From contig NZ_JAFLHG010000014.1 in assembly GCF_018717645.1 (NCBI RefSeq), positions 1 through 64,000 of the forward strand: a DNA stretch of 64,000 nt, read 5' to 3'. Origin of the DNA: Microbacterium flavum. GTDB taxonomy: Bacteria > Actinomycetota > Actinomycetes > Actinomycetales > Microbacteriaceae. This document shows positions 1 to 64,000 of the stretch, piece after piece. The notes under the pieces were generated by a model. It saw nothing but the letters and a program-made list of their open reading frames with translations, ran no database searches and had not been told where the DNA came from. Numbering within the stretch: position 1 is the first letter of the stretch; each line of letters starts with the position of its first letter. The translations under genes were made by a program, and so were the position numbers.

Positions 1-67
1 TCCTGCACACCCCCCTCTCTCCCCACTCGACTGGTCGTCGGCAGCGGCGGATGTGTATAAGGGACAG
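1..67. other. Sequencing-adapter remnant at contig end (Nextera/Tn5 read-1 type)
   Basis: Bases 35-67 match the 33-base Nextera read-1 adapter (transfer sequence plus Tn5 mosaic end) at 30 of 33 positions. The three differences (bases 47, 49 and 62) are all changes to G. Translation gives the MCIRDR peptide often seen when such adapters are left in assemblies. Bases 1-34 are low-complexity C/T sequence that does not continue the kinase gene in any sensible way and may be degraded index or primer sequence. Genomic sequence begins at about base 68. The adapter identification comes from memory of the published oligo. Confidence 0.9.
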
Positions 68-1194
68 GCCGAGGGCGTGTCGGTGGCCGCGGGGGCGATC
101 GAGACCGGCCCGCGCAGGCGGGTCGGGTCCGCGTCGCCCCGCGCGCCGGTCGTGGCCGCCGCGGCCCCGGCCGGAGAGGTCGCGGCATCCGTCGGCGCGG
201 CCGTGTCACCGGCACGCCGACGCGTGGGTCCGGCGGCGGGAGCGGTGTGCGGCTCGATGCTCACGATGCCGCGGACGCGCGTCAGCTCGCCGTCCGCACC
301 ATCGTCGGGCACGCCCTCGGGGGCGTCGTCCAGGATGTCGATCGGCGTCACCGAGTGCGACAGCTCGATCTGGATCTTCTGCAGGGCGCGCGCGAAGGCG
401 ACCGCCGACTCGTACCGGTCGCCGGGGCGTTTGGCCATCGCACGAGCGAGCGCCGTCTCGAGCGAGGCGGGCACATCGGCGCGCGCGAGGGGCGGCACGG
501 GCTGCGTCTCGATGCGCTGAATGAGGTCGGCGCCGCCGTTGCGTCCGCCCGGCTGCTCGAACGGCGAGCGGCCGGCGAGGAGCGTGAAGACGGTGGCGCC
601 CAGGGCGTAGACATCGGTCGGGACGCCGGAACCGGTGCCCTCGCCGAACGCCTCGGGCGGAGACCACGGGATCGACATCCCCGCCGATGAGTCCTCGGCC
701 TCCGCGGTCGTCGCGATGCCGAAGTCGGTCAGTGCGGGACGGTTGTACTCCGTGACGAGGATGTTGGCCGGTTTGATGTCGCGGTGCAGGATGCCGGCGC
801 GGTGCGCGGTCTCCACCGCGGCACCCACCTGGATCCCGACGCGCAGCGCCTCCGCGACCGAGAACGCCTGGGCGCGCGAGCGCACCTGCAGGTTGGGGCG
901 CGAGCAGTACTCCATGACGAGGTAGGGCCGTCCGTCATCGGCGACCCCGGCCTGGTAGATCGTGACGATCGCCGGGTGCGTGGACAGGAGCGCCATCACG
1001 TTCGCCTCGGCGGCGAACTGCTCGGCCGCGTCGCCGACCATTCGATCGGCGAGCATCACCTTCACCGCGACGCGGCGGCGAGGCAGGTGCTGCTCGTAGA
1101 GGTACACATCGGCGAAGCCGCCCGAGCCGAGGACGTCGACGTATGTGAACCCGGTCAGCGCGGGAGGCGGCGCCGGCGGTCGCTTCGCGCTCAC
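68..1194 (-). CDS. Serine/threonine protein kinase (PknB type), 3' end missing
   Basis: Hanks-type kinase, last gene of the surface-signalling operon, expected to phosphorylate Thr residues read by the adjacent FHA proteins. Visible motifs: glycine loop GSGGFADV (about residues 23-30), AVK lysine 45, HRDIKPAN with catalytic Asp139, DFG at 157-159, then an activation segment leading to the PPEAF motif. After the kinase domain a Pro/Ala/Thr-rich, presumably juxtamembrane stretch begins and the sequence stops at the adapter, so the membrane segment and any sensor domain are lost. The GTG start at 1192-1194 overlaps the upstream FHA gene stop by 4 bases (GTGA), indicating translational coupling. 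About 375 codons are present. Confidence 0.93.
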
Positions 1195-2654
1195 GGAAGG
1201 TCCTCGAAGGTCACGGTGACGCCGTCGCCGAGGTCGAGGACATCGCCGGTGACGACCATGGTCGGCTCGCTCGGGTGCAGGCGCACGGGGTCCTGGCCGC
1301 CGCGCAGCAGCAGCGTGCCGTTGGTCGTGTCGAGGTCGGTCGCGAGCACGTGCTCGCCCTCGGCGCGGATCTCGACATGGCTGCGGGAGATGTCCTGGTC
1401 GGGGCTGTCGACCGCGACGAGGGTCGGCAGATCGGCCCCCGACGTGCGCGTCGACTTGGGCCTGCGCCCGATGACGACGGGCCGCTCGAGCTCGACGACG
1501 CGTCCGGTGGACAGGACGATGCGGCCCCGTGTCGGACGGCGCGGCGGGATGCCCTCCGTCGACTCGAACCTCTCCCGGTCCGACGCGCGGAGCGCGCGGG
1601 CCTCGGCGACCGAGATCGTCGCGCCGTCGTGATCGCCGAGCCCGGCGCGCTCACCCGTCACCGTCTCCGACACCCGGGTGGCGGGCGCCGCCTCCTCCTC
1701 CGGCTCACCCTCCACCGCCGCGGCCTCCTCCGGCCCGCCCTCGGCGCCGTCGCCCTCGGGGGCTGCCGCGGCGTCGGCGGCGGGCGCACTCGCCGCGTCC
1801 GCCTCCGGAGCGGCGGCCGACGCGGCGGCGGCGACGGGACGGGCGACCGTCTCCCCCCACAGCAGGTCGTACTCGTCGGCCGCCTCCTCGGCGGCGAGCT
1901 CGGGCGCGTAGGTGGCCGCGGGGAGCAGCGTGTCGGCGGACGCGGGCGCGGCATCCGCCGGTTCGTCGGCAGCTCCGGCGTCCTCTGTCGGCTCCTCTTC
2001 CGGTTCCGCTTGCGGTGCCGGTGCCGGTGCCGGTGTCGACGACGACGCGACCGGCACCGCATGCGGCGCGGCGGGCGGGGTCAGCTCGCGCGCGGCCGGC
2101 GGCGCCACGCGGATCTCCGGGGCGACGCGCGTCTGGGCCGCGACGCGGGCGTCGGACGCGACGGTCAGGACAACGACGTCAGCGAGCGCGACGCCCGAGC
2201 GCAGAGGCACCCCCGCCTCTTCGGCGGGGTCACCCGCGGGCGCCGCGGTCGCACGGATCGCCCCGGCGACGAAACGCTCCGACCAGGTGGACACGCCCTC
2301 ACCGGTCACGGCGACGGGCCCGTCGGGGCCGTCGATGACGAGCTCGAGCGCCCCGCGGACGGCGACGCGGATGCCGCCCTCCTCCGCGATGGCGAGCGCG
2401 AACGGGGGGATCGCGGTCAGCGAGGTGCCGAAGGCACCGGTGAGTGCGTCCAGGACCGCGCCGATGCCCCCTTCGCCCACACGGCGCCAGACGGCGTCGG
2501 CGGTGCGCGCCGTCACGGCGGGGGCGAGGACGGCCAGCGCCGCCCCCTCGACGGCGACCCACCACGCACCGCTGCCGTGCGCCGGGCGGTACCGCGTCTG
2601 CGCGCGCTCGGGTGTCTGTCGCGTCTCCCGCATCGGTTCTGCCGGTCCTGCCAT
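1191..2654 (-). CDS. FHA domain-containing protein
   Basis: 487-residue cytoplasmic protein. Residues 1-180 form an Ala/Val-rich globular region with no recognised family. It is followed by a long low-complexity Ala/Glu/Pro linker (about 180-340) and a C-terminal FHA phosphothreonine-binding domain (about 395-487) with the IGRR, SRSH and TTNG landmarks. It probably docks onto phosphorylated kinase or a substrate, as GarA/FhaA-type proteins do. The ATG at 2652-2654 overlaps the PP2C stop by one base (TGATG), and its own stop overlaps the kinase start. The Met in this frame at 3557 is rejected because upstream sequence is antisense to nothing but PP2C coding sequence in another frame. The function of the N-terminal half is unknown. 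Confidence 0.9.
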   Translation of the reverse strand: MAGPAEPMRETRQTPERAQTRYRPAHGSGAWWVAVEGAALAVLAPAVTARTADAVWRRVGEGGIGAVLDALTGAFGTSLTAIPPFALAIAEEGGIRVAVRGALELVIDGPDGPVAVTGEGVSTWSERFVAGAIRATAAPAGDPAEEAGVPLRSGVALADVVVLTVASDARVAAQTRVAPEIRVAPPAARELTPPAAPHAVPVASSSTPAPAPAPQAEPEEEPTEDAGAADEPADAAPASADTLLPAATYAPELAAEEAADEYDLLWGETVARPVAAAASAAAPEADAASAPAADAAAAPEGDGAEGGPEEAAAVEGEPEEEAAPATRVSETVTGERAGLGDHDGATISVAEARALRASDRERFESTEGIPPRRPTRGRIVLSTGRVVELERPVVIGRRPKSTRTSGADLPTLVAVDSPDQDISRSHVEIRAEGEHVLATDLDTTNGTLLLRGGQDPVRLHPSEPTMVVTGDVLDLGDGVTVTFEDLP

Positions 2655-3484
2655 CAGCTGTCTCCCCTGGATCGCGCTCGCGGGCGGGTGTCTCCGTCGG
2701 GGTCGCCGCGGCGCGCCCCGGCGGGTGCGGTGTCGAAGACATCGTCGTGGTCGCCGCTCACCGTGAGCGCGTCGACGACGATCGCGGTCACGTTGTCGCG
2801 GCCCCCGTGCAGCAGCGCCTCGTGGACGAGACGGGTCGCCGCATCCTGCGGGTCGCCCTCCTCCGCGAGGATGTCGCGCAGCCGCTGGGCTCCGACTTCC
2901 CCGGACAGACCGTCGGAGCAGACGAGGATGCGGTCGCCGGGCTCGGCAGGGACCATCCAGTAGTCGGGACGGCCGTCGCTGCCCGCCCCGATCGCGCGGG
3001 TGATCTCGTTGCGGCGACTGTCGGCGCGGGCATCGCCCACGGTCAGCTCCCCCGCGTCGATGAGCTCCTGCACCACGGAGTGGTCGACGCTGATCTGCTC
3101 GAGGAAGCCGTTCGCGAACCGGTAGGTCCGCGAGTCCCCGACGTTCACCGTGAGCCAGTAGCCGACTCCCGCGACCTCGGCGACGATCACCCCCGTGAGA
3201 GTGGTCCCTGCTCCCCTCCCGTCGCTCGCGATCGCGTCGACGCGTGCGCGGGCGGATCGGAGGGCGGCACGCACCTCGTCGACGGTGAGGCTGGGGGCGC
3301 CCACCAGGCGGGCGAACTCGGCGACGACCGCGGCGCTCGCGCGCTCGCCCGCGTCGTGGCCCCCCATGCCGTCCGCGACGAGGAAGAGCGGCGCCTCCGC
3401 GAGGTAGGCGTCTTCGTTGAGCCGGCGGCGCAGACCCGTGTCGGTCGCCGCGCCCACGCGGGTGACGATGGGCGCGTCGGTCAC
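2654..3484 (-). CDS. PP2C-family Ser/Thr protein phosphatase
   Basis: 276 residues, the usual size of a stand-alone bacterial PstP-like catalytic domain. It is Mn/Mg dependent and should reverse the kinase encoded two genes downstream. Metal-binding motifs are intact: an early RLNEDAY Asp, ADGMGGHD near residue 42, GDSRTYR, SDGLSGEV and the final RDNVTAIVV. There is no transmembrane segment, unlike mycobacterial PstP, so it is probably cytosolic. The ATG overlaps the upstream RDD-FHA stop by 4 bases (ATGA). Kinase, phosphatase and two FHA readers in one transcript form a closed phosphosignalling module. Confidence 0.94.
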   Translation of the reverse strand: MTDAPIVTRVGAATDTGLRRRLNEDAYLAEAPLFLVADGMGGHDAGERASAAVVAEFARLVGAPSLTVDEVRAALRSARARVDAIASDGRGAGTTLTGVIVAEVAGVGYWLTVNVGDSRTYRFANGFLEQISVDHSVVQELIDAGELTVGDARADSRRNEITRAIGAGSDGRPDYWMVPAEPGDRILVCSDGLSGEVGAQRLRDILAEEGDPQDAATRLVHEALLHGGRDNVTAIVVDALTVSGDHDDVFDTAPAGARRGDPDGDTRPRARSRGDS

Positions 3485-4644
3485 GGCGCGACCTCGATCC
3501 GCAGTGAGCGGTCACCGAATTCGAGCACGTCACCCATCCGCACCCGGGTGCGCTCACCCGGCGTGATCTGCTGCCGCGCCGTGCCGCGCAGGATCACGAC
3601 GCCGTTCGTCGAATAGCGATCCAGCACCCACAGCGTCCGGTCCTCGCCGGGCGCGAGCTCGAAATGCGTCTTGGAGAGTGACAGCGTCTCGTCGCGCACC
3701 GGGAAGACCATCGCACCCGACTCGGGCGCGGGATTGCGTCCGAAGACGGAGCGGCCGTAGAGCGCCTGGCCGGTCCCGTCATCCCACACGAGGCGGGCGA
3801 GGGCATGATCGGCATCCGGCCGTCCGCCGTGGCCCGACATCCGCGTATGGTCGGGCACCTCGTCCAGAAGGGTCGGCAGCGGGGCTGCGTCCGGAGCGCC
3901 TCCGACCTCCACGACGGGCAGGGATGCCGGCGGGGTCGCCGGCGGCGCGTCGTACAGCTCGGGATCGCTCACGCCCGGGACGAAGGAGATGACGCCCGAC
4001 GACGCGGCGGGCGTCGGAACCGGGCGCCCCGCACCGGCCGGCGTCCAGCCGGCGAGCGCGGTGTCCTCGTCGACGGGGAGCACGAGCGACGCCGGCAGGG
4101 TCGTCGGCACCGACGGGGACGACGGCGCGGGCTGCGCGTCGCCCGCGGAGTCCGCGCCCGCCGCGACCACCTCGACGCCGCGACCGACGACATCGGTCAT
4201 CACCGTCCCGGCGGCCTTGTCGTGCCACCCGCGCCGCCACGGCGAGGAGTCGAACAGCGGGGAGAAGTACCCCACGACGATCACCGTGCCGAGCGCCCAC
4301 ACCACGTTGCGGCCGAGAGCGCGGCCGAAGCCGATGCGCGCCCCGGCGACCTCTTCCTCACCGGGAGCGAGGGTGGGCAGGAGAGCGAGGCGCAGGCCGA
4401 GCGCGCGCATCCCGAGCGATCCGCCGCCTCCCTGCATCAGCGTGTACACGAGGAACCACACGAGCCCGACGGCGTAGGCGAGGAGGCCGGCGAGCCATAG
4501 CGGGAATCCGCCGGCCGTCGCGAAGGAGATGCCCGCGAACGCGCCGGCCGCGGCGATGAGGATGACGAGCGCGACGGCCCCGTCGATGAGGTACGCGCCC
4601 ACGCGACGACCGAGGGTCGCCGCCGACACCGCGACGGCGCTCAT
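3481..4644 (-). CDS. RDD-family membrane protein with C-terminal FHA domain
   Basis: 387 residues. The N-terminal RDD domain (about 8-165) has three hydrophobic helices, the LGRRVGAYLIDG entry motif and the GWHDKAAGT ending. A Pro/Ala-rich linker follows, then an FHA domain (about 290-385) with GRNP, SLSKTHFE and YSTNG signatures. The arrangement suggests a membrane-bound phosphothreonine reader recruiting kinase clients to the membrane. Both ends overlap neighbours by ATGA, so stoichiometric coupled translation with the transglutaminase-like protein and phosphatase is likely. Confidence 0.9.
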   Translation of the reverse strand: MSAVAVSAATLGRRVGAYLIDGAVALVILIAAAGAFAGISFATAGGFPLWLAGLLAYAVGLVWFLVYTLMQGGGGSLGMRALGLRLALLPTLAPGEEEVAGARIGFGRALGRNVVWALGTVIVVGYFSPLFDSSPWRRGWHDKAAGTVMTDVVGRGVEVVAAGADSAGDAQPAPSSPSVPTTLPASLVLPVDEDTALAGWTPAGAGRPVPTPAASSGVISFVPGVSDPELYDAPPATPPASLPVVEVGGAPDAAPLPTLLDEVPDHTRMSGHGGRPDADHALARLVWDDGTGQALYGRSVFGRNPAPESGAMVFPVRDETLSLSKTHFELAPGEDRTLWVLDRYSTNGVVILRGTARQQITPGERTRVRMGDVLEFGDRSLRIEVAP

Positions 4645-7046
4645 GCGGCACCGCCTCGGCCACCACTGCCGCGTCGGCCACCCCGGTCATCCCAGGGCAC
4701 CCGGATCCCGGCCGCGATCCGCCGCGCCCGGGCGGCGCGCTCGGCGAGGGCGGGCCGCAGCGAGCGCAGGCTCAGCCGGGCACGCAGCCGCTGCCACACC
4801 GTCGTGGAACCCTTCATCTCACCGACGATATCGTCCACCTCTCGCCAGAACGCATCGACGTCCTCCGGTGCGGGATCGCCCGGCCCGTAGACCTGGAGAT
4901 CAGCGGTGTTCGCGAGCTCGCGCACGCGCGGCTGGTCGAAGGTCGACCCGACCACGGCGGCGCTCTCGGCGCGGGTCGCGCCGAGAGCGACGGGGGCACG
5001 AAGATCCACCGCGGAGTCGACGAGCTCATCCCAGCCGCCGGAGATCCGGTCGGCGGTGCGCGCGGCGCCGCGGCGCCGCGCGCGACGCATGCCCTTCACG
5101 ACCCCCATGACGATGAACGGCGCCGCGAGGAGCGCGAGCACGCCCAGGCTGATCCCGCCGTAGAGGAGGACGGGTCCGAGCCAGTCGAGACCGGCCGCCT
5201 GCTCGTCGTCCTGCTCGCGGTCCTCCGCGATGGCGGGCGGCAGGTCGGCCGGCTCCTGGGCCGGCGGAGGCGGCTGCAGCACCTGCGGCTTCGGGTTCGC
5301 CTGCGGCTTGGTGGTCTGGTCGTTGGGCTTGTTGTCCTCGTCGGGCGTCGGGTCGAACGGCACCCAGCCGACGCCCTGGAACGCGATCTCGACCCAGGCG
5401 TGCAGGTTGTCCCCCGTCGCGTCGAACGACGCGGCATCCGTGTCCTCCTCGCCCGGGTACCACCCCATGACGACGCGCGCCGGCATGCCGATCTGCGTCG
5501 CCATGAGCGCCATCGCGACCGCGTACTGCTCGTCGTCGCCGATCATCTCGTCGCCCGAGAAGAGCGCGCCGATCCGATTGGCGCCGTGACCGGAGAGCGA
5601 GATGACCTCGTCGGCGAGGCCGTGGCTGAAGAAGCCCTCCGTGTGCAGCCAGCTCTCCAGGGCACGCGCACGGGCGATCGGCGTCTCCGCGTCGGCGGTG
5701 GCCGTGGAGGCGAGGTCGGCGATCTTCTCCGGGATGCCCGTCTGCTTCGGCATCTTCAGCGACGCGAACGGCACGTCCGCGAGCGCGTTGTCGCTCGGGA
5801 TCGTCGGGAGGACGGTGCGGATCGAGTAGCCGTCGCCGGGCGCGAGCCCCAGGGGGACGACCGCGGTCCCGGTCGCGTCGTTGAAGTGAGCGGACCGGGC
5901 GAGCTCGCCCGACCGCGGTCCGGTGAAGTCGAACTCGCGCACCGCGCCGACATCGGGCAGCCAGACGCCGGGCAGGTCCCGGATGTCGAAGGTCACCGTC
6001 TCGGCGGTGCCCTCGGCCGTCGGCGACATGTTGGAGCGCACCGGCGTGAAGGCGCTGGAGGATCCGGCCCCGTCGTCGGCGACGTTGTAGACGATGCCGT
6101 TGTAGGCGTCCATCGTGGCCAGGCGCACGCGGGCATCCTTCGGGAGCCCCGAGACGGTGAAGAGCGTCGTGTCCGCATCGTCGCGCACGTAGCCGCGGTA
6201 GCTCTGCAACGGGCTCGGATACTGCGACACGTCGAAGGGCGGGATGATGAAGTCGCGCAGGATGTACCGGGGTACGGGCGGCGACGCGACGGCGGCGGTC
6301 CCGACGCCGATGCCCGCGGCGACCGCGAGGACCACGCCTGCCGAGACGAGGCGGCGCAGGCGCGAGGAGCGCACCGACCCGGCATCCGACGTGCCCGCCG
6401 ATTCGACGCGCACGGCCGCACCATCGCCGTCCCAGGTCTGGCGCAGCGAGAGCCAGGCCACGGCGATGGCGGCGAAGACGAGGCCCTCGATGAGGGGGGC
6501 CGTCGGCTGGGACACCCCCAGGAGGATGCTCGCGACGAGCGCCGCCAGCGCGGGCAGCAGCGCCCAGGCGGGGTGGCGCACCCGGAGCGCGAGCGACCCC
6601 GTGAGCACGGCGCCGATGAGGGTGATGAGGAACGGCACGATGAGGTGCCCGTCGGATGCCGCGACCGGCGGCACCGTCGTCAGCAGCTGCTTCCACGACG
6701 TGACGGTCCCCACCGCGAGCTGGCGGAGGGTGTCGAGCGTCGGCACGACTCCGAACAGAGCGGTGTGCGGGAGAGCGAGGGCGCCGCCGAACACCACGTA
6801 CGCGCCGAGGGTCGCCCCGGTCAGGCTGAGCACGCCCCATCGCCATCGGGCTCCGGCGTAGGAGATCCCGAGGCCGAGGACGATGCCGCCCACGCCGGCG
6901 ACGAGGTACTGGGGGCCGTCGAAGGTCGTGGCGAACCCGATGACGGTGACGAGGAGCAGGAGCGCCGATGCGCCGAGGTCCGCCGCGAGCCGCCGCACGG
7001 GGATGCTCCGCGGCGCCGCAGGGCGGCGCCGCGTGCGCGCGTTCAC
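4641..7046 (-). CDS. TgpA-type membrane transglutaminase-fold protein lacking the catalytic cysteine
   Basis: 801 residues: about five to six N-terminal hydrophobic helices (20-230), one more helix (about 250-275), an extracytoplasmic region with a transglutaminase core (about 465-570), a further helix (about 635-660) and a cytoplasmic DUF4129-like tail. The core keeps HAWVE (His549) and the FDPTP Asp, but the position normally held by the nucleophile (GDC-E-Q) reads GDDEQ, so Asp505 replaces Cys. I find no cysteine anywhere in the protein. It is therefore probably a non-catalytic, binding or scaffold, version. The GTG start at 7044-7046 overlaps the DUF58 stop by GTGA; the ATG at 7196 would run deep into DUF58. 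Confidence 0.88.
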   Translation of the reverse strand: MNARTRRRPAAPRSIPVRRLAADLGASALLLLVTVIGFATTFDGPQYLVAGVGGIVLGLGISYAGARWRWGVLSLTGATLGAYVVFGGALALPHTALFGVVPTLDTLRQLAVGTVTSWKQLLTTVPPVAASDGHLIVPFLITLIGAVLTGSLALRVRHPAWALLPALAALVASILLGVSQPTAPLIEGLVFAAIAVAWLSLRQTWDGDGAAVRVESAGTSDAGSVRSSRLRRLVSAGVVLAVAAGIGVGTAAVASPPVPRYILRDFIIPPFDVSQYPSPLQSYRGYVRDDADTTLFTVSGLPKDARVRLATMDAYNGIVYNVADDGAGSSSAFTPVRSNMSPTAEGTAETVTFDIRDLPGVWLPDVGAVREFDFTGPRSGELARSAHFNDATGTAVVPLGLAPGDGYSIRTVLPTIPSDNALADVPFASLKMPKQTGIPEKIADLASTATADAETPIARARALESWLHTEGFFSHGLADEVISLSGHGANRIGALFSGDEMIGDDEQYAVAMALMATQIGMPARVVMGWYPGEEDTDAASFDATGDNLHAWVEIAFQGVGWVPFDPTPDEDNKPNDQTTKPQANPKPQVLQPPPPAQEPADLPPAIAEDREQDDEQAAGLDWLGPVLLYGGISLGVLALLAAPFIVMGVVKGMRRARRRGAARTADRISGGWDELVDSAVDLRAPVALGATRAESAAVVGSTFDQPRVRELANTADLQVYGPGDPAPEDVDAFWREVDDIVGEMKGSTTVWQRLRARLSLRSLRPALAERAARARRIAAGIRVPWDDRGGRRGSGGRGGAA

Positions 7047-8452
7047 GAGAGCACCTTCCGCACGGCCCGGGGCAGCTGGTCCAGCGCGCCGAGGGTGATC
7101 ACATCGGCCTCGGCGATGCGCTTGAGCGCGGGGGCGTCGGCCCGGTCGTCGGCGACGACGGCGAGGGCGCGGACCCCCTCGGGCAGGCGTGAGCACGCGA
7201 GGCGCAGGTCACCGGCATCCGACCCCGATCCGGTCACGAGCACCACGACGGCGGCCTGCGGCGCATGCACGGCGAGCGCGCCCGCGAGGGCGACGATGCC
7301 GCCCTGCCGGGGGCGCGAGTGGCCGAGCTGCGAGAGCTCGTCGAGGAACCGGCGCGGGGTGGGCGAGCGGAGCGGCCCCTCCTGCGTGCGCGCGTCGAGG
7401 ATGCGCGAGTCCCGCAGGGCGCGCAGGCCGACCGACCCGGCGACGGAGATCGCGAGCTCGAACTCCTCGTCGCTGCGGTACTCGTGGCGGAGGGTGGACA
7501 GGCCGACGACGAAATGCGAGCGGCGGGTCTCCTCGTACTGACGGACCATCACCTTCCCGGCACGGGCGGTCGACTTCCAGTGGACGTGGCGCAGGTCGTC
7601 TCCGGGCTGGTACTCGCGCAGCGCGTGGAAGGAGACGTCATCACGGGCGAGATGCTGCGCCGGAAGGCCCTCGAGGTCGCGGAGGTGCCCGAGGGAGAGG
7701 CCGTCCAGAGCGGTCGTGCGGGGGTGGACGTAGAGGTCGACGGCCTGGCGGCGGTCGTGGGTGCGTTCGAAGAGGCCGATCGGATCGCCGCGGCGGACGC
7801 TCACCGGTCCGACCTCGAGCACGCCGCGGGCGGTCGTCGGGATCGCGAAGACCTCTTCGTGCTCGGCGCCCGGCACGAGCCGCGGCACCTGAAACACCCC
7901 GCGCCCGTGCCCCACGGGAAGGACGACCTCCGAGGGGAGGATCGTTCGGGAGGTGCGGTTGACGAGGGCGAGGCCACCGACCGCCCGCTCTCCCACGACG
8001 ACGCGCGTGCGGGTGAGGTCCAGCTCGATGTCGTAGCTCGTGCGCCCGAAGAGGAAGAACACGCTCACCGCGAGCACCGCGGTGAGCACCGCGGCCGCCA
8101 CGAGCAGCTCCTTCCAGCCGAAGGCGAGGGCGAGCCACCACAGGAACACGGCGCCGGCAAGGAACACCCATCCGAGAGGCCGGATGATCTCGGCGATCGT
8201 GCGCGTCGCACGCGTCGCCGCGCGCGTCGCGGACTCGATCCGCTCGCGCCGCCGCTCAGCGGATGTCGCGGCGCGCGGGGCGACGAGGGAGGATGCGTCC
8301 TCGGCAGGGCGCTCCGCATCCGTCTCGACGGCATCCGCAGTCGCGGGCGTCGCCGCCGACGCGGCCGCCGTGCCGTCGGCACCGGCACCGGACGCGCCCG
8401 CACCTCGCCGCGCACGGCGCGACGGGGTCTGGGTCGCAGGCTCGGTCGTCAT
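7043..8452 (-). CDS. DUF58 (von Willebrand A-like) membrane-associated protein
   Basis: 469 residues. A disordered Ala/Arg/Glu-rich N-terminus (1-85) is followed by two hydrophobic helices (about 92-135), then the DUF58 domain with its characteristic GDDLRHVHWKSTAR motif. DUF58 proteins nearly always accompany MoxR AAA+ ATPases and TgpA-like proteins, as here, and are thought to be assembly partners or clients of MoxR. The exact role is unknown. The start overlaps the MoxR stop by one base (TGATG). Confidence 0.93.
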   Translation of the reverse strand: MTTEPATQTPSRRARRGAGASGAGADGTAAASAATPATADAVETDAERPAEDASSLVAPRAATSAERRRERIESATRAATRATRTIAEIIRPLGWVFLAGAVFLWWLALAFGWKELLVAAAVLTAVLAVSVFFLFGRTSYDIELDLTRTRVVVGERAVGGLALVNRTSRTILPSEVVLPVGHGRGVFQVPRLVPGAEHEEVFAIPTTARGVLEVGPVSVRRGDPIGLFERTHDRRQAVDLYVHPRTTALDGLSLGHLRDLEGLPAQHLARDDVSFHALREYQPGDDLRHVHWKSTARAGKVMVRQYEETRRSHFVVGLSTLRHEYRSDEEFELAISVAGSVGLRALRDSRILDARTQEGPLRSPTPRRFLDELSQLGHSRPRQGGIVALAGALAVHAPQAAVVVLVTGSGSDAGDLRLACSRLPEGVRALAVVADDRADAPALKRIAEADVITLGALDQLPRAVRKVLS

Positions 8453-9423
8453 CAGCTCGCGGCGCGGGCCAGGGGGGCCTCGACGCCGGCGACGGCACGC
8501 TCGACGATCTGCTCGGCCGTCGTCCCGGCGAACTCGGCCTCCGGGTCCAGGACGAGGCGGTGCGCCCAGACCGGAACCGCGAGGGTCTTGATGTCGTCGG
8601 GGACGACGTAGTGGCGCCCCTGCGAAGCGGCGTACACCTTGGCGACGCGGATCATCGAGATCGCACCGCGGACCGAGACGCCCAGACGCGCGGCATCCGA
8701 GGCGCGCGTCGCCTCGACCAGCTGCGCCGTGTAGCGCGCGACGGCGGGGTCGATGTGCACGGATGCCGCGAGGTCGGCCATGTCCGCGACGGCGTTCGTC
8801 GTGATGATCGCCTGGAGCCCGGCCGAGGGGTTGCGGTCGACGGCGCCCACGAGGATGCGCTCGGTGACGGCGAGGGTCGGGTAGCCGATCGAGATCTTGA
8901 GCATGAAGCGGTCCAGCTGCGCCTCGGGCAGCTTGTAGGTGCCGGACTGCTCGATGGGGTTCTGCGTCGCGATGACGAGGAAGGGTCGGCCGACCTCGTG
9001 CGGCGTGCCGTCGACGGTCACCCGCGACTCCTCCATGACCTCCAGCAGGGCCGACTGCGTCTTCGGCGACGCGCGGTTGATCTCGTCGGCGAGCACGATC
9101 GAGGCGAACACCGGACCGCGGTGGAACTCGAACCGGTGGTTCTGCTGGTCGTAGATCGTGACGCCGGTCACATCGGAGGGCAGGAGGTCCGGCGTGAACT
9201 GGATGCGCGTGGACGTGCCCTGCACGGAGGCGGCGAGCGCCTTCGCGAGACTCGTCTTGCCCGTCCCCGGGGCATCCTCCAGCAGCACGTGTCCTTCGGC
9301 GAGCATCGCCGACAGGACGAGTCCGACGACTTCGCGCTTGCCGAGGAGCGCCTGATCGACGTTGTCGACGAGCCGCGTGAAGGTGTCGCGGAACCAGGCG
9401 GCCTGTTCGGGGGTCATGCTCAT
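8452..9423 (-). CDS. MoxR-family AAA+ ATPase
   Basis: 323 residues, normal for MoxR. Walker A APGTGKTSLA (about 51-60), the Walker B and sensor region ADEINRASPKTQSALLEVMEE split across about 110-130, and an ATQNPIEQ sensor 1 are all present. It likely acts as a chaperone that assembles or activates the DUF58/transglutaminase-like complex. The start is chosen at the ATG at 9421-9423; the longer frame to 9555 would overlap the end of the giant Ig-like gene. The upstream gene stops 43 bases away, the only non-overlapping junction of the chain. Confidence 0.94.
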   Translation of the reverse strand: MSMTPEQAAWFRDTFTRLVDNVDQALLGKREVVGLVLSAMLAEGHVLLEDAPGTGKTSLAKALAASVQGTSTRIQFTPDLLPSDVTGVTIYDQQNHRFEFHRGPVFASIVLADEINRASPKTQSALLEVMEESRVTVDGTPHEVGRPFLVIATQNPIEQSGTYKLPEAQLDRFMLKISIGYPTLAVTERILVGAVDRNPSAGLQAIITTNAVADMADLAASVHIDPAVARYTAQLVEATRASDAARLGVSVRGAISMIRVAKVYAASQGRHYVVPDDIKTLAVPVWAHRLVLDPEAEFAGTTAEQIVERAVAGVEAPLARAAS

Positions 9424-9466
9424 GGGTTGTCCGTCCTCTGGGGGGTCATCTGCTGCGGGTCGCGGG

Positions 9467-12400
9467 TCATTGTCGTCGCGGCCAGTCCCGTTTCTCGGTG
9501 TCGACGCTTCCGCCCCAGCCGACGACGTCGATCCAGACGTCGTAGCCGTCCGCACCGAGCCAGCAGCCGAGCTGCTTGGAGCCGGCGCCGTTCATGCTGA
9601 CCGTGTAGGCCGAGCCGAACTGGATCGATCCGCCACGGTTCATGTCCGAGCGCATACAGCGGACCTGGACGTCTCCGAGGTTCGTGTCCTGCCAGTTCAC
9701 GACGAACAGATAGCACCCGTTGTTGCAGCCCTGGGGGGTGTAGTCGCCGCGCGTGACCCAGATCCGCGGAGGCGGCGGGTCCGCGGTACGCGCCGAGTTG
9801 GACGCCGTCGTCGTGCTGCTGCCCGCCGAGCTCGCACGCACCTCGATGCTGCCGGTCTGGCTGTAGCCGTAGCCCTTGGTCCACGAGCCGCTGCCGTCCC
9901 GGCTGATGAGCGCGCCGTCGACGTAGACCTCGGTCGACACCGGGCGGCCGTTGGGCCCGGGCGAGCTCCACGAGTAGGTGATGTTCGTGCCGGATGCCGA
10001 GGCACCGGCGCTCGGGCTTCCGATCTGACCGTAGGGGGCGACGCTGTTCGACGTGTTGGATGCGCCGCTCTGGAACTCCGAGCCGTCGACGGTGGACACC
10101 GCGCGCACCCGGACGGTGTACGTGCCGTTGTTGTCGACCTGCCCACCGCCGATCGTGCCCGAGCCGCCGGATCCGCCTGCGGCCCACGAGGAGTTCCACC
10201 CTCCGCCGTTGACCGAGTACTCGTAGCGGATCTCGCCGGCCGAGGCGCCGCCGGAGGAACCGGCCTGCCACGTGACACCGACGGTGTTGTCACCCTCGCT
10301 CGCCGCGACGCCGGTGGGGGCGCCGGGCGGGGTGACCCCGCGGCGCGGCGCCGAGCTGTCGCTGTAGGCGCCCGCGCCGGCCTTGTTCGTCGCGCGGACG
10401 TCGAACGTGTAGCTCGTGGTCGACGCATCCACGGTGACGGCCTGACTCGTCTGCCCGGCGGGCACCGGGATGGTGCGCACGACGCTCGAGCCCTGCTTGA
10501 CGCGGAGCTCGTACCCCGAGATCCGATCGCCGTTGTCCGCCGGCTGGTTCCACGACACCTCGATCTGCGCCTGGTCGCCCACCGGGCTCAGCAGCTTCGT
10601 GGACGGGGCGTTCGGGGCGGCCGGCGGCGCTGCCGGCACCATCGCGGCCGACCACGGGCTGAACGCGCTCGGGTCGGGCGCACGGTTGTGGGCGCGCACG
10701 CGCACCTGGTAGGACGCGCCGTTCTCGAGCCCCTCCCAGACGAGGCTCGTGCCGCCGACGCCGGTCTTCTGGACGATGCCGGACGGCGGGGCGGGCGAGA
10801 TCTCGAGCGTGTACGACTCGATGGGCGACCCTTCGGTTCGCGGCGCCGACCACGCGACGCTGAGGCTCCGGTCGCCGAACGTCAGGGTCGGCGGAGCGGG
10901 GGTGTCCGGGCGCACGTCGGGACGCGCCGTCTCGGATGGGACGGACGGGTCGGAGGTGCCGACCTTGTTCGTCGCGGTGACGGTGAAGTTGTACTCGACG
11001 TTGTTCGTCAGACCGTCCAGGGTGCACGTCGTCGAGGCGCACTGCTTGATGTAGTTGCCGGCGAACGACGAGACCGTGTAGCCCGTGATCCGCGAGCCGT
11101 TGTCGCTCGGCGGGGTCCAGGAGAGGACGACCGTCCGGCTCTGCACGCTCGAGACGACGGGCTTCCCCGGAGCGGCGGGGCGGCCCTGCACGGTGATGCG
11201 GATACGACCCTCGACCGCGCGGTCGGCGTCCTTGGTGGCATCCATCACGCGGTAGCGGACGACGATGACGCCGACGAAGTCCTTCGCGCTGGACACCTCG
11301 ACGCGGTCGCCGACGACCGCGACCTGCGCCGCGCCGGACTCGAGCACCGCCCCCGTCACGGTCAGCGGCGTGTTCGGGAACGGGTTCACGTCGTTGGCGA
11401 GCACGGGCACCGACTCGGTGGAGCCCTGATCGGATTCGGCGATCACGTCGTCGTTCGCGCTCGCGAGCTGGCGGGTCGAGGCCGTCACGGTGACGACGAT
11501 GGTCGCCTCGACCGGCGGCGCCTCGCCGTCGTCGGCGGTCACGGTGAGGCGGGCGGTCGTGCCCTTCGCGGTGTCCTGCGCCGCCGCGACCTTCAGCGTC
11601 GTGCCGTCGACGGATGCCGTCAGTCCCTGCGGCACGGCACCTGCGGTCCGGAAGGTGAGCGCGCCCTGGTCATCCGGGTCGGGGTCGGTCGCGAGCGCGG
11701 CGAGGTCGAGCGTCGCGGCGTCCTCGCCCGCGGCGACGTTGAGGGTGGCCCCGACCATCGTGGGCGGCTGGTTGTCGGGCGGCAGCACGGTGATGGGGAT
11801 CGTGAGCGTCGCCTTGCGCCCGGCGGGGTCATCGGGGCCGGTGCCGTCGGTGACCTCGAAGGTGAGGGCATCCGCGCCGAAGTACCCCGCGGCGGAGGTG
11901 TAGACGAGCGTGTGCTGATCCTTGATGAGCCCCGCACCGTCGGCGTGCGCGGCGCTGACCTTCGCGGCCTCCGTGATGACGACGTCTTTCCCGCCCGCGG
12001 CGCGGACGTACTTCTTCAGGGGCAGTTCGACGGACTCACCGCTCTTCACCTCGACGGGTGTCGTGGACACGAGGCTCGGCGGCAGCTCGATGAGCGCCGG
12101 AACCCGCAGGAACGCGGACGCCTGCTGGCCATCGGCGTCGGTCACGGTGTAGGTGATGAGCTGCGGGGCCTCGCCGACCGTGACGCGGACGTTCCCGTCA
12201 CGGGTGACCTGCGCGGTCTCGCCGCCGGCGCCGAGGGCCACCGCGAGCGCGCTCTTGGTGCCGTCGGGGTCGTCGTCGTTCTCACGGACGTCGACCTCGG
12301 CCGTGCCGTCGTCCTGGACATCCTCGGCGCGCACGCGATCGTCGCGAGCGATCGGCGCTTGTAGGGGCACGTTCTCATCGACGGTGATCTGCACGCTCGT

Positions 12401-15400
12401 CGACGCGCGCAGCCCGCGCGAGTCGGTGATCGCGTACTCGAGCGAGGTGTTCATCTCGGTGTCGGGGGCCGTGATGAGCAGGTACCGGCCGCTCGTCCGG
12501 GCCTTCAGGCCGGCGACGCCCTCCGGGAGGGTGATGGCGTCGTCGGGCGCGAAGCCGAAGAGGTCGCCGTCGGGGTCGGAGTCGTTCGCCATCACCATGA
12601 CCGCCACCTCGCGGCCGGGACGCATGACGACCGCGTCGCGCACCGCGTACGGCGCCTGATTGGTGGATGCCGCCGGCGCGATGCCGACCTGGATGGGCGC
12701 GGTGCCCTCTTTGCCGAGGCTGTCGCGCACGCGGTAGGAGAAGGTGTCGACGCCGACCGAGTCCTCGAACGCCTCGTAGGTGAACGTGTTCGCCCCGGTC
12801 TCGACGATGCGGCCCTTCTTCGGGGCATCCGCGAGTCCGACGAGCTCGACGGAATCGCCGTCCTCGTCGATGCCGTCCAGCGGCACCGGGATCTCGACCT
12901 TCGCGCCGCTCAGCGTCCGCGCGGTGAGGTCGCGCGGGCGGGGAGCGGAGTTGGCCTCATCGTTGCGCGGCAGGATCTGGATCGTGATGTAGCCGGCGTC
13001 GCGCTGCCCCGTGGAGTCGACCGCCTCGTACGTGGCGTAGACGGTGCCCGGCTCGTTCCCGGCGCGGAAGCGGACGGCATCCTCGGACACGAACGCTTCG
13101 CCGTCCTCCGGCGCGATCAGCGGAGGCACGAGGTTGGGGGCGACGTGGATCTTGTCGCCGTTCGGGTGGTAGTCGTTCTCGAGCACCGGGATCGTCACCG
13201 TGTCGCCCACGCGCACGACGACCTGATCGTCGTTGGCGACCGGTGGCCGCAGACGCGACGGTGCGGGCACGGGGATGACGACGATCTCACCGCTCGCCGA
13301 CTGCGATCCATTGGAGATCGTGTAGCCGACCCGCACCTGCTGGTCGATCGAGGAGAGGTCGCTGATGCGGATGGTCTCGTGTCCGAGCACCGCCGCGGCG
13401 ACGCCCGATCCGGGGTCGACGGACACCGACTGGACGACGAGGATGCCGCCCGAGGGGTCGGTGTCGTTCGAGAGGACGTTCACGAGCACATCGCCGCCGC
13501 TCGGCAGCAGCGCGATGTCGCGGACCGCCACCGGCGGCAGGTCCTCGTCCGACTCGGGCAGCACATCGACGCGCACCAGGCCGGGAACCGAGTTCGGGCC
13601 GGCGGAGGCCAGGTACTGCGGGTAGTAGGTGCCGGGGGTCTGCGACGTGAAGGTGAAGGTCTTGTCGGCGAAGTCCGGCACGATCGTCGCGCCGTCGACG
13701 TCATCCACCCGTGTCAGGCGGAGCGGTTCGCTGCCCGAGCTCGTGTCGTTGGTCAGCGGCGCGACGGTCACGGACCGGCCGACGCGGGTGACGACGTGGT
13801 CCGCGTTCGTGATCGGCACGGTCGTCCCGAGCGGGCGGATGTCGTAGCGGGCGACCCCGTTGCCGGTGTCGGTGCCGTCCGAGACCCGCGCGGGCACGTC
13901 CTTGCGCCCCTGTGCGCCGCCGATCGCGCGGTAGGTGATCTGGCCGTCGGAGGTGAAGTCGGCCTCGTCGCCGCCGTCGGGGACGACATCCAGCAGGAAG
14001 ATGTCGTCGCCGTCCGGGTCGATCCAGTCCGGGAGCACGTTGTAGGAGGCGGTGCCGCCGGACTCGACCGTGATCGGGGTCACGCGCTTCTGGAGCGGCG
14101 GGGAGTTCACGTCGGCCGGGTGCACCGTGACCGTGACGGTCGCCGTCGCCTCGCCGTCGCGACCGTCGTCGGCCGTGTACCGGAAGGTCGTCGATCCGGT
14201 GGCGTCGTCGGGCACCGTGATCTGAAGGGCCGCGCCATTGTGGATCGGCTCGACCTTCCCGAAGCCGGGCACCTCGGAGACGGAGGCGACGAGCACGTCG
14301 CCGTCGGCATCCGTGTCGTTGTCGAGGACGGGCAGGACGGTGGTCCGGCCCGGCCGGACGCCGTAGTCGTCGTCTTGCGCGATGGGCGGAGTGTTCACAT
14401 CGGTGCGCTCGGGAAGGGTCGTCTGCACCGTCTCCTCGGTGGTCTCCTCCTCCTCTTCGCCTTCACCCTCGGGCGGGGTGATGTCCTGCCAGTTGTCGAC
14501 GCGCTGCATCGAGTCGGACGCCATCCAGGCCGCGCCCCCGAACACGTCGTTGAGCACGACGACGTCGCGGTTCACCCGGAAGCGCAGGTCGCTCGTGGCA
14601 TCCACCCCGGGGACGTCCTGCACGAGGTCGTCCTTCTCCCCGGGGCAGTCGCGGACGAAACGACCCGAACCCGACCACGCGCCGTACGCGCAGCCGGCGG
14701 CGTACACCGGCTCCGCCGGGGAGCCCGCCGCGCCGCCCGCCGAGGTGGTGACGACGTCGCCGCCGCCGATCGGGACGCGCACGAGCGCCGTCGGGGTGGC
14801 GAGGGTCACGGCATCCGCGTCGCCGGACGCCTGCTGCAGGACGGCGTCCGGCGGCACCTCGGCGCGGGATCCGTCTCCGCCGTACAGCGTGTTCGTCGTC
14901 GCGTCGAGCACGAACGCGGTCGTCCCCACGACCGTGATCGTGAGATCCGCGTCGGCGGTGATGCCCTCGATCGTCCGCGAGGACTTCTCGACCGTCTTGC
15001 CCTCGTCGCCGGGGCCGTAGGTGCGCAGCACGCCGTCGACGGCGGACACGGCATAGACGGTGCCGTCGGCTCCGACCGCGACACGTGCGTTCTTGCCCTC
15101 GTCGGCGACGGGCTCGGAGCCCTCGGCGCCGATGCCGCTGACCGCCGAGAACGGGCTCGCCCACAGCGTGCCGGAGGGCTCGAGGACGGCGACCGTGCCC
15201 GCTCCGAGGGCGACCGAGGAGCCGGGAGCGAGGTCGGCGGAGTCCGAGAGGATGACACGCGCGGGGTCGACCGACGAGATCGTCGAGCCGATCGGATCCA
15301 CGAGCAGCACTCGTGACCCGCTCTGGAGGATGTCGTAGTCCGACGACCCGGCACGCATGCCGCCGTCGAGGACGCGGGACGAGTGGTTGAAGTGTCCGAC

Positions 15401-15574
15401 CAGGAGGCTCGACTGCTTCGTCAGCCAGACGCCGCCGTCATGCAGATCGACCTCGGTCGTCGGCTTGCCGTCGTAGGTGACCGCGAAGAACCCGACAGCG
15501 AGCGCGGCAGCGGTGACGACACCGGTGGAGATCAGCGTTTTCGGGCGCGATCGAAGCCACGCGAACGACCTCAT
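9467..15574 (-). CDS. Giant membrane-anchored Ig-like / fibronectin III surface protein
   Basis: 2035 residues. One N-terminal hydrophobic segment (about 15-33) follows a short Arg-rich cytoplasmic head, so this is a signal anchor with everything else outside. Residues 40-370 resemble a beta-propeller-like region with two nearby cysteines. An acidic Glu/Thr linker (about 372-392) leads into about ten cadherin-like/Big repeats, many carrying DxDxDG calcium-type loops (for example DNDTDADGD and NDSDPDGD). From about 1480 there are three or four Fn3 domains, and the C-terminus is a small four-cysteine domain. No sortase motif and no second membrane helix are seen. It heads the signalling operon and may be the extracellular sensor or structural element that the kinase system serves. 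Confidence 0.9.
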   Translation of the reverse strand: MRSFAWLRSRPKTLISTGVVTAAALAVGFFAVTYDGKPTTEVDLHDGGVWLTKQSSLLVGHFNHSSRVLDGGMRAGSSDYDILQSGSRVLLVDPIGSTISSVDPARVILSDSADLAPGSSVALGAGTVAVLEPSGTLWASPFSAVSGIGAEGSEPVADEGKNARVAVGADGTVYAVSAVDGVLRTYGPGDEGKTVEKSSRTIEGITADADLTITVVGTTAFVLDATTNTLYGGDGSRAEVPPDAVLQQASGDADAVTLATPTALVRVPIGGGDVVTTSAGGAAGSPAEPVYAAGCAYGAWSGSGRFVRDCPGEKDDLVQDVPGVDATSDLRFRVNRDVVVLNDVFGGAAWMASDSMQRVDNWQDITPPEGEGEEEEETTEETVQTTLPERTDVNTPPIAQDDDYGVRPGRTTVLPVLDNDTDADGDVLVASVSEVPGFGKVEPIHNGAALQITVPDDATGSTTFRYTADDGRDGEATATVTVTVHPADVNSPPLQKRVTPITVESGGTASYNVLPDWIDPDGDDIFLLDVVPDGGDEADFTSDGQITYRAIGGAQGRKDVPARVSDGTDTGNGVARYDIRPLGTTVPITNADHVVTRVGRSVTVAPLTNDTSSGSEPLRLTRVDDVDGATIVPDFADKTFTFTSQTPGTYYPQYLASAGPNSVPGLVRVDVLPESDEDLPPVAVRDIALLPSGGDVLVNVLSNDTDPSGGILVVQSVSVDPGSGVAAAVLGHETIRISDLSSIDQQVRVGYTISNGSQSASGEIVVIPVPAPSRLRPPVANDDQVVVRVGDTVTIPVLENDYHPNGDKIHVAPNLVPPLIAPEDGEAFVSEDAVRFRAGNEPGTVYATYEAVDSTGQRDAGYITIQILPRNDEANSAPRPRDLTARTLSGAKVEIPVPLDGIDEDGDSVELVGLADAPKKGRIVETGANTFTYEAFEDSVGVDTFSYRVRDSLGKEGTAPIQVGIAPAASTNQAPYAVRDAVVMRPGREVAVMVMANDSDPDGDLFGFAPDDAITLPEGVAGLKARTSGRYLLITAPDTEMNTSLEYAITDSRGLRASTSVQITVDENVPLQAPIARDDRVRAEDVQDDGTAEVDVRENDDDPDGTKSALAVALGAGGETAQVTRDGNVRVTVGEAPQLITYTVTDADGQQASAFLRVPALIELPPSLVSTTPVEVKSGESVELPLKKYVRAAGGKDVVITEAAKVSAAHADGAGLIKDQHTLVYTSAAGYFGADALTFEVTDGTGPDDPAGRKATLTIPITVLPPDNQPPTMVGATLNVAAGEDAATLDLAALATDPDPDDQGALTFRTAGAVPQGLTASVDGTTLKVAAAQDTAKGTTARLTVTADDGEAPPVEATIVVTVTASTRQLASANDDVIAESDQGSTESVPVLANDVNPFPNTPLTVTGAVLESGAAQVAVVGDRVEVSSAKDFVGVIVVRYRVMDATKDADRAVEGRIRITVQGRPAAPGKPVVSSVQSRTVVLSWTPPSDNGSRITGYTVSSFAGNYIKQCASTTCTLDGLTNNVEYNFTVTATNKVGTSDPSVPSETARPDVRPDTPAPPTLTFGDRSLSVAWSAPRTEGSPIESYTLEISPAPPSGIVQKTGVGGTSLVWEGLENGASYQVRVRAHNRAPDPSAFSPWSAAMVPAAPPAAPNAPSTKLLSPVGDQAQIEVSWNQPADNGDRISGYELRVKQGSSVVRTIPVPAGQTSQAVTVDASTTSYTFDVRATNKAGAGAYSDSSAPRRGVTPPGAPTGVAASEGDNTVGVTWQAGSSGGASAGEIRYEYSVNGGGWNSSWAAGGSGGSGTIGGGQVDNNGTYTVRVRAVSTVDGSEFQSGASNTSNSVAPYGQIGSPSAGASASGTNITYSWSSPGPNGRPVSTEVYVDGALISRDGSGSWTKGYGYSQTGSIEVRASSAGSSTTTASNSARTADPPPPRIWVTRGDYTPQGCNNGCYLFVVNWQDTNLGDVQVRCMRSDMNRGGSIQFGSAYTVSMNGAGSKQLGCWLGADGYDVWIDVVGWGGSVDTEKRDWPRRQ

Positions 15575-15729
15575 GCTGGCGCGGCTCCCCCCGGCTCATT
15601 CTTCGTTGCGTGGGCGTCGGGACCTGTTGCTGAAGCAGGCACACACGTTGGACGGACCCGCACAGCCTACGTCACCGACCTGGCGGATGCCGAACGGGGG
15701 CCGACCACCCCGCTGAGAGCCCGTCCGGG
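15575..15729. other. Intergenic region upstream of the Ig-like gene and downstream of the UvrA-like gene
   Basis: 155 bases that must hold the promoter of the long signalling operon, which reads leftward. I see no convincing -35/-10 pair. A short inverted repeat (agcccg/cgggct, 15718-15731) overlaps the stop codon of the UvrA-like gene but its 2-base loop makes it a poor terminator. Confidence 0.4.
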
Positions 15730-18099
15730 CTAGGCGCCCTGGGTGTCGGAGACGTACCGCGCGAGGTGCTCGGCGGTCAGCGTGCCGCCCTGGGTCACGA
15801 GGTCGCGAGGTGTGCCCTCGAAGACGACGCGGCCGCCGTCGCGGCCTGCCCCGGGCCCCACGTCGATGATCCAGTCGGCGTGCGCCATGACCGCTTGGTG
15901 GTGTTCGATCGCGATGACGGAGTTGCCGGCATCCACGAGCCGGTCGAGGAGCGCGAGGAGACCCGCGACGTCGGCGAGGTGGAGTCCGGTCGTCGGCTCG
16001 TCCAGGACGTACACCGCGCCCTTCTTCGCCATCGAGATCGCGAGCTTGAGCCGCTGACGCTCACCGCCGGACAGCGTGCTGAGCGCCTGTCCGAGCGTGA
16101 TGTAGCCGACGCCCGCCTCGGCCATGCGTGCGAGCACACCCGCCGCGGCGGCCATGTTCCCGACATCCGCGACGAACACGATCGCCTCATCCACCGACAT
16201 GGCGAGCACCTCCGCGATGGTGCGTCCACCGAGGGTGTAGTCGAGGACGGCGTCGCTGAAGCCCGATCCCCCGCAGAGTTCGCACCGGGTCTCCACACTC
16301 TGCGTGAAGCCCAGGTTCGTGATGATGACCCCGAGGCCGCGGCACGCGGGGCACGCGCCCTCGGAGTTGGCGCTGAACAGGCCGGGCTTCACGCCGTTGT
16401 GCTTCGCGAACGCCTTGCGGATCTCATCGAGCACCCCGGTGTAGGTCGCGGGACTCGACCGTCGGGAGCCCTTGATCGGCGCCTGGTCGACCGTGACGAC
16501 GCCCTCCCGGCCGGCGAGACTCCCATGGATGAGCGAGGACTTCCCCGACCCCGCCACCCCCGTGACGACGGTCAGGATGCCGAGGGGCACGTCGACGTCG
16601 ACGCCGCGGAGGTTGTGGAGAGAGGCACCGCGGATCTCCCGCACGCCGGAGCGCTCGCGCACCGACGGCTTCAGCCGCGCACGATGATCGAGGTGACGCC
16701 CCGTGATCGTGTCGGAGGCGCGCAGACCGGCGACGTCGCCCTGGTAGGTGATGTGCCCGCCGCGTCGTCCCGCGCCCGGCCCGAGGTCGATCACGTGGTC
16801 GGCGATCTCGATGACCTCCGGCTTGTGCTCGACGACCAGCACGGTATTGCCCTTGTCGCGCAGGAGCAGCAGCAGGTCGTTCATGCGCTGGATGTCGTGC
16901 GGGTGAAGCCCCGTCGTCGGCTCGTCGAAGACGTAGGTCATGTCGGTGAGGGCCGAGCCGAGGTGGCGGATCATCTTGGTGCGCTGCGCCTCACCCCCGG
17001 AGAGGGTGCCGCTGGCCCGGTCGAGCGAGAGATAGCCCAGCCCGACGTCGACGAACGAGTCGAGCGTCTGCTGCAGTGTCCGCCGCAGCGGGGCGATGGT
17101 CTCGTCATCGATCCCGCGCACCCAGGCGGCGAGATCGGTGATCTGCAGCGCCGCGGCATCCGCGATGCTGAGGCCGGCGATCTTCGAGGACCGCGCGCCG
17201 TCGTTCAGCCGCGTCCCGCCGCATGCCGCGCACGGCATGAACTTCACGGCGCGCTCCACGAAGGCGCGGATGTGAGGCTGCAGGCTGTCGCGGTCCTTCT
17301 GCAGCATGGATTTGGTGATCTTGGGGACGAGTCCCTCGTAGGTCATGTTGATGCCCGCGACCTTCACCTTGGTCTGCTCGCGGTAGAGGAGATCGTGCAG
17401 CTGCTGCTCGGTGTAGGCGGAGATCGGCGCGTCGGGATCGACGAACCCGGACTCGGCGTAGCCCTTCACCATCCACCCGTCGGGGGTGTAGCCGGGCACG
17501 GTGATGGCGCCCTGTCGGAGGGACAGCGAACGGTCGAGGAGCTCGTCGATGTCGATGTCGCTCACGTGACCGAGGCCCTCGCAGGCGGGACACATGCCGC
17601 CGGTGATCTCGAACGTCCTGCGCTCCGCGACCGTCTGACCGCCGCGCTCGACGGTGAGCGACCCGGCGCCGGACACCGAGGGGACGTTGAAGGAGAACGC
17701 CTGCGGCGAGCCGACGTGGGGTCTGCCGATGCGGCTGAACAGCAGCCGCAGCATCGCGTGCACGTCGGTCGCCGTGCCGACGGTCGACCGCGCGTTCGAT
17801 CCCATCCGCTCCTGATCGACGACGATCGCCGGGCTGATGTTCTCGAGCGCATCGACGTCGGGACGGCTCAACTGGCCCATGAACTGCTGGAGGAACGTCG
17901 GATAGGTCTCGTTGATGAGGCGCTGCGACTCGTTCGCGATGGTCTCGAAGACGAGGCTGGATTTGCCCGAGCCGCTGACCCCGGTGAAGACGGTGAGCCG
18001 CCGCTTGGGGATCTCGACGTCGAACCCCTGCAGATTGTTCTCCCGCGCTCCGACGACTCGGATCAGCTCGTGGGAGTCGGCGATGTGCGCGGCGGCCAT
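15730..18099 (-). CDS. UvrA-like ABC ATPase (short class-II UvrA/DrrC type)
   Basis: 789 residues with two ABC nucleotide-binding domains: GVSGSGKSS at 40-48 with LSGGEAQR at 366, then GVAGSGKSS with LSGGERQR. Four CxxC pairs (CPAC, CAAC, CPAC, CELC) provide UvrA-type zinc modules. The distance from the first Walker A to the first signature is about 320 residues, against roughly 455 in canonical UvrA, which suggests the UvrB-binding domain is missing. Such short paralogues are linked to drug tolerance or alternative DNA-damage recognition rather than normal excision repair. It is followed on the same strand, 80 bases away from its start, by the glycosylase gene, so a DNA-damage theme is possible. 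Confidence 0.9.
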   Translation of the reverse strand: MAAAHIADSHELIRVVGARENNLQGFDVEIPKRRLTVFTGVSGSGKSSLVFETIANESQRLINETYPTFLQQFMGQLSRPDVDALENISPAIVVDQERMGSNARSTVGTATDVHAMLRLLFSRIGRPHVGSPQAFSFNVPSVSGAGSLTVERGGQTVAERRTFEITGGMCPACEGLGHVSDIDIDELLDRSLSLRQGAITVPGYTPDGWMVKGYAESGFVDPDAPISAYTEQQLHDLLYREQTKVKVAGINMTYEGLVPKITKSMLQKDRDSLQPHIRAFVERAVKFMPCAACGGTRLNDGARSSKIAGLSIADAAALQITDLAAWVRGIDDETIAPLRRTLQQTLDSFVDVGLGYLSLDRASGTLSGGEAQRTKMIRHLGSALTDMTYVFDEPTTGLHPHDIQRMNDLLLLLRDKGNTVLVVEHKPEVIEIADHVIDLGPGAGRRGGHITYQGDVAGLRASDTITGRHLDHRARLKPSVRERSGVREIRGASLHNLRGVDVDVPLGILTVVTGVAGSGKSSLIHGSLAGREGVVTVDQAPIKGSRRSSPATYTGVLDEIRKAFAKHNGVKPGLFSANSEGACPACRGLGVIITNLGFTQSVETRCELCGGSGFSDAVLDYTLGGRTIAEVLAMSVDEAIVFVADVGNMAAAAGVLARMAEAGVGYITLGQALSTLSGGERQRLKLAISMAKKGAVYVLDEPTTGLHLADVAGLLALLDRLVDAGNSVIAIEHHQAVMAHADWIIDVGPGAGRDGGRVVFEGTPRDLVTQGGTLTAEHLARYVSDTQGA

Positions 18100-18180
18100 G
18101 GGCCCAGTCTGCCCCCCCCGCCCCCGACACCGCGCACCGCCCGTATGCGGAACCGCGCCGAGTCCGGCCCGCGCGGCCCG

Positions 18181-18771
18181 TCAGGCGCCGGAGGCGCCGG
18201 CGAAGGAGCAGCCGACGAGATGGTCGTCGACCATCCCGGCGGATTGCATCAAGGCGTACATCGTCGTCGGCCCGACGAACCGGAAGCCCGCTCTGCGGAG
18301 CGCCGTGGACAGGGCGTCGGATGCCGGGGTCGTGGCCGGAACAGCCCCGAGATGGGCGGGGCGGTCGGCCTCGGGGCGCGCCGGCGGGGCGAACGACCAC
18401 ATGAGGGTGTCGAGCTCGCCCTCCGCCATCTGCACGACGAGGCGGGCATTCCCGATCGTCGCGAGGATCTTCGCCCGGTTGCGGATGATGCCGGCATCCC
18501 CCATCAGACGCTCGAGGTCGGCGTCCCCGAAGGCGGCGATCGTCGTCGGCTCGAAGCCGGCGAACACCTCACGGAAGCGGGGGCGCTTTCGCAGGATCGT
18601 GATCCAGGACAGACCCGCCTGGAAGCCCTCGAGCGACATCTTCTCGAACAGGGCCCGGTCACCGCGCAGCGGCCGGCCCCATTCCTCATCGTGGTAGCGA
18701 CGGTACTCGGGGTCGTCGCCGACCCACCCGCATCGCGCGATCCCGTCCGGTCCGATGCGCAGATCGCTCAC
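18181..18771 (-). CDS. tag: DNA-3-methyladenine glycosylase I
   Basis: 196 residues, full family length. It removes 3-methyladenine from alkylated DNA in base-excision repair. The four zinc ligands of the Tag family are recognisable: Cys14 in RCGWV, His27 in RYHDEEWG, His184 and Cys188 in DHLVGC. The substrate-pocket motif FEKMSLEGFQAGLSW is also clear. It is divergent from the AraC gene (70 bases between starts) and sits upstream of the UvrA-like gene on the same strand. Confidence 0.96.
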   Translation of the reverse strand: MSDLRIGPDGIARCGWVGDDPEYRRYHDEEWGRPLRGDRALFEKMSLEGFQAGLSWITILRKRPRFREVFAGFEPTTIAAFGDADLERLMGDAGIIRNRAKILATIGNARLVVQMAEGELDTLMWSFAPPARPEADRPAHLGAVPATTPASDALSTALRRAGFRFVGPTTMYALMQSAGMVDDHLVGCSFAGASGA

Positions 18772-18840
18772 CCGTCGAGGCTATCGCGGCGTGACCCCCC
18801 GGGGCGGAATACGGGTCGGGGACCGACGGTTGCTCCCCGC

Positions 18841-19728
18841 ATGACGGTGCCCGCGCTCGAACGCGCCCTCGCTTCTCTGGACGTCCGCCCCGGTCAGGCG
18901 ATGCGCGTCACGCTGAGCGCGGACGGCACCCTGCCGCTCGGCAGAGGTGAGGCCTCTCTCGTGTACGTGCGGGCGGGCGAGATCACGGGAGACGCGGTGG
19001 GGCGCACGGGATGCGCGGTGGACGCCGTCTCGGGCGCATCCGAGCCCGCTCTGAGCGGTCGCACCATGCTCGCAGGGGATGCCTTCCTGTCGCTCGGCTG
19101 CGCGCCGATCGTCCTCGTGTCGGAGTCCGGCGCCGAGGTGACGGCCGTGCCGCTGGCGCTCACCCCGACCATCGACACGCGAGCGCTCCCGCCGTTCCTG
19201 TTCGTCAGCGGGTTCATCCGTGCCGAGCCTGCCGCGGCGGAGCTGGCTGCGCAGTTGGGCGCGCCGCGCCCCGGTGCGGAGCAGTCTCGAGCGGGCGACG
19301 AGACCATCTGCCGACTCATGGTGACGACGGTGCTGCTCTCCGCTCTGCGCACATGGGCGTCCCGTGCGCGCACACCGGTCTGGCCTCCGCGGGCCGACGA
19401 CCCGTTCCTGGAACGTGTCGTCGAGGCCATCACCGACGACCCCGGGAACGAGTGGACGCTCGAACGGCTCGCCGCCCTCGGCGTGATGTCGCGCTCGGCA
19501 CTGTCCGCACGATTCCGGCGCGCCTTCGGGAGCTCCCCCGCGTCGTTCGTGACCGAGGTGCGCATGCGGCGCGCCAAGGAGATGCTGGATGCCGGGGTTC
19601 CGGTGTCCGAGACCTCGCGCACTCTCGGCTACGCCTCGGACGAGGGCTTCAGCCGCGCCTTCCGTCGCCACGCCGGAGTCACCCCGTCCTCGTGGCGCGG
19701 GCACGCTCGCCCGACGCTCCCGAGGTAG
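18841..19728 (+). CDS. AraC-family transcriptional regulator (cupin_6 type)
   Basis: 295 residues. The N-terminal AraC-ligand (cupin_6-like) half covers about 1-175 and two helix-turn-helix motifs lie at about 195-290, including TLERLAALGVMSRSALSARF and the closing LGYASDEGFSRAFRR. Proteins of this subgroup commonly control an adjacent exporter or oxidoreductase. Here the only close candidate is the convergent MFS gene, whose stop lies 4 bases from this stop. The ATG at 18841 is the only sensible start, since the frame extends far upstream through antisense sequence. No clear Shine-Dalgarno is visible. Confidence 0.9.
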   Translation: MTVPALERALASLDVRPGQAMRVTLSADGTLPLGRGEASLVYVRAGEITGDAVGRTGCAVDAVSGASEPALSGRTMLAGDAFLSLGCAPIVLVSESGAEVTAVPLALTPTIDTRALPPFLFVSGFIRAEPAAAELAAQLGAPRPGAEQSRAGDETICRLMVTTVLLSALRTWASRARTPVWPPRADDPFLERVVEAITDDPGNEWTLERLAALGVMSRSALSARFRRAFGSSPASFVTEVRMRRAKEMLDAGVPVSETSRTLGYASDEGFSRAFRRHAGVTPSSWRGHARPTLPR

Positions 19729-19732
19729 CGCG

Positions 19733-20926
19733 TCAGGCCGCCGCCGCGCCCCGGGCGCGCAGAGACATGCCGAACAGCGCGGACCCCGTCACGAGCAACG
19801 CGATCCCGATGACGTCCACCGTGACCACGCCGGCCGCATCGACGAGGAATCCGCCCAGCCCCGCCGCGATCATGATGGCGAGCTGGAACCCTGTGACCAC
19901 GAGGCTGCCGCCCGCTTCGAGCCGGTCGGGCATCCGATGACCGACCCACGTGTTCACGACGATGAGCCACGACGAGAAGAAGAAGCCCCACGCCACGATC
20001 GCCGTCGCCACCGCCGGCAGCGTCGATGGCAGGACCACGAAGACGGCGACGGACAGCGCGATCACGAGGGGACCGATGACGGCGAGTCGCCCGAAGGCCC
20101 GGTCGACCACGACGCCCACGACGACGTTGCCCACCAGCCCGCCGACCCCGAAGAGCGCGAGCAGGAGCACGATCGTGCCGCCGTCGACATCGGGCAGGCG
20201 CTCGAGCGACAGGCGCACGTACGTGTAGGCGAGGAAGTGCCCGAACACGACGAGGACATGCCCGAGCATGCCGCCGGCGACTCCCGGGCGACGCAGGGTG
20301 TCGGCCAGGATCCGGAGACTCGACGCCGGCGCCGCGGGAACCGGTGGGAGCACGACGCGCACCGCCACGCTCACGAGCGCCGTGGCGGCGCCGATGACGA
20401 GAAAGGCGAGGCGCCAATCGAGCGCCTCACTGAGCGCCACCCCGATCGGCACCCCCGCCACGGTTGCGAGCGAGACGCCGGCCGAACCGAACATCACCGC
20501 ACGACCGATCCGGTCCGGGCTCGACAGCCGTGCCGCCACCGTGATCGACATCGCCCAGAAGGCGCTGATCGCCGCACCGAGAAGGAAGCGCGCCAGCAGG
20601 ATCGTCACGAGGCCCGGAGCCAGCGCGACGACGAGGTTCGAGGCCGTCGCCGCGACCGCTGCCCAGAACAGCAGCGCGCGCCGGTCGAGGCGGGGCAGCA
20701 GCAGCCCGACGGTCGGCGCGACCAGCAGCCCCGCGAGGGCGGTGGCGGTGACCGTCTGGCCCGCCTGGCCGGGAGTGACGCCGAGCGAGGCGGCCATCTC
20801 GGTGAGGACCCCGTTGGGCAGGAACTCGGCGGTGACGAGCAGGAAGCTCAGCAGCATCACGACGATGAGGCCGCCGTACCTCATCGTCGGCGGCGCGGAG
20901 ACGGGAACGGGCGCGGTGATGCTCAT
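19733..20926 (-). CDS. MFS transporter, DHA1 drug/nucleoside-efflux type
   Basis: 397 residues with about twelve hydrophobic helices, an RLDRR loop 2-3 motif and the exporter-type motif C region VAGVPIGVALSEALDWR. It resembles the AraJ/NepI branch of proton-driven efflux pumps. It is encoded tail-to-tail with the AraC regulator, and a 15-base direct repeat with 21-base period lies 34-69 bases upstream of its ATG, a geometry typical of AraC-family operators. The substrate cannot be read from sequence. Confidence 0.92.
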   Translation of the reverse strand: MSITAPVPVSAPPTMRYGGLIVVMLLSFLLVTAEFLPNGVLTEMAASLGVTPGQAGQTVTATALAGLLVAPTVGLLLPRLDRRALLFWAAVAATASNLVVALAPGLVTILLARFLLGAAISAFWAMSITVAARLSSPDRIGRAVMFGSAGVSLATVAGVPIGVALSEALDWRLAFLVIGAATALVSVAVRVVLPPVPAAPASSLRILADTLRRPGVAGGMLGHVLVVFGHFLAYTYVRLSLERLPDVDGGTIVLLLALFGVGGLVGNVVVGVVVDRAFGRLAVIGPLVIALSVAVFVVLPSTLPAVATAIVAWGFFFSSWLIVVNTWVGHRMPDRLEAGGSLVVTGFQLAIMIAAGLGGFLVDAAGVVTVDVIGIALLVTGSALFGMSLRARGAAAA

Positions 20927-20959
20927 GTGTCCATGCTCGCGGACCGCGCATCACCCGCG

Positions 20960-20995
20960 CCCGACCGATCGTCCCGCGCTCCCGACCGATCGTCC
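20960..20995 (-). promoter_or_regulatory. Direct-repeat operator candidate upstream of the MFS exporter
   Basis: The 15-base word cccgaccgatcgtcc occurs at 20960-20974 and again at 20981-20995, exactly 21 bases apart (two helical turns), with flanking gcg also shared. It lies 34-69 bases upstream of the exporter start. AraC-family dimers bind direct repeats with about this spacing, and an AraC gene is the exporter's neighbour. Binding is an inference. Confidence 0.55.
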
Positions 20996-21035
20996 GCGAG
21001 TGCGGAACCTCCCGGACTCGCCGGCCCTTCGGCGC

Positions 21036-23153
21036 CTACTTCTTCCCGCGCGACTTCTCCGAGACGGGAGCCTCACCCGACGCGCGCAGCGCCGCGTAGT
21101 AGGCGCGCGCCTCCTCCTGACGCTCACGCTCCGCACCCGACGCGATCGGTGCCCGCACGTGCTCGGGCTCGAACCCGTAGGCATCCACCAGGTCCTGCGC
21201 ATGCGGACGGAGCCGCGCGACGAGCCGGTCGATGTAACGCGTGACGGATGCCGCGCGCTGCGTCGAGAGCCGTCCGTTGATGATGTACCAGGCGAGGTGC
21301 TTCTCGATCAGGTGCAGGCCGAACAGGTCGCGCAGCCACGTGAGGACCTGCGCGGTGCCGCGGTCGGCGATCCCCGCGACGCCGTCGCTGAAGGCCTCCC
21401 ACTGCAGGAGCTCGCCGTGCGCCCGCGCGGCCTCGATGAGTTCGGCCTGGTTCGCGTTGAAGATCGCCGCCGCTTCGGCGGGCGACGCCTTCGAGGCGGG
21501 GCGCAGGCGTGCCGCGATGTCCGAGATCATCTGCTCCACCCGGCCCGCGAGGAGCTCGTGCTGCTGCTCGGCGCGCAGGCCCAGTTCGACCGAGCGCGCG
21601 GTCGAGCCGAAGTCGGCGACCGCCTGACCGAGGCGGCGGAGCCCGGCACCGTGGAAGACCTTCCCCGCCGTCTGCTTCGCAGCGTACGAGGCCAGCTTGG
21701 CGGCATCCGCGCCCTTGAACTGCTTCGCGTAGTCGGCGAGCAGGCGCTTGCCGACGAGCTGGAGGAGGATGTTGTTGTCGCCCTCGAACGTGACGTAGAC
21801 GTCGAGATCCTGGTGGAGACCCACCATCCGGTTCTCGGCGAGGAATCCGGACCCGCCGCAGGCCTCGCGCGCCTCCTGGATCGTCGACAGCGCGTTCCAG
21901 GTCGACAGGGGCTTCAGCGCCGCGGCGAGCGTCTCGAGGTCTTCGCGCTCCTCGGGGGTGTCGCTGCGGCCCGAGAAGACGGCGTCGAACTTCCGGAGCA
22001 GCTCGTCGTTGGAGAAGAACTGGGCGTAGTTCTGCGCGAGGAGCGGCAGCAGCCGGCGCTGGTGCTTGCCGTAGTCGAGGATGACCACCTCATCGCTGCC
22101 CGCACCGGAGTCGAACTGGCGGCGCTGGCCCGCATAGGTCAGGGCGATGTAGAGAGCGAGGGCCGTGCCGGTGGTGGCGGCACCGTCGAGCGAGACGCGC
22201 CCCTGTACGAGAGCGCCCAGCATCGTGAAGAACCGACGCCCCGGGCTCGCGATCTCCGAGGAGTACGTCCCGTCGGCGGCGACGTCGCCGTAGCGGTTGA
22301 GCAGGTTGAAGCGCGGGATGCGCACGTGGTCGAAGGCGAGGCGGCCGTTGTCGATGCCGTTCAGACCGCCCTTGACGCCGTCATCCTCGCTCTGGATGCC
22401 GGGGAGCATCGCACCGGACTCGTCGCGGATCGGGACGAAGAAGCAGTGCACCCCGTAGTTCACGCCTCCCGTGATGAGCTGGGCGAAGACCGTGGCCGCA
22501 CGCCCGTGGAGGGCGGCGTTGCCGAGGTAGTCCTTCCAGGCGCCGCGGAACGGGGTGTGGATGACGAACTCCTCCGTCTCCGGGTCGTAGGTCGCGGTGG
22601 TGCCGACCGACGCGACATCCGATCCGTGCCCCGTCTCGGTCATGGCGAACGCGCCGGGGAGATCGAGCTCGATCACGTCGCGCAGCCACGCGTCGTGGTG
22701 CTTCTTCGTGCCGAGCTGGTAGATCGCGGAGCCGAAGAGTCCCCACTGCACCCCGGACTTGATCTGGAGGCTCGGATCGGCCAGGACGAGCTCCATGAAG
22801 CCGGCGAGGTTCGCACCGTTGTTCTCGAGACCGCCGTACTCCTTCGGGAAGGCGCGGCGGGATCCGTCGTTCTCGACGAGCAGACGCAGTTGACCGAGAA
22901 CGCGCTCGCGGTGCTCGGGCATCGGCTGCCCGTCGATGCGCCAGAACGCGGGGTCCTTGATCATCTCGCGGGCCTGGCGGCGGGTGTCGCCCCACGTGCC
23001 GAGCAGAAGATCGGTGACCGCGGGGATGTCGATGCGCGCCTCGTGCGCCTCCTCTGCCGTGTGCGCCAGCGTGGGCGCACCGCCGACGGGGGTGCGCTTG
23101 TTGGTCGCGGGCTTGCGAGGGTGGATGTTCTCACGGACGGCGGCGTCGGTCAT
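21036..23153 (-). CDS. Acyl-CoA oxidase/dehydrogenase family flavoprotein (ACOX-like)
   Basis: 705 residues, close to peroxisomal-type acyl-CoA oxidases rather than 380-residue dehydrogenases. The FAD/substrate motif MTETGHGSDV, the EACGGSGF segment and TFEGDNNILLQ are typical of the ACOX group, and an all-helical C-terminal ACOX domain follows (about 500-690). It catalyses alpha,beta-dehydrogenation of fatty acyl-CoA; the electron acceptor (oxygen or ETF) cannot be decided. It is divergent from an APC permease with a palindromic operator in the shared 254-base region, one arm of which overlaps a plausible -35 element for this gene. Confidence 0.92.
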   Translation of the reverse strand: MTDAAVRENIHPRKPATNKRTPVGGAPTLAHTAEEAHEARIDIPAVTDLLLGTWGDTRRQAREMIKDPAFWRIDGQPMPEHRERVLGQLRLLVENDGSRRAFPKEYGGLENNGANLAGFMELVLADPSLQIKSGVQWGLFGSAIYQLGTKKHHDAWLRDVIELDLPGAFAMTETGHGSDVASVGTTATYDPETEEFVIHTPFRGAWKDYLGNAALHGRAATVFAQLITGGVNYGVHCFFVPIRDESGAMLPGIQSEDDGVKGGLNGIDNGRLAFDHVRIPRFNLLNRYGDVAADGTYSSEIASPGRRFFTMLGALVQGRVSLDGAATTGTALALYIALTYAGQRRQFDSGAGSDEVVILDYGKHQRRLLPLLAQNYAQFFSNDELLRKFDAVFSGRSDTPEEREDLETLAAALKPLSTWNALSTIQEAREACGGSGFLAENRMVGLHQDLDVYVTFEGDNNILLQLVGKRLLADYAKQFKGADAAKLASYAAKQTAGKVFHGAGLRRLGQAVADFGSTARSVELGLRAEQQHELLAGRVEQMISDIAARLRPASKASPAEAAAIFNANQAELIEAARAHGELLQWEAFSDGVAGIADRGTAQVLTWLRDLFGLHLIEKHLAWYIINGRLSTQRAASVTRYIDRLVARLRPHAQDLVDAYGFEPEHVRAPIASGAERERQEEARAYYAALRASGEAPVSEKSRGKK

Positions 23154-23300
23154 CGGGGTACCTCTCGTGGGGGCGGGCAGAGGAGATCACTGTCGACGGT
23201 AGGAGCGCGACAACGCCTGCACAAAGACGTTGCAGGATGCCGACAACCCGCCCACGGGAACGCGCAGACGACCTGTGTGTGATACCCAAAACCATCAAAC

Positions 23301-23317
23301 CTGACACTGAGTGTCAG
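23301..23317. promoter_or_regulatory. Palindromic operator, TetR-type dimensions
   Basis: Perfect inverted repeat CTGACAC-tga-GTGTCAG between the divergent acyl-CoA oxidase and permease genes. On the minus strand one arm provides GTGTCA, 17 bases upstream of TATCAC, a possible promoter of the oxidase gene. On the plus strand the palindrome ends 13 bases before the permease -35. A TetR-like repressor of fatty-acid genes is the natural candidate, but no such regulator is encoded nearby. Confidence 0.65.
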
Positions 23318-23330
23318 TCGCGCTGTCGGC

Positions 23331-23360
23331 TTGTCCTGGGGTCGGGCACGCCACCATACT
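23331..23360 (+). promoter_or_regulatory. Sigma-70-type promoter of the APC permease
   Basis: TTGTCC (23331-23336), 18-base spacer, CATACT (23355-23360). Transcription would start near 23367, about 41 bases before the permease ATG, which has a GGAGG ribosome site. The region before it is unusually A/T-rich for this genome. The rest of the 23154-23407 gap holds a dyad cctgca/tgcagg (23216-23236) inside the oxidase leader. Confidence 0.5.
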
Positions 23361-23407
23361 TGCCCCACCTCGGATCCGCCGCCGCTCCCACTCTCACGGA
23401 GGTCGCC

Positions 23408-24883
23408 ATGGCATCGCTCGGACGGCAGCTCGCGCGCCGCAAGCCGATCGTCTTCCAGCGGCGGCATCACGACGGGCAGGAGCTCGCCCGCAACCTCGGC
23501 ACGTTCCAGCTCATGATGTTCGGCGTCGGCGCGACGATCGGCACGGGCATCTTCTTCGTGCTGAGCGAGGCGATCCCGCTCGCCGGCCCCGCCGTCATCC
23601 TGTCCTTCCTCCTGGCGGCGGTCGCGGCAGGCCTCTCCGCGCTCTGCTACGCCGAGCTCGCCTCTTCGATCCCGGTGAGCGGATCGAGCTACTCGTTCAG
23701 CTATCACGCGCTCGGCGAGGGCGCCGCGGTGCTCGTCGGCGGATGCGTGCTGCTCGAGTACGGCGTGGCCGTCTCGGCGGTCGCGGTGGGCTGGAGCGGC
23801 TACTTCAACGAGCTGCTGGACCACCTGTTCGGCTGGCAGCTGCCGGCCGCGCTGTCGCGCTCCTTCGTCCCCGGCGACGACGGGGTGGCGACGGGCGGCA
23901 TCCTGAACCTTCCCGCGATCGTGCTCGTCATCCTGTGCATGCTGCTCCTCATCCGCGGCGCCTCCGAGTCCGCCACGGTCAACGCGATCATGGTGATGGT
24001 CAAGCTCGGCGTGCTGACCCTCTTCATCGTGATCGGGTTCTCCGCGTTCAACGCCGACCACTTCGACAACTTCTTCGGGCAGGCGGCGGGCATCAGCGGG
24101 GCGGCCGGCGTGATCTTCTTCTCCTTCATCGGATTGGATGCCGTCGCGACCGCCAGCGAGGAGGTGCGCAATCCCCAGAAGGCGATCCCCCGGGCGATCC
24201 TCGGCGCCCTCCTCATCGTCACGGTCTTCTATGTGCTCGTCTGCATCGCGGGGCTCGCGGCGCAGCCCGTGGAGTGGTTCGGCACGCCCGAGGCCGGCGA
24301 GGCGGGGCTCGCCAAGATCATGGAGCTCGTCACGGGGATGCCGATCTGGGCGACGATCCTGTCGGCGGGAGCCGTCATCTCAGTGTTCTCGGTCACGCTC
24401 GTGACGCTCTACGGGCAGACCCGGATCCTCTTCTCGATCTCGCGCGACGGGATGGTGTCGAAGCGGTTCCTGCAGGTGAGCCCGAAGTACGGCACCCCGG
24501 TCTTCAACACGATCGTCGTGTCGCTGCTCGTGGCGCTGGTCGCCGGGTTCGTCCCGTCGGACTACCTGTGGGACAGCGTCTCGTTCGGCACCCTCGTCGC
24601 CTTCAGCGTCGTCGCCATCTCGCTGATGGTGCTGCGGCGGCGCAATCCCGAGCTCGAACGCCCCTTCCGGGTTCCGCTGTACCCGGTCGTCCCGATCCTG
24701 ACCGTCGTCGTGTGCGTTTACGTCCTCACGAGCCTGCGCCCGATCACATGGATCATCTGCGTGAGCTGGCTCGCTGTGGTGTTCGTGTTCTACCTGTTCT
24801 ACGGGCGGCGCCACGCGACCCTGGGCGACTACACCTCGGACGAGCAGATCGCCGAGCCCATCCACCCCGAGGACGAGCGATGA
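23408..24883 (+). CDS. APC-superfamily amino-acid permease (CAT-like)
   Basis: 491 residues and about 12-14 hydrophobic helices. The first helix carries GVGATIGTGIFF, the amino-acid carboxylate-binding GxG motif of APC transporters, and FSFIGLDAVATASEEVRNP is the cationic-amino-acid-transporter signature, so arginine, lysine or a related cationic compound is the likely substrate. The start is the ATG after CACGGAGGTCGCC; the frame's earlier Met at 23237 lies in promoter sequence. The 3' end overlaps the UspA gene by ATGA, so the two are one unit. Confidence 0.92.
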   Translation: MASLGRQLARRKPIVFQRRHHDGQELARNLGTFQLMMFGVGATIGTGIFFVLSEAIPLAGPAVILSFLLAAVAAGLSALCYAELASSIPVSGSSYSFSYHALGEGAAVLVGGCVLLEYGVAVSAVAVGWSGYFNELLDHLFGWQLPAALSRSFVPGDDGVATGGILNLPAIVLVILCMLLLIRGASESATVNAIMVMVKLGVLTLFIVIGFSAFNADHFDNFFGQAAGISGAAGVIFFSFIGLDAVATASEEVRNPQKAIPRAILGALLIVTVFYVLVCIAGLAAQPVEWFGTPEAGEAGLAKIMELVTGMPIWATILSAGAVISVFSVTLVTLYGQTRILFSISRDGMVSKRFLQVSPKYGTPVFNTIVVSLLVALVAGFVPSDYLWDSVSFGTLVAFSVVAISLMVLRRRNPELERPFRVPLYPVVPILTVVVCVYVLTSLRPITWIICVSWLAVVFVFYLFYGRRHATLGDYTSDEQIAEPIHPEDER

Positions 24884-25779
24884 GCTACCTCGTCGGCTAC
24901 GGCCCCCGCAACGACGACCGCAGCGCGATCGAACTGGCCCTGCAGCTCGCTCGCTCCCGGCCCGAGCCGGTCATCGCGGTCTCGGTCGTGCCACGCGGGT
25001 GGGGCACCCCGGCGGCGGCGGGCACCGACCGCGAGTACGAGCAGTGGTCGGCCCTGGAGGGGCGCCAGAGCGCCGAACTCGCCCGCGCGGACTTCGCCGC
25101 GCATCCCGATATCGCTTCCGACGTGCCGACGGAGGCCGTGTGGGTCGCGGGGCGGTCGGTGCCCGCGACGCTCATGGAGCAGGCGGCGGAACGGGATGCC
25201 TGGATCATCGTCGTCGGCTCGGCGGAGGAGGCCGAACCCGGCCGCGTGCGCCTGACCTCGAAGACCGACCGGCTCGTGCACTCCTCGACGCTGCCGATCG
25301 CGATCGCGCCCCGTTCGTACCGCACGACCAGCGGGGTCGAGCGAGTGACGGTCGGGTTCCGCGATGACGACGCCGGATGGTCGCTCCTCGAACGGGTGGC
25401 CGAGCTCAGCCGCACCGAGGGCGCCCGGCTGCGCGTCGTCACCTTCCTCGTGGCCCCCGCGCGCACGCCCGTGACCAGCGATGTCCCGCACGCCGAGACG
25501 CAGGTGATCGACCTCTGGCGGACGCAGGCGGAGGCGGCCCAGGAAGAGGCGCGCGCACACCTCGCATCCCTCGGCCTGGACGATGTCGACGTCGCCCTGG
25601 CATCGGGGCCCGACTGGCCGGCGGCGATCGCCTCGGTGGGGTGGGAGGAGGGCGACATCCTCGTCGTCGGCTCGTCCTCGACGCACCGGCTGGCGCAGGT
25701 GTTCCTCGGGTCGAGCGCCGCGAAGATCGTGCGCAACTCCCCCGTCCCGGTCGTCGTCGTCCCCGGGGCCGGCACCTAG
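24880..25779 (+). CDS. Tandem universal stress protein (UspA) domains
   Basis: 299 residues containing two Usp domains (about 1-145 and 150-297). The second ends with the ATP-binding pattern VVGSSSTHRLAQVFLGSSA. The first has a degenerate version (VVGSAEEAEPGRVRLTSKT). Coupling by a 4-base overlap to an amino-acid permease is a recurrent arrangement in which the Usp protein may regulate or stabilise the transporter. Nucleotide binding is a family-based inference. Confidence 0.9.
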   Translation: MSYLVGYGPRNDDRSAIELALQLARSRPEPVIAVSVVPRGWGTPAAAGTDREYEQWSALEGRQSAELARADFAAHPDIASDVPTEAVWVAGRSVPATLMEQAAERDAWIIVVGSAEEAEPGRVRLTSKTDRLVHSSTLPIAIAPRSYRTTSGVERVTVGFRDDDAGWSLLERVAELSRTEGARLRVVTFLVAPARTPVTSDVPHAETQVIDLWRTQAEAAQEEARAHLASLGLDDVDVALASGPDWPAAIASVGWEEGDILVVGSSSTHRLAQVFLGSSAAKIVRNSPVPVVVVPGAGT

Positions 25780-25812
25780 GCGGCGCGGCGCGACGCGGCG
25801 CGCGCGCGAGGA

Positions 25813-25835
25813 GCTCCGTGACCGCCCTGCGGAGC
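25813..25835. terminator. Possible terminator hairpin between convergent UspA and DDAH genes
   Basis: Inverted repeat gctccg / cggagc with an 11-base loop in the 57-base gap between two convergent genes. There is no U-tract and the stem is only 6 pairs, so support is modest. Confidence 0.35.
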
Positions 25836-25836
25836 G

Positions 25837-26598
25837 TCAGTCGCGCAGGCGCACGGAAAGGCAGGTGACGCAGCCCTCCTGCTTCTCGAACTCGGTGATC
25901 GGCGTCGTGAGGACCTCGAGGCCGCGCGCGCGGAACAGGTCGGCCGTCTCGGGGGCATCCGATGACATCAGCACCGTGCGCTCGTCGAGGACGACGACCG
26001 CCGTGCCGTGCTCCTCGGGCACCGCGAGGAACGTCGGGAAGGCGGCGGGGTCGTCCACGGCATCCGGGTAGCCGATCACCGTGCCGTCGGGAAGGGCCGT
26101 GACGCTGCTCTTGAGATGCAGGCGGCGGGTGACGGGCACAGCCACGACCTCCCATCCGCGCGGCGCGAGGAGGCCCTGCAGCTGCGCGATCGCCGCCGCG
26201 TTCGTCCGGAGCGTCTGCCCGACGTACACGGTGCGCCCGATCTTGAGCACGTCCCCGCCATCCAGCGTGCCGGGCTCCTCGATCGCGACGGCGGGGATGC
26301 CCGCGGCCTCGATCGCGGCGCGCGCCGTCGCGGTCTCGCCGCGCCGCGACGGCGCGCCGGAGCGGGCGATCACCGCGAGGTCGCCGAAGACGATGGCGGC
26401 ATCCTCGATGAAGACACCGTCGGCGTGCTCGTCCGCGGGGTCGACCTCGAGGACGTCCCACCCCCGAGCGCGGAAGGCGTCGACGTACTGATCCCACTGC
26501 GCGAGCGCGAGGTCGGGGTCGACCTGCGCGCGCTCGAGGTGGGTCAGCTCGCCCTCGGCGAGGCGCGGCGACGGACGACGGACGAGAAGGCGAGGCAT
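25837..26598 (-). CDS. Dimethylarginine dimethylaminohydrolase-like (amidinotransferase fold)
   Basis: 253 residues, matching bacterial DDAH length. Landmarks: FIEDAA with acidic residues 65-66, EPGTLDGGDVL, catalytic His161 in RRLHLKSS and the catalytic Cys246 in the C-terminal CVTCLSVR motif. It hydrolyses methylated arginine to citrulline plus dimethylamine, or a related guanidino compound. Divergent from a GNAT gene. An alternative is another guanidine-modifying hydrolase of the same fold, but the CLS ending favours DDAH. Confidence 0.9.
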   Translation of the reverse strand: MPRLLVRRPSPRLAEGELTHLERAQVDPDLALAQWDQYVDAFRARGWDVLEVDPADEHADGVFIEDAAIVFGDLAVIARSGAPSRRGETATARAAIEAAGIPAVAIEEPGTLDGGDVLKIGRTVYVGQTLRTNAAAIAQLQGLLAPRGWEVVAVPVTRRLHLKSSVTALPDGTVIGYPDAVDDPAAFPTFLAVPEEHGTAVVVLDERTVLMSSDAPETADLFRARGLEVLTTPITEFEKQEGCVTCLSVRLRD

Positions 26599-26600
26599 GC

Positions 26601-26641
26601 CCGACAGCCTAGGACCCGGCCCGCGTGCGGGCCCGTGTCGG
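26601..26641. repeat. Nested inverted repeat between divergent DDAH and GNAT genes
   Basis: Inner dyad ggcccgc-gt-gcgggcc (26618-26633) lies inside an outer pair ccgaca (26601-26606) / tgtcgg (26636-26641). It occupies nearly the whole 65-base divergent region and could be an operator or a leader hairpin for the GNAT mRNA. Confidence 0.4.
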
Positions 26642-26663
26642 AGGCCCGCGCGACGATGAGGAG

Positions 26664-27167
26664 ATGAACCCGCCGACCGGCTGTGTGACCCTGCACACGT
26701 GGGGCGCTGCCGATCGGCCCCTGCTCGACGCCTTCAACACCGCCGAGATGACGGCGCACCTCGGCGGCCCGGAGACCGCGGCGCAGCTCGAGGATCGTCA
26801 GGCGCGCTATCTGCGGCTGCAGGATGCCGGGGACGCACGCATGTTCCGTATCGACGTCGGCGACCAGTCCGCGGGCGGGATCGGCTATTGGGCGGTCGAC
26901 CACCACGGACGCGCCGCCTTCGAAGCAGGGTGGAGCGTCCTGCCCGCGTTCCAGGGTCGCGGCGTCGCGACGGCCGCGCTTCGCCACGTGATCGCGCGGA
27001 TACGCGCCGAGGGGCGCCGCGATCTCCTCGTCGCCCATCCCGGGGCGGACAATCCGGCATCCGCTGCCGTCTGCCGGCACACCGGCTTCGTCGAGACCGG
27101 CTCCGGATCCGAACCGTGGCGCGGGGGCACACTGCACTTCCGCGTGTGGGAGCTCGACCTCGCCTGA
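26664..27167 (+). CDS. GNAT-family N-acetyltransferase (RimJ/RimL-like)
   Basis: 167 residues. The acetyl-CoA motif A is clear: WSVLPAFQGRGVATAALRHV. NPASAAVCRHTGF is the usual motif B region. The N-terminal part and the HHGRAAFEAGW stretch resemble the Acetyltransf_3 subgroup that modifies small molecules or protein N-termini. The ATG at 26664 is preceded by gatgaggag, a good ribosome site; the Met at 26625 lies within the inverted repeat and is not used. The substrate is unknown. Confidence 0.88.
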   Translation: MNPPTGCVTLHTWGAADRPLLDAFNTAEMTAHLGGPETAAQLEDRQARYLRLQDAGDARMFRIDVGDQSAGGIGYWAVDHHGRAAFEAGWSVLPAFQGRGVATAALRHVIARIRAEGRRDLLVAHPGADNPASAAVCRHTGFVETGSGSEPWRGGTLHFRVWELDLA

Positions 27168-27193
27168 TCGCGTCTCCGGCGGTGCGGGGGCGG

Positions 27194-29257
27194 TCAGTGC
27201 GCGGCGATCACCGCGACGACGCCCTCGCCGTAGGCCTCGCGCTTCTTGGCTCCGATGCCGGTGATCCCCTCGAGCCCCGCCGTCGTGGTCGGCCGCTGCT
27301 CGGCGAGCGCGCGGAGCGTGGCATCCCCGAACACGATGTACGCGGGCACGCCCTGCTCCTTCGCGACGCCCGCGCGCCAGGTGCGGAGCGCCTCGAACAG
27401 GTCGCGGTCGCCGTCGGCGAGCGTGTCGGATGCCGCGGACTTGCGCACGCGCGCCGCTCCGCCGCCCTTGCCGAGCACGTCGCGCCGGAGCGGGACCTGC
27501 GCCTCGCCGCGGAGGACATCGCCCGCCCGCTCGCCCGGGACCAGCACGCCGTACTCACCCTGCGCGGCGAGGACCCCGCCGGCCAGCAGCTGGCGGATGA
27601 CGCTGCGCCAGTCCTGGTCGCTGAGGTCGGCGCCGAGGCCGTACGTGGACAGGGTGTCGTGCTTCTGCTGTCGGATGCGCTCGGTGGAGGCGCCGCGCAG
27701 GATGTCGATGAGGTGACCGGCACCGAAGGCCTGATTCCGCTCGCGCTGCAGCCGCACGATGGTCGAGAGGAGCTTCTGCGCGGGCACGAGTCCGTCGAAC
27801 GTGTCGGCGGGGGTCAGGCATGTGTCGCAGTTGCCGCACGGGCCGGACTCCTGGCCGAAGTAGGCGAGGAGATTCTGCCGGCGGCACGCGACCGTCTCGC
27901 ACAGCGCGAGCATCGCGTCGAGGTGCTGGCCGAGTCGCTGCTTGTAAGCCCGCTCACCGGGCGACTGGTCGATGAGGCGCCGCTGCTGCACCACGTCGCC
28001 GAGGCCGTAGGCCATCCACGCCACCGCGGGCTCGCCGTCGCGACCCGCACGACCGGTCTCCTGGTAGTACCCCTCGACCGACTTCGGCAGATCGATGTGC
28101 GCGACGAACCGCACGTCGGGCTTGTCGATGCCCATGCCGAACGCGATCGTCGCCACCATCACGACGCCCTCCTCGCGGAGGAAGCGCGACTGGTTGCGGG
28201 CGCGGATTCCGGCATCCAGACCGGCGTGGTACGGCAGCGCATCGATGCCCTGGCCGCGCAGGTACTCGGCGGTCTGCTCGACGGACTTGCGGCTGAGGGC
28301 GTAGACGATGCCCGCGGGGGCCTGGCCATCGACGATGGGCTGGCTGCGGATGAACTGCAGGAGCTGCCGGCGCGGATCGACCTTGGGCTCGATGCGGTAC
28401 TGGATGTTGGGCCGGTCGAAGCTCGCGACGAACTGCGCGGCGCGCTCGAGGTGCAGCCGCTCCGTGATCTCCCGATGCGTCGCGCGCGTCGCCGTCGCGG
28501 TGAGCGCCATCCGCGGGACCCCGGGGAAGCGCTGGCCGAGGTCGCCGAGGGCGAGATAGTCGGGGCGGAAGTCGTGACCCCACTGGCTGACGCAGTGGGC
28601 CTCGTCGATCGCGATGACGCTGAGTCGCCCGCGCTGGAGCAGGGCGGTCGTCGCGGGCGCGCTCAGGCGCTCGGGCGCGACGTAGAGCACGTCCAGGTCG
28701 CCGGCGAGGTAGGCCTGCTCGACCCCGGCGCGCTCGGCGGCCGACTGGGTCGAGTTGAGGTAGGCGGCGTTCACGCCGTTCGCGGTCAAGGCGTCCACCT
28801 GGTCGTGCATGAGCGCGATCAGAGGGCTCACGACGAGTCCCGTGCCCTCGCGGACGAGGGCCGGCACCTGGTAGGTGATCGACTTGCCGCCGCCGGTGGG
28901 CATGAGGACGATCGCGTCGCTTCCCGCCACGACCTGCGCGACGATCGCGGCCTGGTCGCCGCGGAACTCGTCGTAGCCGAACACGTCCTTCAGGACGGCG
29001 CGCGGATCCTCCCCGGAGCGGTTCCGGCCGAGGCGGGGACGCGGGACGGTCGCCGCCGGTCGCGCGGTGCGCTCGGCGGAGGCACCGGCGGCCGGGGCGC
29101 CGCCGGTCGAGCCGCCGGATGCCGTGGCGCGGGCGAGCGCTCCGGCGTAGCCGTCGAACTCGGGCGGAGGCGCGAAGCCCTCCTCGTCCGGCGGCGTCAA
29201 CTCGTCGACATCCCACGGCACGTCCGCGTACGGATCGTCGAAAGTCTGCGAGCTCAC
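27194..29257 (-). CDS. recQ: ATP-dependent DNA helicase RecQ
   Basis: 687 residues. After a disordered 80-residue N-terminus come the RecQ helicase core with GGGKSITYQ (Walker A), DEAH box, SGRAGRDG-type motif VI (here TGRAGRDG), the RecQ zinc site (CRRQNLLAYFGQ, CGNCDTC), a winged helix and a C-terminal HRDC domain (about 610-687). It unwinds DNA 3' to 5' in recombination and repair. The gene is convergent with the GNAT gene and 49 bases separate its start from the dehydrogenase stop on the same strand. Confidence 0.96.
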   Translation of the reverse strand: MSSQTFDDPYADVPWDVDELTPPDEEGFAPPPEFDGYAGALARATASGGSTGGAPAAGASAERTARPAATVPRPRLGRNRSGEDPRAVLKDVFGYDEFRGDQAAIVAQVVAGSDAIVLMPTGGGKSITYQVPALVREGTGLVVSPLIALMHDQVDALTANGVNAAYLNSTQSAAERAGVEQAYLAGDLDVLYVAPERLSAPATTALLQRGRLSVIAIDEAHCVSQWGHDFRPDYLALGDLGQRFPGVPRMALTATATRATHREITERLHLERAAQFVASFDRPNIQYRIEPKVDPRRQLLQFIRSQPIVDGQAPAGIVYALSRKSVEQTAEYLRGQGIDALPYHAGLDAGIRARNQSRFLREEGVVMVATIAFGMGIDKPDVRFVAHIDLPKSVEGYYQETGRAGRDGEPAVAWMAYGLGDVVQQRRLIDQSPGERAYKQRLGQHLDAMLALCETVACRRQNLLAYFGQESGPCGNCDTCLTPADTFDGLVPAQKLLSTIVRLQRERNQAFGAGHLIDILRGASTERIRQQKHDTLSTYGLGADLSDQDWRSVIRQLLAGGVLAAQGEYGVLVPGERAGDVLRGEAQVPLRRDVLGKGGGAARVRKSAASDTLADGDRDLFEALRTWRAGVAKEQGVPAYIVFGDATLRALAEQRPTTTAGLEGITGIGAKKREAYGEGVVAVIAAH

Positions 29258-29306
29258 CAGACCAGGCTAACCGCGGCCGGGGACACCGGCGCGCCCGATC
29301 GGGTCG

Positions 29307-30341
29307 TCAGTCGCGTCCGAGATCGAGCACGGCGATGCCGACCGGGGGCGCGGCATCCGCGGCGACCAGGAGCGCGGCGGCCTCGGCGAACCCGACGCGC
29401 GCACCGACCAACGACTCCGGCGCGAGGGCTCCGGATGCCACGAGGGCGAGCATCCCCGGGTAGTCCGCCGCAGCCATGCCGTGGCTGCCGAGGAGGTCGA
29501 GCTCCCACCCGATCACCCGACCCATCGGCACCGGTGACGTGTCCGTGGGCAGAAGGCCGATCTGGACATGCCGGCCGCGCCGGCGCAGGGAATGCACCGC
29601 CGCGTCGAGAGTGGCCGGGTGACCGACCGCATCCACGCTCACGTGCGCTCCGCCGTCCGTGACCTCGGCGACCTCGCCGGGTGCATCCGGGCCGGCGAGC
29701 ACCGCATGCTCGGCGCCGAGCGAGAGGGCAAGGCGCAGGGCGTCCGGGGAGCGGTCGATCGCGATGGGGCGTGCGCCCAACGCCGCAGCGATCATGATCG
29801 CGCTCAGGCCGACGCCGCCCGCTCCGTACACGGCCACCCACTCCCCCGGCGCGATCCGCGCGCGGGCGGTGAGCGCACGGTACGACGTCGCGAAGCGGCA
29901 GCCCAGGCTCGCCGCGGGGGCGTCGTCGATGCCGTCGGGGACGGCGACGAGATTGAGATCCGCCGCGCGGACGGCGACCCGCTCCGCATGGGAGCCCCAG
30001 TGCGTGAAGCCGGGCTGCGTCTGGTCGGGGCAGACCTGCGCCTGCCCACTGCGGCACCACGTGCATCGCCCGCACCCGTTGACGAACGGCGCGGTGACTC
30101 GGTCGCCCGGCCGCCAGGACACGACGCCGGCGCCGACCTCCTCGACGATGCCGACGAACTCGTGACCCGGGACGTGCGGCAGATGGACGGAATCGTCGTG
30201 GCCGACCCACGCATGCCAGTCGCTGCGGCAGAGTCCGGAGGCCGCCACGCGCACGACGGCGCCCCCGTCGGGGGCGGATGGATCGGCGAGGTCGGCCACC
30301 TCGACGGGGCCGCCGAAGCGCTCGTATCGCAGTGCTCTCAT
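29307..30341 (-). CDS. Zinc-dependent alcohol dehydrogenase (MDR superfamily)
   Basis: 344 residues. Catalytic zinc ligands Cys38, and His60/Glu61 in GHEF, together with structural zinc ligands in GCGRCTWCRSGQAQVC (four cysteines), are all present. The Rossmann motif GAGGVGLSA (near 170) is followed by IDRSPD, whose Asp suggests NAD rather than NADP. Substrate unknown. Downstream on the same strand lies the DUF3516 helicase, 57 bases away, with no evident functional link. Confidence 0.93.
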   Translation of the reverse strand: MRALRYERFGGPVEVADLADPSAPDGGAVVRVAASGLCRSDWHAWVGHDDSVHLPHVPGHEFVGIVEEVGAGVVSWRPGDRVTAPFVNGCGRCTWCRSGQAQVCPDQTQPGFTHWGSHAERVAVRAADLNLVAVPDGIDDAPAASLGCRFATSYRALTARARIAPGEWVAVYGAGGVGLSAIMIAAALGARPIAIDRSPDALRLALSLGAEHAVLAGPDAPGEVAEVTDGGAHVSVDAVGHPATLDAAVHSLRRRGRHVQIGLLPTDTSPVPMGRVIGWELDLLGSHGMAAADYPGMLALVASGALAPESLVGARVGFAEAAALLVAADAAPPVGIAVLDLGRD

Positions 30342-30398
30342 GGGGGTGTCCTCCTCGGGGAGTGGGATCCTGTGGCGCGGGGATTCGGATGAAGGGGA

Positions 30399-32993
30399 CT
30401 AGAGCCGCACGAAGGCGGTCGCCCGGACGACGGCTTCGCCGGCCTCGACGGAAGCCGCGAGATCGACCTCCGCGCGCAGGCGCCAGTCGTGGTCACCCGC
30501 AGGGTCGTCGATCGTCTGCTCGACGAGCCAGATGCCGTCCGGGGCGCGAGACTCGTCGATCGCACACATCCGCGGGGAGCGCGCCGCCGGCCCCGTGAGG
30601 ATCGCGTCGTGCTCGTCGTAGTAGGCGTCCAGCGCCGTCGGCCAGTCGAGGCCCGGATCGAGGGCCACCAGCGCGTCGTCGTCCTGCCGGGCGGCCAGGT
30701 GGACGCGGCGGAAGAGTTCGTTGCGCACCAGGACGGTGAACGCGCGACGGTTCGTCAGGACCGAAGGCGGCGCGGGGGGGACGACGGGAGCGTCGTCCTC
30801 GGGGAGGTGCGTGGCGCCGTCGACGAGGGCGGACCATTCGTCGACGAGGCTCGAGTCGACCTGGCGGACGAGCTCCCCCAGCCACTCGATGAGGTCCATC
30901 AGCTCGTCGGTGCGCGCCTCGGCCGGGACGGTCTGACGGATCGCGCGGTACGCATCCGACAGGTACCGCAGGACGAGCCCCTCGCTGCGCTGCAGCTTGT
31001 AGAACGAGACGTACTCGGCGAAGGACATCGCCCGCTCGAACATGTCGCGGACGACCGACTTCGGACTCAGCTCGAAGTCGCGCACCCACGGCTGGCTCGA
31101 GGCGAACACCTCGTAGGACTGGGCCAGCAGCTCGGCGAGGGGCTTCGGGTAGGTGATGCCCTCGAGGAGCGCCATCCGCTCGTCGTACTCGATGCCGTCC
31201 CGCTTCATGGCCGCGACGGCCTCACCCCGCGCGGCGAACTCCTGCTGCGACAGGATCGCCCGCGGGTCGTCCAGCGTCGCCTCGATGATGCTCACGACGT
31301 CGAGGGCGTAGTGGCCCGTGCCGACGCCGACCGCCGCCGCGCCGGTCTCCCCCTCCCCCGCGCCGGTCTCCGTCGGCGCGAGCAGACCGATCGCGGCCAG
31401 CGCGAACGGCGACAGCGGCTGATTGAGGGCGAAGTTCGGCTGGAGGTCGACCGTGAGGCGGATCACCGGCGCGGCGTCGGACCCACCCGGCCCGCCGGCC
31501 GCGCCAGGCGCGGCGGCGCGGTCGATCTCGACGATCCCGGCGTCGACGAGGGTTCGGAAGATCGCGATCGCGCGGCGCGCCAGGGCGTACCGCCGGGCGC
31601 GCGGCTCCTGGTTGTCGAACACCAGCGAACGGACGTTCCCGAACACGTCGCCGCCGCGGCCGATGACGTTGATCATCATGGCGGCGGTTAGCTTCATCTG
31701 CGGAACGAGGGGTTCGGGCGGCGCGGCGATGAGCCGCTCGTACGAGCCTTCGCCCCAGTTGACGACGCCCGTCGGCGCCTTCTTGCGCACGATCTTCTTG
31801 CGCTTCGCGGCGTCGTCCCCGGCCTTGGCGAGGGCGACGGCGTTCTCGATCTCCCACTCGGGAGCCATCACGACGACGTTGCCGTACGGGTCGTATCCGG
31901 CACGGCCGGCGCGGCCCGCGACCTGATGGAACTCCCGCGCCGAAAGCTGGCGCATCTTCGTGCCGTCGAACTTGGACAGCGCCGTGATGACGACGGTCCG
32001 GATCGGCACGTTGATCCCGACGCCGAGCGTGTCGGTGCCGCAGATCACCTTGAGCAGGCCGCGCTGGGCGAGGGTCTCGACGAGACGGCGGTAACGCGGC
32101 AGCATCCCCGCGTGGTGCACTCCGATCCCGGCGCGGACGAGGCGGGAGAGGGTCTTGCCGAAGCCGGTCGTGAACCGGAACGCGCCGATGGCCTCCGCGA
32201 TCTCATCGCGCTGCGCGCGCGTCGTGAGCGCGGCGGATGCCAGGGCCTGCGCCCGTTCGAGCGCGGCGGCCTGGGCGAAGTGGACGATGTAGACCGGCAC
32301 CTCGCGCTCGTCGACGAGCATCGTCAGCACCTCGTGGACCGGCCTCCGCTCGTAGGAGAAGTGGAGCGGAACAGGGCGCTCCACGCCCGTGACGAGCGCG
32401 ACGGGGCGGCCCGTGCGACGGGCCAGATCGTCGGCGATCGGGGTGACGTCGCCGAGAGTCGCCGACATCAGGAGGAACTGGGCGCGCGGGAGGAGCAGCA
32501 GCGGCACCTGCCACGCCCACCCGCGGTCGGGGTCGCCGTAGTAGTGGAACTCGTCCATCACGACCTGGTCGACGGCCGCATCCGCCCCCTGCCGGAGGGC
32601 GACGTTCGCGAGGATCTCCGCGGTGCAGCAGACGATCGGGGCATCCGGGTTCACCGACGAGTCTCCGGTGACCATCCCGACGTTCTCGGCCCCGAAGATC
32701 TCCACGAGGGCGAAGAACTTCTCACTCACGAGGGCCTTGATCGGCGCCGTGTAATAGGAGCGCCCGCCGGCGGCGAGGCACGCGGCGTGGGCGGCGATCG
32801 CGACGAGCGATTTGCCGGTCCCTGTCGGGGTGGACAAGATGACGTTCGCCCCCGAGACGAGTTCCATGACGGCTTCGTCCTGCGCCGGGTAGAGCTCGAG
32901 TCCCCGACCGGCCGCCCAGCGGAGGAAGCCGTCGTAGGCGGCATCCGCCGTCGCTCCGCGCGGCACGGCGTCGATCAGCGCGGAGGAGGTCAT
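30399..32993 (-). CDS. DEAD/DEAH-box helicase with DUF3516 domain (Ski2/Mtr4-like)
   Basis: 864 residues. Superfamily-2 motifs: TPTGTGKS (55-62), DEFH box, SATL, HHAGMLPRYR, and QVAGRAGRAG (motif VI). The C-terminal half (about 420-864) is the actinobacterial DUF3516 region. The Ski2-like core suggests an RNA helicase involved in RNA turnover, as inferred for mycobacterial HelY relatives. The start is placed at the ATG at 32991-32993, after a GGGGG run; the frame's Met at 33020 would overlap the upstream GH3 stop region and has no ribosome site. Confidence 0.92.
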   Translation of the reverse strand: MTSSALIDAVPRGATADAAYDGFLRWAAGRGLELYPAQDEAVMELVSGANVILSTPTGTGKSLVAIAAHAACLAAGGRSYYTAPIKALVSEKFFALVEIFGAENVGMVTGDSSVNPDAPIVCCTAEILANVALRQGADAAVDQVVMDEFHYYGDPDRGWAWQVPLLLLPRAQFLLMSATLGDVTPIADDLARRTGRPVALVTGVERPVPLHFSYERRPVHEVLTMLVDEREVPVYIVHFAQAAALERAQALASAALTTRAQRDEIAEAIGAFRFTTGFGKTLSRLVRAGIGVHHAGMLPRYRRLVETLAQRGLLKVICGTDTLGVGINVPIRTVVITALSKFDGTKMRQLSAREFHQVAGRAGRAGYDPYGNVVVMAPEWEIENAVALAKAGDDAAKRKKIVRKKAPTGVVNWGEGSYERLIAAPPEPLVPQMKLTAAMMINVIGRGGDVFGNVRSLVFDNQEPRARRYALARRAIAIFRTLVDAGIVEIDRAAAPGAAGGPGGSDAAPVIRLTVDLQPNFALNQPLSPFALAAIGLLAPTETGAGEGETGAAAVGVGTGHYALDVVSIIEATLDDPRAILSQQEFAARGEAVAAMKRDGIEYDERMALLEGITYPKPLAELLAQSYEVFASSQPWVRDFELSPKSVVRDMFERAMSFAEYVSFYKLQRSEGLVLRYLSDAYRAIRQTVPAEARTDELMDLIEWLGELVRQVDSSLVDEWSALVDGATHLPEDDAPVVPPAPPSVLTNRRAFTVLVRNELFRRVHLAARQDDDALVALDPGLDWPTALDAYYDEHDAILTGPAARSPRMCAIDESRAPDGIWLVEQTIDDPAGDHDWRLRAEVDLAASVEAGEAVVRATAFVRL

Positions 32994-33032
32994 CCCCCGA
33001 GTCTGCCAGGGCCGGCGCACGCGGGGGCGCGG

Positions 33033-34286
33033 TCAGGGGCGCGCGGTCTTCGCCGCGACGACGCGGCCGGCGGCGGCATCCACGAGACTCGCGAAGGCGG
33101 GATCGGACTGCGCCCTGGCGAGCACGGCGTCGTACATCTCGGGGTAGACGGAGGGGTCGGCCGAGGCGAGCACGACGTCGACCCCGGCGGAGATCGCCAG
33201 GATCGCCCGGTCCGCCGGAGTCCATGCCTGCGCGGCGACGGCGGCGGAGAGGTCGTCGGAGAGGATGACGCCGTCGAAGCCGACGGTCCTCCGGACGAGC
33301 CCGACGACCGCCGGCGAGAAGACGGCCGGGGCCGACGGATCGATGTTCTGGTAGATCGCGGTGGAGACCATCACGGCCGACGGGCCGGCGGCGGTGAGCG
33401 GGCGATACACCCCGACATCCGGGCCGTCCGGGGTCACGGTCGTATCCACGACATCCGCCGTCGTGTCCGTGTTGGCGGTGACGTGTCCGAGCCCCGGGAA
33501 GTGCTTGAACACCGGCAGGATGCCCGAGGCGCGCATGCCGTCGGCGAACGCCCCCGCCTTCGCGGCGACCGTGGCGGCGTCGTAGCCGTATTGGCGCCCG
33601 AGCCCGCCGATCGGCGGGTTGTCGAAACGGGTGTCCGCGCTCGTGACGATGTCGGCGACGGGCGCGAGGTTCATGTCGACGCCCGCTGCCGACAGCTCGG
33701 CGCCCCACTGCGTCGCGGCCGCGCGCAGCTGGGCGGCCGGGAGGTCCGCTTGCCGGATGCCGTACGGGATGTCGCTGAATCCGGGCCCCCGGAGCACCTG
33801 CACCTCGCCGCCCTCCTGGTCGGTCGCGACCCAGAGCCGGACGCCGCCCGTCGGAGCGGAGCCGTCCGGCGCACCTCCGACCGGGCCGGGGACGAGGGCG
33901 GTGAACTGGCCGACGACGGATGCGACGCCCGCCGCCCCCGCCTCCGTGCGGCCGTGCAGGAAGATGCTGCCCGCGTGGCGGTCGGTGATCGCGTCGAGCG
34001 TTCCCGGCGTCGCCGCCGTCACGTCGGTGCCGACCATGAACAGCTGCCCGACCCGCTGCTCGAGGCTGAGCGCCGCCGCCGGATCGGGCGTCGGGGTCGG
34101 GGTCGGGGATGCCGTCGGGGTCGGGGATGCCGTCGGGGTCGTCGACCCGGTCGGAGCCGGCGCCGGCGCGGCGCATGCCGCGAGCACGGCCGTGATGGCG
34201 AGCGCAGCGGCGAGAGCGACCGTGCGGGGGCCGGGCTGGAGAGCGCGCCGCGGGCCGCCGTGGTCGGTGCGGCGGGTGCGGTGCAT
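33033..34286 (-). CDS. Glycoside hydrolase family 3 lipoprotein (beta-N-acetylhexosaminidase, NagZ-like)
   Basis: 417 residues. A lipoprotein signal peptide ends in LAAC with lipid-modified Cys38, followed by a Pro/Thr spacer (TPTASPTPT repeats, 46-68), then a single GH3 (alpha/beta)8 domain. Motifs: ATDQEGG, KHFPGLGH and ILSDDLSA, with the nucleophile Asp at 344 or 345. Secreted NagZ-type enzymes trim GlcNAc from peptidoglycan fragments for recycling. The start at 34284-34286 is favoured because GAGGAGG lies 9 bases before it; the ATG at 34295 directly abuts that site. Confidence 0.9.
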   Translation of the reverse strand: MHRTRRTDHGGPRRALQPGPRTVALAAALAITAVLAACAAPAPAPTGSTTPTASPTPTASPTPTPTPDPAAALSLEQRVGQLFMVGTDVTAATPGTLDAITDRHAGSIFLHGRTEAGAAGVASVVGQFTALVPGPVGGAPDGSAPTGGVRLWVATDQEGGEVQVLRGPGFSDIPYGIRQADLPAAQLRAAATQWGAELSAAGVDMNLAPVADIVTSADTRFDNPPIGGLGRQYGYDAATVAAKAGAFADGMRASGILPVFKHFPGLGHVTANTDTTADVVDTTVTPDGPDVGVYRPLTAAGPSAVMVSTAIYQNIDPSAPAVFSPAVVGLVRRTVGFDGVILSDDLSAAVAAQAWTPADRAILAISAGVDVVLASADPSVYPEMYDAVLARAQSDPAFASLVDAAAGRVVAAKTARP

Positions 34287-34308
34287 GGCAGCCATCCTCC
34301 TCGGCCGT

Positions 34309-34340
34309 CCCCGCGCGCAGAAGGCCCTTGCGCGCGCGGG
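34309..34340. terminator. GC-rich hairpin downstream of the symporter gene
   Basis: ccccgcgcgca and tgcgcgcgcggg flank a 9-base loop (gcgcgca/tgcgcgc pair perfectly, with a small bulge beyond). It lies between the end of the CstA-to-symporter transcription unit and the GH3 gene, both on the minus strand. No U-tract follows, so this is a tentative factor-independent terminator. Confidence 0.35.
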
Positions 34341-34399
34341 CGCGGAGGCGCCGTCATCCGCTCGCCGGACCCACGCGCCCGCTCCGATGTCCAGGCGGC

Positions 34400-35854
34400 T
34401 CAGGCCTCCGGGGCGTGCAGCCGGGCGAGGAAGCGCTCCGCGCGGAGCGGTGCGCCGCGCCGGTCGCCGAGCGAGACGACCACGGTGACGGTCGTCGCAA
34501 GCGGGATCGTCCACGCGGCGGGCTGCTCGAGAAGCGGGGCGGCGACGCCGACTCCGCCGACCGCGGCGTGGACGAGCAGGGACAGCGCGCACGCGAGTCC
34601 GCCCGCGATCATGCCGGCGATCGCCCCGCGGGCGGTGAGGCGGGTCCACCACACGCCGAGCAGGATGACCGGGGACAGGCTCGACGCCGCGAAGACGAAG
34701 ACGAGCCCGACGCTGGCGACGAGTCCCGCCGGCACCGTCAGCAGGGCGACGGCGAGGGGGACGAGGGCGCAGAGCACCGCCGAGAGCCGGAAGGAGCGCA
34801 CCGAGCCGCGGAACACGTCCTGGCTCACGACGCCGGCCAGCGAGACCACGAGCCCCGCCGAGGTCGCGAGGAAGGCCGCGAAGGCGCCGGCGACGATGAG
34901 CGCCGTCAGGAGCTGGCCGACGGGCCCCGGGAACACGCGCGAGGGGAGGACGAGGACGACCGTGTCGGCGACGCCGGGGACGGCGAGATCGGGGGCGACG
35001 ATCCGGGACAGGATGCCCATGGCGCTGGAGACCGCGTAGAACGCGCTCACCATGACGATGACGATGACCGTCGTCGTGCGGGCGGAGACGCCGTCCGGGC
35101 TCGTGTAGAACCGGACGAGCACGTGGGGCAGCCCCATCGTGCCGAGAAGGAGCGCGAGCAGCAGCGACCCCGTCGCGTAGGCGTCGATCCCCCCGGGTCC
35201 GGCGGACGGGGGGAAGACCAGCTGCGGGTCGACGGTCTCGGGCGCTCCGCCGAGGGCGAAGGCCACGAAGACGACCGGCACGAGCAGGGCCGTCAGCTTC
35301 AGCCAGTAGTGGAAGCCCTGCACGAACGTGATCGCGCGCATCCCGCCGGCCGCGACGAGCGCGGCCACCAGCACGGCGACGACGATCGCCCCGACCCAGG
35401 TCGGCAGCCCCGCCACGACCTCCAGGGTGATCCCCGCGCCATGCAGCTGGGGCACGATGTAGAGCCATCCGATGATCAGCACGGCGGCGCTCGTGACCCG
35501 CCGGGCGGAGCGGGACTCGAGCCGCGCCTCCACGAAGTCGGGGATCGTGTACGCGCCGCTCCGGCGCAGGGGGGCTGCGACGAACGCGAGCACGAGGAGG
35601 TATCCCGCGGCATAGCCGATCGGGAACCAGAACCCCCGAGCCCCGTCGAGGAGCACCAGCCCGGAGAGGCCGAGGAACGTGCCCGCGGACAGGTACTCGC
35701 CGCTGATCGCCGACGCGTTCCACACCGGCCGGACGGTGCGGGATGCCACGAAGAAGTCGCTCGTCGTCCGCGAGAAGCGCAGCCCGTAGACCCCGATCAG
35801 CACGGTCGCGAGGATCACGCCGGCCACCGCGACGAGGTCCAGGGCGGCGTTCAC
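34400..35854 (-). CDS. Sodium/solute symporter (SSS family), probable monocarboxylate transporter
   Basis: 484 residues with about 13 hydrophobic helices and SSS landmarks (SRTVRPVWNASAISGEYLSA near the N-terminus; GTMGLPHVLVRFYT in the middle, characteristic of the ActP/MctC branch). The preceding DUF485 gene is the usual partner of acetate/pyruvate symporters. The GTG start at 35852-35854 overlaps the DUF485 stop (GTGA); the ATG at 35983 lies inside DUF485. Together with CstA it suggests uptake of pyruvate, acetate or related acids; the substrate is inferred from context. Confidence 0.88.
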   Translation of the reverse strand: MNAALDLVAVAGVILATVLIGVYGLRFSRTTSDFFVASRTVRPVWNASAISGEYLSAGTFLGLSGLVLLDGARGFWFPIGYAAGYLLVLAFVAAPLRRSGAYTIPDFVEARLESRSARRVTSAAVLIIGWLYIVPQLHGAGITLEVVAGLPTWVGAIVVAVLVAALVAAGGMRAITFVQGFHYWLKLTALLVPVVFVAFALGGAPETVDPQLVFPPSAGPGGIDAYATGSLLLALLLGTMGLPHVLVRFYTSPDGVSARTTTVIVIVMVSAFYAVSSAMGILSRIVAPDLAVPGVADTVVLVLPSRVFPGPVGQLLTALIVAGAFAAFLATSAGLVVSLAGVVSQDVFRGSVRSFRLSAVLCALVPLAVALLTVPAGLVASVGLVFVFAASSLSPVILLGVWWTRLTARGAIAGMIAGGLACALSLLVHAAVGGVGVAAPLLEQPAAWTIPLATTVTVVVSLGDRRGAPLRAERFLARLHAPEA

Positions 35855-36255
35855 TCCCGCTCCCGGAGGGCCCGGTAGCGCCGCTCGTTGCGTGCCGCGC
35901 CCCGCGTGTAGAGCACGCCGAACACGATGATCACGGGGTAGAACGCGAACGCGTGCAGCAGCCATGAGAGGGGCACGCCCCACAGCGTCAGGCGATCGAG
36001 GTCGGGGATGAGCGCGATCGCGGCCGTCAGCGCCACGACGACCACGACGAATCCGGCCACCGTCCCGAGCGCCAGTCGCAGCTGGCTCCGGCGGAGGGCG
36101 CGGTCGTAGACGGCCTCCGCCTCGTCGACGGATGCCCCGGGCAGGGCGATCCCGCGGGTGGCCGCGGGCCGCGGCGCGGGGCGCGGCCGCGATGTCGGGC
36201 GCTGTGAGGACCGCTCATCCGCGGTCACCCGCACCCGCCGGGGCGTCTCGGTCAC
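35851..36255 (-). CDS. DUF485 small membrane protein, symporter partner
   Basis: 134 residues. The N-terminal 50 residues are Arg/Pro-rich and polar. Two hydrophobic helices follow (about 68-90 and 100-122), ending in an Arg-rich tail. DUF485 proteins (YjcH, MctB) accompany acetate/pyruvate SSS symporters. The GTG start at 36253-36255 overlaps the response-regulator stop by GTGA, and its own stop overlaps the symporter start, placing regulator, helper and transporter under coupled translation. Confidence 0.87.
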   Translation of the reverse strand: MTETPRRVRVTADERSSQRPTSRPRPAPRPAATRGIALPGASVDEAEAVYDRALRRSQLRLALGTVAGFVVVVVALTAAIALIPDLDRLTLWGVPLSWLLHAFAFYPVIIVFGVLYTRGAARNERRYRALRERE

Positions 36256-37016
36256 GCCTCCGCCTCCCCCGCCCGGCGGAGCGCCTCGCGCACCGCCGGG
36301 AGCATCCGCCGGCTCACCGGGATCGATACCGGCAGAGGGGTCGACGCGGGCAGGCCGCCCGCGTCGAGCTGCACGACCGGTTCGGCGCCCGCGAGCCGTG
36401 CCTCGATGACAGCGGACGCGTCGACGAGGTAGGACCGGTGCACGCGGACGAACCCGCGGGCCCGCCACCGCTCCTCGAGCTCGGAGATCGGGGTGCGCAC
36501 GAGATGCGAGCCCCCGTCCTCGGTGTGCAGCCGCGAATAGTCGCCCTGTGCGTGCACCCAGCGCACGTCGCGGCGGCGGACGAACCGCGTCTGCTGTCCG
36601 ACCGTGACGGGCAGCACCTCGTCCTCGCCGTCGCCGCTCCGCTCGGGCGCGGCATCCGCCCGCTCCATCGCCCGGTCGACGGCCCGCCGCAGTCGATCGG
36701 CACGCACCGGCTTGAGCAGGTAGTCGACGGCGCGGACGTCGAAGGCATCCACGGCCCGCGCGTCATCGGCCGTGACGAAGACCACCGCGGGCGGATGCGC
36801 GAGGCGCTGCAGCGCGGCGGCGAGGGCGATGCCGTCGAGGCCGGGCATGTGGATGTCGAGGAACGCGACGGCGACCGCGCGCTGGCTCAGGGTGCGCAGC
36901 GCCTCGGCCCCGGAGGCCGCCGTGGTCACGGCGCCGATCCGCGGATCGGCGCCGAGCAGGTGCGCCAGCTCGGCCCGGGCCGGCGCTTCGTCGTCGGCGA
37001 CGAGGACGTCGATCAT
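36252..37016 (-). CDS. LytTR-family response regulator
   Basis: 254 residues. The receiver domain (1-120) has acidic DDE residues at 8-10, phosphoacceptor Asp54 in FLDIHMPG, and the YLLKP lysine near 107. The LytTR DNA-binding domain (about 140-250) contains the HRSYLVD core. LytTR regulators bind direct repeats spaced by about two helical turns; such a repeat lies upstream of cstA at 40901-40937. The ATG overlaps the sensor-kinase stop by 4 bases. Closest functional analogues are BtsR and YpdB of E. coli, which switch on pyruvate transporters. Confidence 0.93.
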   Translation of the reverse strand: MIDVLVADDEAPARAELAHLLGADPRIGAVTTAASGAEALRTLSQRAVAVAFLDIHMPGLDGIALAAALQRLAHPPAVVFVTADDARAVDAFDVRAVDYLLKPVRADRLRRAVDRAMERADAAPERSGDGEDEVLPVTVGQQTRFVRRRDVRWVHAQGDYSRLHTEDGGSHLVRTPISELEERWRARGFVRVHRSYLVDASAVIEARLAGAEPVVQLDAGGLPASTPLPVSIPVSRRMLPAVREALRRAGEAEA

Positions 37017-38254
37017 GCGCGCGCCTCCCCGCCCGGGGCGACGGCAGCGGCGGCGGCGGGGCCGGGCCCGGCGATGTCGTGCCCGGGCTGGGACTTCGGG
37101 ATCCGCATCCGCACGAGAGTCCCCGCGCCGGCCGCGGTCTCGACGACGAGCCCGCCCTCCGGGCCGTACAGCTGCCGCAGTCGGGTGTCGACGTTGCGGA
37201 TGCCGACGTGGGCGCCGTCGGCATCCGTGTTCAGCAGCGTCCGGAGGGCCTCCGGATCCATGCCGACCCCATCGTCCTCGACGGTGATCTCGGTGTGCGT
37301 CTGGTCGTCACGCGCCTCGATGCGGATGACGCCGCCCGACTCTCCGGGCTCGAGACCGTGACGGACCGCGTTCTCGACGATCGGCTGCACCGCGAGGAAG
37401 GGGATCACGGTCGCGAGCGTCTCGGGGGCGATGCGCAGCGTCACGGCCAGGCGGTCGCCGAAGCGGGCGCGTTCGATCTCGAGGTAGGAGTGGATGCTCC
37501 GCAGCTCCTCGGCGACCGTCGTGAACTCGCCCTGCCTGCGGAACGAATACCGGGTGAAGTCGGCGAACTCGAGCACCAGCTCCCGGGCGCGAGCGGGGTC
37601 GGTCGTGATGAAGGAGGCGATCGCGGTGAGCGCGTTGTAGATGAAGTGCGGCGAGATCTGCGCGCGGAGGGAGCGCAGCTCCGCTTCGGCGACGCGCGTC
37701 CGCGAGGCGTCCACGTCGCCGAGGGCGACCTGTGCGGCGCACCAGTCCGCGACCTCGCCCGTCGCGCGCACGAGCGCGGCACGGACCGGCGCGGCGAATG
37801 CGACGATCACGCCGACGACCTCCCCGCCGACGACGAGCGGCGCGCCGACCGCTTCGAGCTCGCGGCCCTCCGCCCCGGTGCTCCGCCCCGGGAACACCTG
37901 ACGGCGCCCCGTCGCCTCCACCCGCTGCGCGACGCGGACCGCGGATGCCTCCAGCCCGGCCGTCTCCCCATCGGCGGCGACGATCGCGCCGCCGCCGACG
38001 AACACCACCGCCGGCGCCCCGAGGAGGGTGCGCACGTGCCGCGCGGCGCGGCCGACATCCGGCGCCTCGAGCCCGCCGCGCAGGTGCACCGCCGCGAGAC
38101 CGGCCTCGTGGAGGGCCCGGTAGGTCGCGCGCTCCTCGTCGCTGCCGAGGTCGCGACCGCTCCCGGCGAGGCGCCGCGCGAGGAGAAGCAGCGTCGTCAG
38201 CACGACGCCGCCGACGACGCCGGCGACGGCGGCGAGGACGACGTCGTGGCTCAT
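37013..38254 (-). CDS. LytS/BtsS-type sensor histidine kinase with GAF-like input
   Basis: 413 residues. A single N-terminal transmembrane helix (about 5-27), a GAF-like domain (about 45-180), then the His_kinase dimerisation region RAQISPHFIYNAL with phosphoacceptor His203. The HATPase domain has the N box around Asn295 in VENAVRHG and a DDGVGMD G box. Canonical LytS/BtsS proteins have five or six membrane helices, so this is a reduced version whose signal is probably read by the cytoplasmic GAF domain. It pairs with the overlapping LytTR regulator. Confidence 0.92.
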   Translation of the reverse strand: MSHDVVLAAVAGVVGGVVLTTLLLLARRLAGSGRDLGSDEERATYRALHEAGLAAVHLRGGLEAPDVGRAARHVRTLLGAPAVVFVGGGAIVAADGETAGLEASAVRVAQRVEATGRRQVFPGRSTGAEGRELEAVGAPLVVGGEVVGVIVAFAAPVRAALVRATGEVADWCAAQVALGDVDASRTRVAEAELRSLRAQISPHFIYNALTAIASFITTDPARARELVLEFADFTRYSFRRQGEFTTVAEELRSIHSYLEIERARFGDRLAVTLRIAPETLATVIPFLAVQPIVENAVRHGLEPGESGGVIRIEARDDQTHTEITVEDDGVGMDPEALRTLLNTDADGAHVGIRNVDTRLRQLYGPEGGLVVETAAGAGTLVRMRIPKSQPGHDIAGPGPAAAAAVAPGGEARA

Positions 38255-38277
38255 GCGGCCAGCCTAGGTCGTCGCCG

Positions 38278-38523
38278 TCAGCAGCACCGTGCGCCGGGGT
38301 TGCGGTCCTGATCGGCCATCCGCTGGCGCCAGAACTCGCGCTCCGTCGGCAGCGGGGCGTCGGGGTGGTGACGCCGCTGATGGGCGACGAACGTCGCGTA
38401 CGCGCCGTCGCCCATCAGGGTCGTCATGTACCACCGGATGCCGCGCCCCGCCCGACAGGTGGCCCGCCAGGCCACCCGCCAGAGCTCCCCGGCCCCTGTC
38501 ATCCGCACGTCCGCGGCGTCCAT
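38278..38523 (-). CDS. YbdD/YjiX family small protein, CstA partner
   Basis: 81 residues. The core WYMTTLMGDGAYATFVAHQ, a conserved HPDAPLPTEREFW segment and a C-terminal GARCC match YbdD/YjiX proteins, which are almost always encoded just after CstA/BtsT transporters. The role is unknown, but the terminal Cys-Cys is a family hallmark. The start is placed at the ATG at 38521-38523, 13 bases after the cstA stop and preceded by a GGGG-containing site. The longer frame from 38685 overlaps cstA. 23 bases separate its stop from the sensor-kinase start. Confidence 0.9.
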   Translation of the reverse strand: MDAADVRMTGAGELWRVAWRATCRAGRGIRWYMTTLMGDGAYATFVAHQRRHHPDAPLPTEREFWRQRMADQDRNPGARCC

Positions 38524-38536
38524 TCCGATCCCCCGC

Positions 38537-40819
<2,283 letters not shown>

Positions 40820-40875
40820 CGGTGGACTCCTCACGGGCGCGTCTTTGCGCAGACACAGGTTAGGAAGGCGGCGGC

Positions 40876-40891
40876 GGATGCCGAGGCATCC
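40876..40891. promoter_or_regulatory. Dyad in the cstA control region
   Basis: Perfect inverted repeat ggatgcc-ga-ggcatcc, between the start codon side and the LytTR-type repeat. It consists of the genome-abundant GGATGCC word in both orientations. A TAACCT hexamer (complement of 40857-40862) just downstream could be the cstA -10 element, but no good -35 is seen. Confidence 0.4.
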
Positions 40892-40900
40892 TGTCGTTCC

Positions 40901-40937
40901 CGTGCGACGAGCGGCGCGGATCGTGCGACGAGCGGCG
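40901..40937 (-). promoter_or_regulatory. 21-bp-period direct repeat, candidate LytTR regulator site for cstA
   Basis: The 16-base word cgtgcgacgagcggcg occurs at 40901-40916 and 40922-40937, repeating every 21 bases, 82-118 bases upstream of the cstA start. LytTR regulators bind two short direct repeats spaced by about 21 bases, and the LytTR regulator is encoded in this same transcript. The spacing is seen directly; binding is inferred. No regulator-independent function for the repeat is apparent. Confidence 0.6.
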
Positions 40938-40981
40938 GCGACGCCCGCCGGTCCGCCCGCCCTGACCGAGCCCGGCGCGGG

Positions 40982-40987
40982 TAACGT
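40982..40987 (+). promoter_or_regulatory. -10 element of the YjdJ-like gene
   Basis: TAACGT, 28 bases before the ATG at 41015, fits the actinobacterial TANNNT -10 pattern and would give a leader of about 20 bases containing gaaggagg. No clear -35 hexamer. Confidence 0.4.
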
Positions 40988-41014
40988 GGGAGGCATCCCG
41001 ACGAAGGAGGCCGC

Positions 41015-41401
41015 ATGAGCGAGGACACCCAGACCACCGGCGACATCGAGGTCGTGCGCAACGACGAGACCGGGCGGTACGAGGTCGTCGTGGACGGCAC
41101 CGTCGCCGGGTTCACCGAGTTCGAGCAGGACGACGCCGGGCGGCTCGTGTTCCCGCACACGGTCGTCGACCCGGCCTTCAGCGGCCGCGGCCTCGCGACG
41201 ACGCTCGTCGGCGCGGCGATGGAGGATGTCGCCGCCCGCGGCGAGACGATCGTGCCGGTGTGCTCGTTCGTCGTGAAGTACCTGCAGGGTCACGATGTCC
41301 CGGGCCTGAAGATCCACTGGCGCGAGCGCGATGTCGAGGTGGCGGAGCAGGCTCCCGGCCGCGAGCAGACCCCCGCCGACGAGGGCGTCGGGCGCGAGTG
41401 A
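41015..41401 (+). CDS. YjdJ-type small GNAT-like acetyltransferase
   Basis: 128 residues. A short form of the GNAT fold (Acetyltransf_CG/YjdJ type) with VVDPAFSGRGLATTLV as the acetyl-CoA loop and PVCSFVVKYL as the closing strand and helix. The charged C-terminal tail (about 105-128) looks disordered. The strong ribosome site gaaggagg lies 6 bases before the ATG. The next gene, pirin, starts 10 bases after this stop, so they may be co-transcribed. The acceptor is unknown for the family. Confidence 0.88.
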   Translation: MSEDTQTTGDIEVVRNDETGRYEVVVDGTVAGFTEFEQDDAGRLVFPHTVVDPAFSGRGLATTLVGAAMEDVAARGETIVPVCSFVVKYLQGHDVPGLKIHWRERDVEVAEQAPGREQTPADEGVGRE

Positions 41402-41411
41402 GCCCCCTCCG

Positions 41412-42395
41412 ATGACCCGTCTGGGCGACGGTCCGGCGGACCTCGCGGTGGCGACCGAGTCTCCCACCGACTGCGATGGTCCGCGCGCGCTGCTCCTCGA
41501 GGCGCGCGAGGTACCGCTCGGCGGCGTCCGCGGGATGTCGGTGCACCGGAGCCTGCCGCAGCGCGCGCTGCCGATGGTCGGCGCCTGGTGCTTCCTCGAC
41601 CGCTTCGGCCCCCAGACGGCGCGCATGCGGGTCGAGCCGCACCCCCACATCGGCCTGCAGACGGTGACGTGGCCCTTCGTCGGCGAGGTCCGGCACCGCG
41701 ACGTCCTCGGCAGCGATGTCGTCGTGCGCCGCGGCATCCTGAACCTGATGACGAGCGGGGAGGGCATCGCGCACTCGGAGTACTCCGTCGGCGACGGTCC
41801 CGTTCCGCTGGACGCACTCCAGCTGTGGGTCGCGCTGCCCGACTCCCGCCGGCACGGCGCGCCCGCCTTCGAGCGGCACGAGGACCTGCCCGTCGTGGAC
41901 CTCGGCGACGGCGCCACCGCCACCGTCGTCGTCGGGGCCTTCGGCGGGGTGTCCTCCCCCGCGACGATGCACACGCCGATCGCGGGCGTCGAGGTGCGCG
42001 TGCCCGCCGGCGCGACCGTCTCGCTGCCCCTCGAGCCCGCGTGGGAGTACGCCCTGGTCGGCGTCTCCGGTGCGCCCGAGGTGCGGACGGATGCCGAGGC
42101 GTCCACGCCCCTCGCGGATCAGAGCCTGCTGTACCTCGGCATCCACCGCGACGCGATCCAGGTGCGGGCCGCGGAGCCGACGACGCTGTTCCTGCTGGGC
42201 GGAGAGCCCTTCGAGGCCGACATCGTCATGTGGTGGAACTTCGTCGGGCGCTCGCACGAGGAGATCGTCGCGGCGCGGGATGCCTGGGAGGCCGGAACGG
42301 ACCGCTTCGGGCATGTGGTCGGGCACGGCGCCGAGCGCATCCCGGCGCCGCCGCTGCCCGCCGTCCGGCTGACCCGGCGCCGCCGTCGGGTCTAG
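41412..42395 (+). CDS. Pirin-family protein
   Basis: 327 residues, a bicupin with the pirin N-terminal metal site EPHPHIGLQTVTW and the RRGILNLMTSGEGIAHSE continuation, which supplies further His/Glu ligands. Pirins include quercetin dioxygenases and redox-sensing regulators; activity here is unknown. The ATG at 41412 is selected because the earlier in-frame Met (41331) lies within the upstream gene. The stop codon is part of a 16-base perfect tandem duplication (42385-42416). Confidence 0.9.
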   Translation: MTRLGDGPADLAVATESPTDCDGPRALLLEAREVPLGGVRGMSVHRSLPQRALPMVGAWCFLDRFGPQTARMRVEPHPHIGLQTVTWPFVGEVRHRDVLGSDVVVRRGILNLMTSGEGIAHSEYSVGDGPVPLDALQLWVALPDSRRHGAPAFERHEDLPVVDLGDGATATVVVGAFGGVSSPATMHTPIAGVEVRVPAGATVSLPLEPAWEYALVGVSGAPEVRTDAEASTPLADQSLLYLGIHRDAIQVRAAEPTTLFLLGGEPFEADIVMWWNFVGRSHEEIVAARDAWEAGTDRFGHVVGHGAERIPAPPLPAVRLTRRRRRV

Positions 42396-42416
42396 CGAGA
42401 GTCGGGTCTAGCGAGA
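42385..42416. repeat. 16-bp perfect tandem duplication across the pirin stop codon
   Basis: gtcgggtctagcgaga occurs twice back to back (42385-42400, 42401-42416). The first copy holds the pirin stop TAG; the second lies in the 31-base gap to the convergent sigma-factor gene. It looks like a recent slippage duplication. Confidence 0.9.
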
Positions 42417-42426
42417 TCGGGGCGGC

Positions 42427-43668
42427 TCACTCGACGGAGCGGAGCCGCCGGGCGAGGTGCCCGCGCTCGGCCGGACTCGGTGCGAGAGCGAGCGCGCGGC
42501 GGAAGGATGCCGCAGCGGCCGCCTCCTCGCCCCCGCGTGCGAGCAGCTCCCCGCGGGCCGCGTGGAACAGGTGGTACTCGTCCAGCCCGACGATGCCGTC
42601 GAGGAGCGCCAGCCCTCGCTCGGGGCCGAAGGCCTCGCTCACCGCGACCGCGTGGTTGAGCGCCACCACCGGCGTGGGCGCGGCGGCCAGCAGCACGCCG
42701 TACAGATCGGCGATGAGCGGCCAGTCGGTGTCCTCGGCCGAGGCTGAGTTCGCGTGCTGCGACGCGATGAGCGCGTGCAGCAGGAAGGGCCCCGGCGCCT
42801 GCCGTGAAGCGGCGGATCGCACGAGGGTGTTCGCACGGCGGATGAGCTCGGCATCCCACCGGGAACGGTCCTGGTCGCGCAGAAGGACGAGCTCGCCGGC
42901 GGAGTCGACGCGAGTCGCCGCCCTCGCATGCTGATAGAGCTCGAGCGCCAGAAGTCCCTCGACCTCGGGATCGTCCGGAAGCTGCTCGTGCAGCCGGCCG
43001 GTGAGGCGGATCGCCTGCGCGGCGAGGTCCAGCCGGAGATCCGCCTCACCGCCGCGGGACAGGTAGCCCTCGTTGAAGATGAGCAGGAGCACCGTCAGCA
43101 GCGCTTCCACGCGGGCACCGAGGTCAGCCGGGATCGTCAGCGGGATGCGGGCGTCGCGGATCTTGCGCTTGGCGCGGACGAGACGCTGCGCCAGCGTCGG
43201 TTCCGCCACGAGAAACGCGGCGGCGATCTCGCGGGTCGTCAATCCGCCGACGAGGCGCAGAGTGAGGGCGACCTGGGCATCGCGGTCGAGCGCGGGGTGA
43301 CAGCAGAGCAGCATGAGGCGCAACTGCTCGTCGCCGATCTCGGTGTGTTCCACGATGGGCGCCTCCTCGCGCTCTTCGGGCGGGGCGGTCAATGCGACGG
43401 CGGCGGCTCTCAGGCGCCGGTCGGCTGCCGCCGCCCTCCGGAGCCGATCGATCGCGCAGTTGTGCGCGACCGTGTAGAGCCAGCCGGGCGGGTTGGCGGG
43501 GACGCCCTGCGCCGGCCAGGTCTCCACTGCCCGCACGAGGGCATCCTGCACGCTGTCGTCGGCCAGATCGAGGTCTCCGAAGCGCGCGGCGAGGAGGGCG
43601 AGGACGTGCCCGCCCTCCTCGCGTGCGAGGTGGGAGATGGCGGCCGAGACCGCCGGCTCAGTGCTCAC
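42427..43668 (-). CDS. ECF42-group RNA polymerase sigma factor
   Basis: 413 residues. Sigma region 2 (about 15-85, DDSVQDALVRAVETWP and LYTVAHNCAIDRLRR) and region 4 (about 125-180, LTTREIAAAFLVAEPTLAQRL) are followed by a long C-terminal extension (about 185-413) with TPR-like segments, typical of ECF42 sigma factors (DUF6596). These lack a classical anti-sigma factor and are genetically paired with DGPF/YCII proteins, as here: the partner is encoded 16 bases upstream on the same strand. The C-terminal domain is thought to be needed for activity. Confidence 0.93.
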   Translation of the reverse strand: MSTEPAVSAAISHLAREEGGHVLALLAARFGDLDLADDSVQDALVRAVETWPAQGVPANPPGWLYTVAHNCAIDRLRRAAAADRRLRAAAVALTAPPEEREEAPIVEHTEIGDEQLRLMLLCCHPALDRDAQVALTLRLVGGLTTREIAAAFLVAEPTLAQRLVRAKRKIRDARIPLTIPADLGARVEALLTVLLLIFNEGYLSRGGEADLRLDLAAQAIRLTGRLHEQLPDDPEVEGLLALELYQHARAATRVDSAGELVLLRDQDRSRWDAELIRRANTLVRSAASRQAPGPFLLHALIASQHANSASAEDTDWPLIADLYGVLLAAAPTPVVALNHAVAVSEAFGPERGLALLDGIVGLDEYHLFHAARGELLARGGEEAAAAASFRRALALAPSPAERGHLARRLRSVE

Positions 43669-43684
43669 GGTGCGGGCATCCCCC

Positions 43685-44068
43685 TCAGGAAACGGGGCGC
43701 GGGGCGCCCGTCTCGTCGGGGCGCATCCGCAGCGGTCGCACCTCCACCGCTCCGGCGGGGAGGGGAAGCTCGGTCGCGAGAGCCAGCGCCTCGTCGAGGT
43801 CGGCAGCGCGGACGACGTAGAAGCCGGCGAGCTGCTCCTTGGTCTCCGCGAAGGGCCCGTCGATCACCGCGGGCGCCGACCCGTGCTCGTGGCGAACGGT
43901 CGTCGCCGTGCTGCTCGGGTGCAGGCTCCCGCCGCTGATGAAGACTCCCCGTTCGAACAGGCCGCGGGTGTACGCCGCCCACGCGCCCATCATCTCGTCG
44001 AAGCCGGGCTCGCCCGGACCCGGCGTCGGGACGGACTCGTCGACACCGATGATCAGCATGTACTCCAT
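43685..44068 (-). CDS. DGPF-domain YCII-related protein, ECF42 partner
   Basis: 127 residues with the ferredoxin-like YCII fold. The DGPF motif lies at 70-73, followed by AETKEQLAGFYVV. Proteins of this family are the conserved partners and presumed targets of ECF42 sigma factors; their biochemical role is unknown. A candidate ECF42 promoter (TGTCGA-N16-CGTC) lies about 120 bases upstream at 44188-44213, implying autoregulation of the pair. Confidence 0.92.
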   Translation of the reverse strand: MEYMLIIGVDESVPTPGPGEPGFDEMMGAWAAYTRGLFERGVFISGGSLHPSSTATTVRHEHGSAPAVIDGPFAETKEQLAGFYVVRAADLDEALALATELPLPAGAVEVRPLRMRPDETGAPRPVS

Positions 44069-44156
44069 GACTCACTCTCCCTCTCGATCCTGGACAGTCC
44101 GATGATGACAGCCACGGGCATCCCCGCGGCGAGACGTCGTCGTCGGATCGCCTTCG

Positions 44157-44175
44157 GGCGGGGATCCTCCCCGCC
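44157..44175. repeat. Perfect hairpin in the leader of the DGPF-ECF42 transcript
   Basis: ggcgggga-tcc-tccccgcc, 8-base arms with a 3-base loop, positioned just downstream of the predicted ECF42-dependent start site. It could stabilise the mRNA 5' end or act as an attenuator. Confidence 0.5.
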
Positions 44176-44187
44176 TCTTGACGACAT

Positions 44188-44213
44188 GACGCAGCCCGAG
44201 CGCCGGATCGACA
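44188..44213 (-). promoter_or_regulatory. Candidate ECF42-dependent promoter
   Basis: On the minus strand TGTCGA (complement of 44208-44213), a 16-base spacer and CGTC (complement of 44188-44191). As I recall it, the ECF42 motif is TGTCGA at -35 and CG(A/T)C at -10. The gene downstream is the DGPF partner followed by the ECF42 factor itself, exactly the expected target. Confidence 0.6.
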
Positions 44214-44271
44214 CCCCGGTCGGAACTTTTCTCCGGCGGATGCGCGGCGGAGCCGGGAACGTCCGCGCGGG

Positions 44272-44277
44272 TACGCT
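44272..44277 (+). promoter_or_regulatory. -10 element suggesting a leaderless ykoE-type mRNA
   Basis: TACGCT ends 6 bases before the GTG at 44284, placing the transcription start on the start codon. The GGAGG at 44278-44282 is too close to the GTG to work as a ribosome site, which supports leaderless initiation. No clear -35 hexamer. Confidence 0.45.
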
Positions 44278-44283
44278 GGAGGG

Positions 44284-44838
44284 GTGCCCCGGAACCCGAC
44301 CCTGTCCACGCGCGTCCTGCTCGTGTGCGCGGCGATCGGCGTCGCGACGGGGATCGTCGGCGGCATCGCCGGCTATCTGACCCCGGTCGTGCTGGCGACC
44401 GTGCCCTTCGTCTACGGACTCGTGCTCGGCGCGCACGTCCTCCCGGGCATCATCGCCCAGGAGGTGCTGCGGCTGCCGCTCGTCGCGCTCCTCTCCCACG
44501 TGCTGGCCGCGCTGGTCTCCAGTGCGTTCAACCCGGCGTGGGCGCTGCGGTTCCTGGGTACGGCGCTGCTCTTCGGAGCCATCCAGGAGGGCGTTGCGGC
44601 GCTCACCCGGTACCGCGCGTGGGGGGCGTGGCGCTTCTTCGTCTCGGCCATCATCATCGGCGCGCTCGTCGCGGTCGTCGTGTTCTTCGCCGCCCACCTC
44701 GCGGTCCTGCCGCTGTGGGCACAGATCGCCTACCTCGCACTCTCGGTCGCCGGACCCGTGGCGTGGACGGCCGCGGGTCTCGGTCTGGGTTCGGCCCTGC
44801 GCCGCGCGGGTGTCGCCCGCGCGGCCGTGCGCGGCTGA
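44284..44838 (+). CDS. ECF transporter S component, YkoE family
   Basis: 184 residues, five to six hydrophobic helices. The pattern CAAIGVATGIVGGIAGYLTP, LPGIIAQEVLRLPLVALLSH and FGAIQEGVAALTRYRAWG fits YkoE, the substrate-binding component of the thiamine/hydroxymethylpyrimidine ECF transporter YkoEDC. The next two genes encode the fused ATPase and the T component, completing the transporter. GTG start at 44284, probably leaderless. I see no thiamine-pyrophosphate riboswitch before it. Confidence 0.85.
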   Translation: MPRNPTLSTRVLLVCAAIGVATGIVGGIAGYLTPVVLATVPFVYGLVLGAHVLPGIIAQEVLRLPLVALLSHVLAALVSSAFNPAWALRFLGTALLFGAIQEGVAALTRYRAWGAWRFFVSAIIIGALVAVVVFFAAHLAVLPLWAQIAYLALSVAGPVAWTAAGLGLGSALRRAGVARAAVRG

Positions 44839-44859
44839 TCCGACGGCCGGGACACCGGG

Positions 44860-44878
44860 TAAGGGTAGGCTAACTTCT
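44860..44878. promoter_or_regulatory. DtxR/IdeR iron-box-like site
   Basis: taagggtaggctaacttct matches the 19-base actinobacterial iron-box consensus (TTAGGTTAGGCTAACCTAA) at 14 positions, including the whole TAGGCTAAC centre. It includes a TAGGCT -10-like hexamer and lies 41-59 bases upstream of the ATPase GTG. It may be a promoter with an overlapping repressor site, or merely a -10 element. Confidence 0.45.
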
Positions 44879-44918
44879 GGGGAGCACCCGTTCCCCGACC
44901 CCGACCGCTGGGAAGCCT

Positions 44919-46877
44919 GTGACCTCTGCCGTCTTCGGAGCGGGCACCCCGGTGCCGTCCGATCCCACCGCTCACGCCGCGACGCCGCTCGCGCGCGTCC
45001 GCGCGGTCGGCGTGCGGTACGAGGGCGCCGACGCGACGGCACCGGCATCCGCGTCGTTCGACGTCTCGCCCGGAGAGGTCGTCCTGCTCCTCGGGCCCAG
45101 CGGCGCCGGGAAGTCGACGCTCGCGCTGGCTCTCAACGGCCTCATCCCGCACGCCGTGCCCGCGACCCTCACCGGATCGGTGACCGTCGGAGGTCTGGAC
45201 ACGCGCGACACGCCTGTCGCGCGCCTGAGCACCCAGGTCGGGATGGTCTTCCAGGATCCCGACGCGCAGCTGGTCACCGGGACCGTGCTCGACGAGGTCG
45301 CCTTCGGCCCCGAGAACCTGCGGCTGCCCGTCGCCGATATCCTCGCCCGCGCCGAGAGCGCTCTGCGCCGCGTCGGCCTGTGGGACCGGCGCCGCGACAA
45401 CCCCGACCTCCTGAGCGGCGGCGGCAGGCAGCGCCTCGCGATCGCCTGCGCGCTCGCGATGGGCTCCCCCCTGCTGGTGCTCGACGAGCCGACCGCCAAC
45501 CTCGACCCGCAGGGCATCGAGGAGGTCTACGCGGCGCTCGCCGATCTCGTGGCGGCGGGCGACCGCGCGATCGTGCTGATCGAGCACAACCTCGACGCCG
45601 CCGTCGCGATCACCGATCGGGTGGTCGTGCTGGACGCCCGCGGCCGGACCCTCGCCGACGGCCCCGTCGACGAGGTGCTGCGCGGCCGCGCCGAAGAGCT
45701 GCACGCACTCGGGGTGTGGCTGCCGACCGCGACCCTCGCGGCCCTCCGGCTGCGCGCCGCAGGCTGGGCCGTCGACCCTCTGCCGCTCGATCCGGCCGAA
45801 CTGCACGCCGCCCTCGATGCCGCCGCGGCTCCCGGCCCGGCGCCGGCCGCAGACGGGGCGGATGACCGGAGTTCTGCCGACCCGCCCGTCGCCATCTCAC
45901 CCGCCGCCGCGGCTCCCTCGCCCGCCACCGAGGCTCCGCCAGCCTCCGCCGACGCTCCGCCAGCCTCCGCCGACGCTCCGAAAGCAGGGGGAACCGCCCC
46001 GGCGACCCCGACGGCCGACGCGGATCAGCGATCCGGCCTGCCCTGCGCACCCCTCATCGCCGTGCGCGGGCTGCGCACCCGGCGCGGGCGGACCGAGATC
46101 CTCCATGGCGTCGATCTCGACATCGCCGCCGGAGAGTTCGTCGCGATCGTGGGCGCGAACGGTGCCGGCAAGACGACCCTGCTGCAGTCGATCGCGGGCG
46201 TCGTCCCGATCCCGCGTGAGCAGGTCCGCATCGAGGGCACGGATGTCGCGCGCGCCGACCTGCGCACACTCTCGCGGCGCATCGGGTTCGTCTTCCAGAA
46301 CCCCGAGCACCAGTTCATCGCCGCGACCGTGTACGAGGAGCTCGCGCACGGCTTGCGACTGCAACGGCTCGCCGAGGCCGACGTCCGCGAGCGTGCGACC
46401 GAGGTGCTGCGGCGCTTCGGCCTCGAGGACAAGGCCGACGTGCATCCGTTCCTCCTCTCGGGAGGGCAGAAGCGCCGACTCTCCGTCGGCACGGCGCTCG
46501 TGGCGGGGGCGCCTGTGCTCGCCCTCGATGAGCCGACCTTCGGGCAGGACCGCGCCCGCGCCGATGAGCTCATGCACCTGCTGCGGCAGCTCGGCTCCGC
46601 CGGCACCACGATCCTGGTGGTGACCCATGACATGCAGCTGGTCGCCGAGTACGCGGATCGCACGATCGTGATGGGCGTCGGTCGCATCGTCGCCGATGCG
46701 CCGACCCCTCGGATCCTCGCCGACGAGGCGCTGCTGCGCGCCGCGGGGCTCCGCCCGCCACCGCTGCGGCGAGCCTTCGCCGGCCTCCGCCATCCGGCTC
46801 TCGCCGGCATCACCCGCCTCGCCGACCTGCCCGGCGGCTCCATCGCAGGCGCGATCACCACCGAGGATGCCCCGTGA
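44919..46877 (+). CDS. Fused dual ECF-transporter ATPase (YkoD type)
   Basis: 652 residues containing two ABC ATPases: domain 1 about 25-265 (Walker A GPSGAGKST, signature LSGGGRQR, DEPTANLD) and domain 2 about 375-610 (GANGAGKTT, LSGGQKRR, DEPTFGQD). A Pro/Ala-rich linker (about 305-370) between them contains a perfect 21-base tandem repeat. It powers uptake via YkoE and the T protein. GTG start at 44919, with ggaag 3 bases upstream. The signature of domain 1 has Gly instead of the usual Gln/Glu after LSGG. The stop overlaps the next start by GTGA. Confidence 0.92.
   Translation: MTSAVFGAGTPVPSDPTAHAATPLARVRAVGVRYEGADATAPASASFDVSPGEVVLLLGPSGAGKSTLALALNGLIPHAVPATLTGSVTVGGLDTRDTPVARLSTQVGMVFQDPDAQLVTGTVLDEVAFGPENLRLPVADILARAESALRRVGLWDRRRDNPDLLSGGGRQRLAIACALAMGSPLLVLDEPTANLDPQGIEEVYAALADLVAAGDRAIVLIEHNLDAAVAITDRVVVLDARGRTLADGPVDEVLRGRAEELHALGVWLPTATLAALRLRAAGWAVDPLPLDPAELHAALDAAAAPGPAPAADGADDRSSADPPVAISPAAAAPSPATEAPPASADAPPASADAPKAGGTAPATPTADADQRSGLPCAPLIAVRGLRTRRGRTEILHGVDLDIAAGEFVAIVGANGAGKTTLLQSIAGVVPIPREQVRIEGTDVARADLRTLSRRIGFVFQNPEHQFIAATVYEELAHGLRLQRLAEADVRERATEVLRRFGLEDKADVHPFLLSGGQKRRLSVGTALVAGAPVLALDEPTFGQDRARADELMHLLRQLGSAGTTILVVTHDMQLVAEYADRTIVMGVGRIVADAPTPRILADEALLRAAGLRPPPLRRAFAGLRHPALAGITRLADLPGGSIAGAITTEDAP
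45932..45978 (+). repeat. 21-bp in-frame tandem repeat in the ATPase linker
   Basis: gctccgccagcctccgccgac occurs at 45932-45952 and 45953-45973 without a mismatch, followed by a partial third copy. It encodes APPASAD units in the flexible linker, so copy number can change without frameshift. Confidence 0.85.
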
Positions 46878-47686
46878 GCGCCGTCACCACCGACCCGTGG
46901 GAGGCGGCGGCGGTACCGCGCGGGCGGTTCCTGCTCGCCCTCACCCCGCTCGCCAAGTTCGCCGCGCCGTTGCCGGCGATGGTCGCGCTCGTCTTCGTGC
47001 GCGACCTCGCGACGCCGCTCGTCTTCCTGCTCGTGGCGTACGGGGTGCTGCTGGCCGGGGCGCGGCTGACGGCGCGGCTCATCCTGCTGCTGCTCCTCGT
47101 CCTCCCCCTGGCCGCGGTCACCCTCGGTCTCGGCATGGCCGTCTGGGTCGATCCCGCGCGCGTCGCCGACTCGGCCCCGGTCCTCCACGTCGGGGGGTGG
47201 ACCCTGCACGAGGGTGCTCTCTCCGTCGGTCTCGCGACCGGCATCCGCCTCGCCGCGATCGTCGCGCTGGCACTGATCCCCGGGCTCACGACCACCGGCC
47301 CCGAACTCGTCCGCGCGGCCGTGCAGCAGCTGCGCGTGCCCTACCGGATCGGCTACACGGCTCTCGCGGCCTTCCGCTTCGTGCCGCGGTTCGGGCACGA
47401 GCTCGAGATCATCCGCCAGGCGCACCGGGTGCGCGGATCGCACGGCGGCCGCGGTCCGTTCGCCGCGCTCGCCCGCTGGTGGGGCTACATCGTGCCGCTG
47501 CTGGCCGGAGCGATCCGGCACGCCGAGCGCGTCGCGCTGGCGATGGATGCCCGCGCCTTCGGCGCCTACCCCGACCGCACCGAGCGATATCTGACGCGGT
47601 GGCGCGCCCGCGACACCATCTTCGTCGCCCTGTTCTGGGCGGTGAGTGCCGGCATCCTCGTCGCGCTCTTCCCCTGGAGCCCGTAG
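46874..47686 (+). CDS. ECF transporter T component (CbiQ/EcfT family, YkoC type)
   Basis: 270 residues with about five to six membrane helices. Cytoplasmic coupling helices contain the two small arginine motifs of EcfT proteins: AHRVRG (near 182) and MDARAFG (near 225), which insert into the two ATPase grooves. The GTG start at 46874 overlaps the ATPase stop by 4 bases. It completes the YkoE-D-C transporter. A perfect 9-base-pair hairpin just after the stop terminates the unit. Confidence 0.92.
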   Translation: MSAVTTDPWEAAAVPRGRFLLALTPLAKFAAPLPAMVALVFVRDLATPLVFLLVAYGVLLAGARLTARLILLLLLVLPLAAVTLGLGMAVWVDPARVADSAPVLHVGGWTLHEGALSVGLATGIRLAAIVALALIPGLTTTGPELVRAAVQQLRVPYRIGYTALAAFRFVPRFGHELEIIRQAHRVRGSHGGRGPFAALARWWGYIVPLLAGAIRHAERVALAMDARAFGAYPDRTERYLTRWRARDTIFVALFWAVSAGILVALFPWSP

Positions 47687-47693
47687 TCACTGC

Positions 47694-47717
47694 CCCGGAG
47701 GCGCACCGGCCTCCGGG
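47694..47717. terminator. Bidirectional terminator hairpin
   Basis: cccggaggc-gcaccg-gcctccggg, 9 perfect base pairs with a 6-base loop, in the 41-base gap between the convergent EcfT and acyl-CoA dehydrogenase genes. Confidence 0.75.
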
Positions 47718-47727
47718 CGCGCCCGCG

Positions 47728-48891
47728 CTACTTCTTGCCGACGATCTGACGCGAGACGATGTCGCGCATGATCTCGTTCGTTCCGCCGTAGATGCGGTGC
47801 ACACGGGCATCCAGGTAGGCGCGGGCGATCGGGTACTCGGTGATGTACCCGTAGCCGCCGTGGAGCTGCACGCCGGTGTCCAGGAGCTCGGCCTCACGGT
47901 CGGTCGACCAGAACTTGACCTTCGCCGCCTCCTCGGCGGTGAGCTTCGCATCCTTGTAGAGCATCATCGCGCGGTCGTTGTAGGTCCACATGACGTCCAC
48001 CGTCGTGGCCATGTCGGCCAGACGGAAGCGGGTGTTCTGGAAGTCGGCGATCCGCTCGCCGAACGCCTCGCGGCTGATGACGTAGTCGCGCGTCCAGCGG
48101 TAGGCGGCCTCGCCGGCGGCGGCCGCGGCGACGCCGATCGACAGGCGCTCGAGGGGCAGATTCATCATGAGCTGGATGAAGCCGAGGCCCTCCTTGCCGC
48201 CGATGAGGTTCTCTTCGGGAACGAAGACGTCGACGAAGCTGAGCTCGGCGGTGTCCCACCCGTGGAAGCCCATCTTCTCGAGCTTCTTGCCGTGATCGAA
48301 GCCCTCCATGCCGTCCTCGAGGATGAGCAGGCTGAAGGCGTCGGGGCGGTTGCCCTCCCCGGTCTTGACGAAGGTGACCACCATGTCGGCGGTCTTGCCG
48401 GAGGAGATGAACGTCTTCGCGCCGTTGACGATGTAACCGCCGTCGACCTTCTTCGCGGTGGTCTTGATGCCGCGGAGGTCGCTGCCCGCGCCGGGTTCGG
48501 TCATCGCCAGGGCTCCCAGGATCTCGCCGGTCGCCATGCCGGGGAGCCACTTCTCCTTCTGCTCCTGCGTGCCCATGTGGACGATGTAGGGAACGGCCAG
48601 GTCGTCCTGGATGCCGAGGGCTCCGGCGAGTGAGCCCTGCCCCGCGCCGATGACCTCCTCGAGCACGATGGCGCGGAATCGGTAGTCCTGCAGCATGCCG
48701 GCGCCGCCGAACTCCTCGGGGACGCTGAGGCCGATGATGCCCGCCTCGCCCGCGGCGCGCATGGTGGCGCGGTCGACTTCGCCGTCCGCCTCCCACTGCT
48801 TGCGCTTCTCTTCCGTGGCGTAGCGCTTCACGAACTCCTTGACGACGTCGCGGAACGCCTCGTGGTCCTCGTCGTAGATGTTGCGCTCCAT
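47728..48891 (-). CDS. Acyl-CoA dehydrogenase
   Basis: 387 residues, the standard ACAD length. Motifs: AMTEPGAGSDL for FAD and substrate binding, REAFGERIADFQNTRF, QLHGGYGYITEYPIARAYLDAR and IYGGTNEIMRDIV. The position of the MCAD catalytic Glu (YEGT) is Gly here, as in the long-chain and isovaleryl-CoA dehydrogenase branches, where the base comes from another helix; I cannot assign it with certainty. Long-chain or branched-chain acyl-CoA is the likely substrate. It is an isolated gene between two terminal or divergent regions. Confidence 0.93.
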   Translation of the reverse strand: MERNIYDEDHEAFRDVVKEFVKRYATEEKRKQWEADGEVDRATMRAAGEAGIIGLSVPEEFGGAGMLQDYRFRAIVLEEVIGAGQGSLAGALGIQDDLAVPYIVHMGTQEQKEKWLPGMATGEILGALAMTEPGAGSDLRGIKTTAKKVDGGYIVNGAKTFISSGKTADMVVTFVKTGEGNRPDAFSLLILEDGMEGFDHGKKLEKMGFHGWDTAELSFVDVFVPEENLIGGKEGLGFIQLMMNLPLERLSIGVAAAAAGEAAYRWTRDYVISREAFGERIADFQNTRFRLADMATTVDVMWTYNDRAMMLYKDAKLTAEEAAKVKFWSTDREAELLDTGVQLHGGYGYITEYPIARAYLDARVHRIYGGTNEIMRDIVSRQIVGKK

Positions 48892-48984
48892 GCTGCGCCT
48901 GCCTCTCGTGTCTCGTCGTCGAGCCTGACGTGATGGGACGCTGTCCCGGCATCCATGGTACTGGGTTTCACACCCGGGGTGGGA

Positions 48985-50082
48985 TCAATCGGCGTAGTCG
49001 GGGGCGGCGGGCAGGCCGAAGAACTCCTCGAGCGTGTGATACCCGCCGTCGTGGTAGACCTGTGCGAGCTCGGGGCCGATATAGCGCAGATGCCAGGGTT
49101 CGGCCTGATAGCCCGTCACCGGCGTGTACCCGTCCTCGTATCGCACGACGAACCCGAAGCGCCAGGCGTTCGCCGCGACCCACGCCCCCTGCGGCGTGCC
49201 GCCCAGGTCTTCGATGGCTCCGCATCCGCCGTCGCAGGCCGCGACGTCCGTGGCGAGGCCGGTCTGGTGCTCGCTGAAACCCGGCCGCGCGCTCTGCAGG
49301 TCGGCGGCGTCGCGTCCGAGGGAGTCCACGTAGCCGTTGTAGGTGCGCGTCTGCGAGGAGAAGGATCGGAAGGCGCTGTTGAGACCGATCGCGCCCGCAC
49401 CCTCCGCCTGCGCCGTGGCCACGAGTGCGGTCAGTGCGTCGGCGGCCGCCGGTCGCAGTCGCCCGTCGACGGTGCGCTGCATGTCGGCGGGGGCGATGAC
49501 GGGGTCGGGCTCCCAGTCGATCGGGACGAGAGGGCGCTGCTTGTTCACGACCACCCACTCGCGGGCGGGGTCTGCGAGGCTCACGCACGGTGCGCCGCCG
49601 CCGGCCACGGTGGAGCGGAAGGTCGCCGCCCCGCCGAACGCGGAGAGGACCTCGGCATCCGAGCCCTGCGCGAGCGCCGTCGTCACCGTCGGGTCATCGC
49701 ACACCGCGGCGGTCGCGGCTGACGTCTGCGCGGGGACGGGGAGCGAGGTCGCCCCCGGGACGACCTCGGCGACAGCCGCGGCATCCACCGCGCGCCCGTC
49801 GGCGGGTGCCGCGGCGTTCAGTGACCCGATCATCCCCCCGACTCCCACGCCGACCGCGATCACCGCCACCGCGACGACCGCCACGATGATCCCGCGACGT
49901 CCGCGCACGCCCGCGAGAATCGGCGTTCCCGCGCGTGCGCGCTCGCGGTCCCGGGTGCGGTCCCGGCGACCATCGCCCGCCTCGCGGGTGTCGCCGCCCG
50001 GACCCTGCGCCGGGCGCGCCCCGTCGCCCTCGCGCCCGGCGCGGAGCGCGCGCCGAGACGGCAGCGGTTCGGGTGGCAGCAT
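48985..50082 (-). CDS. VanY-type D-Ala-D-Ala carboxypeptidase (peptidase M15)
   Basis: 365 residues. A 60-residue Arg-rich cytoplasmic head precedes one membrane helix (about 65-87), followed by an extracellular domain. The M15B zinc site is intact: His272 and Asp279 in SEHQTGLATD, and His331 in EPWHLRYIG; SAFRS is the usual substrate-loop motif. It should trim the terminal D-Ala of peptidoglycan stems. The ATG at 50080-50082 is chosen as the first start after GGAGGG, although spacing is tight. It is divergent from the radical SAM gene. Confidence 0.9.
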   Translation of the reverse strand: MLPPEPLPSRRALRAGREGDGARPAQGPGGDTREAGDGRRDRTRDRERARAGTPILAGVRGRRGIIVAVVAVAVIAVGVGVGGMIGSLNAAAPADGRAVDAAAVAEVVPGATSLPVPAQTSAATAAVCDDPTVTTALAQGSDAEVLSAFGGAATFRSTVAGGGAPCVSLADPAREWVVVNKQRPLVPIDWEPDPVIAPADMQRTVDGRLRPAAADALTALVATAQAEGAGAIGLNSAFRSFSSQTRTYNGYVDSLGRDAADLQSARPGFSEHQTGLATDVAACDGGCGAIEDLGGTPQGAWVAANAWRFGFVVRYEDGYTPVTGYQAEPWHLRYIGPELAQVYHDGGYHTLEEFFGLPAAPDYAD

Positions 50083-50166
50083 CCCTCCATTGTGGCGCCC
50101 CTCCCTGTGCCCGGAGCGAGAGCGCTCACGTCCGGGCCGTCGACACCGTCCTCCCTTGCAGATCAC

Positions 50167-50182
50167 TCGAAGATATGTTCCA
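50167..50182. promoter_or_regulatory. LexA (SOS) box candidate before the radical SAM gene
   Basis: tcgaagatatgttcca matches the actinobacterial LexA box TCGAAC-N4-GTTCGA at 10 of 12 defined positions, one mismatch per half-site. It ends 8 bases before the ATG at 50191 and 85 bases from the start of the divergent carboxypeptidase gene. It overlaps TATGTT, a plausible -10 element, so a bound repressor would block transcription. Confidence 0.65.
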
Positions 50183-50190
50183 CTGAGCGT

Positions 50191-51246
50191 ATGCGGTGGC
50201 TCGGACAGACTCTCGAACACGAGGATGCCGCGACCCTGCCCGGAATGGAGCGCCTCGGTGGCCTCGTCCGCACCGTGACGACCCCCGAGTTCGCGGGAAT
50301 GACCTTCCACGAGGTGGCGGCCAAGTCCGCGCTCAACCACGTGCCCTCCGCCTCGGCGATGCCGTTCGACTGGACGGTGAACCCCTACCGCGGCTGCAGT
50401 CACGCCTGCTCGTACTGCTTCGCGCGCCAGACGCACACCTACCTCGACCTCGACGCCGGTCGAGACTTCGATGAGCAGATCGTCGTGAAGGTCAACGTCG
50501 CCGACGTCCTTCGCCGCGAGCTCGCGGCACCCGGCTGGCATCGAGAGCCCGTGGCGCTGGGCACCAATACCGATCCTTACCAGCGCGCCGAGGGACGCTA
50601 CCGATTGATGCCCGCGATCATCGACGCGCTCGCGTCGAGCGGCACCCCGTTCTCGGTGCTGACGAAGGGCACGCTGATCCGTCGCGACCTTCCCCTTCTC
50701 GCGGCGGCGAAGGAGACGGTGCCGGTCCATCTCGCGATGTCGATCGCGATGCCCGACGAGGAGATCCGCAGAACTCTGGAAGCCGGCGCTCCCACGTTCA
50801 CCGCGCGCCTGGAGACCGTCCGTGCCGCGCGGGAGGCGGGGTTCGCCGTCACGGTCTTCCTCATGCCGATCGTCCCGCACCTGACCGACTCGGTGGAGAT
50901 CCTCGACGATGCGCTCGCGCGGATCGCGGCAGCGGGTGCTACGCGGGTCGTCTACGGCGCGCTGCACCTGCGCCCCGGCGCTCGGGAATGGTTCTGGGAG
51001 TGGCTCGAGCGCGAGCATCCGGAGCTCGTACCGGCCTACCGCGGGCTGTACCCCGGCGTGTCCACGTACGCGCCCTCGGGCTACCGGAAGCTCCTGTCCG
51101 AGCGGGTGCGCCCGCTGCTGCGGAGGCACCGCCTCGCCGGCGGTGCGGAGGAGGAGGTGGAGGCGAAGCCGAAGGGCTCGGGTCGCCCCGGGCCGATCCG
51201 CTCCACCCGGCGCGGTGCAGCCGCCCCGGAGAACGCGCTCTTCTGA
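50191..51246 (+). CDS. Rv2578c-family radical SAM protein (spore-photoproduct-lyase-like)
   Basis: 351 residues. The [4Fe-4S]/SAM triad is Cys69, Cys73 and Cys76 in NPYRGCSHACSYCFAR, the pattern of the SplB-like group. A TIM-barrel core follows with LGTNTDPYQRAEG, and a polar C-terminal tail (about 320-351). The reaction is unknown; relatives repair DNA photoproducts or modify nucleic acids. The frame's Met at 50092 lies beyond the SOS-like box, so the start is 50191. An upstream LexA-like box supports a DNA-damage role. Confidence 0.9.
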   Translation: MRWLGQTLEHEDAATLPGMERLGGLVRTVTTPEFAGMTFHEVAAKSALNHVPSASAMPFDWTVNPYRGCSHACSYCFARQTHTYLDLDAGRDFDEQIVVKVNVADVLRRELAAPGWHREPVALGTNTDPYQRAEGRYRLMPAIIDALASSGTPFSVLTKGTLIRRDLPLLAAAKETVPVHLAMSIAMPDEEIRRTLEAGAPTFTARLETVRAAREAGFAVTVFLMPIVPHLTDSVEILDDALARIAAAGATRVVYGALHLRPGAREWFWEWLEREHPELVPAYRGLYPGVSTYAPSGYRKLLSERVRPLLRRHRLAGGAEEEVEAKPKGSGRPGPIRSTRRGAAAPENALF

Positions 51247-51293
51247 CGCCGCGCGCGCTTCACCGCCCGAGCCTCACCCCCACGCCGGACGCA

Positions 51294-51321
51294 CGGATGG
51301 CCCCGGGCGAGGGGCCATCCG
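51294..51321. terminator. Bidirectional terminator hairpin
   Basis: cggatggcccc-gggcga-ggggccatccg, 11 perfect base pairs with a 6-base loop, in the gap between the convergent radical SAM and DEAD-box helicase genes. Confidence 0.85.
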
Positions 51322-51326
51322 GACGA

Positions 51327-53612
51327 TCAGCGGTCGACGTCCGCGGACTGACGCCCGCTCGGTTCCTGAGCCCGTCGAAGAACCTCGAGGATGTCGTCGC
51401 CGGTGCGCGCGTCATCGAACGGCGCGTCGATCTCGGCGCGCTCGAGCATCTCCGTCATCTTGCGGCGACGCTGACGCGTGATCAGGGTCACCACGGTGCC
51501 GGTGCGACCCGCGCGACCGGTGCGACCCGATCGGTGCAGGTACGTCTTGTACTCGTCGGGCATGTCGGCCTGGATCACCAGGTCGATGTCGTCGACGTGG
51601 ATTCCACGCGCAGCGACGTCCGTCGCGACCAGCACGTTCACCCGGCCCGACGTCAGACGCTCGAGGTTGCGGGTGCGCTTGCCCTGGTTGAGGTCCCCGT
51701 GCAGCGCCACCGCGTTGATGCCGGCGTCGTCGAACTGCTCGGCGAGCATCTCGGCGTACGCCCGCGTGCGGGCGAAGACGAGGGTCTTGCCGGCGCGGTC
51801 GACGAGCGAGGTCAGGATCTCGGCCTTGTCGCGGTGGTCGATGACGAGGACGCGGTGGTCGATCGTTCCGGAGTCCTGGTCCTCACCGGCGACCTCGTAG
51901 ACGGCCGGCTCGACGAGGAACTCGTCGACGAGCGCGGCGACCTCGCGGTCCAGCGTCGCGGAGAACAGCAGCTTCTGCGCGCCGTCCTCGACGAGGCGGA
52001 GGATGCGCTGCATCGGCTCCAGGAAGCCGAGCTCGCTCATGTGGTCGGCCTCGTCGAGGACGACGATGCGGATCTCGGAGAGGTCGAGCTTGCCCTGGCT
52101 CTGGAGGTCCTCGATGCGCCCAGGGGTGCCGATGATGATGTCGACGCCCTTCTTGAGCGCGCCGACCTGGCGCGCCTGGGGCACACCGCCGTAGATCTGG
52201 GTCGTGAACAGGCCCACGCTGCGGGCGATCGGCTGAATGGTGCGATCGATCTGCAGCGCGAGCTCGCGCGTCGGCGCGAGGATCAGCGCCTTCGGGCTCC
52301 GTCCGAACTCGCGGCGCTTGCCCGCCTGGCTGCGCAGGATCGACTCGACCAGCGGCGCCCCGAAGGCGATCGTCTTGCCCGAGCCGGTGCGGCCGCGTGC
52401 GAGCACATCCTTGCCCTCGAGGATCGGGACGATCGTCGCAGCCTGGATCGGGAACGGGGACGCCGCGCCGAGGTCGGCTAGGACGCGAACGATGTTCTCG
52501 CCGAGCCCCAGGCTGCCGAAGGTCACGTCGGCGACCTCCTCAGCCTGGACGGCCTGCGCCTGCAGCTTCTCGTGCACGGTGTCGGCGTGCGCCTCGTAGG
52601 CCTTGCGCTTCGCGTCATCCTTGACATCGGCGTTCCAGTCGGAGCGGTTCCCGCCGGAGGATGCGCGGTCATCGCGACGCGGCCGGTCGTCACGGGCCGG
52701 GCGCGCGTCGCGACGCGGGCGGTCGTCGAACGAACGGGCCGGACGCTCATCGCGGGAAGGGCGCGTGTCGCGGCGAGCGCCGTCGTCGCGCCGGGGGCGG
52801 TCGTCGCGGGCCGGACGGTCGTCACGGGCCGGACGGTCGTCACGGGCCGGACGCGTGTCGCGACGCGGGCCGCCAGAACTCCACTGATTCGACCGGGAAT
52901 CCGACGAATCAGCCCGGTTCGGGCGATCCTGACCCCAGGAGGCGGAGCTTCGTCCACCCCTGTCGTCGCGGCGGGGCCGATCGTCGCGGAACGACGGGCG
53001 GGCATCGCCGAAGGTGCGACGATCGTCGCGCGGCTGACGCTCGCCGCGGGGGCGATCGTCGAAGGACCGGGAGGGACGGTCATCGCGACGCGGACGGTCA
53101 TCGTACGACCGCGCGGGACGGTCACCATACGAACGCGCGGGACGGTCATCGTACGAACGGGCGGGGCGGTCATCGCGACGCGGACGGTCATCGAACGACC
53201 GGGAGGGACGGTCATCGCGACGCGCGCGGTCATCGTACGACCGGGCGGGACGGTCATCGCGACGCGGGCGGTCATCGTACGACCGCGCCGGACGGTCATC
53301 GCGACGCGGACGGTCATCGTACGACCGGGCGGGACGGTCATCGCGACGCGGACGGTCGCCCTGCGCCTGCGTGCGGATGCCGCGGGCCTCATCGCGACCC
53401 GCGCGCTCCTGCGCGTTCCAGCGCTGCTTCTTCGCGGGAGCGTCGGCCGCCTCGGGGCGATAGCCGCGGTGGCCCGCGCTCTTGCTGCCGGGAGTGCCGG
53501 CGGATGACTGGCCGGGGCGGCGCTTGGCGTCCTGGTACGACGTCTTCTTCGCACCGTAGCGGGGTTCGAAGCTCTGCGCGCGGCCGCCGGCCGGCTTCTT
53601 GTTCTTGGGCAT
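51327..53612 (-). CDS. DEAD-box RNA helicase with long Arg/Asp-rich repeat domain
   Basis: 761 residues. Residues 1-85 are basic, and 86-316 form a low-complexity array of DDRPxRSYDDRPRR-type units. The helicase core runs from about 363 to 735: Q motif FPIQAAT, ARGRTGSGKT, PTRELALQ, TPGRI, DEAD, SATL and HRSGRTGRAG. It unwinds RNA duplexes in ribosome assembly or mRNA turnover and may phase-separate through the repeat domain, by analogy with RG-rich helicases (which carry it C-terminally). ATG at 53610-53612 preceded by aaagga; the Met at 53639 would place the ribosome site inside the gene. A long structured leader suggests post-transcriptional control. Confidence 0.93.
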   Translation of the reverse strand: MPKNKKPAGGRAQSFEPRYGAKKTSYQDAKRRPGQSSAGTPGSKSAGHRGYRPEAADAPAKKQRWNAQERAGRDEARGIRTQAQGDRPRRDDRPARSYDDRPRRDDRPARSYDDRPRRDDRPARSYDDRARRDDRPSRSFDDRPRRDDRPARSYDDRPARSYGDRPARSYDDRPRRDDRPSRSFDDRPRGERQPRDDRRTFGDARPSFRDDRPRRDDRGGRSSASWGQDRPNRADSSDSRSNQWSSGGPRRDTRPARDDRPARDDRPARDDRPRRDDGARRDTRPSRDERPARSFDDRPRRDARPARDDRPRRDDRASSGGNRSDWNADVKDDAKRKAYEAHADTVHEKLQAQAVQAEEVADVTFGSLGLGENIVRVLADLGAASPFPIQAATIVPILEGKDVLARGRTGSGKTIAFGAPLVESILRSQAGKRREFGRSPKALILAPTRELALQIDRTIQPIARSVGLFTTQIYGGVPQARQVGALKKGVDIIIGTPGRIEDLQSQGKLDLSEIRIVVLDEADHMSELGFLEPMQRILRLVEDGAQKLLFSATLDREVAALVDEFLVEPAVYEVAGEDQDSGTIDHRVLVIDHRDKAEILTSLVDRAGKTLVFARTRAYAEMLAEQFDDAGINAVALHGDLNQGKRTRNLERLTSGRVNVLVATDVAARGIHVDDIDLVIQADMPDEYKTYLHRSGRTGRAGRTGTVVTLITRQRRRKMTEMLERAEIDAPFDDARTGDDILEVLRRAQEPSGRQSADVDR
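52665..53357 (-). repeat. Intragenic imperfect repeat array coding the Arg/Asp-rich region
   Basis: Repeating units of about 21 and 42 bases built on ggtcatcgcgacgcg and ggtcatcgtacgaccg. Two blocks are visible: residues 86-190 (53043-53357) with about eight RSYDDRP/RRDDRPA units and residues 253-316 (52665-52856) with TRPARDD and DRPARDD units, separated by a non-repetitive stretch. All unit sizes keep frame. Such arrays are prone to copy-number change and assembly collapse. Confidence 0.85.
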
Positions 53613-53648
53613 GGGAAGTCCTTTTGGGTTGTCTCGCACGAGAACAGC

Positions 53649-53674
53649 GCCCGTCCGCGCTCAGCGCGGCGGGC
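53649..53674 (-). promoter_or_regulatory. Leader hairpin of the DEAD-box helicase mRNA
   Basis: gcccg-t-ccgcgc-tca-gcgcgg-cgggc: an 11-base-pair stem with a single bulge, 37 bases upstream of the helicase start codon. Very stable, without a U-tract. It could be an autoregulatory or cold-responsive element. Confidence 0.5.
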
Positions 53675-53707
53675 TACCCGGACATCGGTCGGCCGGGGCC
53701 ATTCAGT

Positions 53708-53741
53708 GATGGTTCATGCGCGCCGATCGGCGCTCACCATC
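53708..53741 (-). promoter_or_regulatory. Second leader dyad with 14-bp palindrome
   Basis: A perfect palindrome gcgccgatcggcgc (53720-53733) is nested within an outer gatggt / accatc pair. It lies about 96-129 bases upstream of the helicase start. It may be a protein-binding site or an RNA stem. The remaining gap up to 53851 shows no further structure I can support. Confidence 0.45.
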
Positions 53742-53839
53742 GGCCCCCTTGGACTCACAAACCCACCCGCGCACGCGCGGTGTCCAGAAGCCGACCGATC
53801 CATTCTACCGGCCGAGGCTGGGAGGCCCCCGCGCGGTCC

Positions 53840-53845
53840 TACACT
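53840..53845 (+). promoter_or_regulatory. -10 element for a leaderless transcript
   Basis: TACACT, ending 6 bases before the ATG at 53852, the spacing expected when transcription starts on the initiation codon. There is no Shine-Dalgarno before this ATG. Confidence 0.5.
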
Positions 53846-53851
53846 GACGGC

Positions 53852-54338
53852 ATGAACGCCCCGGATGCCGCGCATCGCACCGCCCCGGCCCCCACCCCGA
53901 GCGCGGCCGTCGGCTACTGGCGGGCGCGGACGACGTCGGGGCAGGAGTGGCGCCGCGAGATCGCGAACTGGCGGTACGTGATCTCCACGGTGTCCGTCGT
54001 GATCGCCCACGTGGCCCTCACCGCGATCGCGACGCTGTCGCTGTTCGCCGTCCTCGCCCGCTCGTTCATCGGCGCGGAGCTGAACGCCTTCTGGACCACC
54101 GTGCTGCTGGGGGTCACCGCGGGTCTCGCCGCGTGGCTCACCTACCTGTCCGCGTCACGGATCACGACGCAGCGCCTGACCAGCCTGCTCGTCAGCTTCA
54201 TCGCGATCGGCACGGTCGCGGCGATGCTCACGACGAGCGATCCGACTCGCGGTCCCCGTCGCCTCGATCGTCCTGTTCGCGGTCGGCTACTTCGGGCAGC
54301 CGGACCACGCGGCGCGAGCGGCGGCACCCCTCAGATGA
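53852..54338 (+). pseudogene. Small four-helix membrane protein interrupted by a frameshift
   Basis: From the ATG at 53852 the frame encodes 131 codons with three hydrophobic helices (about 45-72, 80-100 and 110-127). It then loses sense near base 54245. Removing one base there restores a reading frame LAVPVASIVLFAVGYFG, a fourth helix, ending at the TGA 54336-54338 for a total of about 161 residues. Uncorrected, the frame reads polar Arg-rich sequence to 54400, into the convergent permease gene. A sequencing error, true inactivation or programmed +1 shift are all possible. The family is not recognised. Confidence 0.65.
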
Positions 54339-55884
54339 CCGGCAGCGTTCCGGTGTACCCCTCGCGCTCCTTCGCCGCCTGCAGGATGCGCGGACGGTAG
54401 GCGAACCAGCCGCCGATCAGGAGGGGGACGAGGATGATGCTCGATGCCAGCACCCACCGCCCCGTCTCCGAAAAGCCCATCGTCACGAGCACGAAGGCGA
54501 GGAACGCGAGCGTCAGGTACGACGTGAACGGAGCTCCGAACAGGCGGAAGGCGGGCCGTGTCGCGAGCCCCTGCTTCGCCCAGCGCTGGAGCTTGATCTG
54601 GCAGAGGATGATCGTCGCCCAGCCGCCGATGATCCCGAGCGCGGACACCTCGAGCACGATCTCGAACGCCTGCGACGGGAAGGCGGCGTTCAGGCCCACG
54701 CCGCAGAGCGTGATGACGGCGGTGAGCAGGATGCCGCCGTACGGCACCCCGTTGCGGCTCATCACCTCGGTGAAGCGGGGAGCCGAGCCGTTGACGGCCA
54801 TCGACCGCAGGATGCGTCCGGTGGAGTAGAGGCCGGCGTTCAGGGACGACAGTGCCGCGGTGAGGACCACGAAGTTCATGATCGACGCCGAGATCGCGCC
54901 CGCTTCGGGTGAGCCGATGTGCGAGAAGAACGTCACGAACGGCGACTCTCCGGCCTTGTAGACCGTGTAGGGCAGCAGCAGGGAGAGCAGCAGCACCGAC
55001 CCGACGTAGAAGACGGCGATGCGGATGACGACGGTGTTGACGGCGCGCGGCATGACCTCGCGCGGGTTCTCCGTCTCACCGGCGGCCGTGCCGACGAGCT
55101 CGATCGCGGCGTAGGCGAAGACGACGCCGGAGATCGCGAGGATGGGGGCGATCGCGCCGGTGGGGAACCACCCGCCGTTGTCGGCGATGACGCTGAGGCC
55201 GGTGACCCCGACATCCGTCTTGCCGTTCATGACGAGGAAGACGATGCCGATGATGAGGAAGGCGACCAGGGCGAACACCTTGATGAGCGCGAACCAGAAC
55301 TCCATCTCGCCGAACACCTTCACCGAGACGAGGTTCAGGGACAGGACGACGGCGAGTGCGACGAGCGCGATCACCCACTGCGGCACCGACTGCAGCGGCT
55401 CCCAGTACTGCGACCAGAACTTCACGTACAGGGCGACGGCCGTCACGTCGACGATCGAGGTGAACGCCCAGTTCAGGAAGTACAGCCAACCGGCGGTGTA
55501 CGCCATCTTCTCGCCGTAGAACTCGCGCGCATAGGAGACGAACGAGCCCGACGACGGGCGGTGCAGCACGAGCTCGCCGAGGGCGCGGAGGATGAGGAAC
55601 GCGAAGAACCCGCACACCAGGTACACCAGCACGAGCGCCGGACCGGAGGTGTTCAGACGCGACCCGGCGCCCATGAACAGGCCCGTCCCGATGGCGCCGC
55701 CGATCGCGATCATCTGGATCTGCCGCGGTTTGAGGGTCTTGTGGTACCCCGCCTCTTCGCTGGAGAAGTCCTCCACCGCGAGCATCACATCGCCGGTGAC
55801 CTCGCGCTCGTTCTCCAGCGCCTGCTCCGGATCGTGCGCCGAGTGGCGGATCTCCCGCTCACGCGCCGTCTGGTTCTCGTCCAT
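54331..55884 (-). CDS. AAT-family amino-acid permease
   Basis: 517 residues, 12 hydrophobic helices. [20 protein letters not shown] is the APC/AAT substrate-binding first helix and [20 protein letters not shown] the family signature. It resembles the asparagine, GABA and aromatic permeases; specificity cannot be read. The 50-residue polar N-terminus is longer than usual. The stop overlaps the end of the convergent small membrane protein by 8 bases. Upstream (55885-55954) are a 14-base palindrome (55898-55911) and a dyad (55925-55943). Confidence 0.92.
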
Positions 55885-55897
55885 CGTCCGCCCCCTT

Positions 55898-55943
55898 CGC
55901 CCCGCGGGGCGGGGTCGAGGAGTTCACCGTACTGCGGACGGTG
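55898..55943. promoter_or_regulatory. Two dyads between the AAT permease and RND pump genes
   Basis: A perfect palindrome cgccccgcggggcg (55898-55911) and an inverted repeat caccgt-N7-acggtg (55925-55943). This region is both the RND gene's terminator zone and the permease promoter zone (both genes read leftward). A TACGGT hexamer (complement of 55926-55931) could be the permease -10. Confidence 0.4.
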
Positions 55944-55954
55944 TTACGGGGGTA

Positions 55955-58900
55955 CTACGAATCCGTATCGGTGCGCGCCTCGTCGTGCGCGCGGAGCGCG
56001 CGACGGGGGTGCAGATCGCTCGTGTCCACGGCCGTGAGGTCGGGATCCTGGGCGCGGTCCCGCCGCGCGGTCCGTCGCTCGCGGGCACCCTCCACGAGGT
56101 TGTACAGGGTCGGGAGCACGACGAGGGTCAGCACGGTGGACGAGATGAGCCCGCCGATCACGACGATCGCGAGGGGCTGCGAGATGAACCCTCCGTGGCC
56201 GGTGATGCCGAGGGCCATCGGGGTGAGCGCGAAGATCGTCGCGAGCGCCGTCATGAGGATCGGTCGCAGTCGCCGGGAGCCGCCCGCGATGACGGCGTCG
56301 TGCGCCGACAGCCCCTTGGTGCGGTACTGGTTCACGAGGTCGACGAGGACGATCGCGTTCGTCACGACGATGCCGATGAGCATCAGCACGCCGATGAGGG
56401 ATGCCACGCCCAGCGGGACACCCGTCGCGATCTGCAGGAGGATCGCCCCGGTCGCCGCGAACGGCACCGAGACGAGCAGGAGGAGCGGCTGACGCAGCGA
56501 CTTGAAGGTCGCGACCATGACGATGTAGACGATGAGGATCGCCGCGAGCATCGCGAGACCGAGCTGGCCGAAGGCATCCTGCTGCTGCGTGACGACGCCG
56601 CCGACCTTCGCGTCGGCGCCCGTGGGGAGGTCGATGTCCGCGAGCGCGGTGGTCACGGTGGCCGATGCCGCCTGGAGGTTGTCGCTCGCAGGGGTGACCG
56701 TGACGGTCGCCGTCCGCTGACCGCGCTGGGTGGTGATGGAGGTCGGGCCCTGGCTCTCCGCGACGGTGGCGACCTCATCGAGGCGCAGCGTGCCGGCGGC
56801 GGTGGGGATCTGCAGAGCCTTCAGCTCGTCGATCGTCGCGGGCACCGAGGCGGCCTGGAGATACACGGTCACCGCGGTGCCGTCGAGCTCGACCGTGCCG
56901 ACCTGACGCGGCTGCATCGTATTCGCGACCAGTCCGCCCACGGCGACCTCGGAGAGTCCGAGCGAGGCCGCCTTGGCACGGTCGACCGTGACGGCGACGT
57001 ACGGCAGGGAGGCGGCGAGGTTGGACGTGACCTGGCTGATCCCGTCCTTGCCCTGCAGGGAGCTGACGACCGCGTCGGTCGCGGTCGTCAGCGCATCCGC
57101 CGACGGCGCGGTGACGTCGACTTCGACATCGGTCGACCCGAATCCGCCCTGACCCGCCGAGACGGTGACCTCGCCCGCGCCGTCGATGCCGTCGACGGCG
57201 CTCGTCACGTCGCCGCGCACCTTCTCCTGATCGGCGGAGGGCTCGGTCGTGATCGAGTAGGTGATGCCGGACGAGCCTCCGGAGAACGCGTCGCGCAGCG
57301 CGGAGCCGCTCGACCCGATCGAGGTCTGGACCGTCTTGACGCCGGAGACACCGAGGATCGCCTCCTCGACCTTCTGCGCCGCGGCGTCCTGGGCGTCGAG
57401 CGAGGCGGCCGGGCCGAGGTCCTGCCGGACGGTGAAGGTGTTCTGGCCGCTGTCGCCGAGGAAGTTGGTCTTCATGAACGGCGCCGCGGCGATCGTCCCG
57501 CCGAGGACGAGCACGGCGATCAGCAGCGTCACCCACGAGTGCTTCAGCGTCCAGGACAGGATCGGCAGGTAGGACTTCTGCAGGCGCGAGGGCGGGGCGG
57601 CAGGGTTCTCCGGATCGATCGGTGCGCCGTCCGAATCCCGGAGCTCCTTGCCCGGCTTCAGGAACCAGGAGGCGAGGACCGGAACGATCGTCAGCGCGAC
57701 GAACAGCGAGGCGAGCATCGCGATCGTCACCGTCAGCGCGAACGGGCGGAAGAGCTCCCCCGTCACGTCGCCGACGAAGGCGACGGGCAGGAACACCGCG
57801 ACGGTCGTGATGGTGGATGCCGTGATGGCGGCGGCGACCTCGCGCACCGCGAGACGGATCGAGTCCCCCTTGTCGGCGTCGCCGACGTAGTGGCGTTTGA
57901 TGTTCTCGATGACCACGATCGAGTCGTCGACGACGCGCCCGATCGCGATCGTGAGCGCACCGAGCGTCAGGATGTTGAGCGAGTAGCCGAACGCCTGGAT
58001 GCCGACGAAGGTGATGAGCACGCTCGTGGGGATGGAGATCGCCGCGACGAGCGTCGAGCGCACCGACAGGAGGAAGACGAAGATGACGAGCACGGCGAAG
58101 ACGAGACCGAGCAGGCCCTCCTGCGCGAGCGCCTCGATCGACTGCTCGATGAACGGCGCCTGATCGAAGACGATCGTGAACTGCGCCTGCGTGCCGATGG
58201 CATCCTGCAGCTTCGGCAGGAGGTCGGTCACAGCTCGCGACACGTCCACCGTGTTGGCCGCGGGAAGCTTCGTGATCGAGATCGTCAGAGCGCTCTGGCC
58301 GTCCACCCGCGAGATCGAGGTGACGGGATCCGCCGTGAGGGCCACCGTCGACACGTCGCCGATCGTCAGCGCCCCTGCGGCCGCCTGTTCGGGAGAGGAG
58401 GGTACGAGCGGCAGCCCCGCGATCGCGTCGACCGAGGAGAGCTTGGCGCCGGTCTGGACCGTGAGCTTCTGATCGCCCTCGGTCACCGACCCTCCCGGGA
58501 ACAGCACGCCGTTCTGGTCGAGGGCGTCGGTGATCGCGGACTGGGTGTAGCCGGCGGCGGCGAGCTTCGCCCGGTCGGGCGTGATCGTGACCCGCTGGCC
58601 CTGTCCGCCGACGATCGTCGCCGAGGCGACGCCCTCCACATCCTCGATGTCGGGGATGACATTCGTCTCCAACTGCGACTGGATCGTGTCGGCGTCGTCG
58701 TACCCGGTGACGGCGAGCGCGATCACGGGCAGGTCGTCGATCGAGAACGAGACGACATTCGGTTCGACGTTCTCGGGAAGCGTGGACTTGATCCGGTTGA
58801 TCGCCTGCAGGATCTTCTGCTCGGCGGTCGCGAGGTCGGTGCCGTAGGTGAACGACGCCTGGATGATCGAGGCGTTGGTCGTGCTCGTCGCCGTCGTGGA

Positions 58901-59137
58901 CTCGAGCCCCGGGATGCCGCGGACAGCGGTCTCGATCGGCGTCGACACGTCGTTGCTGACGACTTCGGGCGAGGCCCCGGGATAGGTCGTCACGATCGAG
59001 AGCTGCGGGAACTCGATCGACGGGATGAGCTCCTGCTTGAGGTTCGTCAGCGCGAGACCCCCGAAGATCGCGGCCACGATCGTGATCAGCGCGATGAGGG
59101 CGCGGTTCTTCAGGCTCAGGACGGCGAGATTCGACAC
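55955..59137 (-). CDS. RND-superfamily efflux transporter (AcrB/HAE1-like)
   Basis: 1060 residues, full AcrB-type length with two repeats, each of a helix, a large extracellular porter loop and a six-helix bundle. Motifs: LKQELIPSIEFPQLSIVTTYPGAS split across residues 35-58, GRVVDDSIVVIENIKRH with the proton-relay Asp pair, and GIVVTNAIVLVDL in the second half. Actinobacterial members export drugs, lipids or other hydrophobic compounds without an outer-membrane channel. The GTG start at 59135-59137 follows aaagg by 7 bases. A palindrome upstream suggests TetR control. Confidence 0.9.
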   Translation of the reverse strand: MSNLAVLSLKNRALIALITIVAAIFGGLALTNLKQELIPSIEFPQLSIVTTYPGASPEVVSNDVSTPIETAVRGIPGLESTTATSTTNASIIQASFTYGTDLATAEQKILQAINRIKSTLPENVEPNVVSFSIDDLPVIALAVTGYDDADTIQSQLETNVIPDIEDVEGVASATIVGGQGQRVTITPDRAKLAAAGYTQSAITDALDQNGVLFPGGSVTEGDQKLTVQTGAKLSSVDAIAGLPLVPSSPEQAAAGALTIGDVSTVALTADPVTSISRVDGQSALTISITKLPAANTVDVSRAVTDLLPKLQDAIGTQAQFTIVFDQAPFIEQSIEALAQEGLLGLVFAVLVIFVFLLSVRSTLVAAISIPTSVLITFVGIQAFGYSLNILTLGALTIAIGRVVDDSIVVIENIKRHYVGDADKGDSIRLAVREVAAAITASTITTVAVFLPVAFVGDVTGELFRPFALTVTIAMLASLFVALTIVPVLASWFLKPGKELRDSDGAPIDPENPAAPPSRLQKSYLPILSWTLKHSWVTLLIAVLVLGGTIAAAPFMKTNFLGDSGQNTFTVRQDLGPAASLDAQDAAAQKVEEAILGVSGVKTVQTSIGSSGSALRDAFSGGSSGITYSITTEPSADQEKVRGDVTSAVDGIDGAGEVTVSAGQGGFGSTDVEVDVTAPSADALTTATDAVVSSLQGKDGISQVTSNLAASLPYVAVTVDRAKAASLGLSEVAVGGLVANTMQPRQVGTVELDGTAVTVYLQAASVPATIDELKALQIPTAAGTLRLDEVATVAESQGPTSITTQRGQRTATVTVTPASDNLQAASATVTTALADIDLPTGADAKVGGVVTQQQDAFGQLGLAMLAAILIVYIVMVATFKSLRQPLLLLVSVPFAATGAILLQIATGVPLGVASLIGVLMLIGIVVTNAIVLVDLVNQYRTKGLSAHDAVIAGGSRRLRPILMTALATIFALTPMALGITGHGGFISQPLAIVVIGGLISSTVLTLVVLPTLYNLVEGARERRTARRDRAQDPDLTAVDTSDLHPRRALRAHDEARTDTDS

Positions 59138-59175
59138 GGAGGACCTTTGCGGTGGAGGAGCACGCGAACGCAGAC

Positions 59176-59191
59176 GATACACGGATGTATC
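59176..59191. promoter_or_regulatory. Operator-like inverted repeat upstream of the RND pump
   Basis: gataca-cgga-tgtatc, perfect 6-base arms with a 4-base spacer, 39-54 bases upstream of the GTG, overlapping TATCGT on the minus strand, a possible -10. Size and position fit a TetR- or MarR-type repressor site. No such regulator is encoded adjacent. Confidence 0.55.
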
Positions 59192-59229
59192 CGATTCATT
59201 CTCACACGGCCGACCGACGCACCGGCCCG

Positions 59230-59604
59230 TCAGCGGGGGAAGAGCCCGCCGATCGTGAATCCGATCGCGGCGGCCACGACGCACACGCCCACGGTCGCCA
59301 GCAGGTTCATCCACGCCCACTCCCGCCGGCCGTTCTGGCCGAGCAGGACCGACTCCACGGCGACCGCGCTGAACGTCGTGAACCCGCCCAGCAGCCCGAC
59401 CCCGAGGATCGTGAGCCAGGCCGGGGCCAGCTGCGGGATCCCGGTCAGCAGCCCCAGCAGGAACGACCCGAGCGCATTGACGACGAGGATGCCGAGGGGG
59501 AAGGCACGGCGGCGCCCCCGCATCACCGCTCCGTCCATCAGGTAGCGGGCGCCGGCGCCGACGCCGCCGGCGGCGACGAGGGCGACGATCTCGACGACGC
59601 TCAT
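59230..59604 (-). CDS. crcB: Fluoride channel FluC/CrcB, second subunit gene
   Basis: 124 residues and four membrane helices. The Fluc signature NALGSFLLGLLTG and GLLGGFTTFSAVAVE, containing the channel Asn, the polar track Thr/Ser and the FTTFS turn, is intact. Paired crcB genes encode heterodimeric dual-topology channels that expel fluoride. The ATG overlaps the first subunit's stop by 4 bases. Confidence 0.94.
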   Translation of the reverse strand: MSVVEIVALVAAGGVGAGARYLMDGAVMRGRRRAFPLGILVVNALGSFLLGLLTGIPQLAPAWLTILGVGLLGGFTTFSAVAVESVLLGQNGRREWAWMNLLATVGVCVVAAAIGFTIGGLFPR

Positions 59605-60032
59605 TCGGCGTCCTCGGGCGTCTCGACCTCGCCCGGGCGATGGGCCATCCGCCGCCCGGCGCCGAGCCCTGTCGCCGCCGCGAGTGCTCCGCCGAAGAGG
59701 GTGACGGCGGCCAGCGCCAGCCCGACCAGCGGCGAGGAGCCGGAGGTGGTGACCACCTGGACCGCGAACGCGCTGTACGTGGTGAATCCGCCGAGGACCC
59801 CGGTGCCGAGGAAGGATCGGGCGCGCGGGTGGCGGTCGTCGAGGGCCCCGACGACGACTCCGAGGAGGAACGCGCCGAGGAGGTTGATCACCAGGGTGAG
59901 ACCCGGGATCAGAAGCGGGTGCGCCCCCGCCGCGAACGGCACTGTGAGCGCCGCACGTGCGGCCACCCCGACCGCACCACCGCAGATGACCAGGACCAGC
60001 GTGACCGGGGAGAACCACGCAGCACGGACCAT
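59601..60032 (-). CDS. crcB: Fluoride channel FluC/CrcB, first subunit gene
   Basis: 143 residues with four helices, NLLGAFLLGVVVGALDDR and GVLGGFTTYSAFAVQ. The polar C-terminal tail is longer than in the partner. Together with the overlapping downstream copy it should form an antiparallel heterodimer. Only 20 bases separate it from the topoisomerase stop, leaving no room for a fluoride riboswitch. Confidence 0.94.
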   Translation of the reverse strand: MVRAAWFSPVTLVLVICGGAVGVAARAALTVPFAAGAHPLLIPGLTLVINLLGAFLLGVVVGALDDRHPRARSFLGTGVLGGFTTYSAFAVQVVTTSGSSPLVGLALAAVTLFGGALAAATGLGAGRRMAHRPGEVETPEDAE

Positions 60033-60052
60033 GACCGCAGGCTAGCGGTGGT

Positions 60053-61015
60053 TCACCCGAGGAGCAGGGTGCGGATCGCCGATTCGGGCGAGACCGACGT
60101 GTCGAGGAGGATCCCGCGCCGGTACCGGGCGAAGACGCGCGGGTCGATGTACGAGCTGCGCGCCACCGTCGGAGTGTTGCCCAGCGCCTGCGACGCGGCC
60201 TTCACCGCGAGCACCTCGGCCTGCTTGCGATCCCGGTGGGAGCCCGCGGGGCCGAGCCGCGCGAGCGCATCGGCGGCCAGGATCGTGCCGCGCAGCGTCC
60301 GGAAGTCCTTCGCCGTGAACGTGCCGCCCGTCATCGCCCGGACGTACGCGTTCACATCGTTCGGTGTGAGCGGCACCCGCCGGCGCCCGCGGGTGTAGGC
60401 GAGCAGCGGTGCGGCCGGGCGTCCGGTGGCGAGAGCCCCGATGACGACGGCGAGCTCCGCATCCTCGATGTCGAGGCTCTGACGCTTCCCGCTCTTGCCG
60501 CGGAAGCGCAGGCTCGTGATCGATTCGTCGACTGCGGCATCCCGCCGCCGCAGCGTCGTGAGGCCGCGGCTCCCGTGACGTTTGAGATAGCGCGCGCTCC
60601 CGACGCGCGGGGCGGCCTGATCCAGGAGGCGGAACGCGGTGGCGAGGATGCGCTCACGGTCGAGATCCTCGCGTCGGAGCGAGGCCGTCACGCGGCTGCG
60701 GGCACGAGGCAGCGACGCGGCGAGCTGGAGAGCGCGGGCGTACTTTCCCCTGTCACGCCCCGCGGACCAGTCGGGGTGGTAGAGGTACTGCCGCCGCCCG
60801 GCTTCATCGAAACCCATCGCCTGGACGTGGCCGTCGGAGACCGCGCTGATCCACACGTCGGTCCAGGCGGGCGGGATGACGAGCGCGACCACGCGCTCGC
60901 GCTCGGGCGCGGGCAGCGCCGCCCCGTCAGCGTCGGTGTAGCGGAATCCGGAGCCCGAACGGATGCGGGTGTAGCCCAGATCGACGCCCGGGTGGACGGT
61001 GCGCAGCCGGGGCAT
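60053..61015 (-). CDS. DNA topoisomerase IB (poxvirus/bacterial type)
   Basis: 320 residues, the compact bacterial TopIB length. Landmarks: the N-terminal DNA-clamp segment with VIPPAWTDVWI, the catalytic arginine and lysine segments (LRFRGKSGK, KDFRTLRGT) and the nucleophile Tyr289 in SSYIDPRVF. It relaxes supercoils by single-strand nicking. The ATG at 61013-61015 overlaps the stop of the upstream SAP-like gene by one base (TGATG). The pairing is common in actinobacteria and suggests the small protein assists DNA binding. Confidence 0.92.
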   Translation of the reverse strand: MPRLRTVHPGVDLGYTRIRSGSGFRYTDADGAALPAPERERVVALVIPPAWTDVWISAVSDGHVQAMGFDEAGRRQYLYHPDWSAGRDRGKYARALQLAASLPRARSRVTASLRREDLDRERILATAFRLLDQAAPRVGSARYLKRHGSRGLTTLRRRDAAVDESITSLRFRGKSGKRQSLDIEDAELAVVIGALATGRPAAPLLAYTRGRRRVPLTPNDVNAYVRAMTGGTFTAKDFRTLRGTILAADALARLGPAGSHRDRKQAEVLAVKAASQALGNTPTVARSSYIDPRVFARYRRGILLDTSVSPESAIRTLLLG

Positions 61016-61284
61016 CAGTCTTCGCGCAGCATCTCGATGAGCTGCGCCTTCCGCGCGCCGGAGTAGCCCTTCAGACCCAGCTCCTTCGCCCGCGCGCGCA
61101 GGCGCGGTACGGTCCAGTCCTCGTAGGATCCGGCCTCGCCGCCCCGACGGCCCACCGCCGTGGCCCCGTCGCGCGCGACGGCGTTCGAGATCCGAGCCGC
61201 CTTCTGCTTGGAGGCGCCCTCGTCCCGCAGCTCCTCGTAGAGCGCGGGGTCCTTGATGCTGGCGGGGACGGAGTTCTGTGGCAT
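61015..61284 (-). CDS. DUF7218/SAP-like small DNA-associated protein
   Basis: 89 residues, very basic and acidic. The N-terminal KDPALYEELRDEGASKQKAA segment resembles ChaB-like/DUF7218 proteins, and the C-terminal WTVPRLRARAKELGLKGY segment is a SAP/Rho-N-like helix-extended-helix, a DNA-binding motif. It is translationally coupled to topoisomerase IB. The ATG at 61284 is preceded by gaggt. AATAAT (complement of 61304-61309) is a fair -10 element about 20 bases upstream. Confidence 0.85.
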   Translation of the reverse strand: MPQNSVPASIKDPALYEELRDEGASKQKAARISNAVARDGATAVGRRGGEAGSYEDWTVPRLRARAKELGLKGYSGARKAQLIEMLRED

Positions 61285-61424
61285 ACCTCGGCACTACCGC
61301 ATGATTATTCCCGCCCGCAAGGGGGTGAGCCGATCCGGGCCCCGGCTGTAACGTCGATCTGTCTCCGATGTCCCCGGAGACCCGGGTGACTCACCAGACT
61401 GCCCGAACCAAAGGAGAATCCCCC

Positions 61425-61586
61425 ATGAACATCGCCCTTCTCATCATCATCGTCGTGGCCATCGTGCTCGCCATCGTCGGCGGCATGAACACCGCTCTCA
61501 GCTGGCTGCTGTGGGTGGCGCTGATCGTCGGCGTCATCGCGCTGATCGCGTTCCTGCTGCGTGTGGTCCGCGGCGGCAGGGCCTGA
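61425..61586 (+). CDS. Small two-helix membrane protein
   Basis: 53 residues consisting almost entirely of two hydrophobic helices (about 3-21 and 23-45) with a GGMN turn and a basic tail (RVVRGGRA). It is preceded by an excellent ribosome site (aaaggagaatccccc) and followed by a perfect terminator hairpin, so it is a genuine monocistronic gene. TAACGT at 61348-61353 could be its -10 element. The function is unknown. Confidence 0.85.
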   Translation: MNIALLIIIVVAIVLAIVGGMNTALSWLLWVALIVGVIALIAFLLRVVRGGRA

Positions 61587-61597
61587 CCGCATTCACG

Positions 61598-61629
61598 AGA
61601 AGAGCCCCGGCTTCGGCCGGGGCTCTTCT
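61598..61629. terminator. Strong bidirectional terminator with TTCG tetraloop
   Basis: agaagagccccggc-ttcg-gccggggctcttct: 14 perfect base pairs and a stable cTTCGg loop, between the convergent small-protein and MerR genes. One flank ends in a short T-rich tail. Confidence 0.93.
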
Positions 61630-61645
61630 GCGTTCGGGGGGGCGC

Positions 61646-62401
61646 TCACCCTCGCTCGAGGTGAGCGAGAAGCGCATCGCGCACGAACGCCGCGCCCTCC
61701 GCGCCGCCGTAGTTCGCGGCGAAACGAGCATCGGAGACGTACATCTCCGCCACACCGCGCACGTAGGCACCGACGTCGCCGCCTCCCGCGGCAGGGGTGC
61801 CCGGCGTGGCGCGCAGCCACGCCACATGGCGCGCGGCCAGCTCCTGCGCCTCGGCTCCGTCCGGGGCGATGCCACGCCCCGCGGCATCCTGCCACGCCGA
61901 GTTCAGGTCGCGGACGACCTGCTTCCACTCTGACTGCCCCCGCTCGCCGAGGCCCCGCCACCAGCGGTCGGAGTCGGCGTAGGCCTTCTCGCCCCACCGC
62001 TCGGTGACCTCGTCCTTGTACTGCGTGTGATCGAACCCGTCGAGCATGTCCTCGGCCATCGGTTCCTCTCCGTTCTCCAGTGCGGTGATGGTCGACCGCA
62101 CCGCTGCGATCTGGCGCGCGATGCGCTCCTGTTCGCCGTGCAGCCACTCCAGGTGGTGGCCCAGCGCTTCCTCCGCCCGGGTCGGGCGGTCGAGGACCGC
62201 GCGGATCTGCGGGAGCGAGAGCCCGAGCTCGCGCAGCATCAGGATCCGCTGCAGCCGCACGAGGGCGTGCGCGTCGTAACGGCGGTAGCCGTTCGCACCG
62301 ACGTCGCTCGGCGGCAGCAGTCCCAGCTCGCCGTAGTGGCGAAGCGTGCGGCTCGTCGTCCCCGCGAGTCGTGCGACCTCCTGGATCGACCAATCGTTCA
62401 T
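61646..62401 (-). CDS. MerR-family regulator with TipAS ligand domain (TipA-like)
   Basis: 251 residues. MerR helix-turn-helix (1-70: SIQEVARLAGTTSRTLRHY, NGYRRY), a long dimerisation helix (about 75-118), then a TipAS-type globular drug-recognition domain (about 120-251, starting MLDGFDHTQYKDEVTERWG). TipA proteins bind thiopeptides and other cyclic compounds and activate their own promoter. The ATG at 62399-62401 is chosen because the alternative GTG at 62410 lies inside the -10 hexamer. Autoregulation is strongly suggested by the promoter at 62409-62439. Confidence 0.93.
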   Translation of the reverse strand: MNDWSIQEVARLAGTTSRTLRHYGELGLLPPSDVGANGYRRYDAHALVRLQRILMLRELGLSLPQIRAVLDRPTRAEEALGHHLEWLHGEQERIARQIAAVRSTITALENGEEPMAEDMLDGFDHTQYKDEVTERWGEKAYADSDRWWRGLGERGQSEWKQVVRDLNSAWQDAAGRGIAPDGAEAQELAARHVAWLRATPGTPAAGGGDVGAYVRGVAEMYVSDARFAANYGGAEGAAFVRDALLAHLERG

Positions 62402-62408
62402 GTCGATC

Positions 62409-62439
62409 ACGGTAGAGGTTGACGCTACGTCAAGGTCAA
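62409..62439 (-). promoter_or_regulatory. MerR-type promoter with 19-bp spacer and dyad operator
   Basis: Minus strand: -35 TTGACC (complement of 62434-62439), 19-base spacer, -10 TACCGT (complement of 62409-62414). The spacer contains the dyad TTGACG-tag-CGTCAA (62419-62433). The overlong spacer with a centred dyad is the classic MerR-activated architecture. The transcript would begin within a few bases of the ATG at 62401, so it is essentially leaderless. Confidence 0.8.
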
Positions 62440-62465
62440 ATCTCCGTTCCTCCCGCTCGCAAATT

Positions 62466-62507
62466 CGAGATATATCGTGTTATTGTCGTAGAACGCGATA
62501 TATCTCG
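62466..62507 (+). promoter_or_regulatory. Paired inverted 12-mers, PadR operator candidate
   Basis: cgagatatatcg (62466-62477) and its exact reverse complement cgatatatctcg (62496-62507) flank an 18-base spacer that contains TATTGT (62481-62486), a plausible -10. This is the most A/T-rich spot near the end of the window. The operon behind it encodes a DUF4097 protein and a PadR regulator, so autoregulation is likely. Confidence 0.6.
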
Positions 62508-62536
62508 AGTCGCGCAACCCACGTTCAGGAGGAACC

Positions 62537-63385
62537 ATGTCGGACGAGAAGTGGCTCATCAAGCCGGGCGAGACCCGGGTGATCGACCTCGAAGACATCC
62601 GGGGGCTCAAGGTCGGCCTCGTCGGCGGACAGATCGATGTCGTCGCGCACGACGAGCCCGGGGTGCGCATCGAGGTCCACAGCGTCACCGGCAAGGACCT
62701 CCGCATCGAGACGAGCGGCGACGGCGTCGAGATCGACCACCCGCAGCTGCGCTGGGACAACTTCCTCGAGGTGTTCAAGAACTTCGGATCGGCCGGGCCC
62801 AAGGCGGAGATCTCGGTCGCGGTGCCGCGCGGTGTCGCACTCACCCTCGGCGTCGTCTCCGCGAGCGCGCTCGTCTCCGGGCTCGTGTCGGGCGCGCGAC
62901 TGAACACCGTGTCGGGCGACATCATCGTCGACGGCCTCACCGGAGACCTGACGGTCAATGCGGTCTCGGGCGACGTGCAGATCCGCTCCCTCGACGGAAC
63001 CGTGAACGCCAATTCCGTCTCGGGCGAGTTCACCGCGACGGGCCGCATCCGCAAGGCGACGGTCGACACGGTCTCCGGCGACGTCATGGTCGATTCGAGC
63101 GGGCGCGTGGATGCCGTGAGCATCAACACCGTCTCCGGCGAGTCCACCGTGCGTCTGGACGACGGGCTTCCTGCCAACTACGTGCTGCGGTCCGTGAGCG
63201 GACGGGTGCTCGCCGACGGCGTCAAGCGCTCGGGGAGCGGGCCCACGAACTGGACCGACTCGGTGGGCGAGCTCAGCAGCAGCTTCGTCGACGTCCGCGC
63301 GAACTCCGTCTCGGGCGCCGTGACCGTCCTGCGTCGCCCGGCGGTCGAAGCGGCCGAGCCGGCCGCCCCCATCGAGGAGTTCTGA
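62537..63385 (+). CDS. DUF4097-family beta-strand repeat protein
   Basis: 282 residues with no signal peptide or membrane helix. From about residue 110 a repetitive right-handed beta solenoid is seen, each turn marked by a VSGD/VSGE/VSGA word (LNTVSGD, VNAVSGD, ANSVSGE, VDTVSGD, INTVSGE, LRSVSGR, ANSVSGA). DUF4097 proteins are often encoded with PadR regulators or with membrane-stress genes; the molecular role is not known. A strong site aggagg precedes the ATG by 5 bases. The PadR gene begins one base after its stop. Confidence 0.9.
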   Translation: MSDEKWLIKPGETRVIDLEDIRGLKVGLVGGQIDVVAHDEPGVRIEVHSVTGKDLRIETSGDGVEIDHPQLRWDNFLEVFKNFGSAGPKAEISVAVPRGVALTLGVVSASALVSGLVSGARLNTVSGDIIVDGLTGDLTVNAVSGDVQIRSLDGTVNANSVSGEFTATGRIRKATVDTVSGDVMVDSSGRVDAVSINTVSGESTVRLDDGLPANYVLRSVSGRVLADGVKRSGSGPTNWTDSVGELSSSFVDVRANSVSGAVTVLRRPAVEAAEPAAPIEEF

Positions 63386-63386
63386 C

Positions 63387-64000
63387 ATGCCGCCCGTCTT
63401 CTCCCACGGCGATCTGCGCCTCTACCTGCTGAGCCTGCTCGACGAGGCCCCTCGCCACGGCTACGACCTCATGCAGGCACTGTCGGATCGCACCGGCGGG
63501 ACGTACACGCCGAGCGCCGGGACCGTGTACCCGCGGCTCGCGAAGCTCGAGGACGAGGGTCTGGTCACGAAGACCGTCGACGGGCGCAAGACCGTCTACG
63601 AGATCACCCACGCGGGCCGTGCGGAGGTGGCCGCGCGGGCGGGTGACCTGGAGGGAATCCAGGCCGGCCTCGCCGACAGCGTCCGCCTCATCGCCGACGA
63701 GGTGCGCGGGAGCGTGCGGGAGGCGATGAAGAGCCTCCGTGCCGACCTCGCCGCCGCGGCGCGCGCCGACGGGGATGCCGCCACCCACCGCGCCGCGACC
63801 GCGACCGCCGCCGAAGAGGCCGGCCGCGCCGACGCCCGCGAGCAGCTGCGCCGCGCCGAGGCGATCGTGGCGGAGTTCCGGGGCGCCGTCCGCGCCGACC
63901 TGCGCACGCACGTCGCGCACGGGGGCGCGCTCGCGGCATCCGTCGTCGACGAACTCTCCCGCGCGCTCGACGAGACGTCGGCGACCCTCACGCGCGCGCT
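63387..64000 (+). CDS. PadR-family transcriptional regulator, truncated by the window end
   Basis: 204 codons are present without a stop. The PadR winged helix occupies about 1-80 (LYLLSLLDEAPRHGYDLMQAL, GTVYPRLAKLEDEGLV, YEITHAGR). The remainder is a long Ala/Arg/Asp-rich, probably coiled-coil, region (about 85-204), longer than the usual PadR C-terminal helix. The start is one base after the DUF4097 stop, so the two are co-transcribed. It is the probable ligand of the inverted 12-mers at 62466-62507. Confidence 0.9.
   Translation, partial: MPPVFSHGDLRLYLLSLLDEAPRHGYDLMQALSDRTGGTYTPSAGTVYPRLAKLEDEGLVTKTVDGRKTVYEITHAGRAEVAARAGDLEGIQAGLADSVRLIADEVRGSVREAMKSLRADLAAAARADGDAATHRAATATAAEEAGRADAREQLRRAEAIVAEFRGAVRADLRTHVAHGGALAASVVDELSRALDETSATLTRA

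Follow-up and report, generated by a model that had tools for sequence, protein, structure and literature searches.

The window analysed here, a stretch of 64,000 nucleotides from a contig of Microbacterium flavum, contains a gene for a radical SAM enzyme that is preceded, just before its start codon, by a sequence resembling a LexA (SOS) box. The locus raises the question of whether this gene belongs to the SOS regulon and, if so, on what a damage-induced radical enzyme of this kind would act. We consider it likely that the gene encodes a LexA-controlled DNA-lesion enzyme that is recruited by the sliding clamp. The features on which this reading is based are collected in Table 1.

Table 1. 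Features of the radical SAM locus (positions are those of the window)
Feature	Position	Strand	Remarks
-35-like element TTGCAG	50156..50161	+	TTG precedes the box by 11 or 12 nt in 138/140 genus promoters
Predicted LexA (SOS) box TCGAAGATATGTTCCA	50167..50182	+	24 nt before ATG; top window site under recA- and recA+lexA-trained matrices
-10-like hexamer TCCACT	50179..50184	+	Overlaps right half of box; predicted leaderless transcript
Rv2578c-family radical SAM gene	50191..51246	+	351 aa; ATG start; stop 51244-51246
[4Fe-4S] cluster motif C69-x3-C73-x2-C76 (CSHACSYC)	50395..50418	+	Three Cys invariant in 69/69 aligned sequences
Disordered C-terminal tail, residues 328-351	51172..51243	+	pLDDT <50; ends ENALF, degenerate motif of the clamp-binding type (xxxLF)

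The initial annotation had assigned the protein to the Rv2578c family, and this assignment is right. In an NCBIfam scan the protein scored 499.4 bits against NF038135, the model of this family, for which the curated cut-off is 430, with residues 1-315 aligned to profile positions 1-316. The Pfam Radical_SAM domain (PF04055) was found with 70.7 bits against a gathering score of 29.5. With the model of the sister family PA0069 (NF033668) the protein reached 213.8 bits, below the cut-off of 360, and the NCBIfam scan also gave a weak relation to mobile pair protein B. The window protein shares the cluster motif and the conserved start with the Rv2578c family, and nothing in it defines another family. 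Our alignment comprised 69 sequences, namely the window protein and 68 of the best 80 loci among 587 actinobacterial similarity matches; 12 loci were omitted, three of them for misplaced starts. The N-terminal start-Arg-Trp is invariant throughout this alignment, which supports the ATG at 50191 as the start. The gene was found in 144 of the 149 genomes of the window's genus, with 140 over the family cut-off.

A box on the forward strand with one mismatch per half-site relative to TCGAAC-N4-GTTCGA had already been proposed at this position, and the evidence for it is stronger than was claimed. With two mismatches allowed, the bare consensus matches 445 forward sites in the genome (3.26 Mb), versus 95 for the reversed control pattern, and a plain search of the genome with it was dropped as too unspecific; lineage-specific matrices were therefore used. 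A matrix made from 29 recA boxes, all from other genomes of the genus, placed the box first in the window with 21.9 bits (next site 15.6), and its symmetrised version gave 22.6 (next 14.7). One site equal to or better than the window box was present in a simulated genome. With a combined matrix that also included 29 lexA boxes from other genomes of the genus, the window box scored 23.55 and the next site 14.0, the lexA and recA boxes of the same genome scored 23.5 and 17.4, and the simulated genome had no site equal to the window box. The recA-only matrix is the cleaner test, since a pattern had been used to select the lexA boxes.

All 29 recA loci listed for the genus have an upstream box with 0-2 mismatches, located 225-233 nt before the match in 28 of them and 260 nt before it in one. 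Position 6 is relaxed in these boxes, where all four bases occur, and the recA box of the window's own genome, TCGTATTTTTGTTCGA, has two mismatches like the window box, so that the latter appears to be ordinary in strength for its genome. The presumed lexA box of the genus reads CCGAANNTANCTTCGA and lies some 210-260 nt upstream of the model match. With a conserved promoter box that scores like the recA and lexA boxes of its lineage, the window gene is a predicted member of the LexA regulon.

A survey of orthologues, which had been suggested as a check on the box, bears it out. In all of the best 80 loci among the 587 matches, a box with at most three mismatches occurs at -23 to -26, with no mismatch in 27, one in 31, two in 12, and three in 10. 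Among 1558 control windows further upstream, with four positions each, none had two or fewer mismatches and four had three. Within the genus we compared 142 promoters, those of the genomes whose gene start was available, and a matrix score of at least 5 at -23 to -25 was obtained in 138 of them, versus 15 of 2556 control triplets. Measured by the canonical consensus, the boxes of the genus are degenerate (0-2 mismatches in 58, three in 61, 4-5 in 21, and 8-9 in two), and the affinity of LexA for them may therefore be moderate. The conservation of the box within the lineage strongly supports LexA control of this gene.

The initial annotation also had the box overlapping a -10-like TATGTT. This hexamer is present at 50174-50179 but is probably misplaced as a -10 element, as it starts 12 nt after TTGCAG, and A occurs as its second base in only 47 of the 140 aligned genus promoters. 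In these promoters TTG is found 11 nt before the box in 127 and 12 nt before it in 11, and a hexamer TCNNNT, which corresponds to box positions 13-18, follows the TTG element at a spacing of 17 nt in 124 of these 138 by our count. Position 6 of the hexamer is T in 137 of the 140, the distance from hexamer to ATG is 6 nt in 120, and a Shine-Dalgarno-like sequence is present in only seven. TTGCAG and TCCACT, separated by 17 nt, probably make a better promoter than one containing TATGTT. The transcript would then be leaderless, and LexA on its box would cover the -10 region just upstream of the transcript start and block transcription. Upon DNA damage, RecA would trigger the self-cleavage of LexA and the enzyme would be made.

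A relaxed genus pattern, TCGNNNNTNTGTTC, has 29 sites in the M. flavum genome, compared with one for the control, and these include recA and the window gene. We examined five further sites of the 29, picked by eye. Three adjoin SOS-type genes, these being ruvA, an SSB paralogue (about 200 nt downstream), and a DUF222/HNH gene, and two are found by unrelated genes, one in a creatininase region and the other among ABC-permease- and kinase-like frames. In Mycobacterium tuberculosis, 13E12-family HNH genes and Ruv genes have been discussed as being under LexA (PMC4181829). For dnaE2, which was left out of matrix training, no consistent canonical box was found up to 1500 nt upstream of the match in 11 genus loci (30 were fetched), and this counts against a simple regulon picture.

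The claim of "SplB-like chemistry" made for this protein holds for its predicted fold and less so for its active site. In structural comparisons, Foldseek included, of the AlphaFold model of the window protein (pLDDT 83.9, pTM 0.82), spore photoproduct lyase (SPL) is the best fold match, with the Geobacillus structure 4fhc aligning over 268 residues (Z 19.8, rmsd 3.4 Å); the best other fold family, pyruvate formate-lyase activase, gave a Z of 15.8. A sequence-profile search of the PDB returned nine matches, the top five of which were SPL chains (E 0.006-0.018), and a PDB search with the single window protein returned nothing meaningful. In the profile alignment the SPL cluster loop GCMGHCHYCYLQTT is aligned with GCSHACSYCFARQT of the window protein, both having the form CX3CX2C, and SPL Tyr98 therefore corresponds to Phe77. 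This column contains Phe in 65 of the 69 family members and Tyr in four, so that the Tyr of the SPL hydrogen relay is not a general feature of the family. Outside the cluster, no column of the 69 members has Cys above 64%, and the best such column is Val220 in the window protein. A distance of 34 residues separates SPL Cys140 from Lys174 and likewise the invariant Thr125 from Lys159 of the window protein, and by this equal spacing Cys140 probably corresponds to Thr125; when the family profile was compared with the SPL fragment by hhalign, the alignment covered just residues 191-230 and did not reach the Cys140 region. The window protein thus shares the predicted fold and the cluster loop of SPL, but it is without an equivalent of Tyr98 and probably (by spacing) of Cys140, and it has a clamp-type tail motif. 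SPL is under sporulation control, and the window gene has a LexA box instead. We conclude that the protein has an SPL-like predicted fold but probably not SPL catalysis.

The consensus for binding to the sliding clamp is QL[S/D]LF or QxxLF, sometimes only xxxLF (PMC12309361). A C-terminal motif of this type occurs in 78 of the 80 orthologues (best 80 of 587), 45 of which have QxxL followed by a hydrophobic residue within the last 12 residues and 33 more of which end in xxxL[FLIM]. The last two residues are LF in 74 and L[FLI] in 77 of these 80. As background we took 1022 further open frames from these loci, each 200 aa or longer, which are stop-to-stop frames and not all genes; one of them has a QxxL-type motif and none ends in LF. 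The motif is more degenerate in the window's genus, where 30 of 30 tails end in LF and eight keep the Gln. The window tail, ENALF, also has no first-position Gln, and affinity for the clamp could therefore be weak or lost in the window protein. The clamp-type motif was not mentioned in the initial annotation, and our literature search, made in the main texts of openly accessible papers, found no report of a clamp motif in the Rv2578c family. According to our proposal, the enzyme would consist of an SPL-type barrel and a flexible tail, the last residues of which would dock on the sliding clamp (DnaN). Docking would allow the 5'-deoxyadenosyl-radical chemistry to act on lesions at replication forks or behind them, and the DNA lesion that serves as substrate would not necessarily be the spore photoproduct.

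Of 119 genomes drawn from the phylum, 57 match the family model at E 0.001, 10 of them over the cut-off. The sample gave 29 new loci, and most of their proteins score slightly below the family cut-off. A box with at most two mismatches lies no more than 150 nt before the assigned start in 26 of the 29; 25 is the safer count, as the site at L342 reads as coding. L324 and L325 have a box with three mismatches and L340 has none. The protein ends in a Q-x-x-L/I type motif in 28 of the 29 (counted by eye), mostly after a variable tail. Fifteen further matches from the phylum were fetched, two of them (L356 and L363) without upstream sequence. The near-family loci L353, L354 and L355 have boxes with one, zero and two mismatches, respectively, that of L355 being 295 nt away. 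Seven loci of the PA0069 type from one actinobacterial family (L357-L362 and L364) carry a QxxL-type tail; no TCGAAC-type box was found within 300 nt of them (best 4-5 mismatches), nor was a shared spaced tetramer pair. The distant loci L365-L367 have no box better than four mismatches. Eleven of these 15 loci have the strict tail pattern, L353 and L356 have variants of it, and L365 and L366 have none. The notion that box and tail always occur together was ruled out by the seven PA0069-type loci and by L367, which have a QxxL end and no box. Judging from these sequences, LexA control in the TCGAAC form does not demonstrably cover every branch.

We also searched a plasmid collection, in which 69 records contain a homologue, and examined 18 that were chosen for variety among 40 listed. 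Twelve of the 18 are close relatives, eight being from Alphaproteobacteria, three from Actinomycetota and one from Gemmatimonadota. Ten of these have the strict tail pattern; the Azospirillum protein ends in QLTMF and the Gemmatirosa protein in QLSLGI. The clamp-type tail is present in all eight alphaproteobacterial proteins, and in seven of the eight loci GTTC-N7-GTTC, which is the LexA pattern of the Alphaproteobacteria, occurs within 500 nt upstream of the match; the reversed pattern did not occur there, and the rest of these loci (11,936 nt) was free of the box. In Paracoccus ferrooxidans this box starts 27 nt before the annotated start. Two of the alphaproteobacterial relatives are annotated as PA0069 family members, and the relatives have a QLSLL/QLSLF-type end and a GTTC-N7-GTTC box unlike that of the window. 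The presence of a box of another type upstream of these relatives argues that the regulation, and not merely the DNA, has been kept. The three Actinomycetota relatives have a TCGAAC-type box with 1-2 mismatches, and no box was found upstream of the Gemmatirosa relative. In the six distant homologues (from Haladaptatus, Runella, Priestia, Nostoc, Monoglobus and Selenomonas) the tail is absent, and neither GTTC-N7-GTTC nor CGAAC-N4-GTTCG was found, although these patterns may not be the LexA motifs of their phyla; the Selenomonas homologue has a TCGAAC-type match with two mismatches 271 nt away. On the Runella plasmid pRUNSL02, the distant radical SAM homologue, which has no clamp motif, is located directly before a gene with a UvrD-helicase domain and overlaps it by a few bases. 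The Haladaptatus (archaeal) plasmid has two radical SAM genes in tandem.

Other explanations of the locus have to be weighed against a LexA-controlled, clamp-recruited enzyme. The conserved 16-mer could be mainly a promoter element of the -10 region, with LexA control having been lost in the genus. Its right half, TGTTC, which overlaps the predicted -10, is identical in all 140 aligned promoters, but this sameness is partly a matter of construction, the offset of each genus box having been selected from ten positions as the best. In the left half the genus is relaxed at positions 4-6, a point in favour of such an element, whereas the outer left half is conserved (at positions 1-3, T in 135, C in 124 and G in 140 of 142). 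In addition, recA in this genus has the same kind of box and the recA-trained matrices put the window box first, and 56 of the 142 genus genomes have a second LexA-like box 33-35 nt upstream of the first, compared with 2 of 1136 control position triplets (this second box was not found in the window's genome). We regard the promoter-element explanation as very unlikely.

The nature of the reaction allows for two further alternatives. The enzyme would be a true lyase of the spore photoproduct type if it reversed thymine-derived UV photoproducts by the Cys/Tyr hydrogen relay of SPL, and the position of SPL as clearly the best structural match and at the head of the PDB sequence-profile matches could be understood in this way. 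The residues of the relay speak against it, however, given Phe77 in place of Tyr98, the lack of a well conserved Cys column outside the cluster (with Val in the window protein at the best one), and the invariant Thr125 that by spacing takes the place of Cys140. In the NCBIfam scan of the window protein, moreover, no SPL model came up with an E of 0.001 or lower, and we think an SPL-type reaction unlikely. Improbable, too, is an SOS-induced radical SAM enzyme that acts on a target other than DNA, such as the nucleotide pool, RNA or protein, with the LF motif being a coincidence or serving some other contact. Radical SAM enzymes are chemically diverse and the motif is degenerate in the genus, both of which would suit such a target, but Q-x-x-L/I ends in 28 of 29 phylum loci and in 12 of 12 close plasmid relatives, set against the background of one in 1022, speak against coincidence.

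The regulation itself is not new, since LexA control of SplB-like genes is already in print. In the available portions of the respective papers, splB/COG1533 is described as being under LexA in alpha- and beta-Proteobacteria (PMC3323433), as is a SplB-like/COG1533 gene in Bacteroidetes (PMC8565304), and the SplB-like radical SAM gene vnz_31145 of Streptomyces venezuelae is bound by LexA in ChIP and induced 20-fold by mitomycin (PMC9380542). These systems have LexA control of a SplB-like radical SAM gene, as is predicted for the window gene, which would add a member to them. The published box of vnz_31145, TCGACCGTTCGCTC at -61 (PMC9380542), is not of the GCGAACATGTGTTCTA type that we saw before the Streptomyces homologue L320. 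The same portions of the three papers describe neither a clamp motif nor missing SPL residues. A connection of SplB-like genes with ImuB-C domains has been made elsewhere (PMC3765255).

The initial annotation suggested that the mycobacterial homologue is damage-inducible. In M. tuberculosis, mitomycin C induces a "DNA repair photolyase" in a manner that depends on RecA (PMC8151990), and this is probably the mycobacterial homologue of the window gene; the suggestion was not confirmed by locus name, none being given in the available text. Our literature search found no paper naming Rv2578c together with LexA. In Streptomyces ambofaciens ATCC 23877 a prophage interrupts a gene of the Rv2578c family with no obvious fitness cost, and the authors call a DNA-repair role speculative and warn that the SplB label is unproven (PMC12924846).

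In the cited papers, as far as they were available, SplB-like genes under LexA have so far been regarded as coding for repair enzymes that resemble UV photolyases. The question changes with the absence of the SPL residues and the conservation of the clamp-type tail, which together appear to set this protein apart as new: a broadly conserved radical enzyme induced by damage may reach replication forks, and the tail could place the family in replication-coupled repair. More tentatively, and with about an even chance of being right at best, we suggest that the Rv2578c- and PA0069-type proteins form a class of their own among DNA-lesion enzymes, that is, clamp-riding radical SAM proteins, mostly LexA-controlled and without the SPL Cys/Tyr relay, that would occur in the Actinomycetota and Alphaproteobacteria, with the clamp motif also present in one member from the Gemmatimonadota.

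Several other features of the gene and its surroundings were observed. In 41 of the 144 genus genomes with an orthologue (counted from the listing), the match extends over 1.4-2.0 kb instead of about 0.95 kb. The sole long-match orthologue examined, L082, has an intein within the cluster motif, immediately ahead of the third Cys, and its enzyme should therefore be inactive until spliced. In Demequina litorisediminis (L037) the similarity of the orthologue ends at residue 284 and the C-terminus is unlike that of the family, perhaps as a result of an assembly frameshift. Homologues are present in 9 of 50,697 phage records, all at less than 60% identity. The convergent neighbour of the window gene (51327-53639, reverse strand) resembles, by eye, a DEAD-box RNA helicase with a long, repetitive N-terminal region rich in Arg and Asp.
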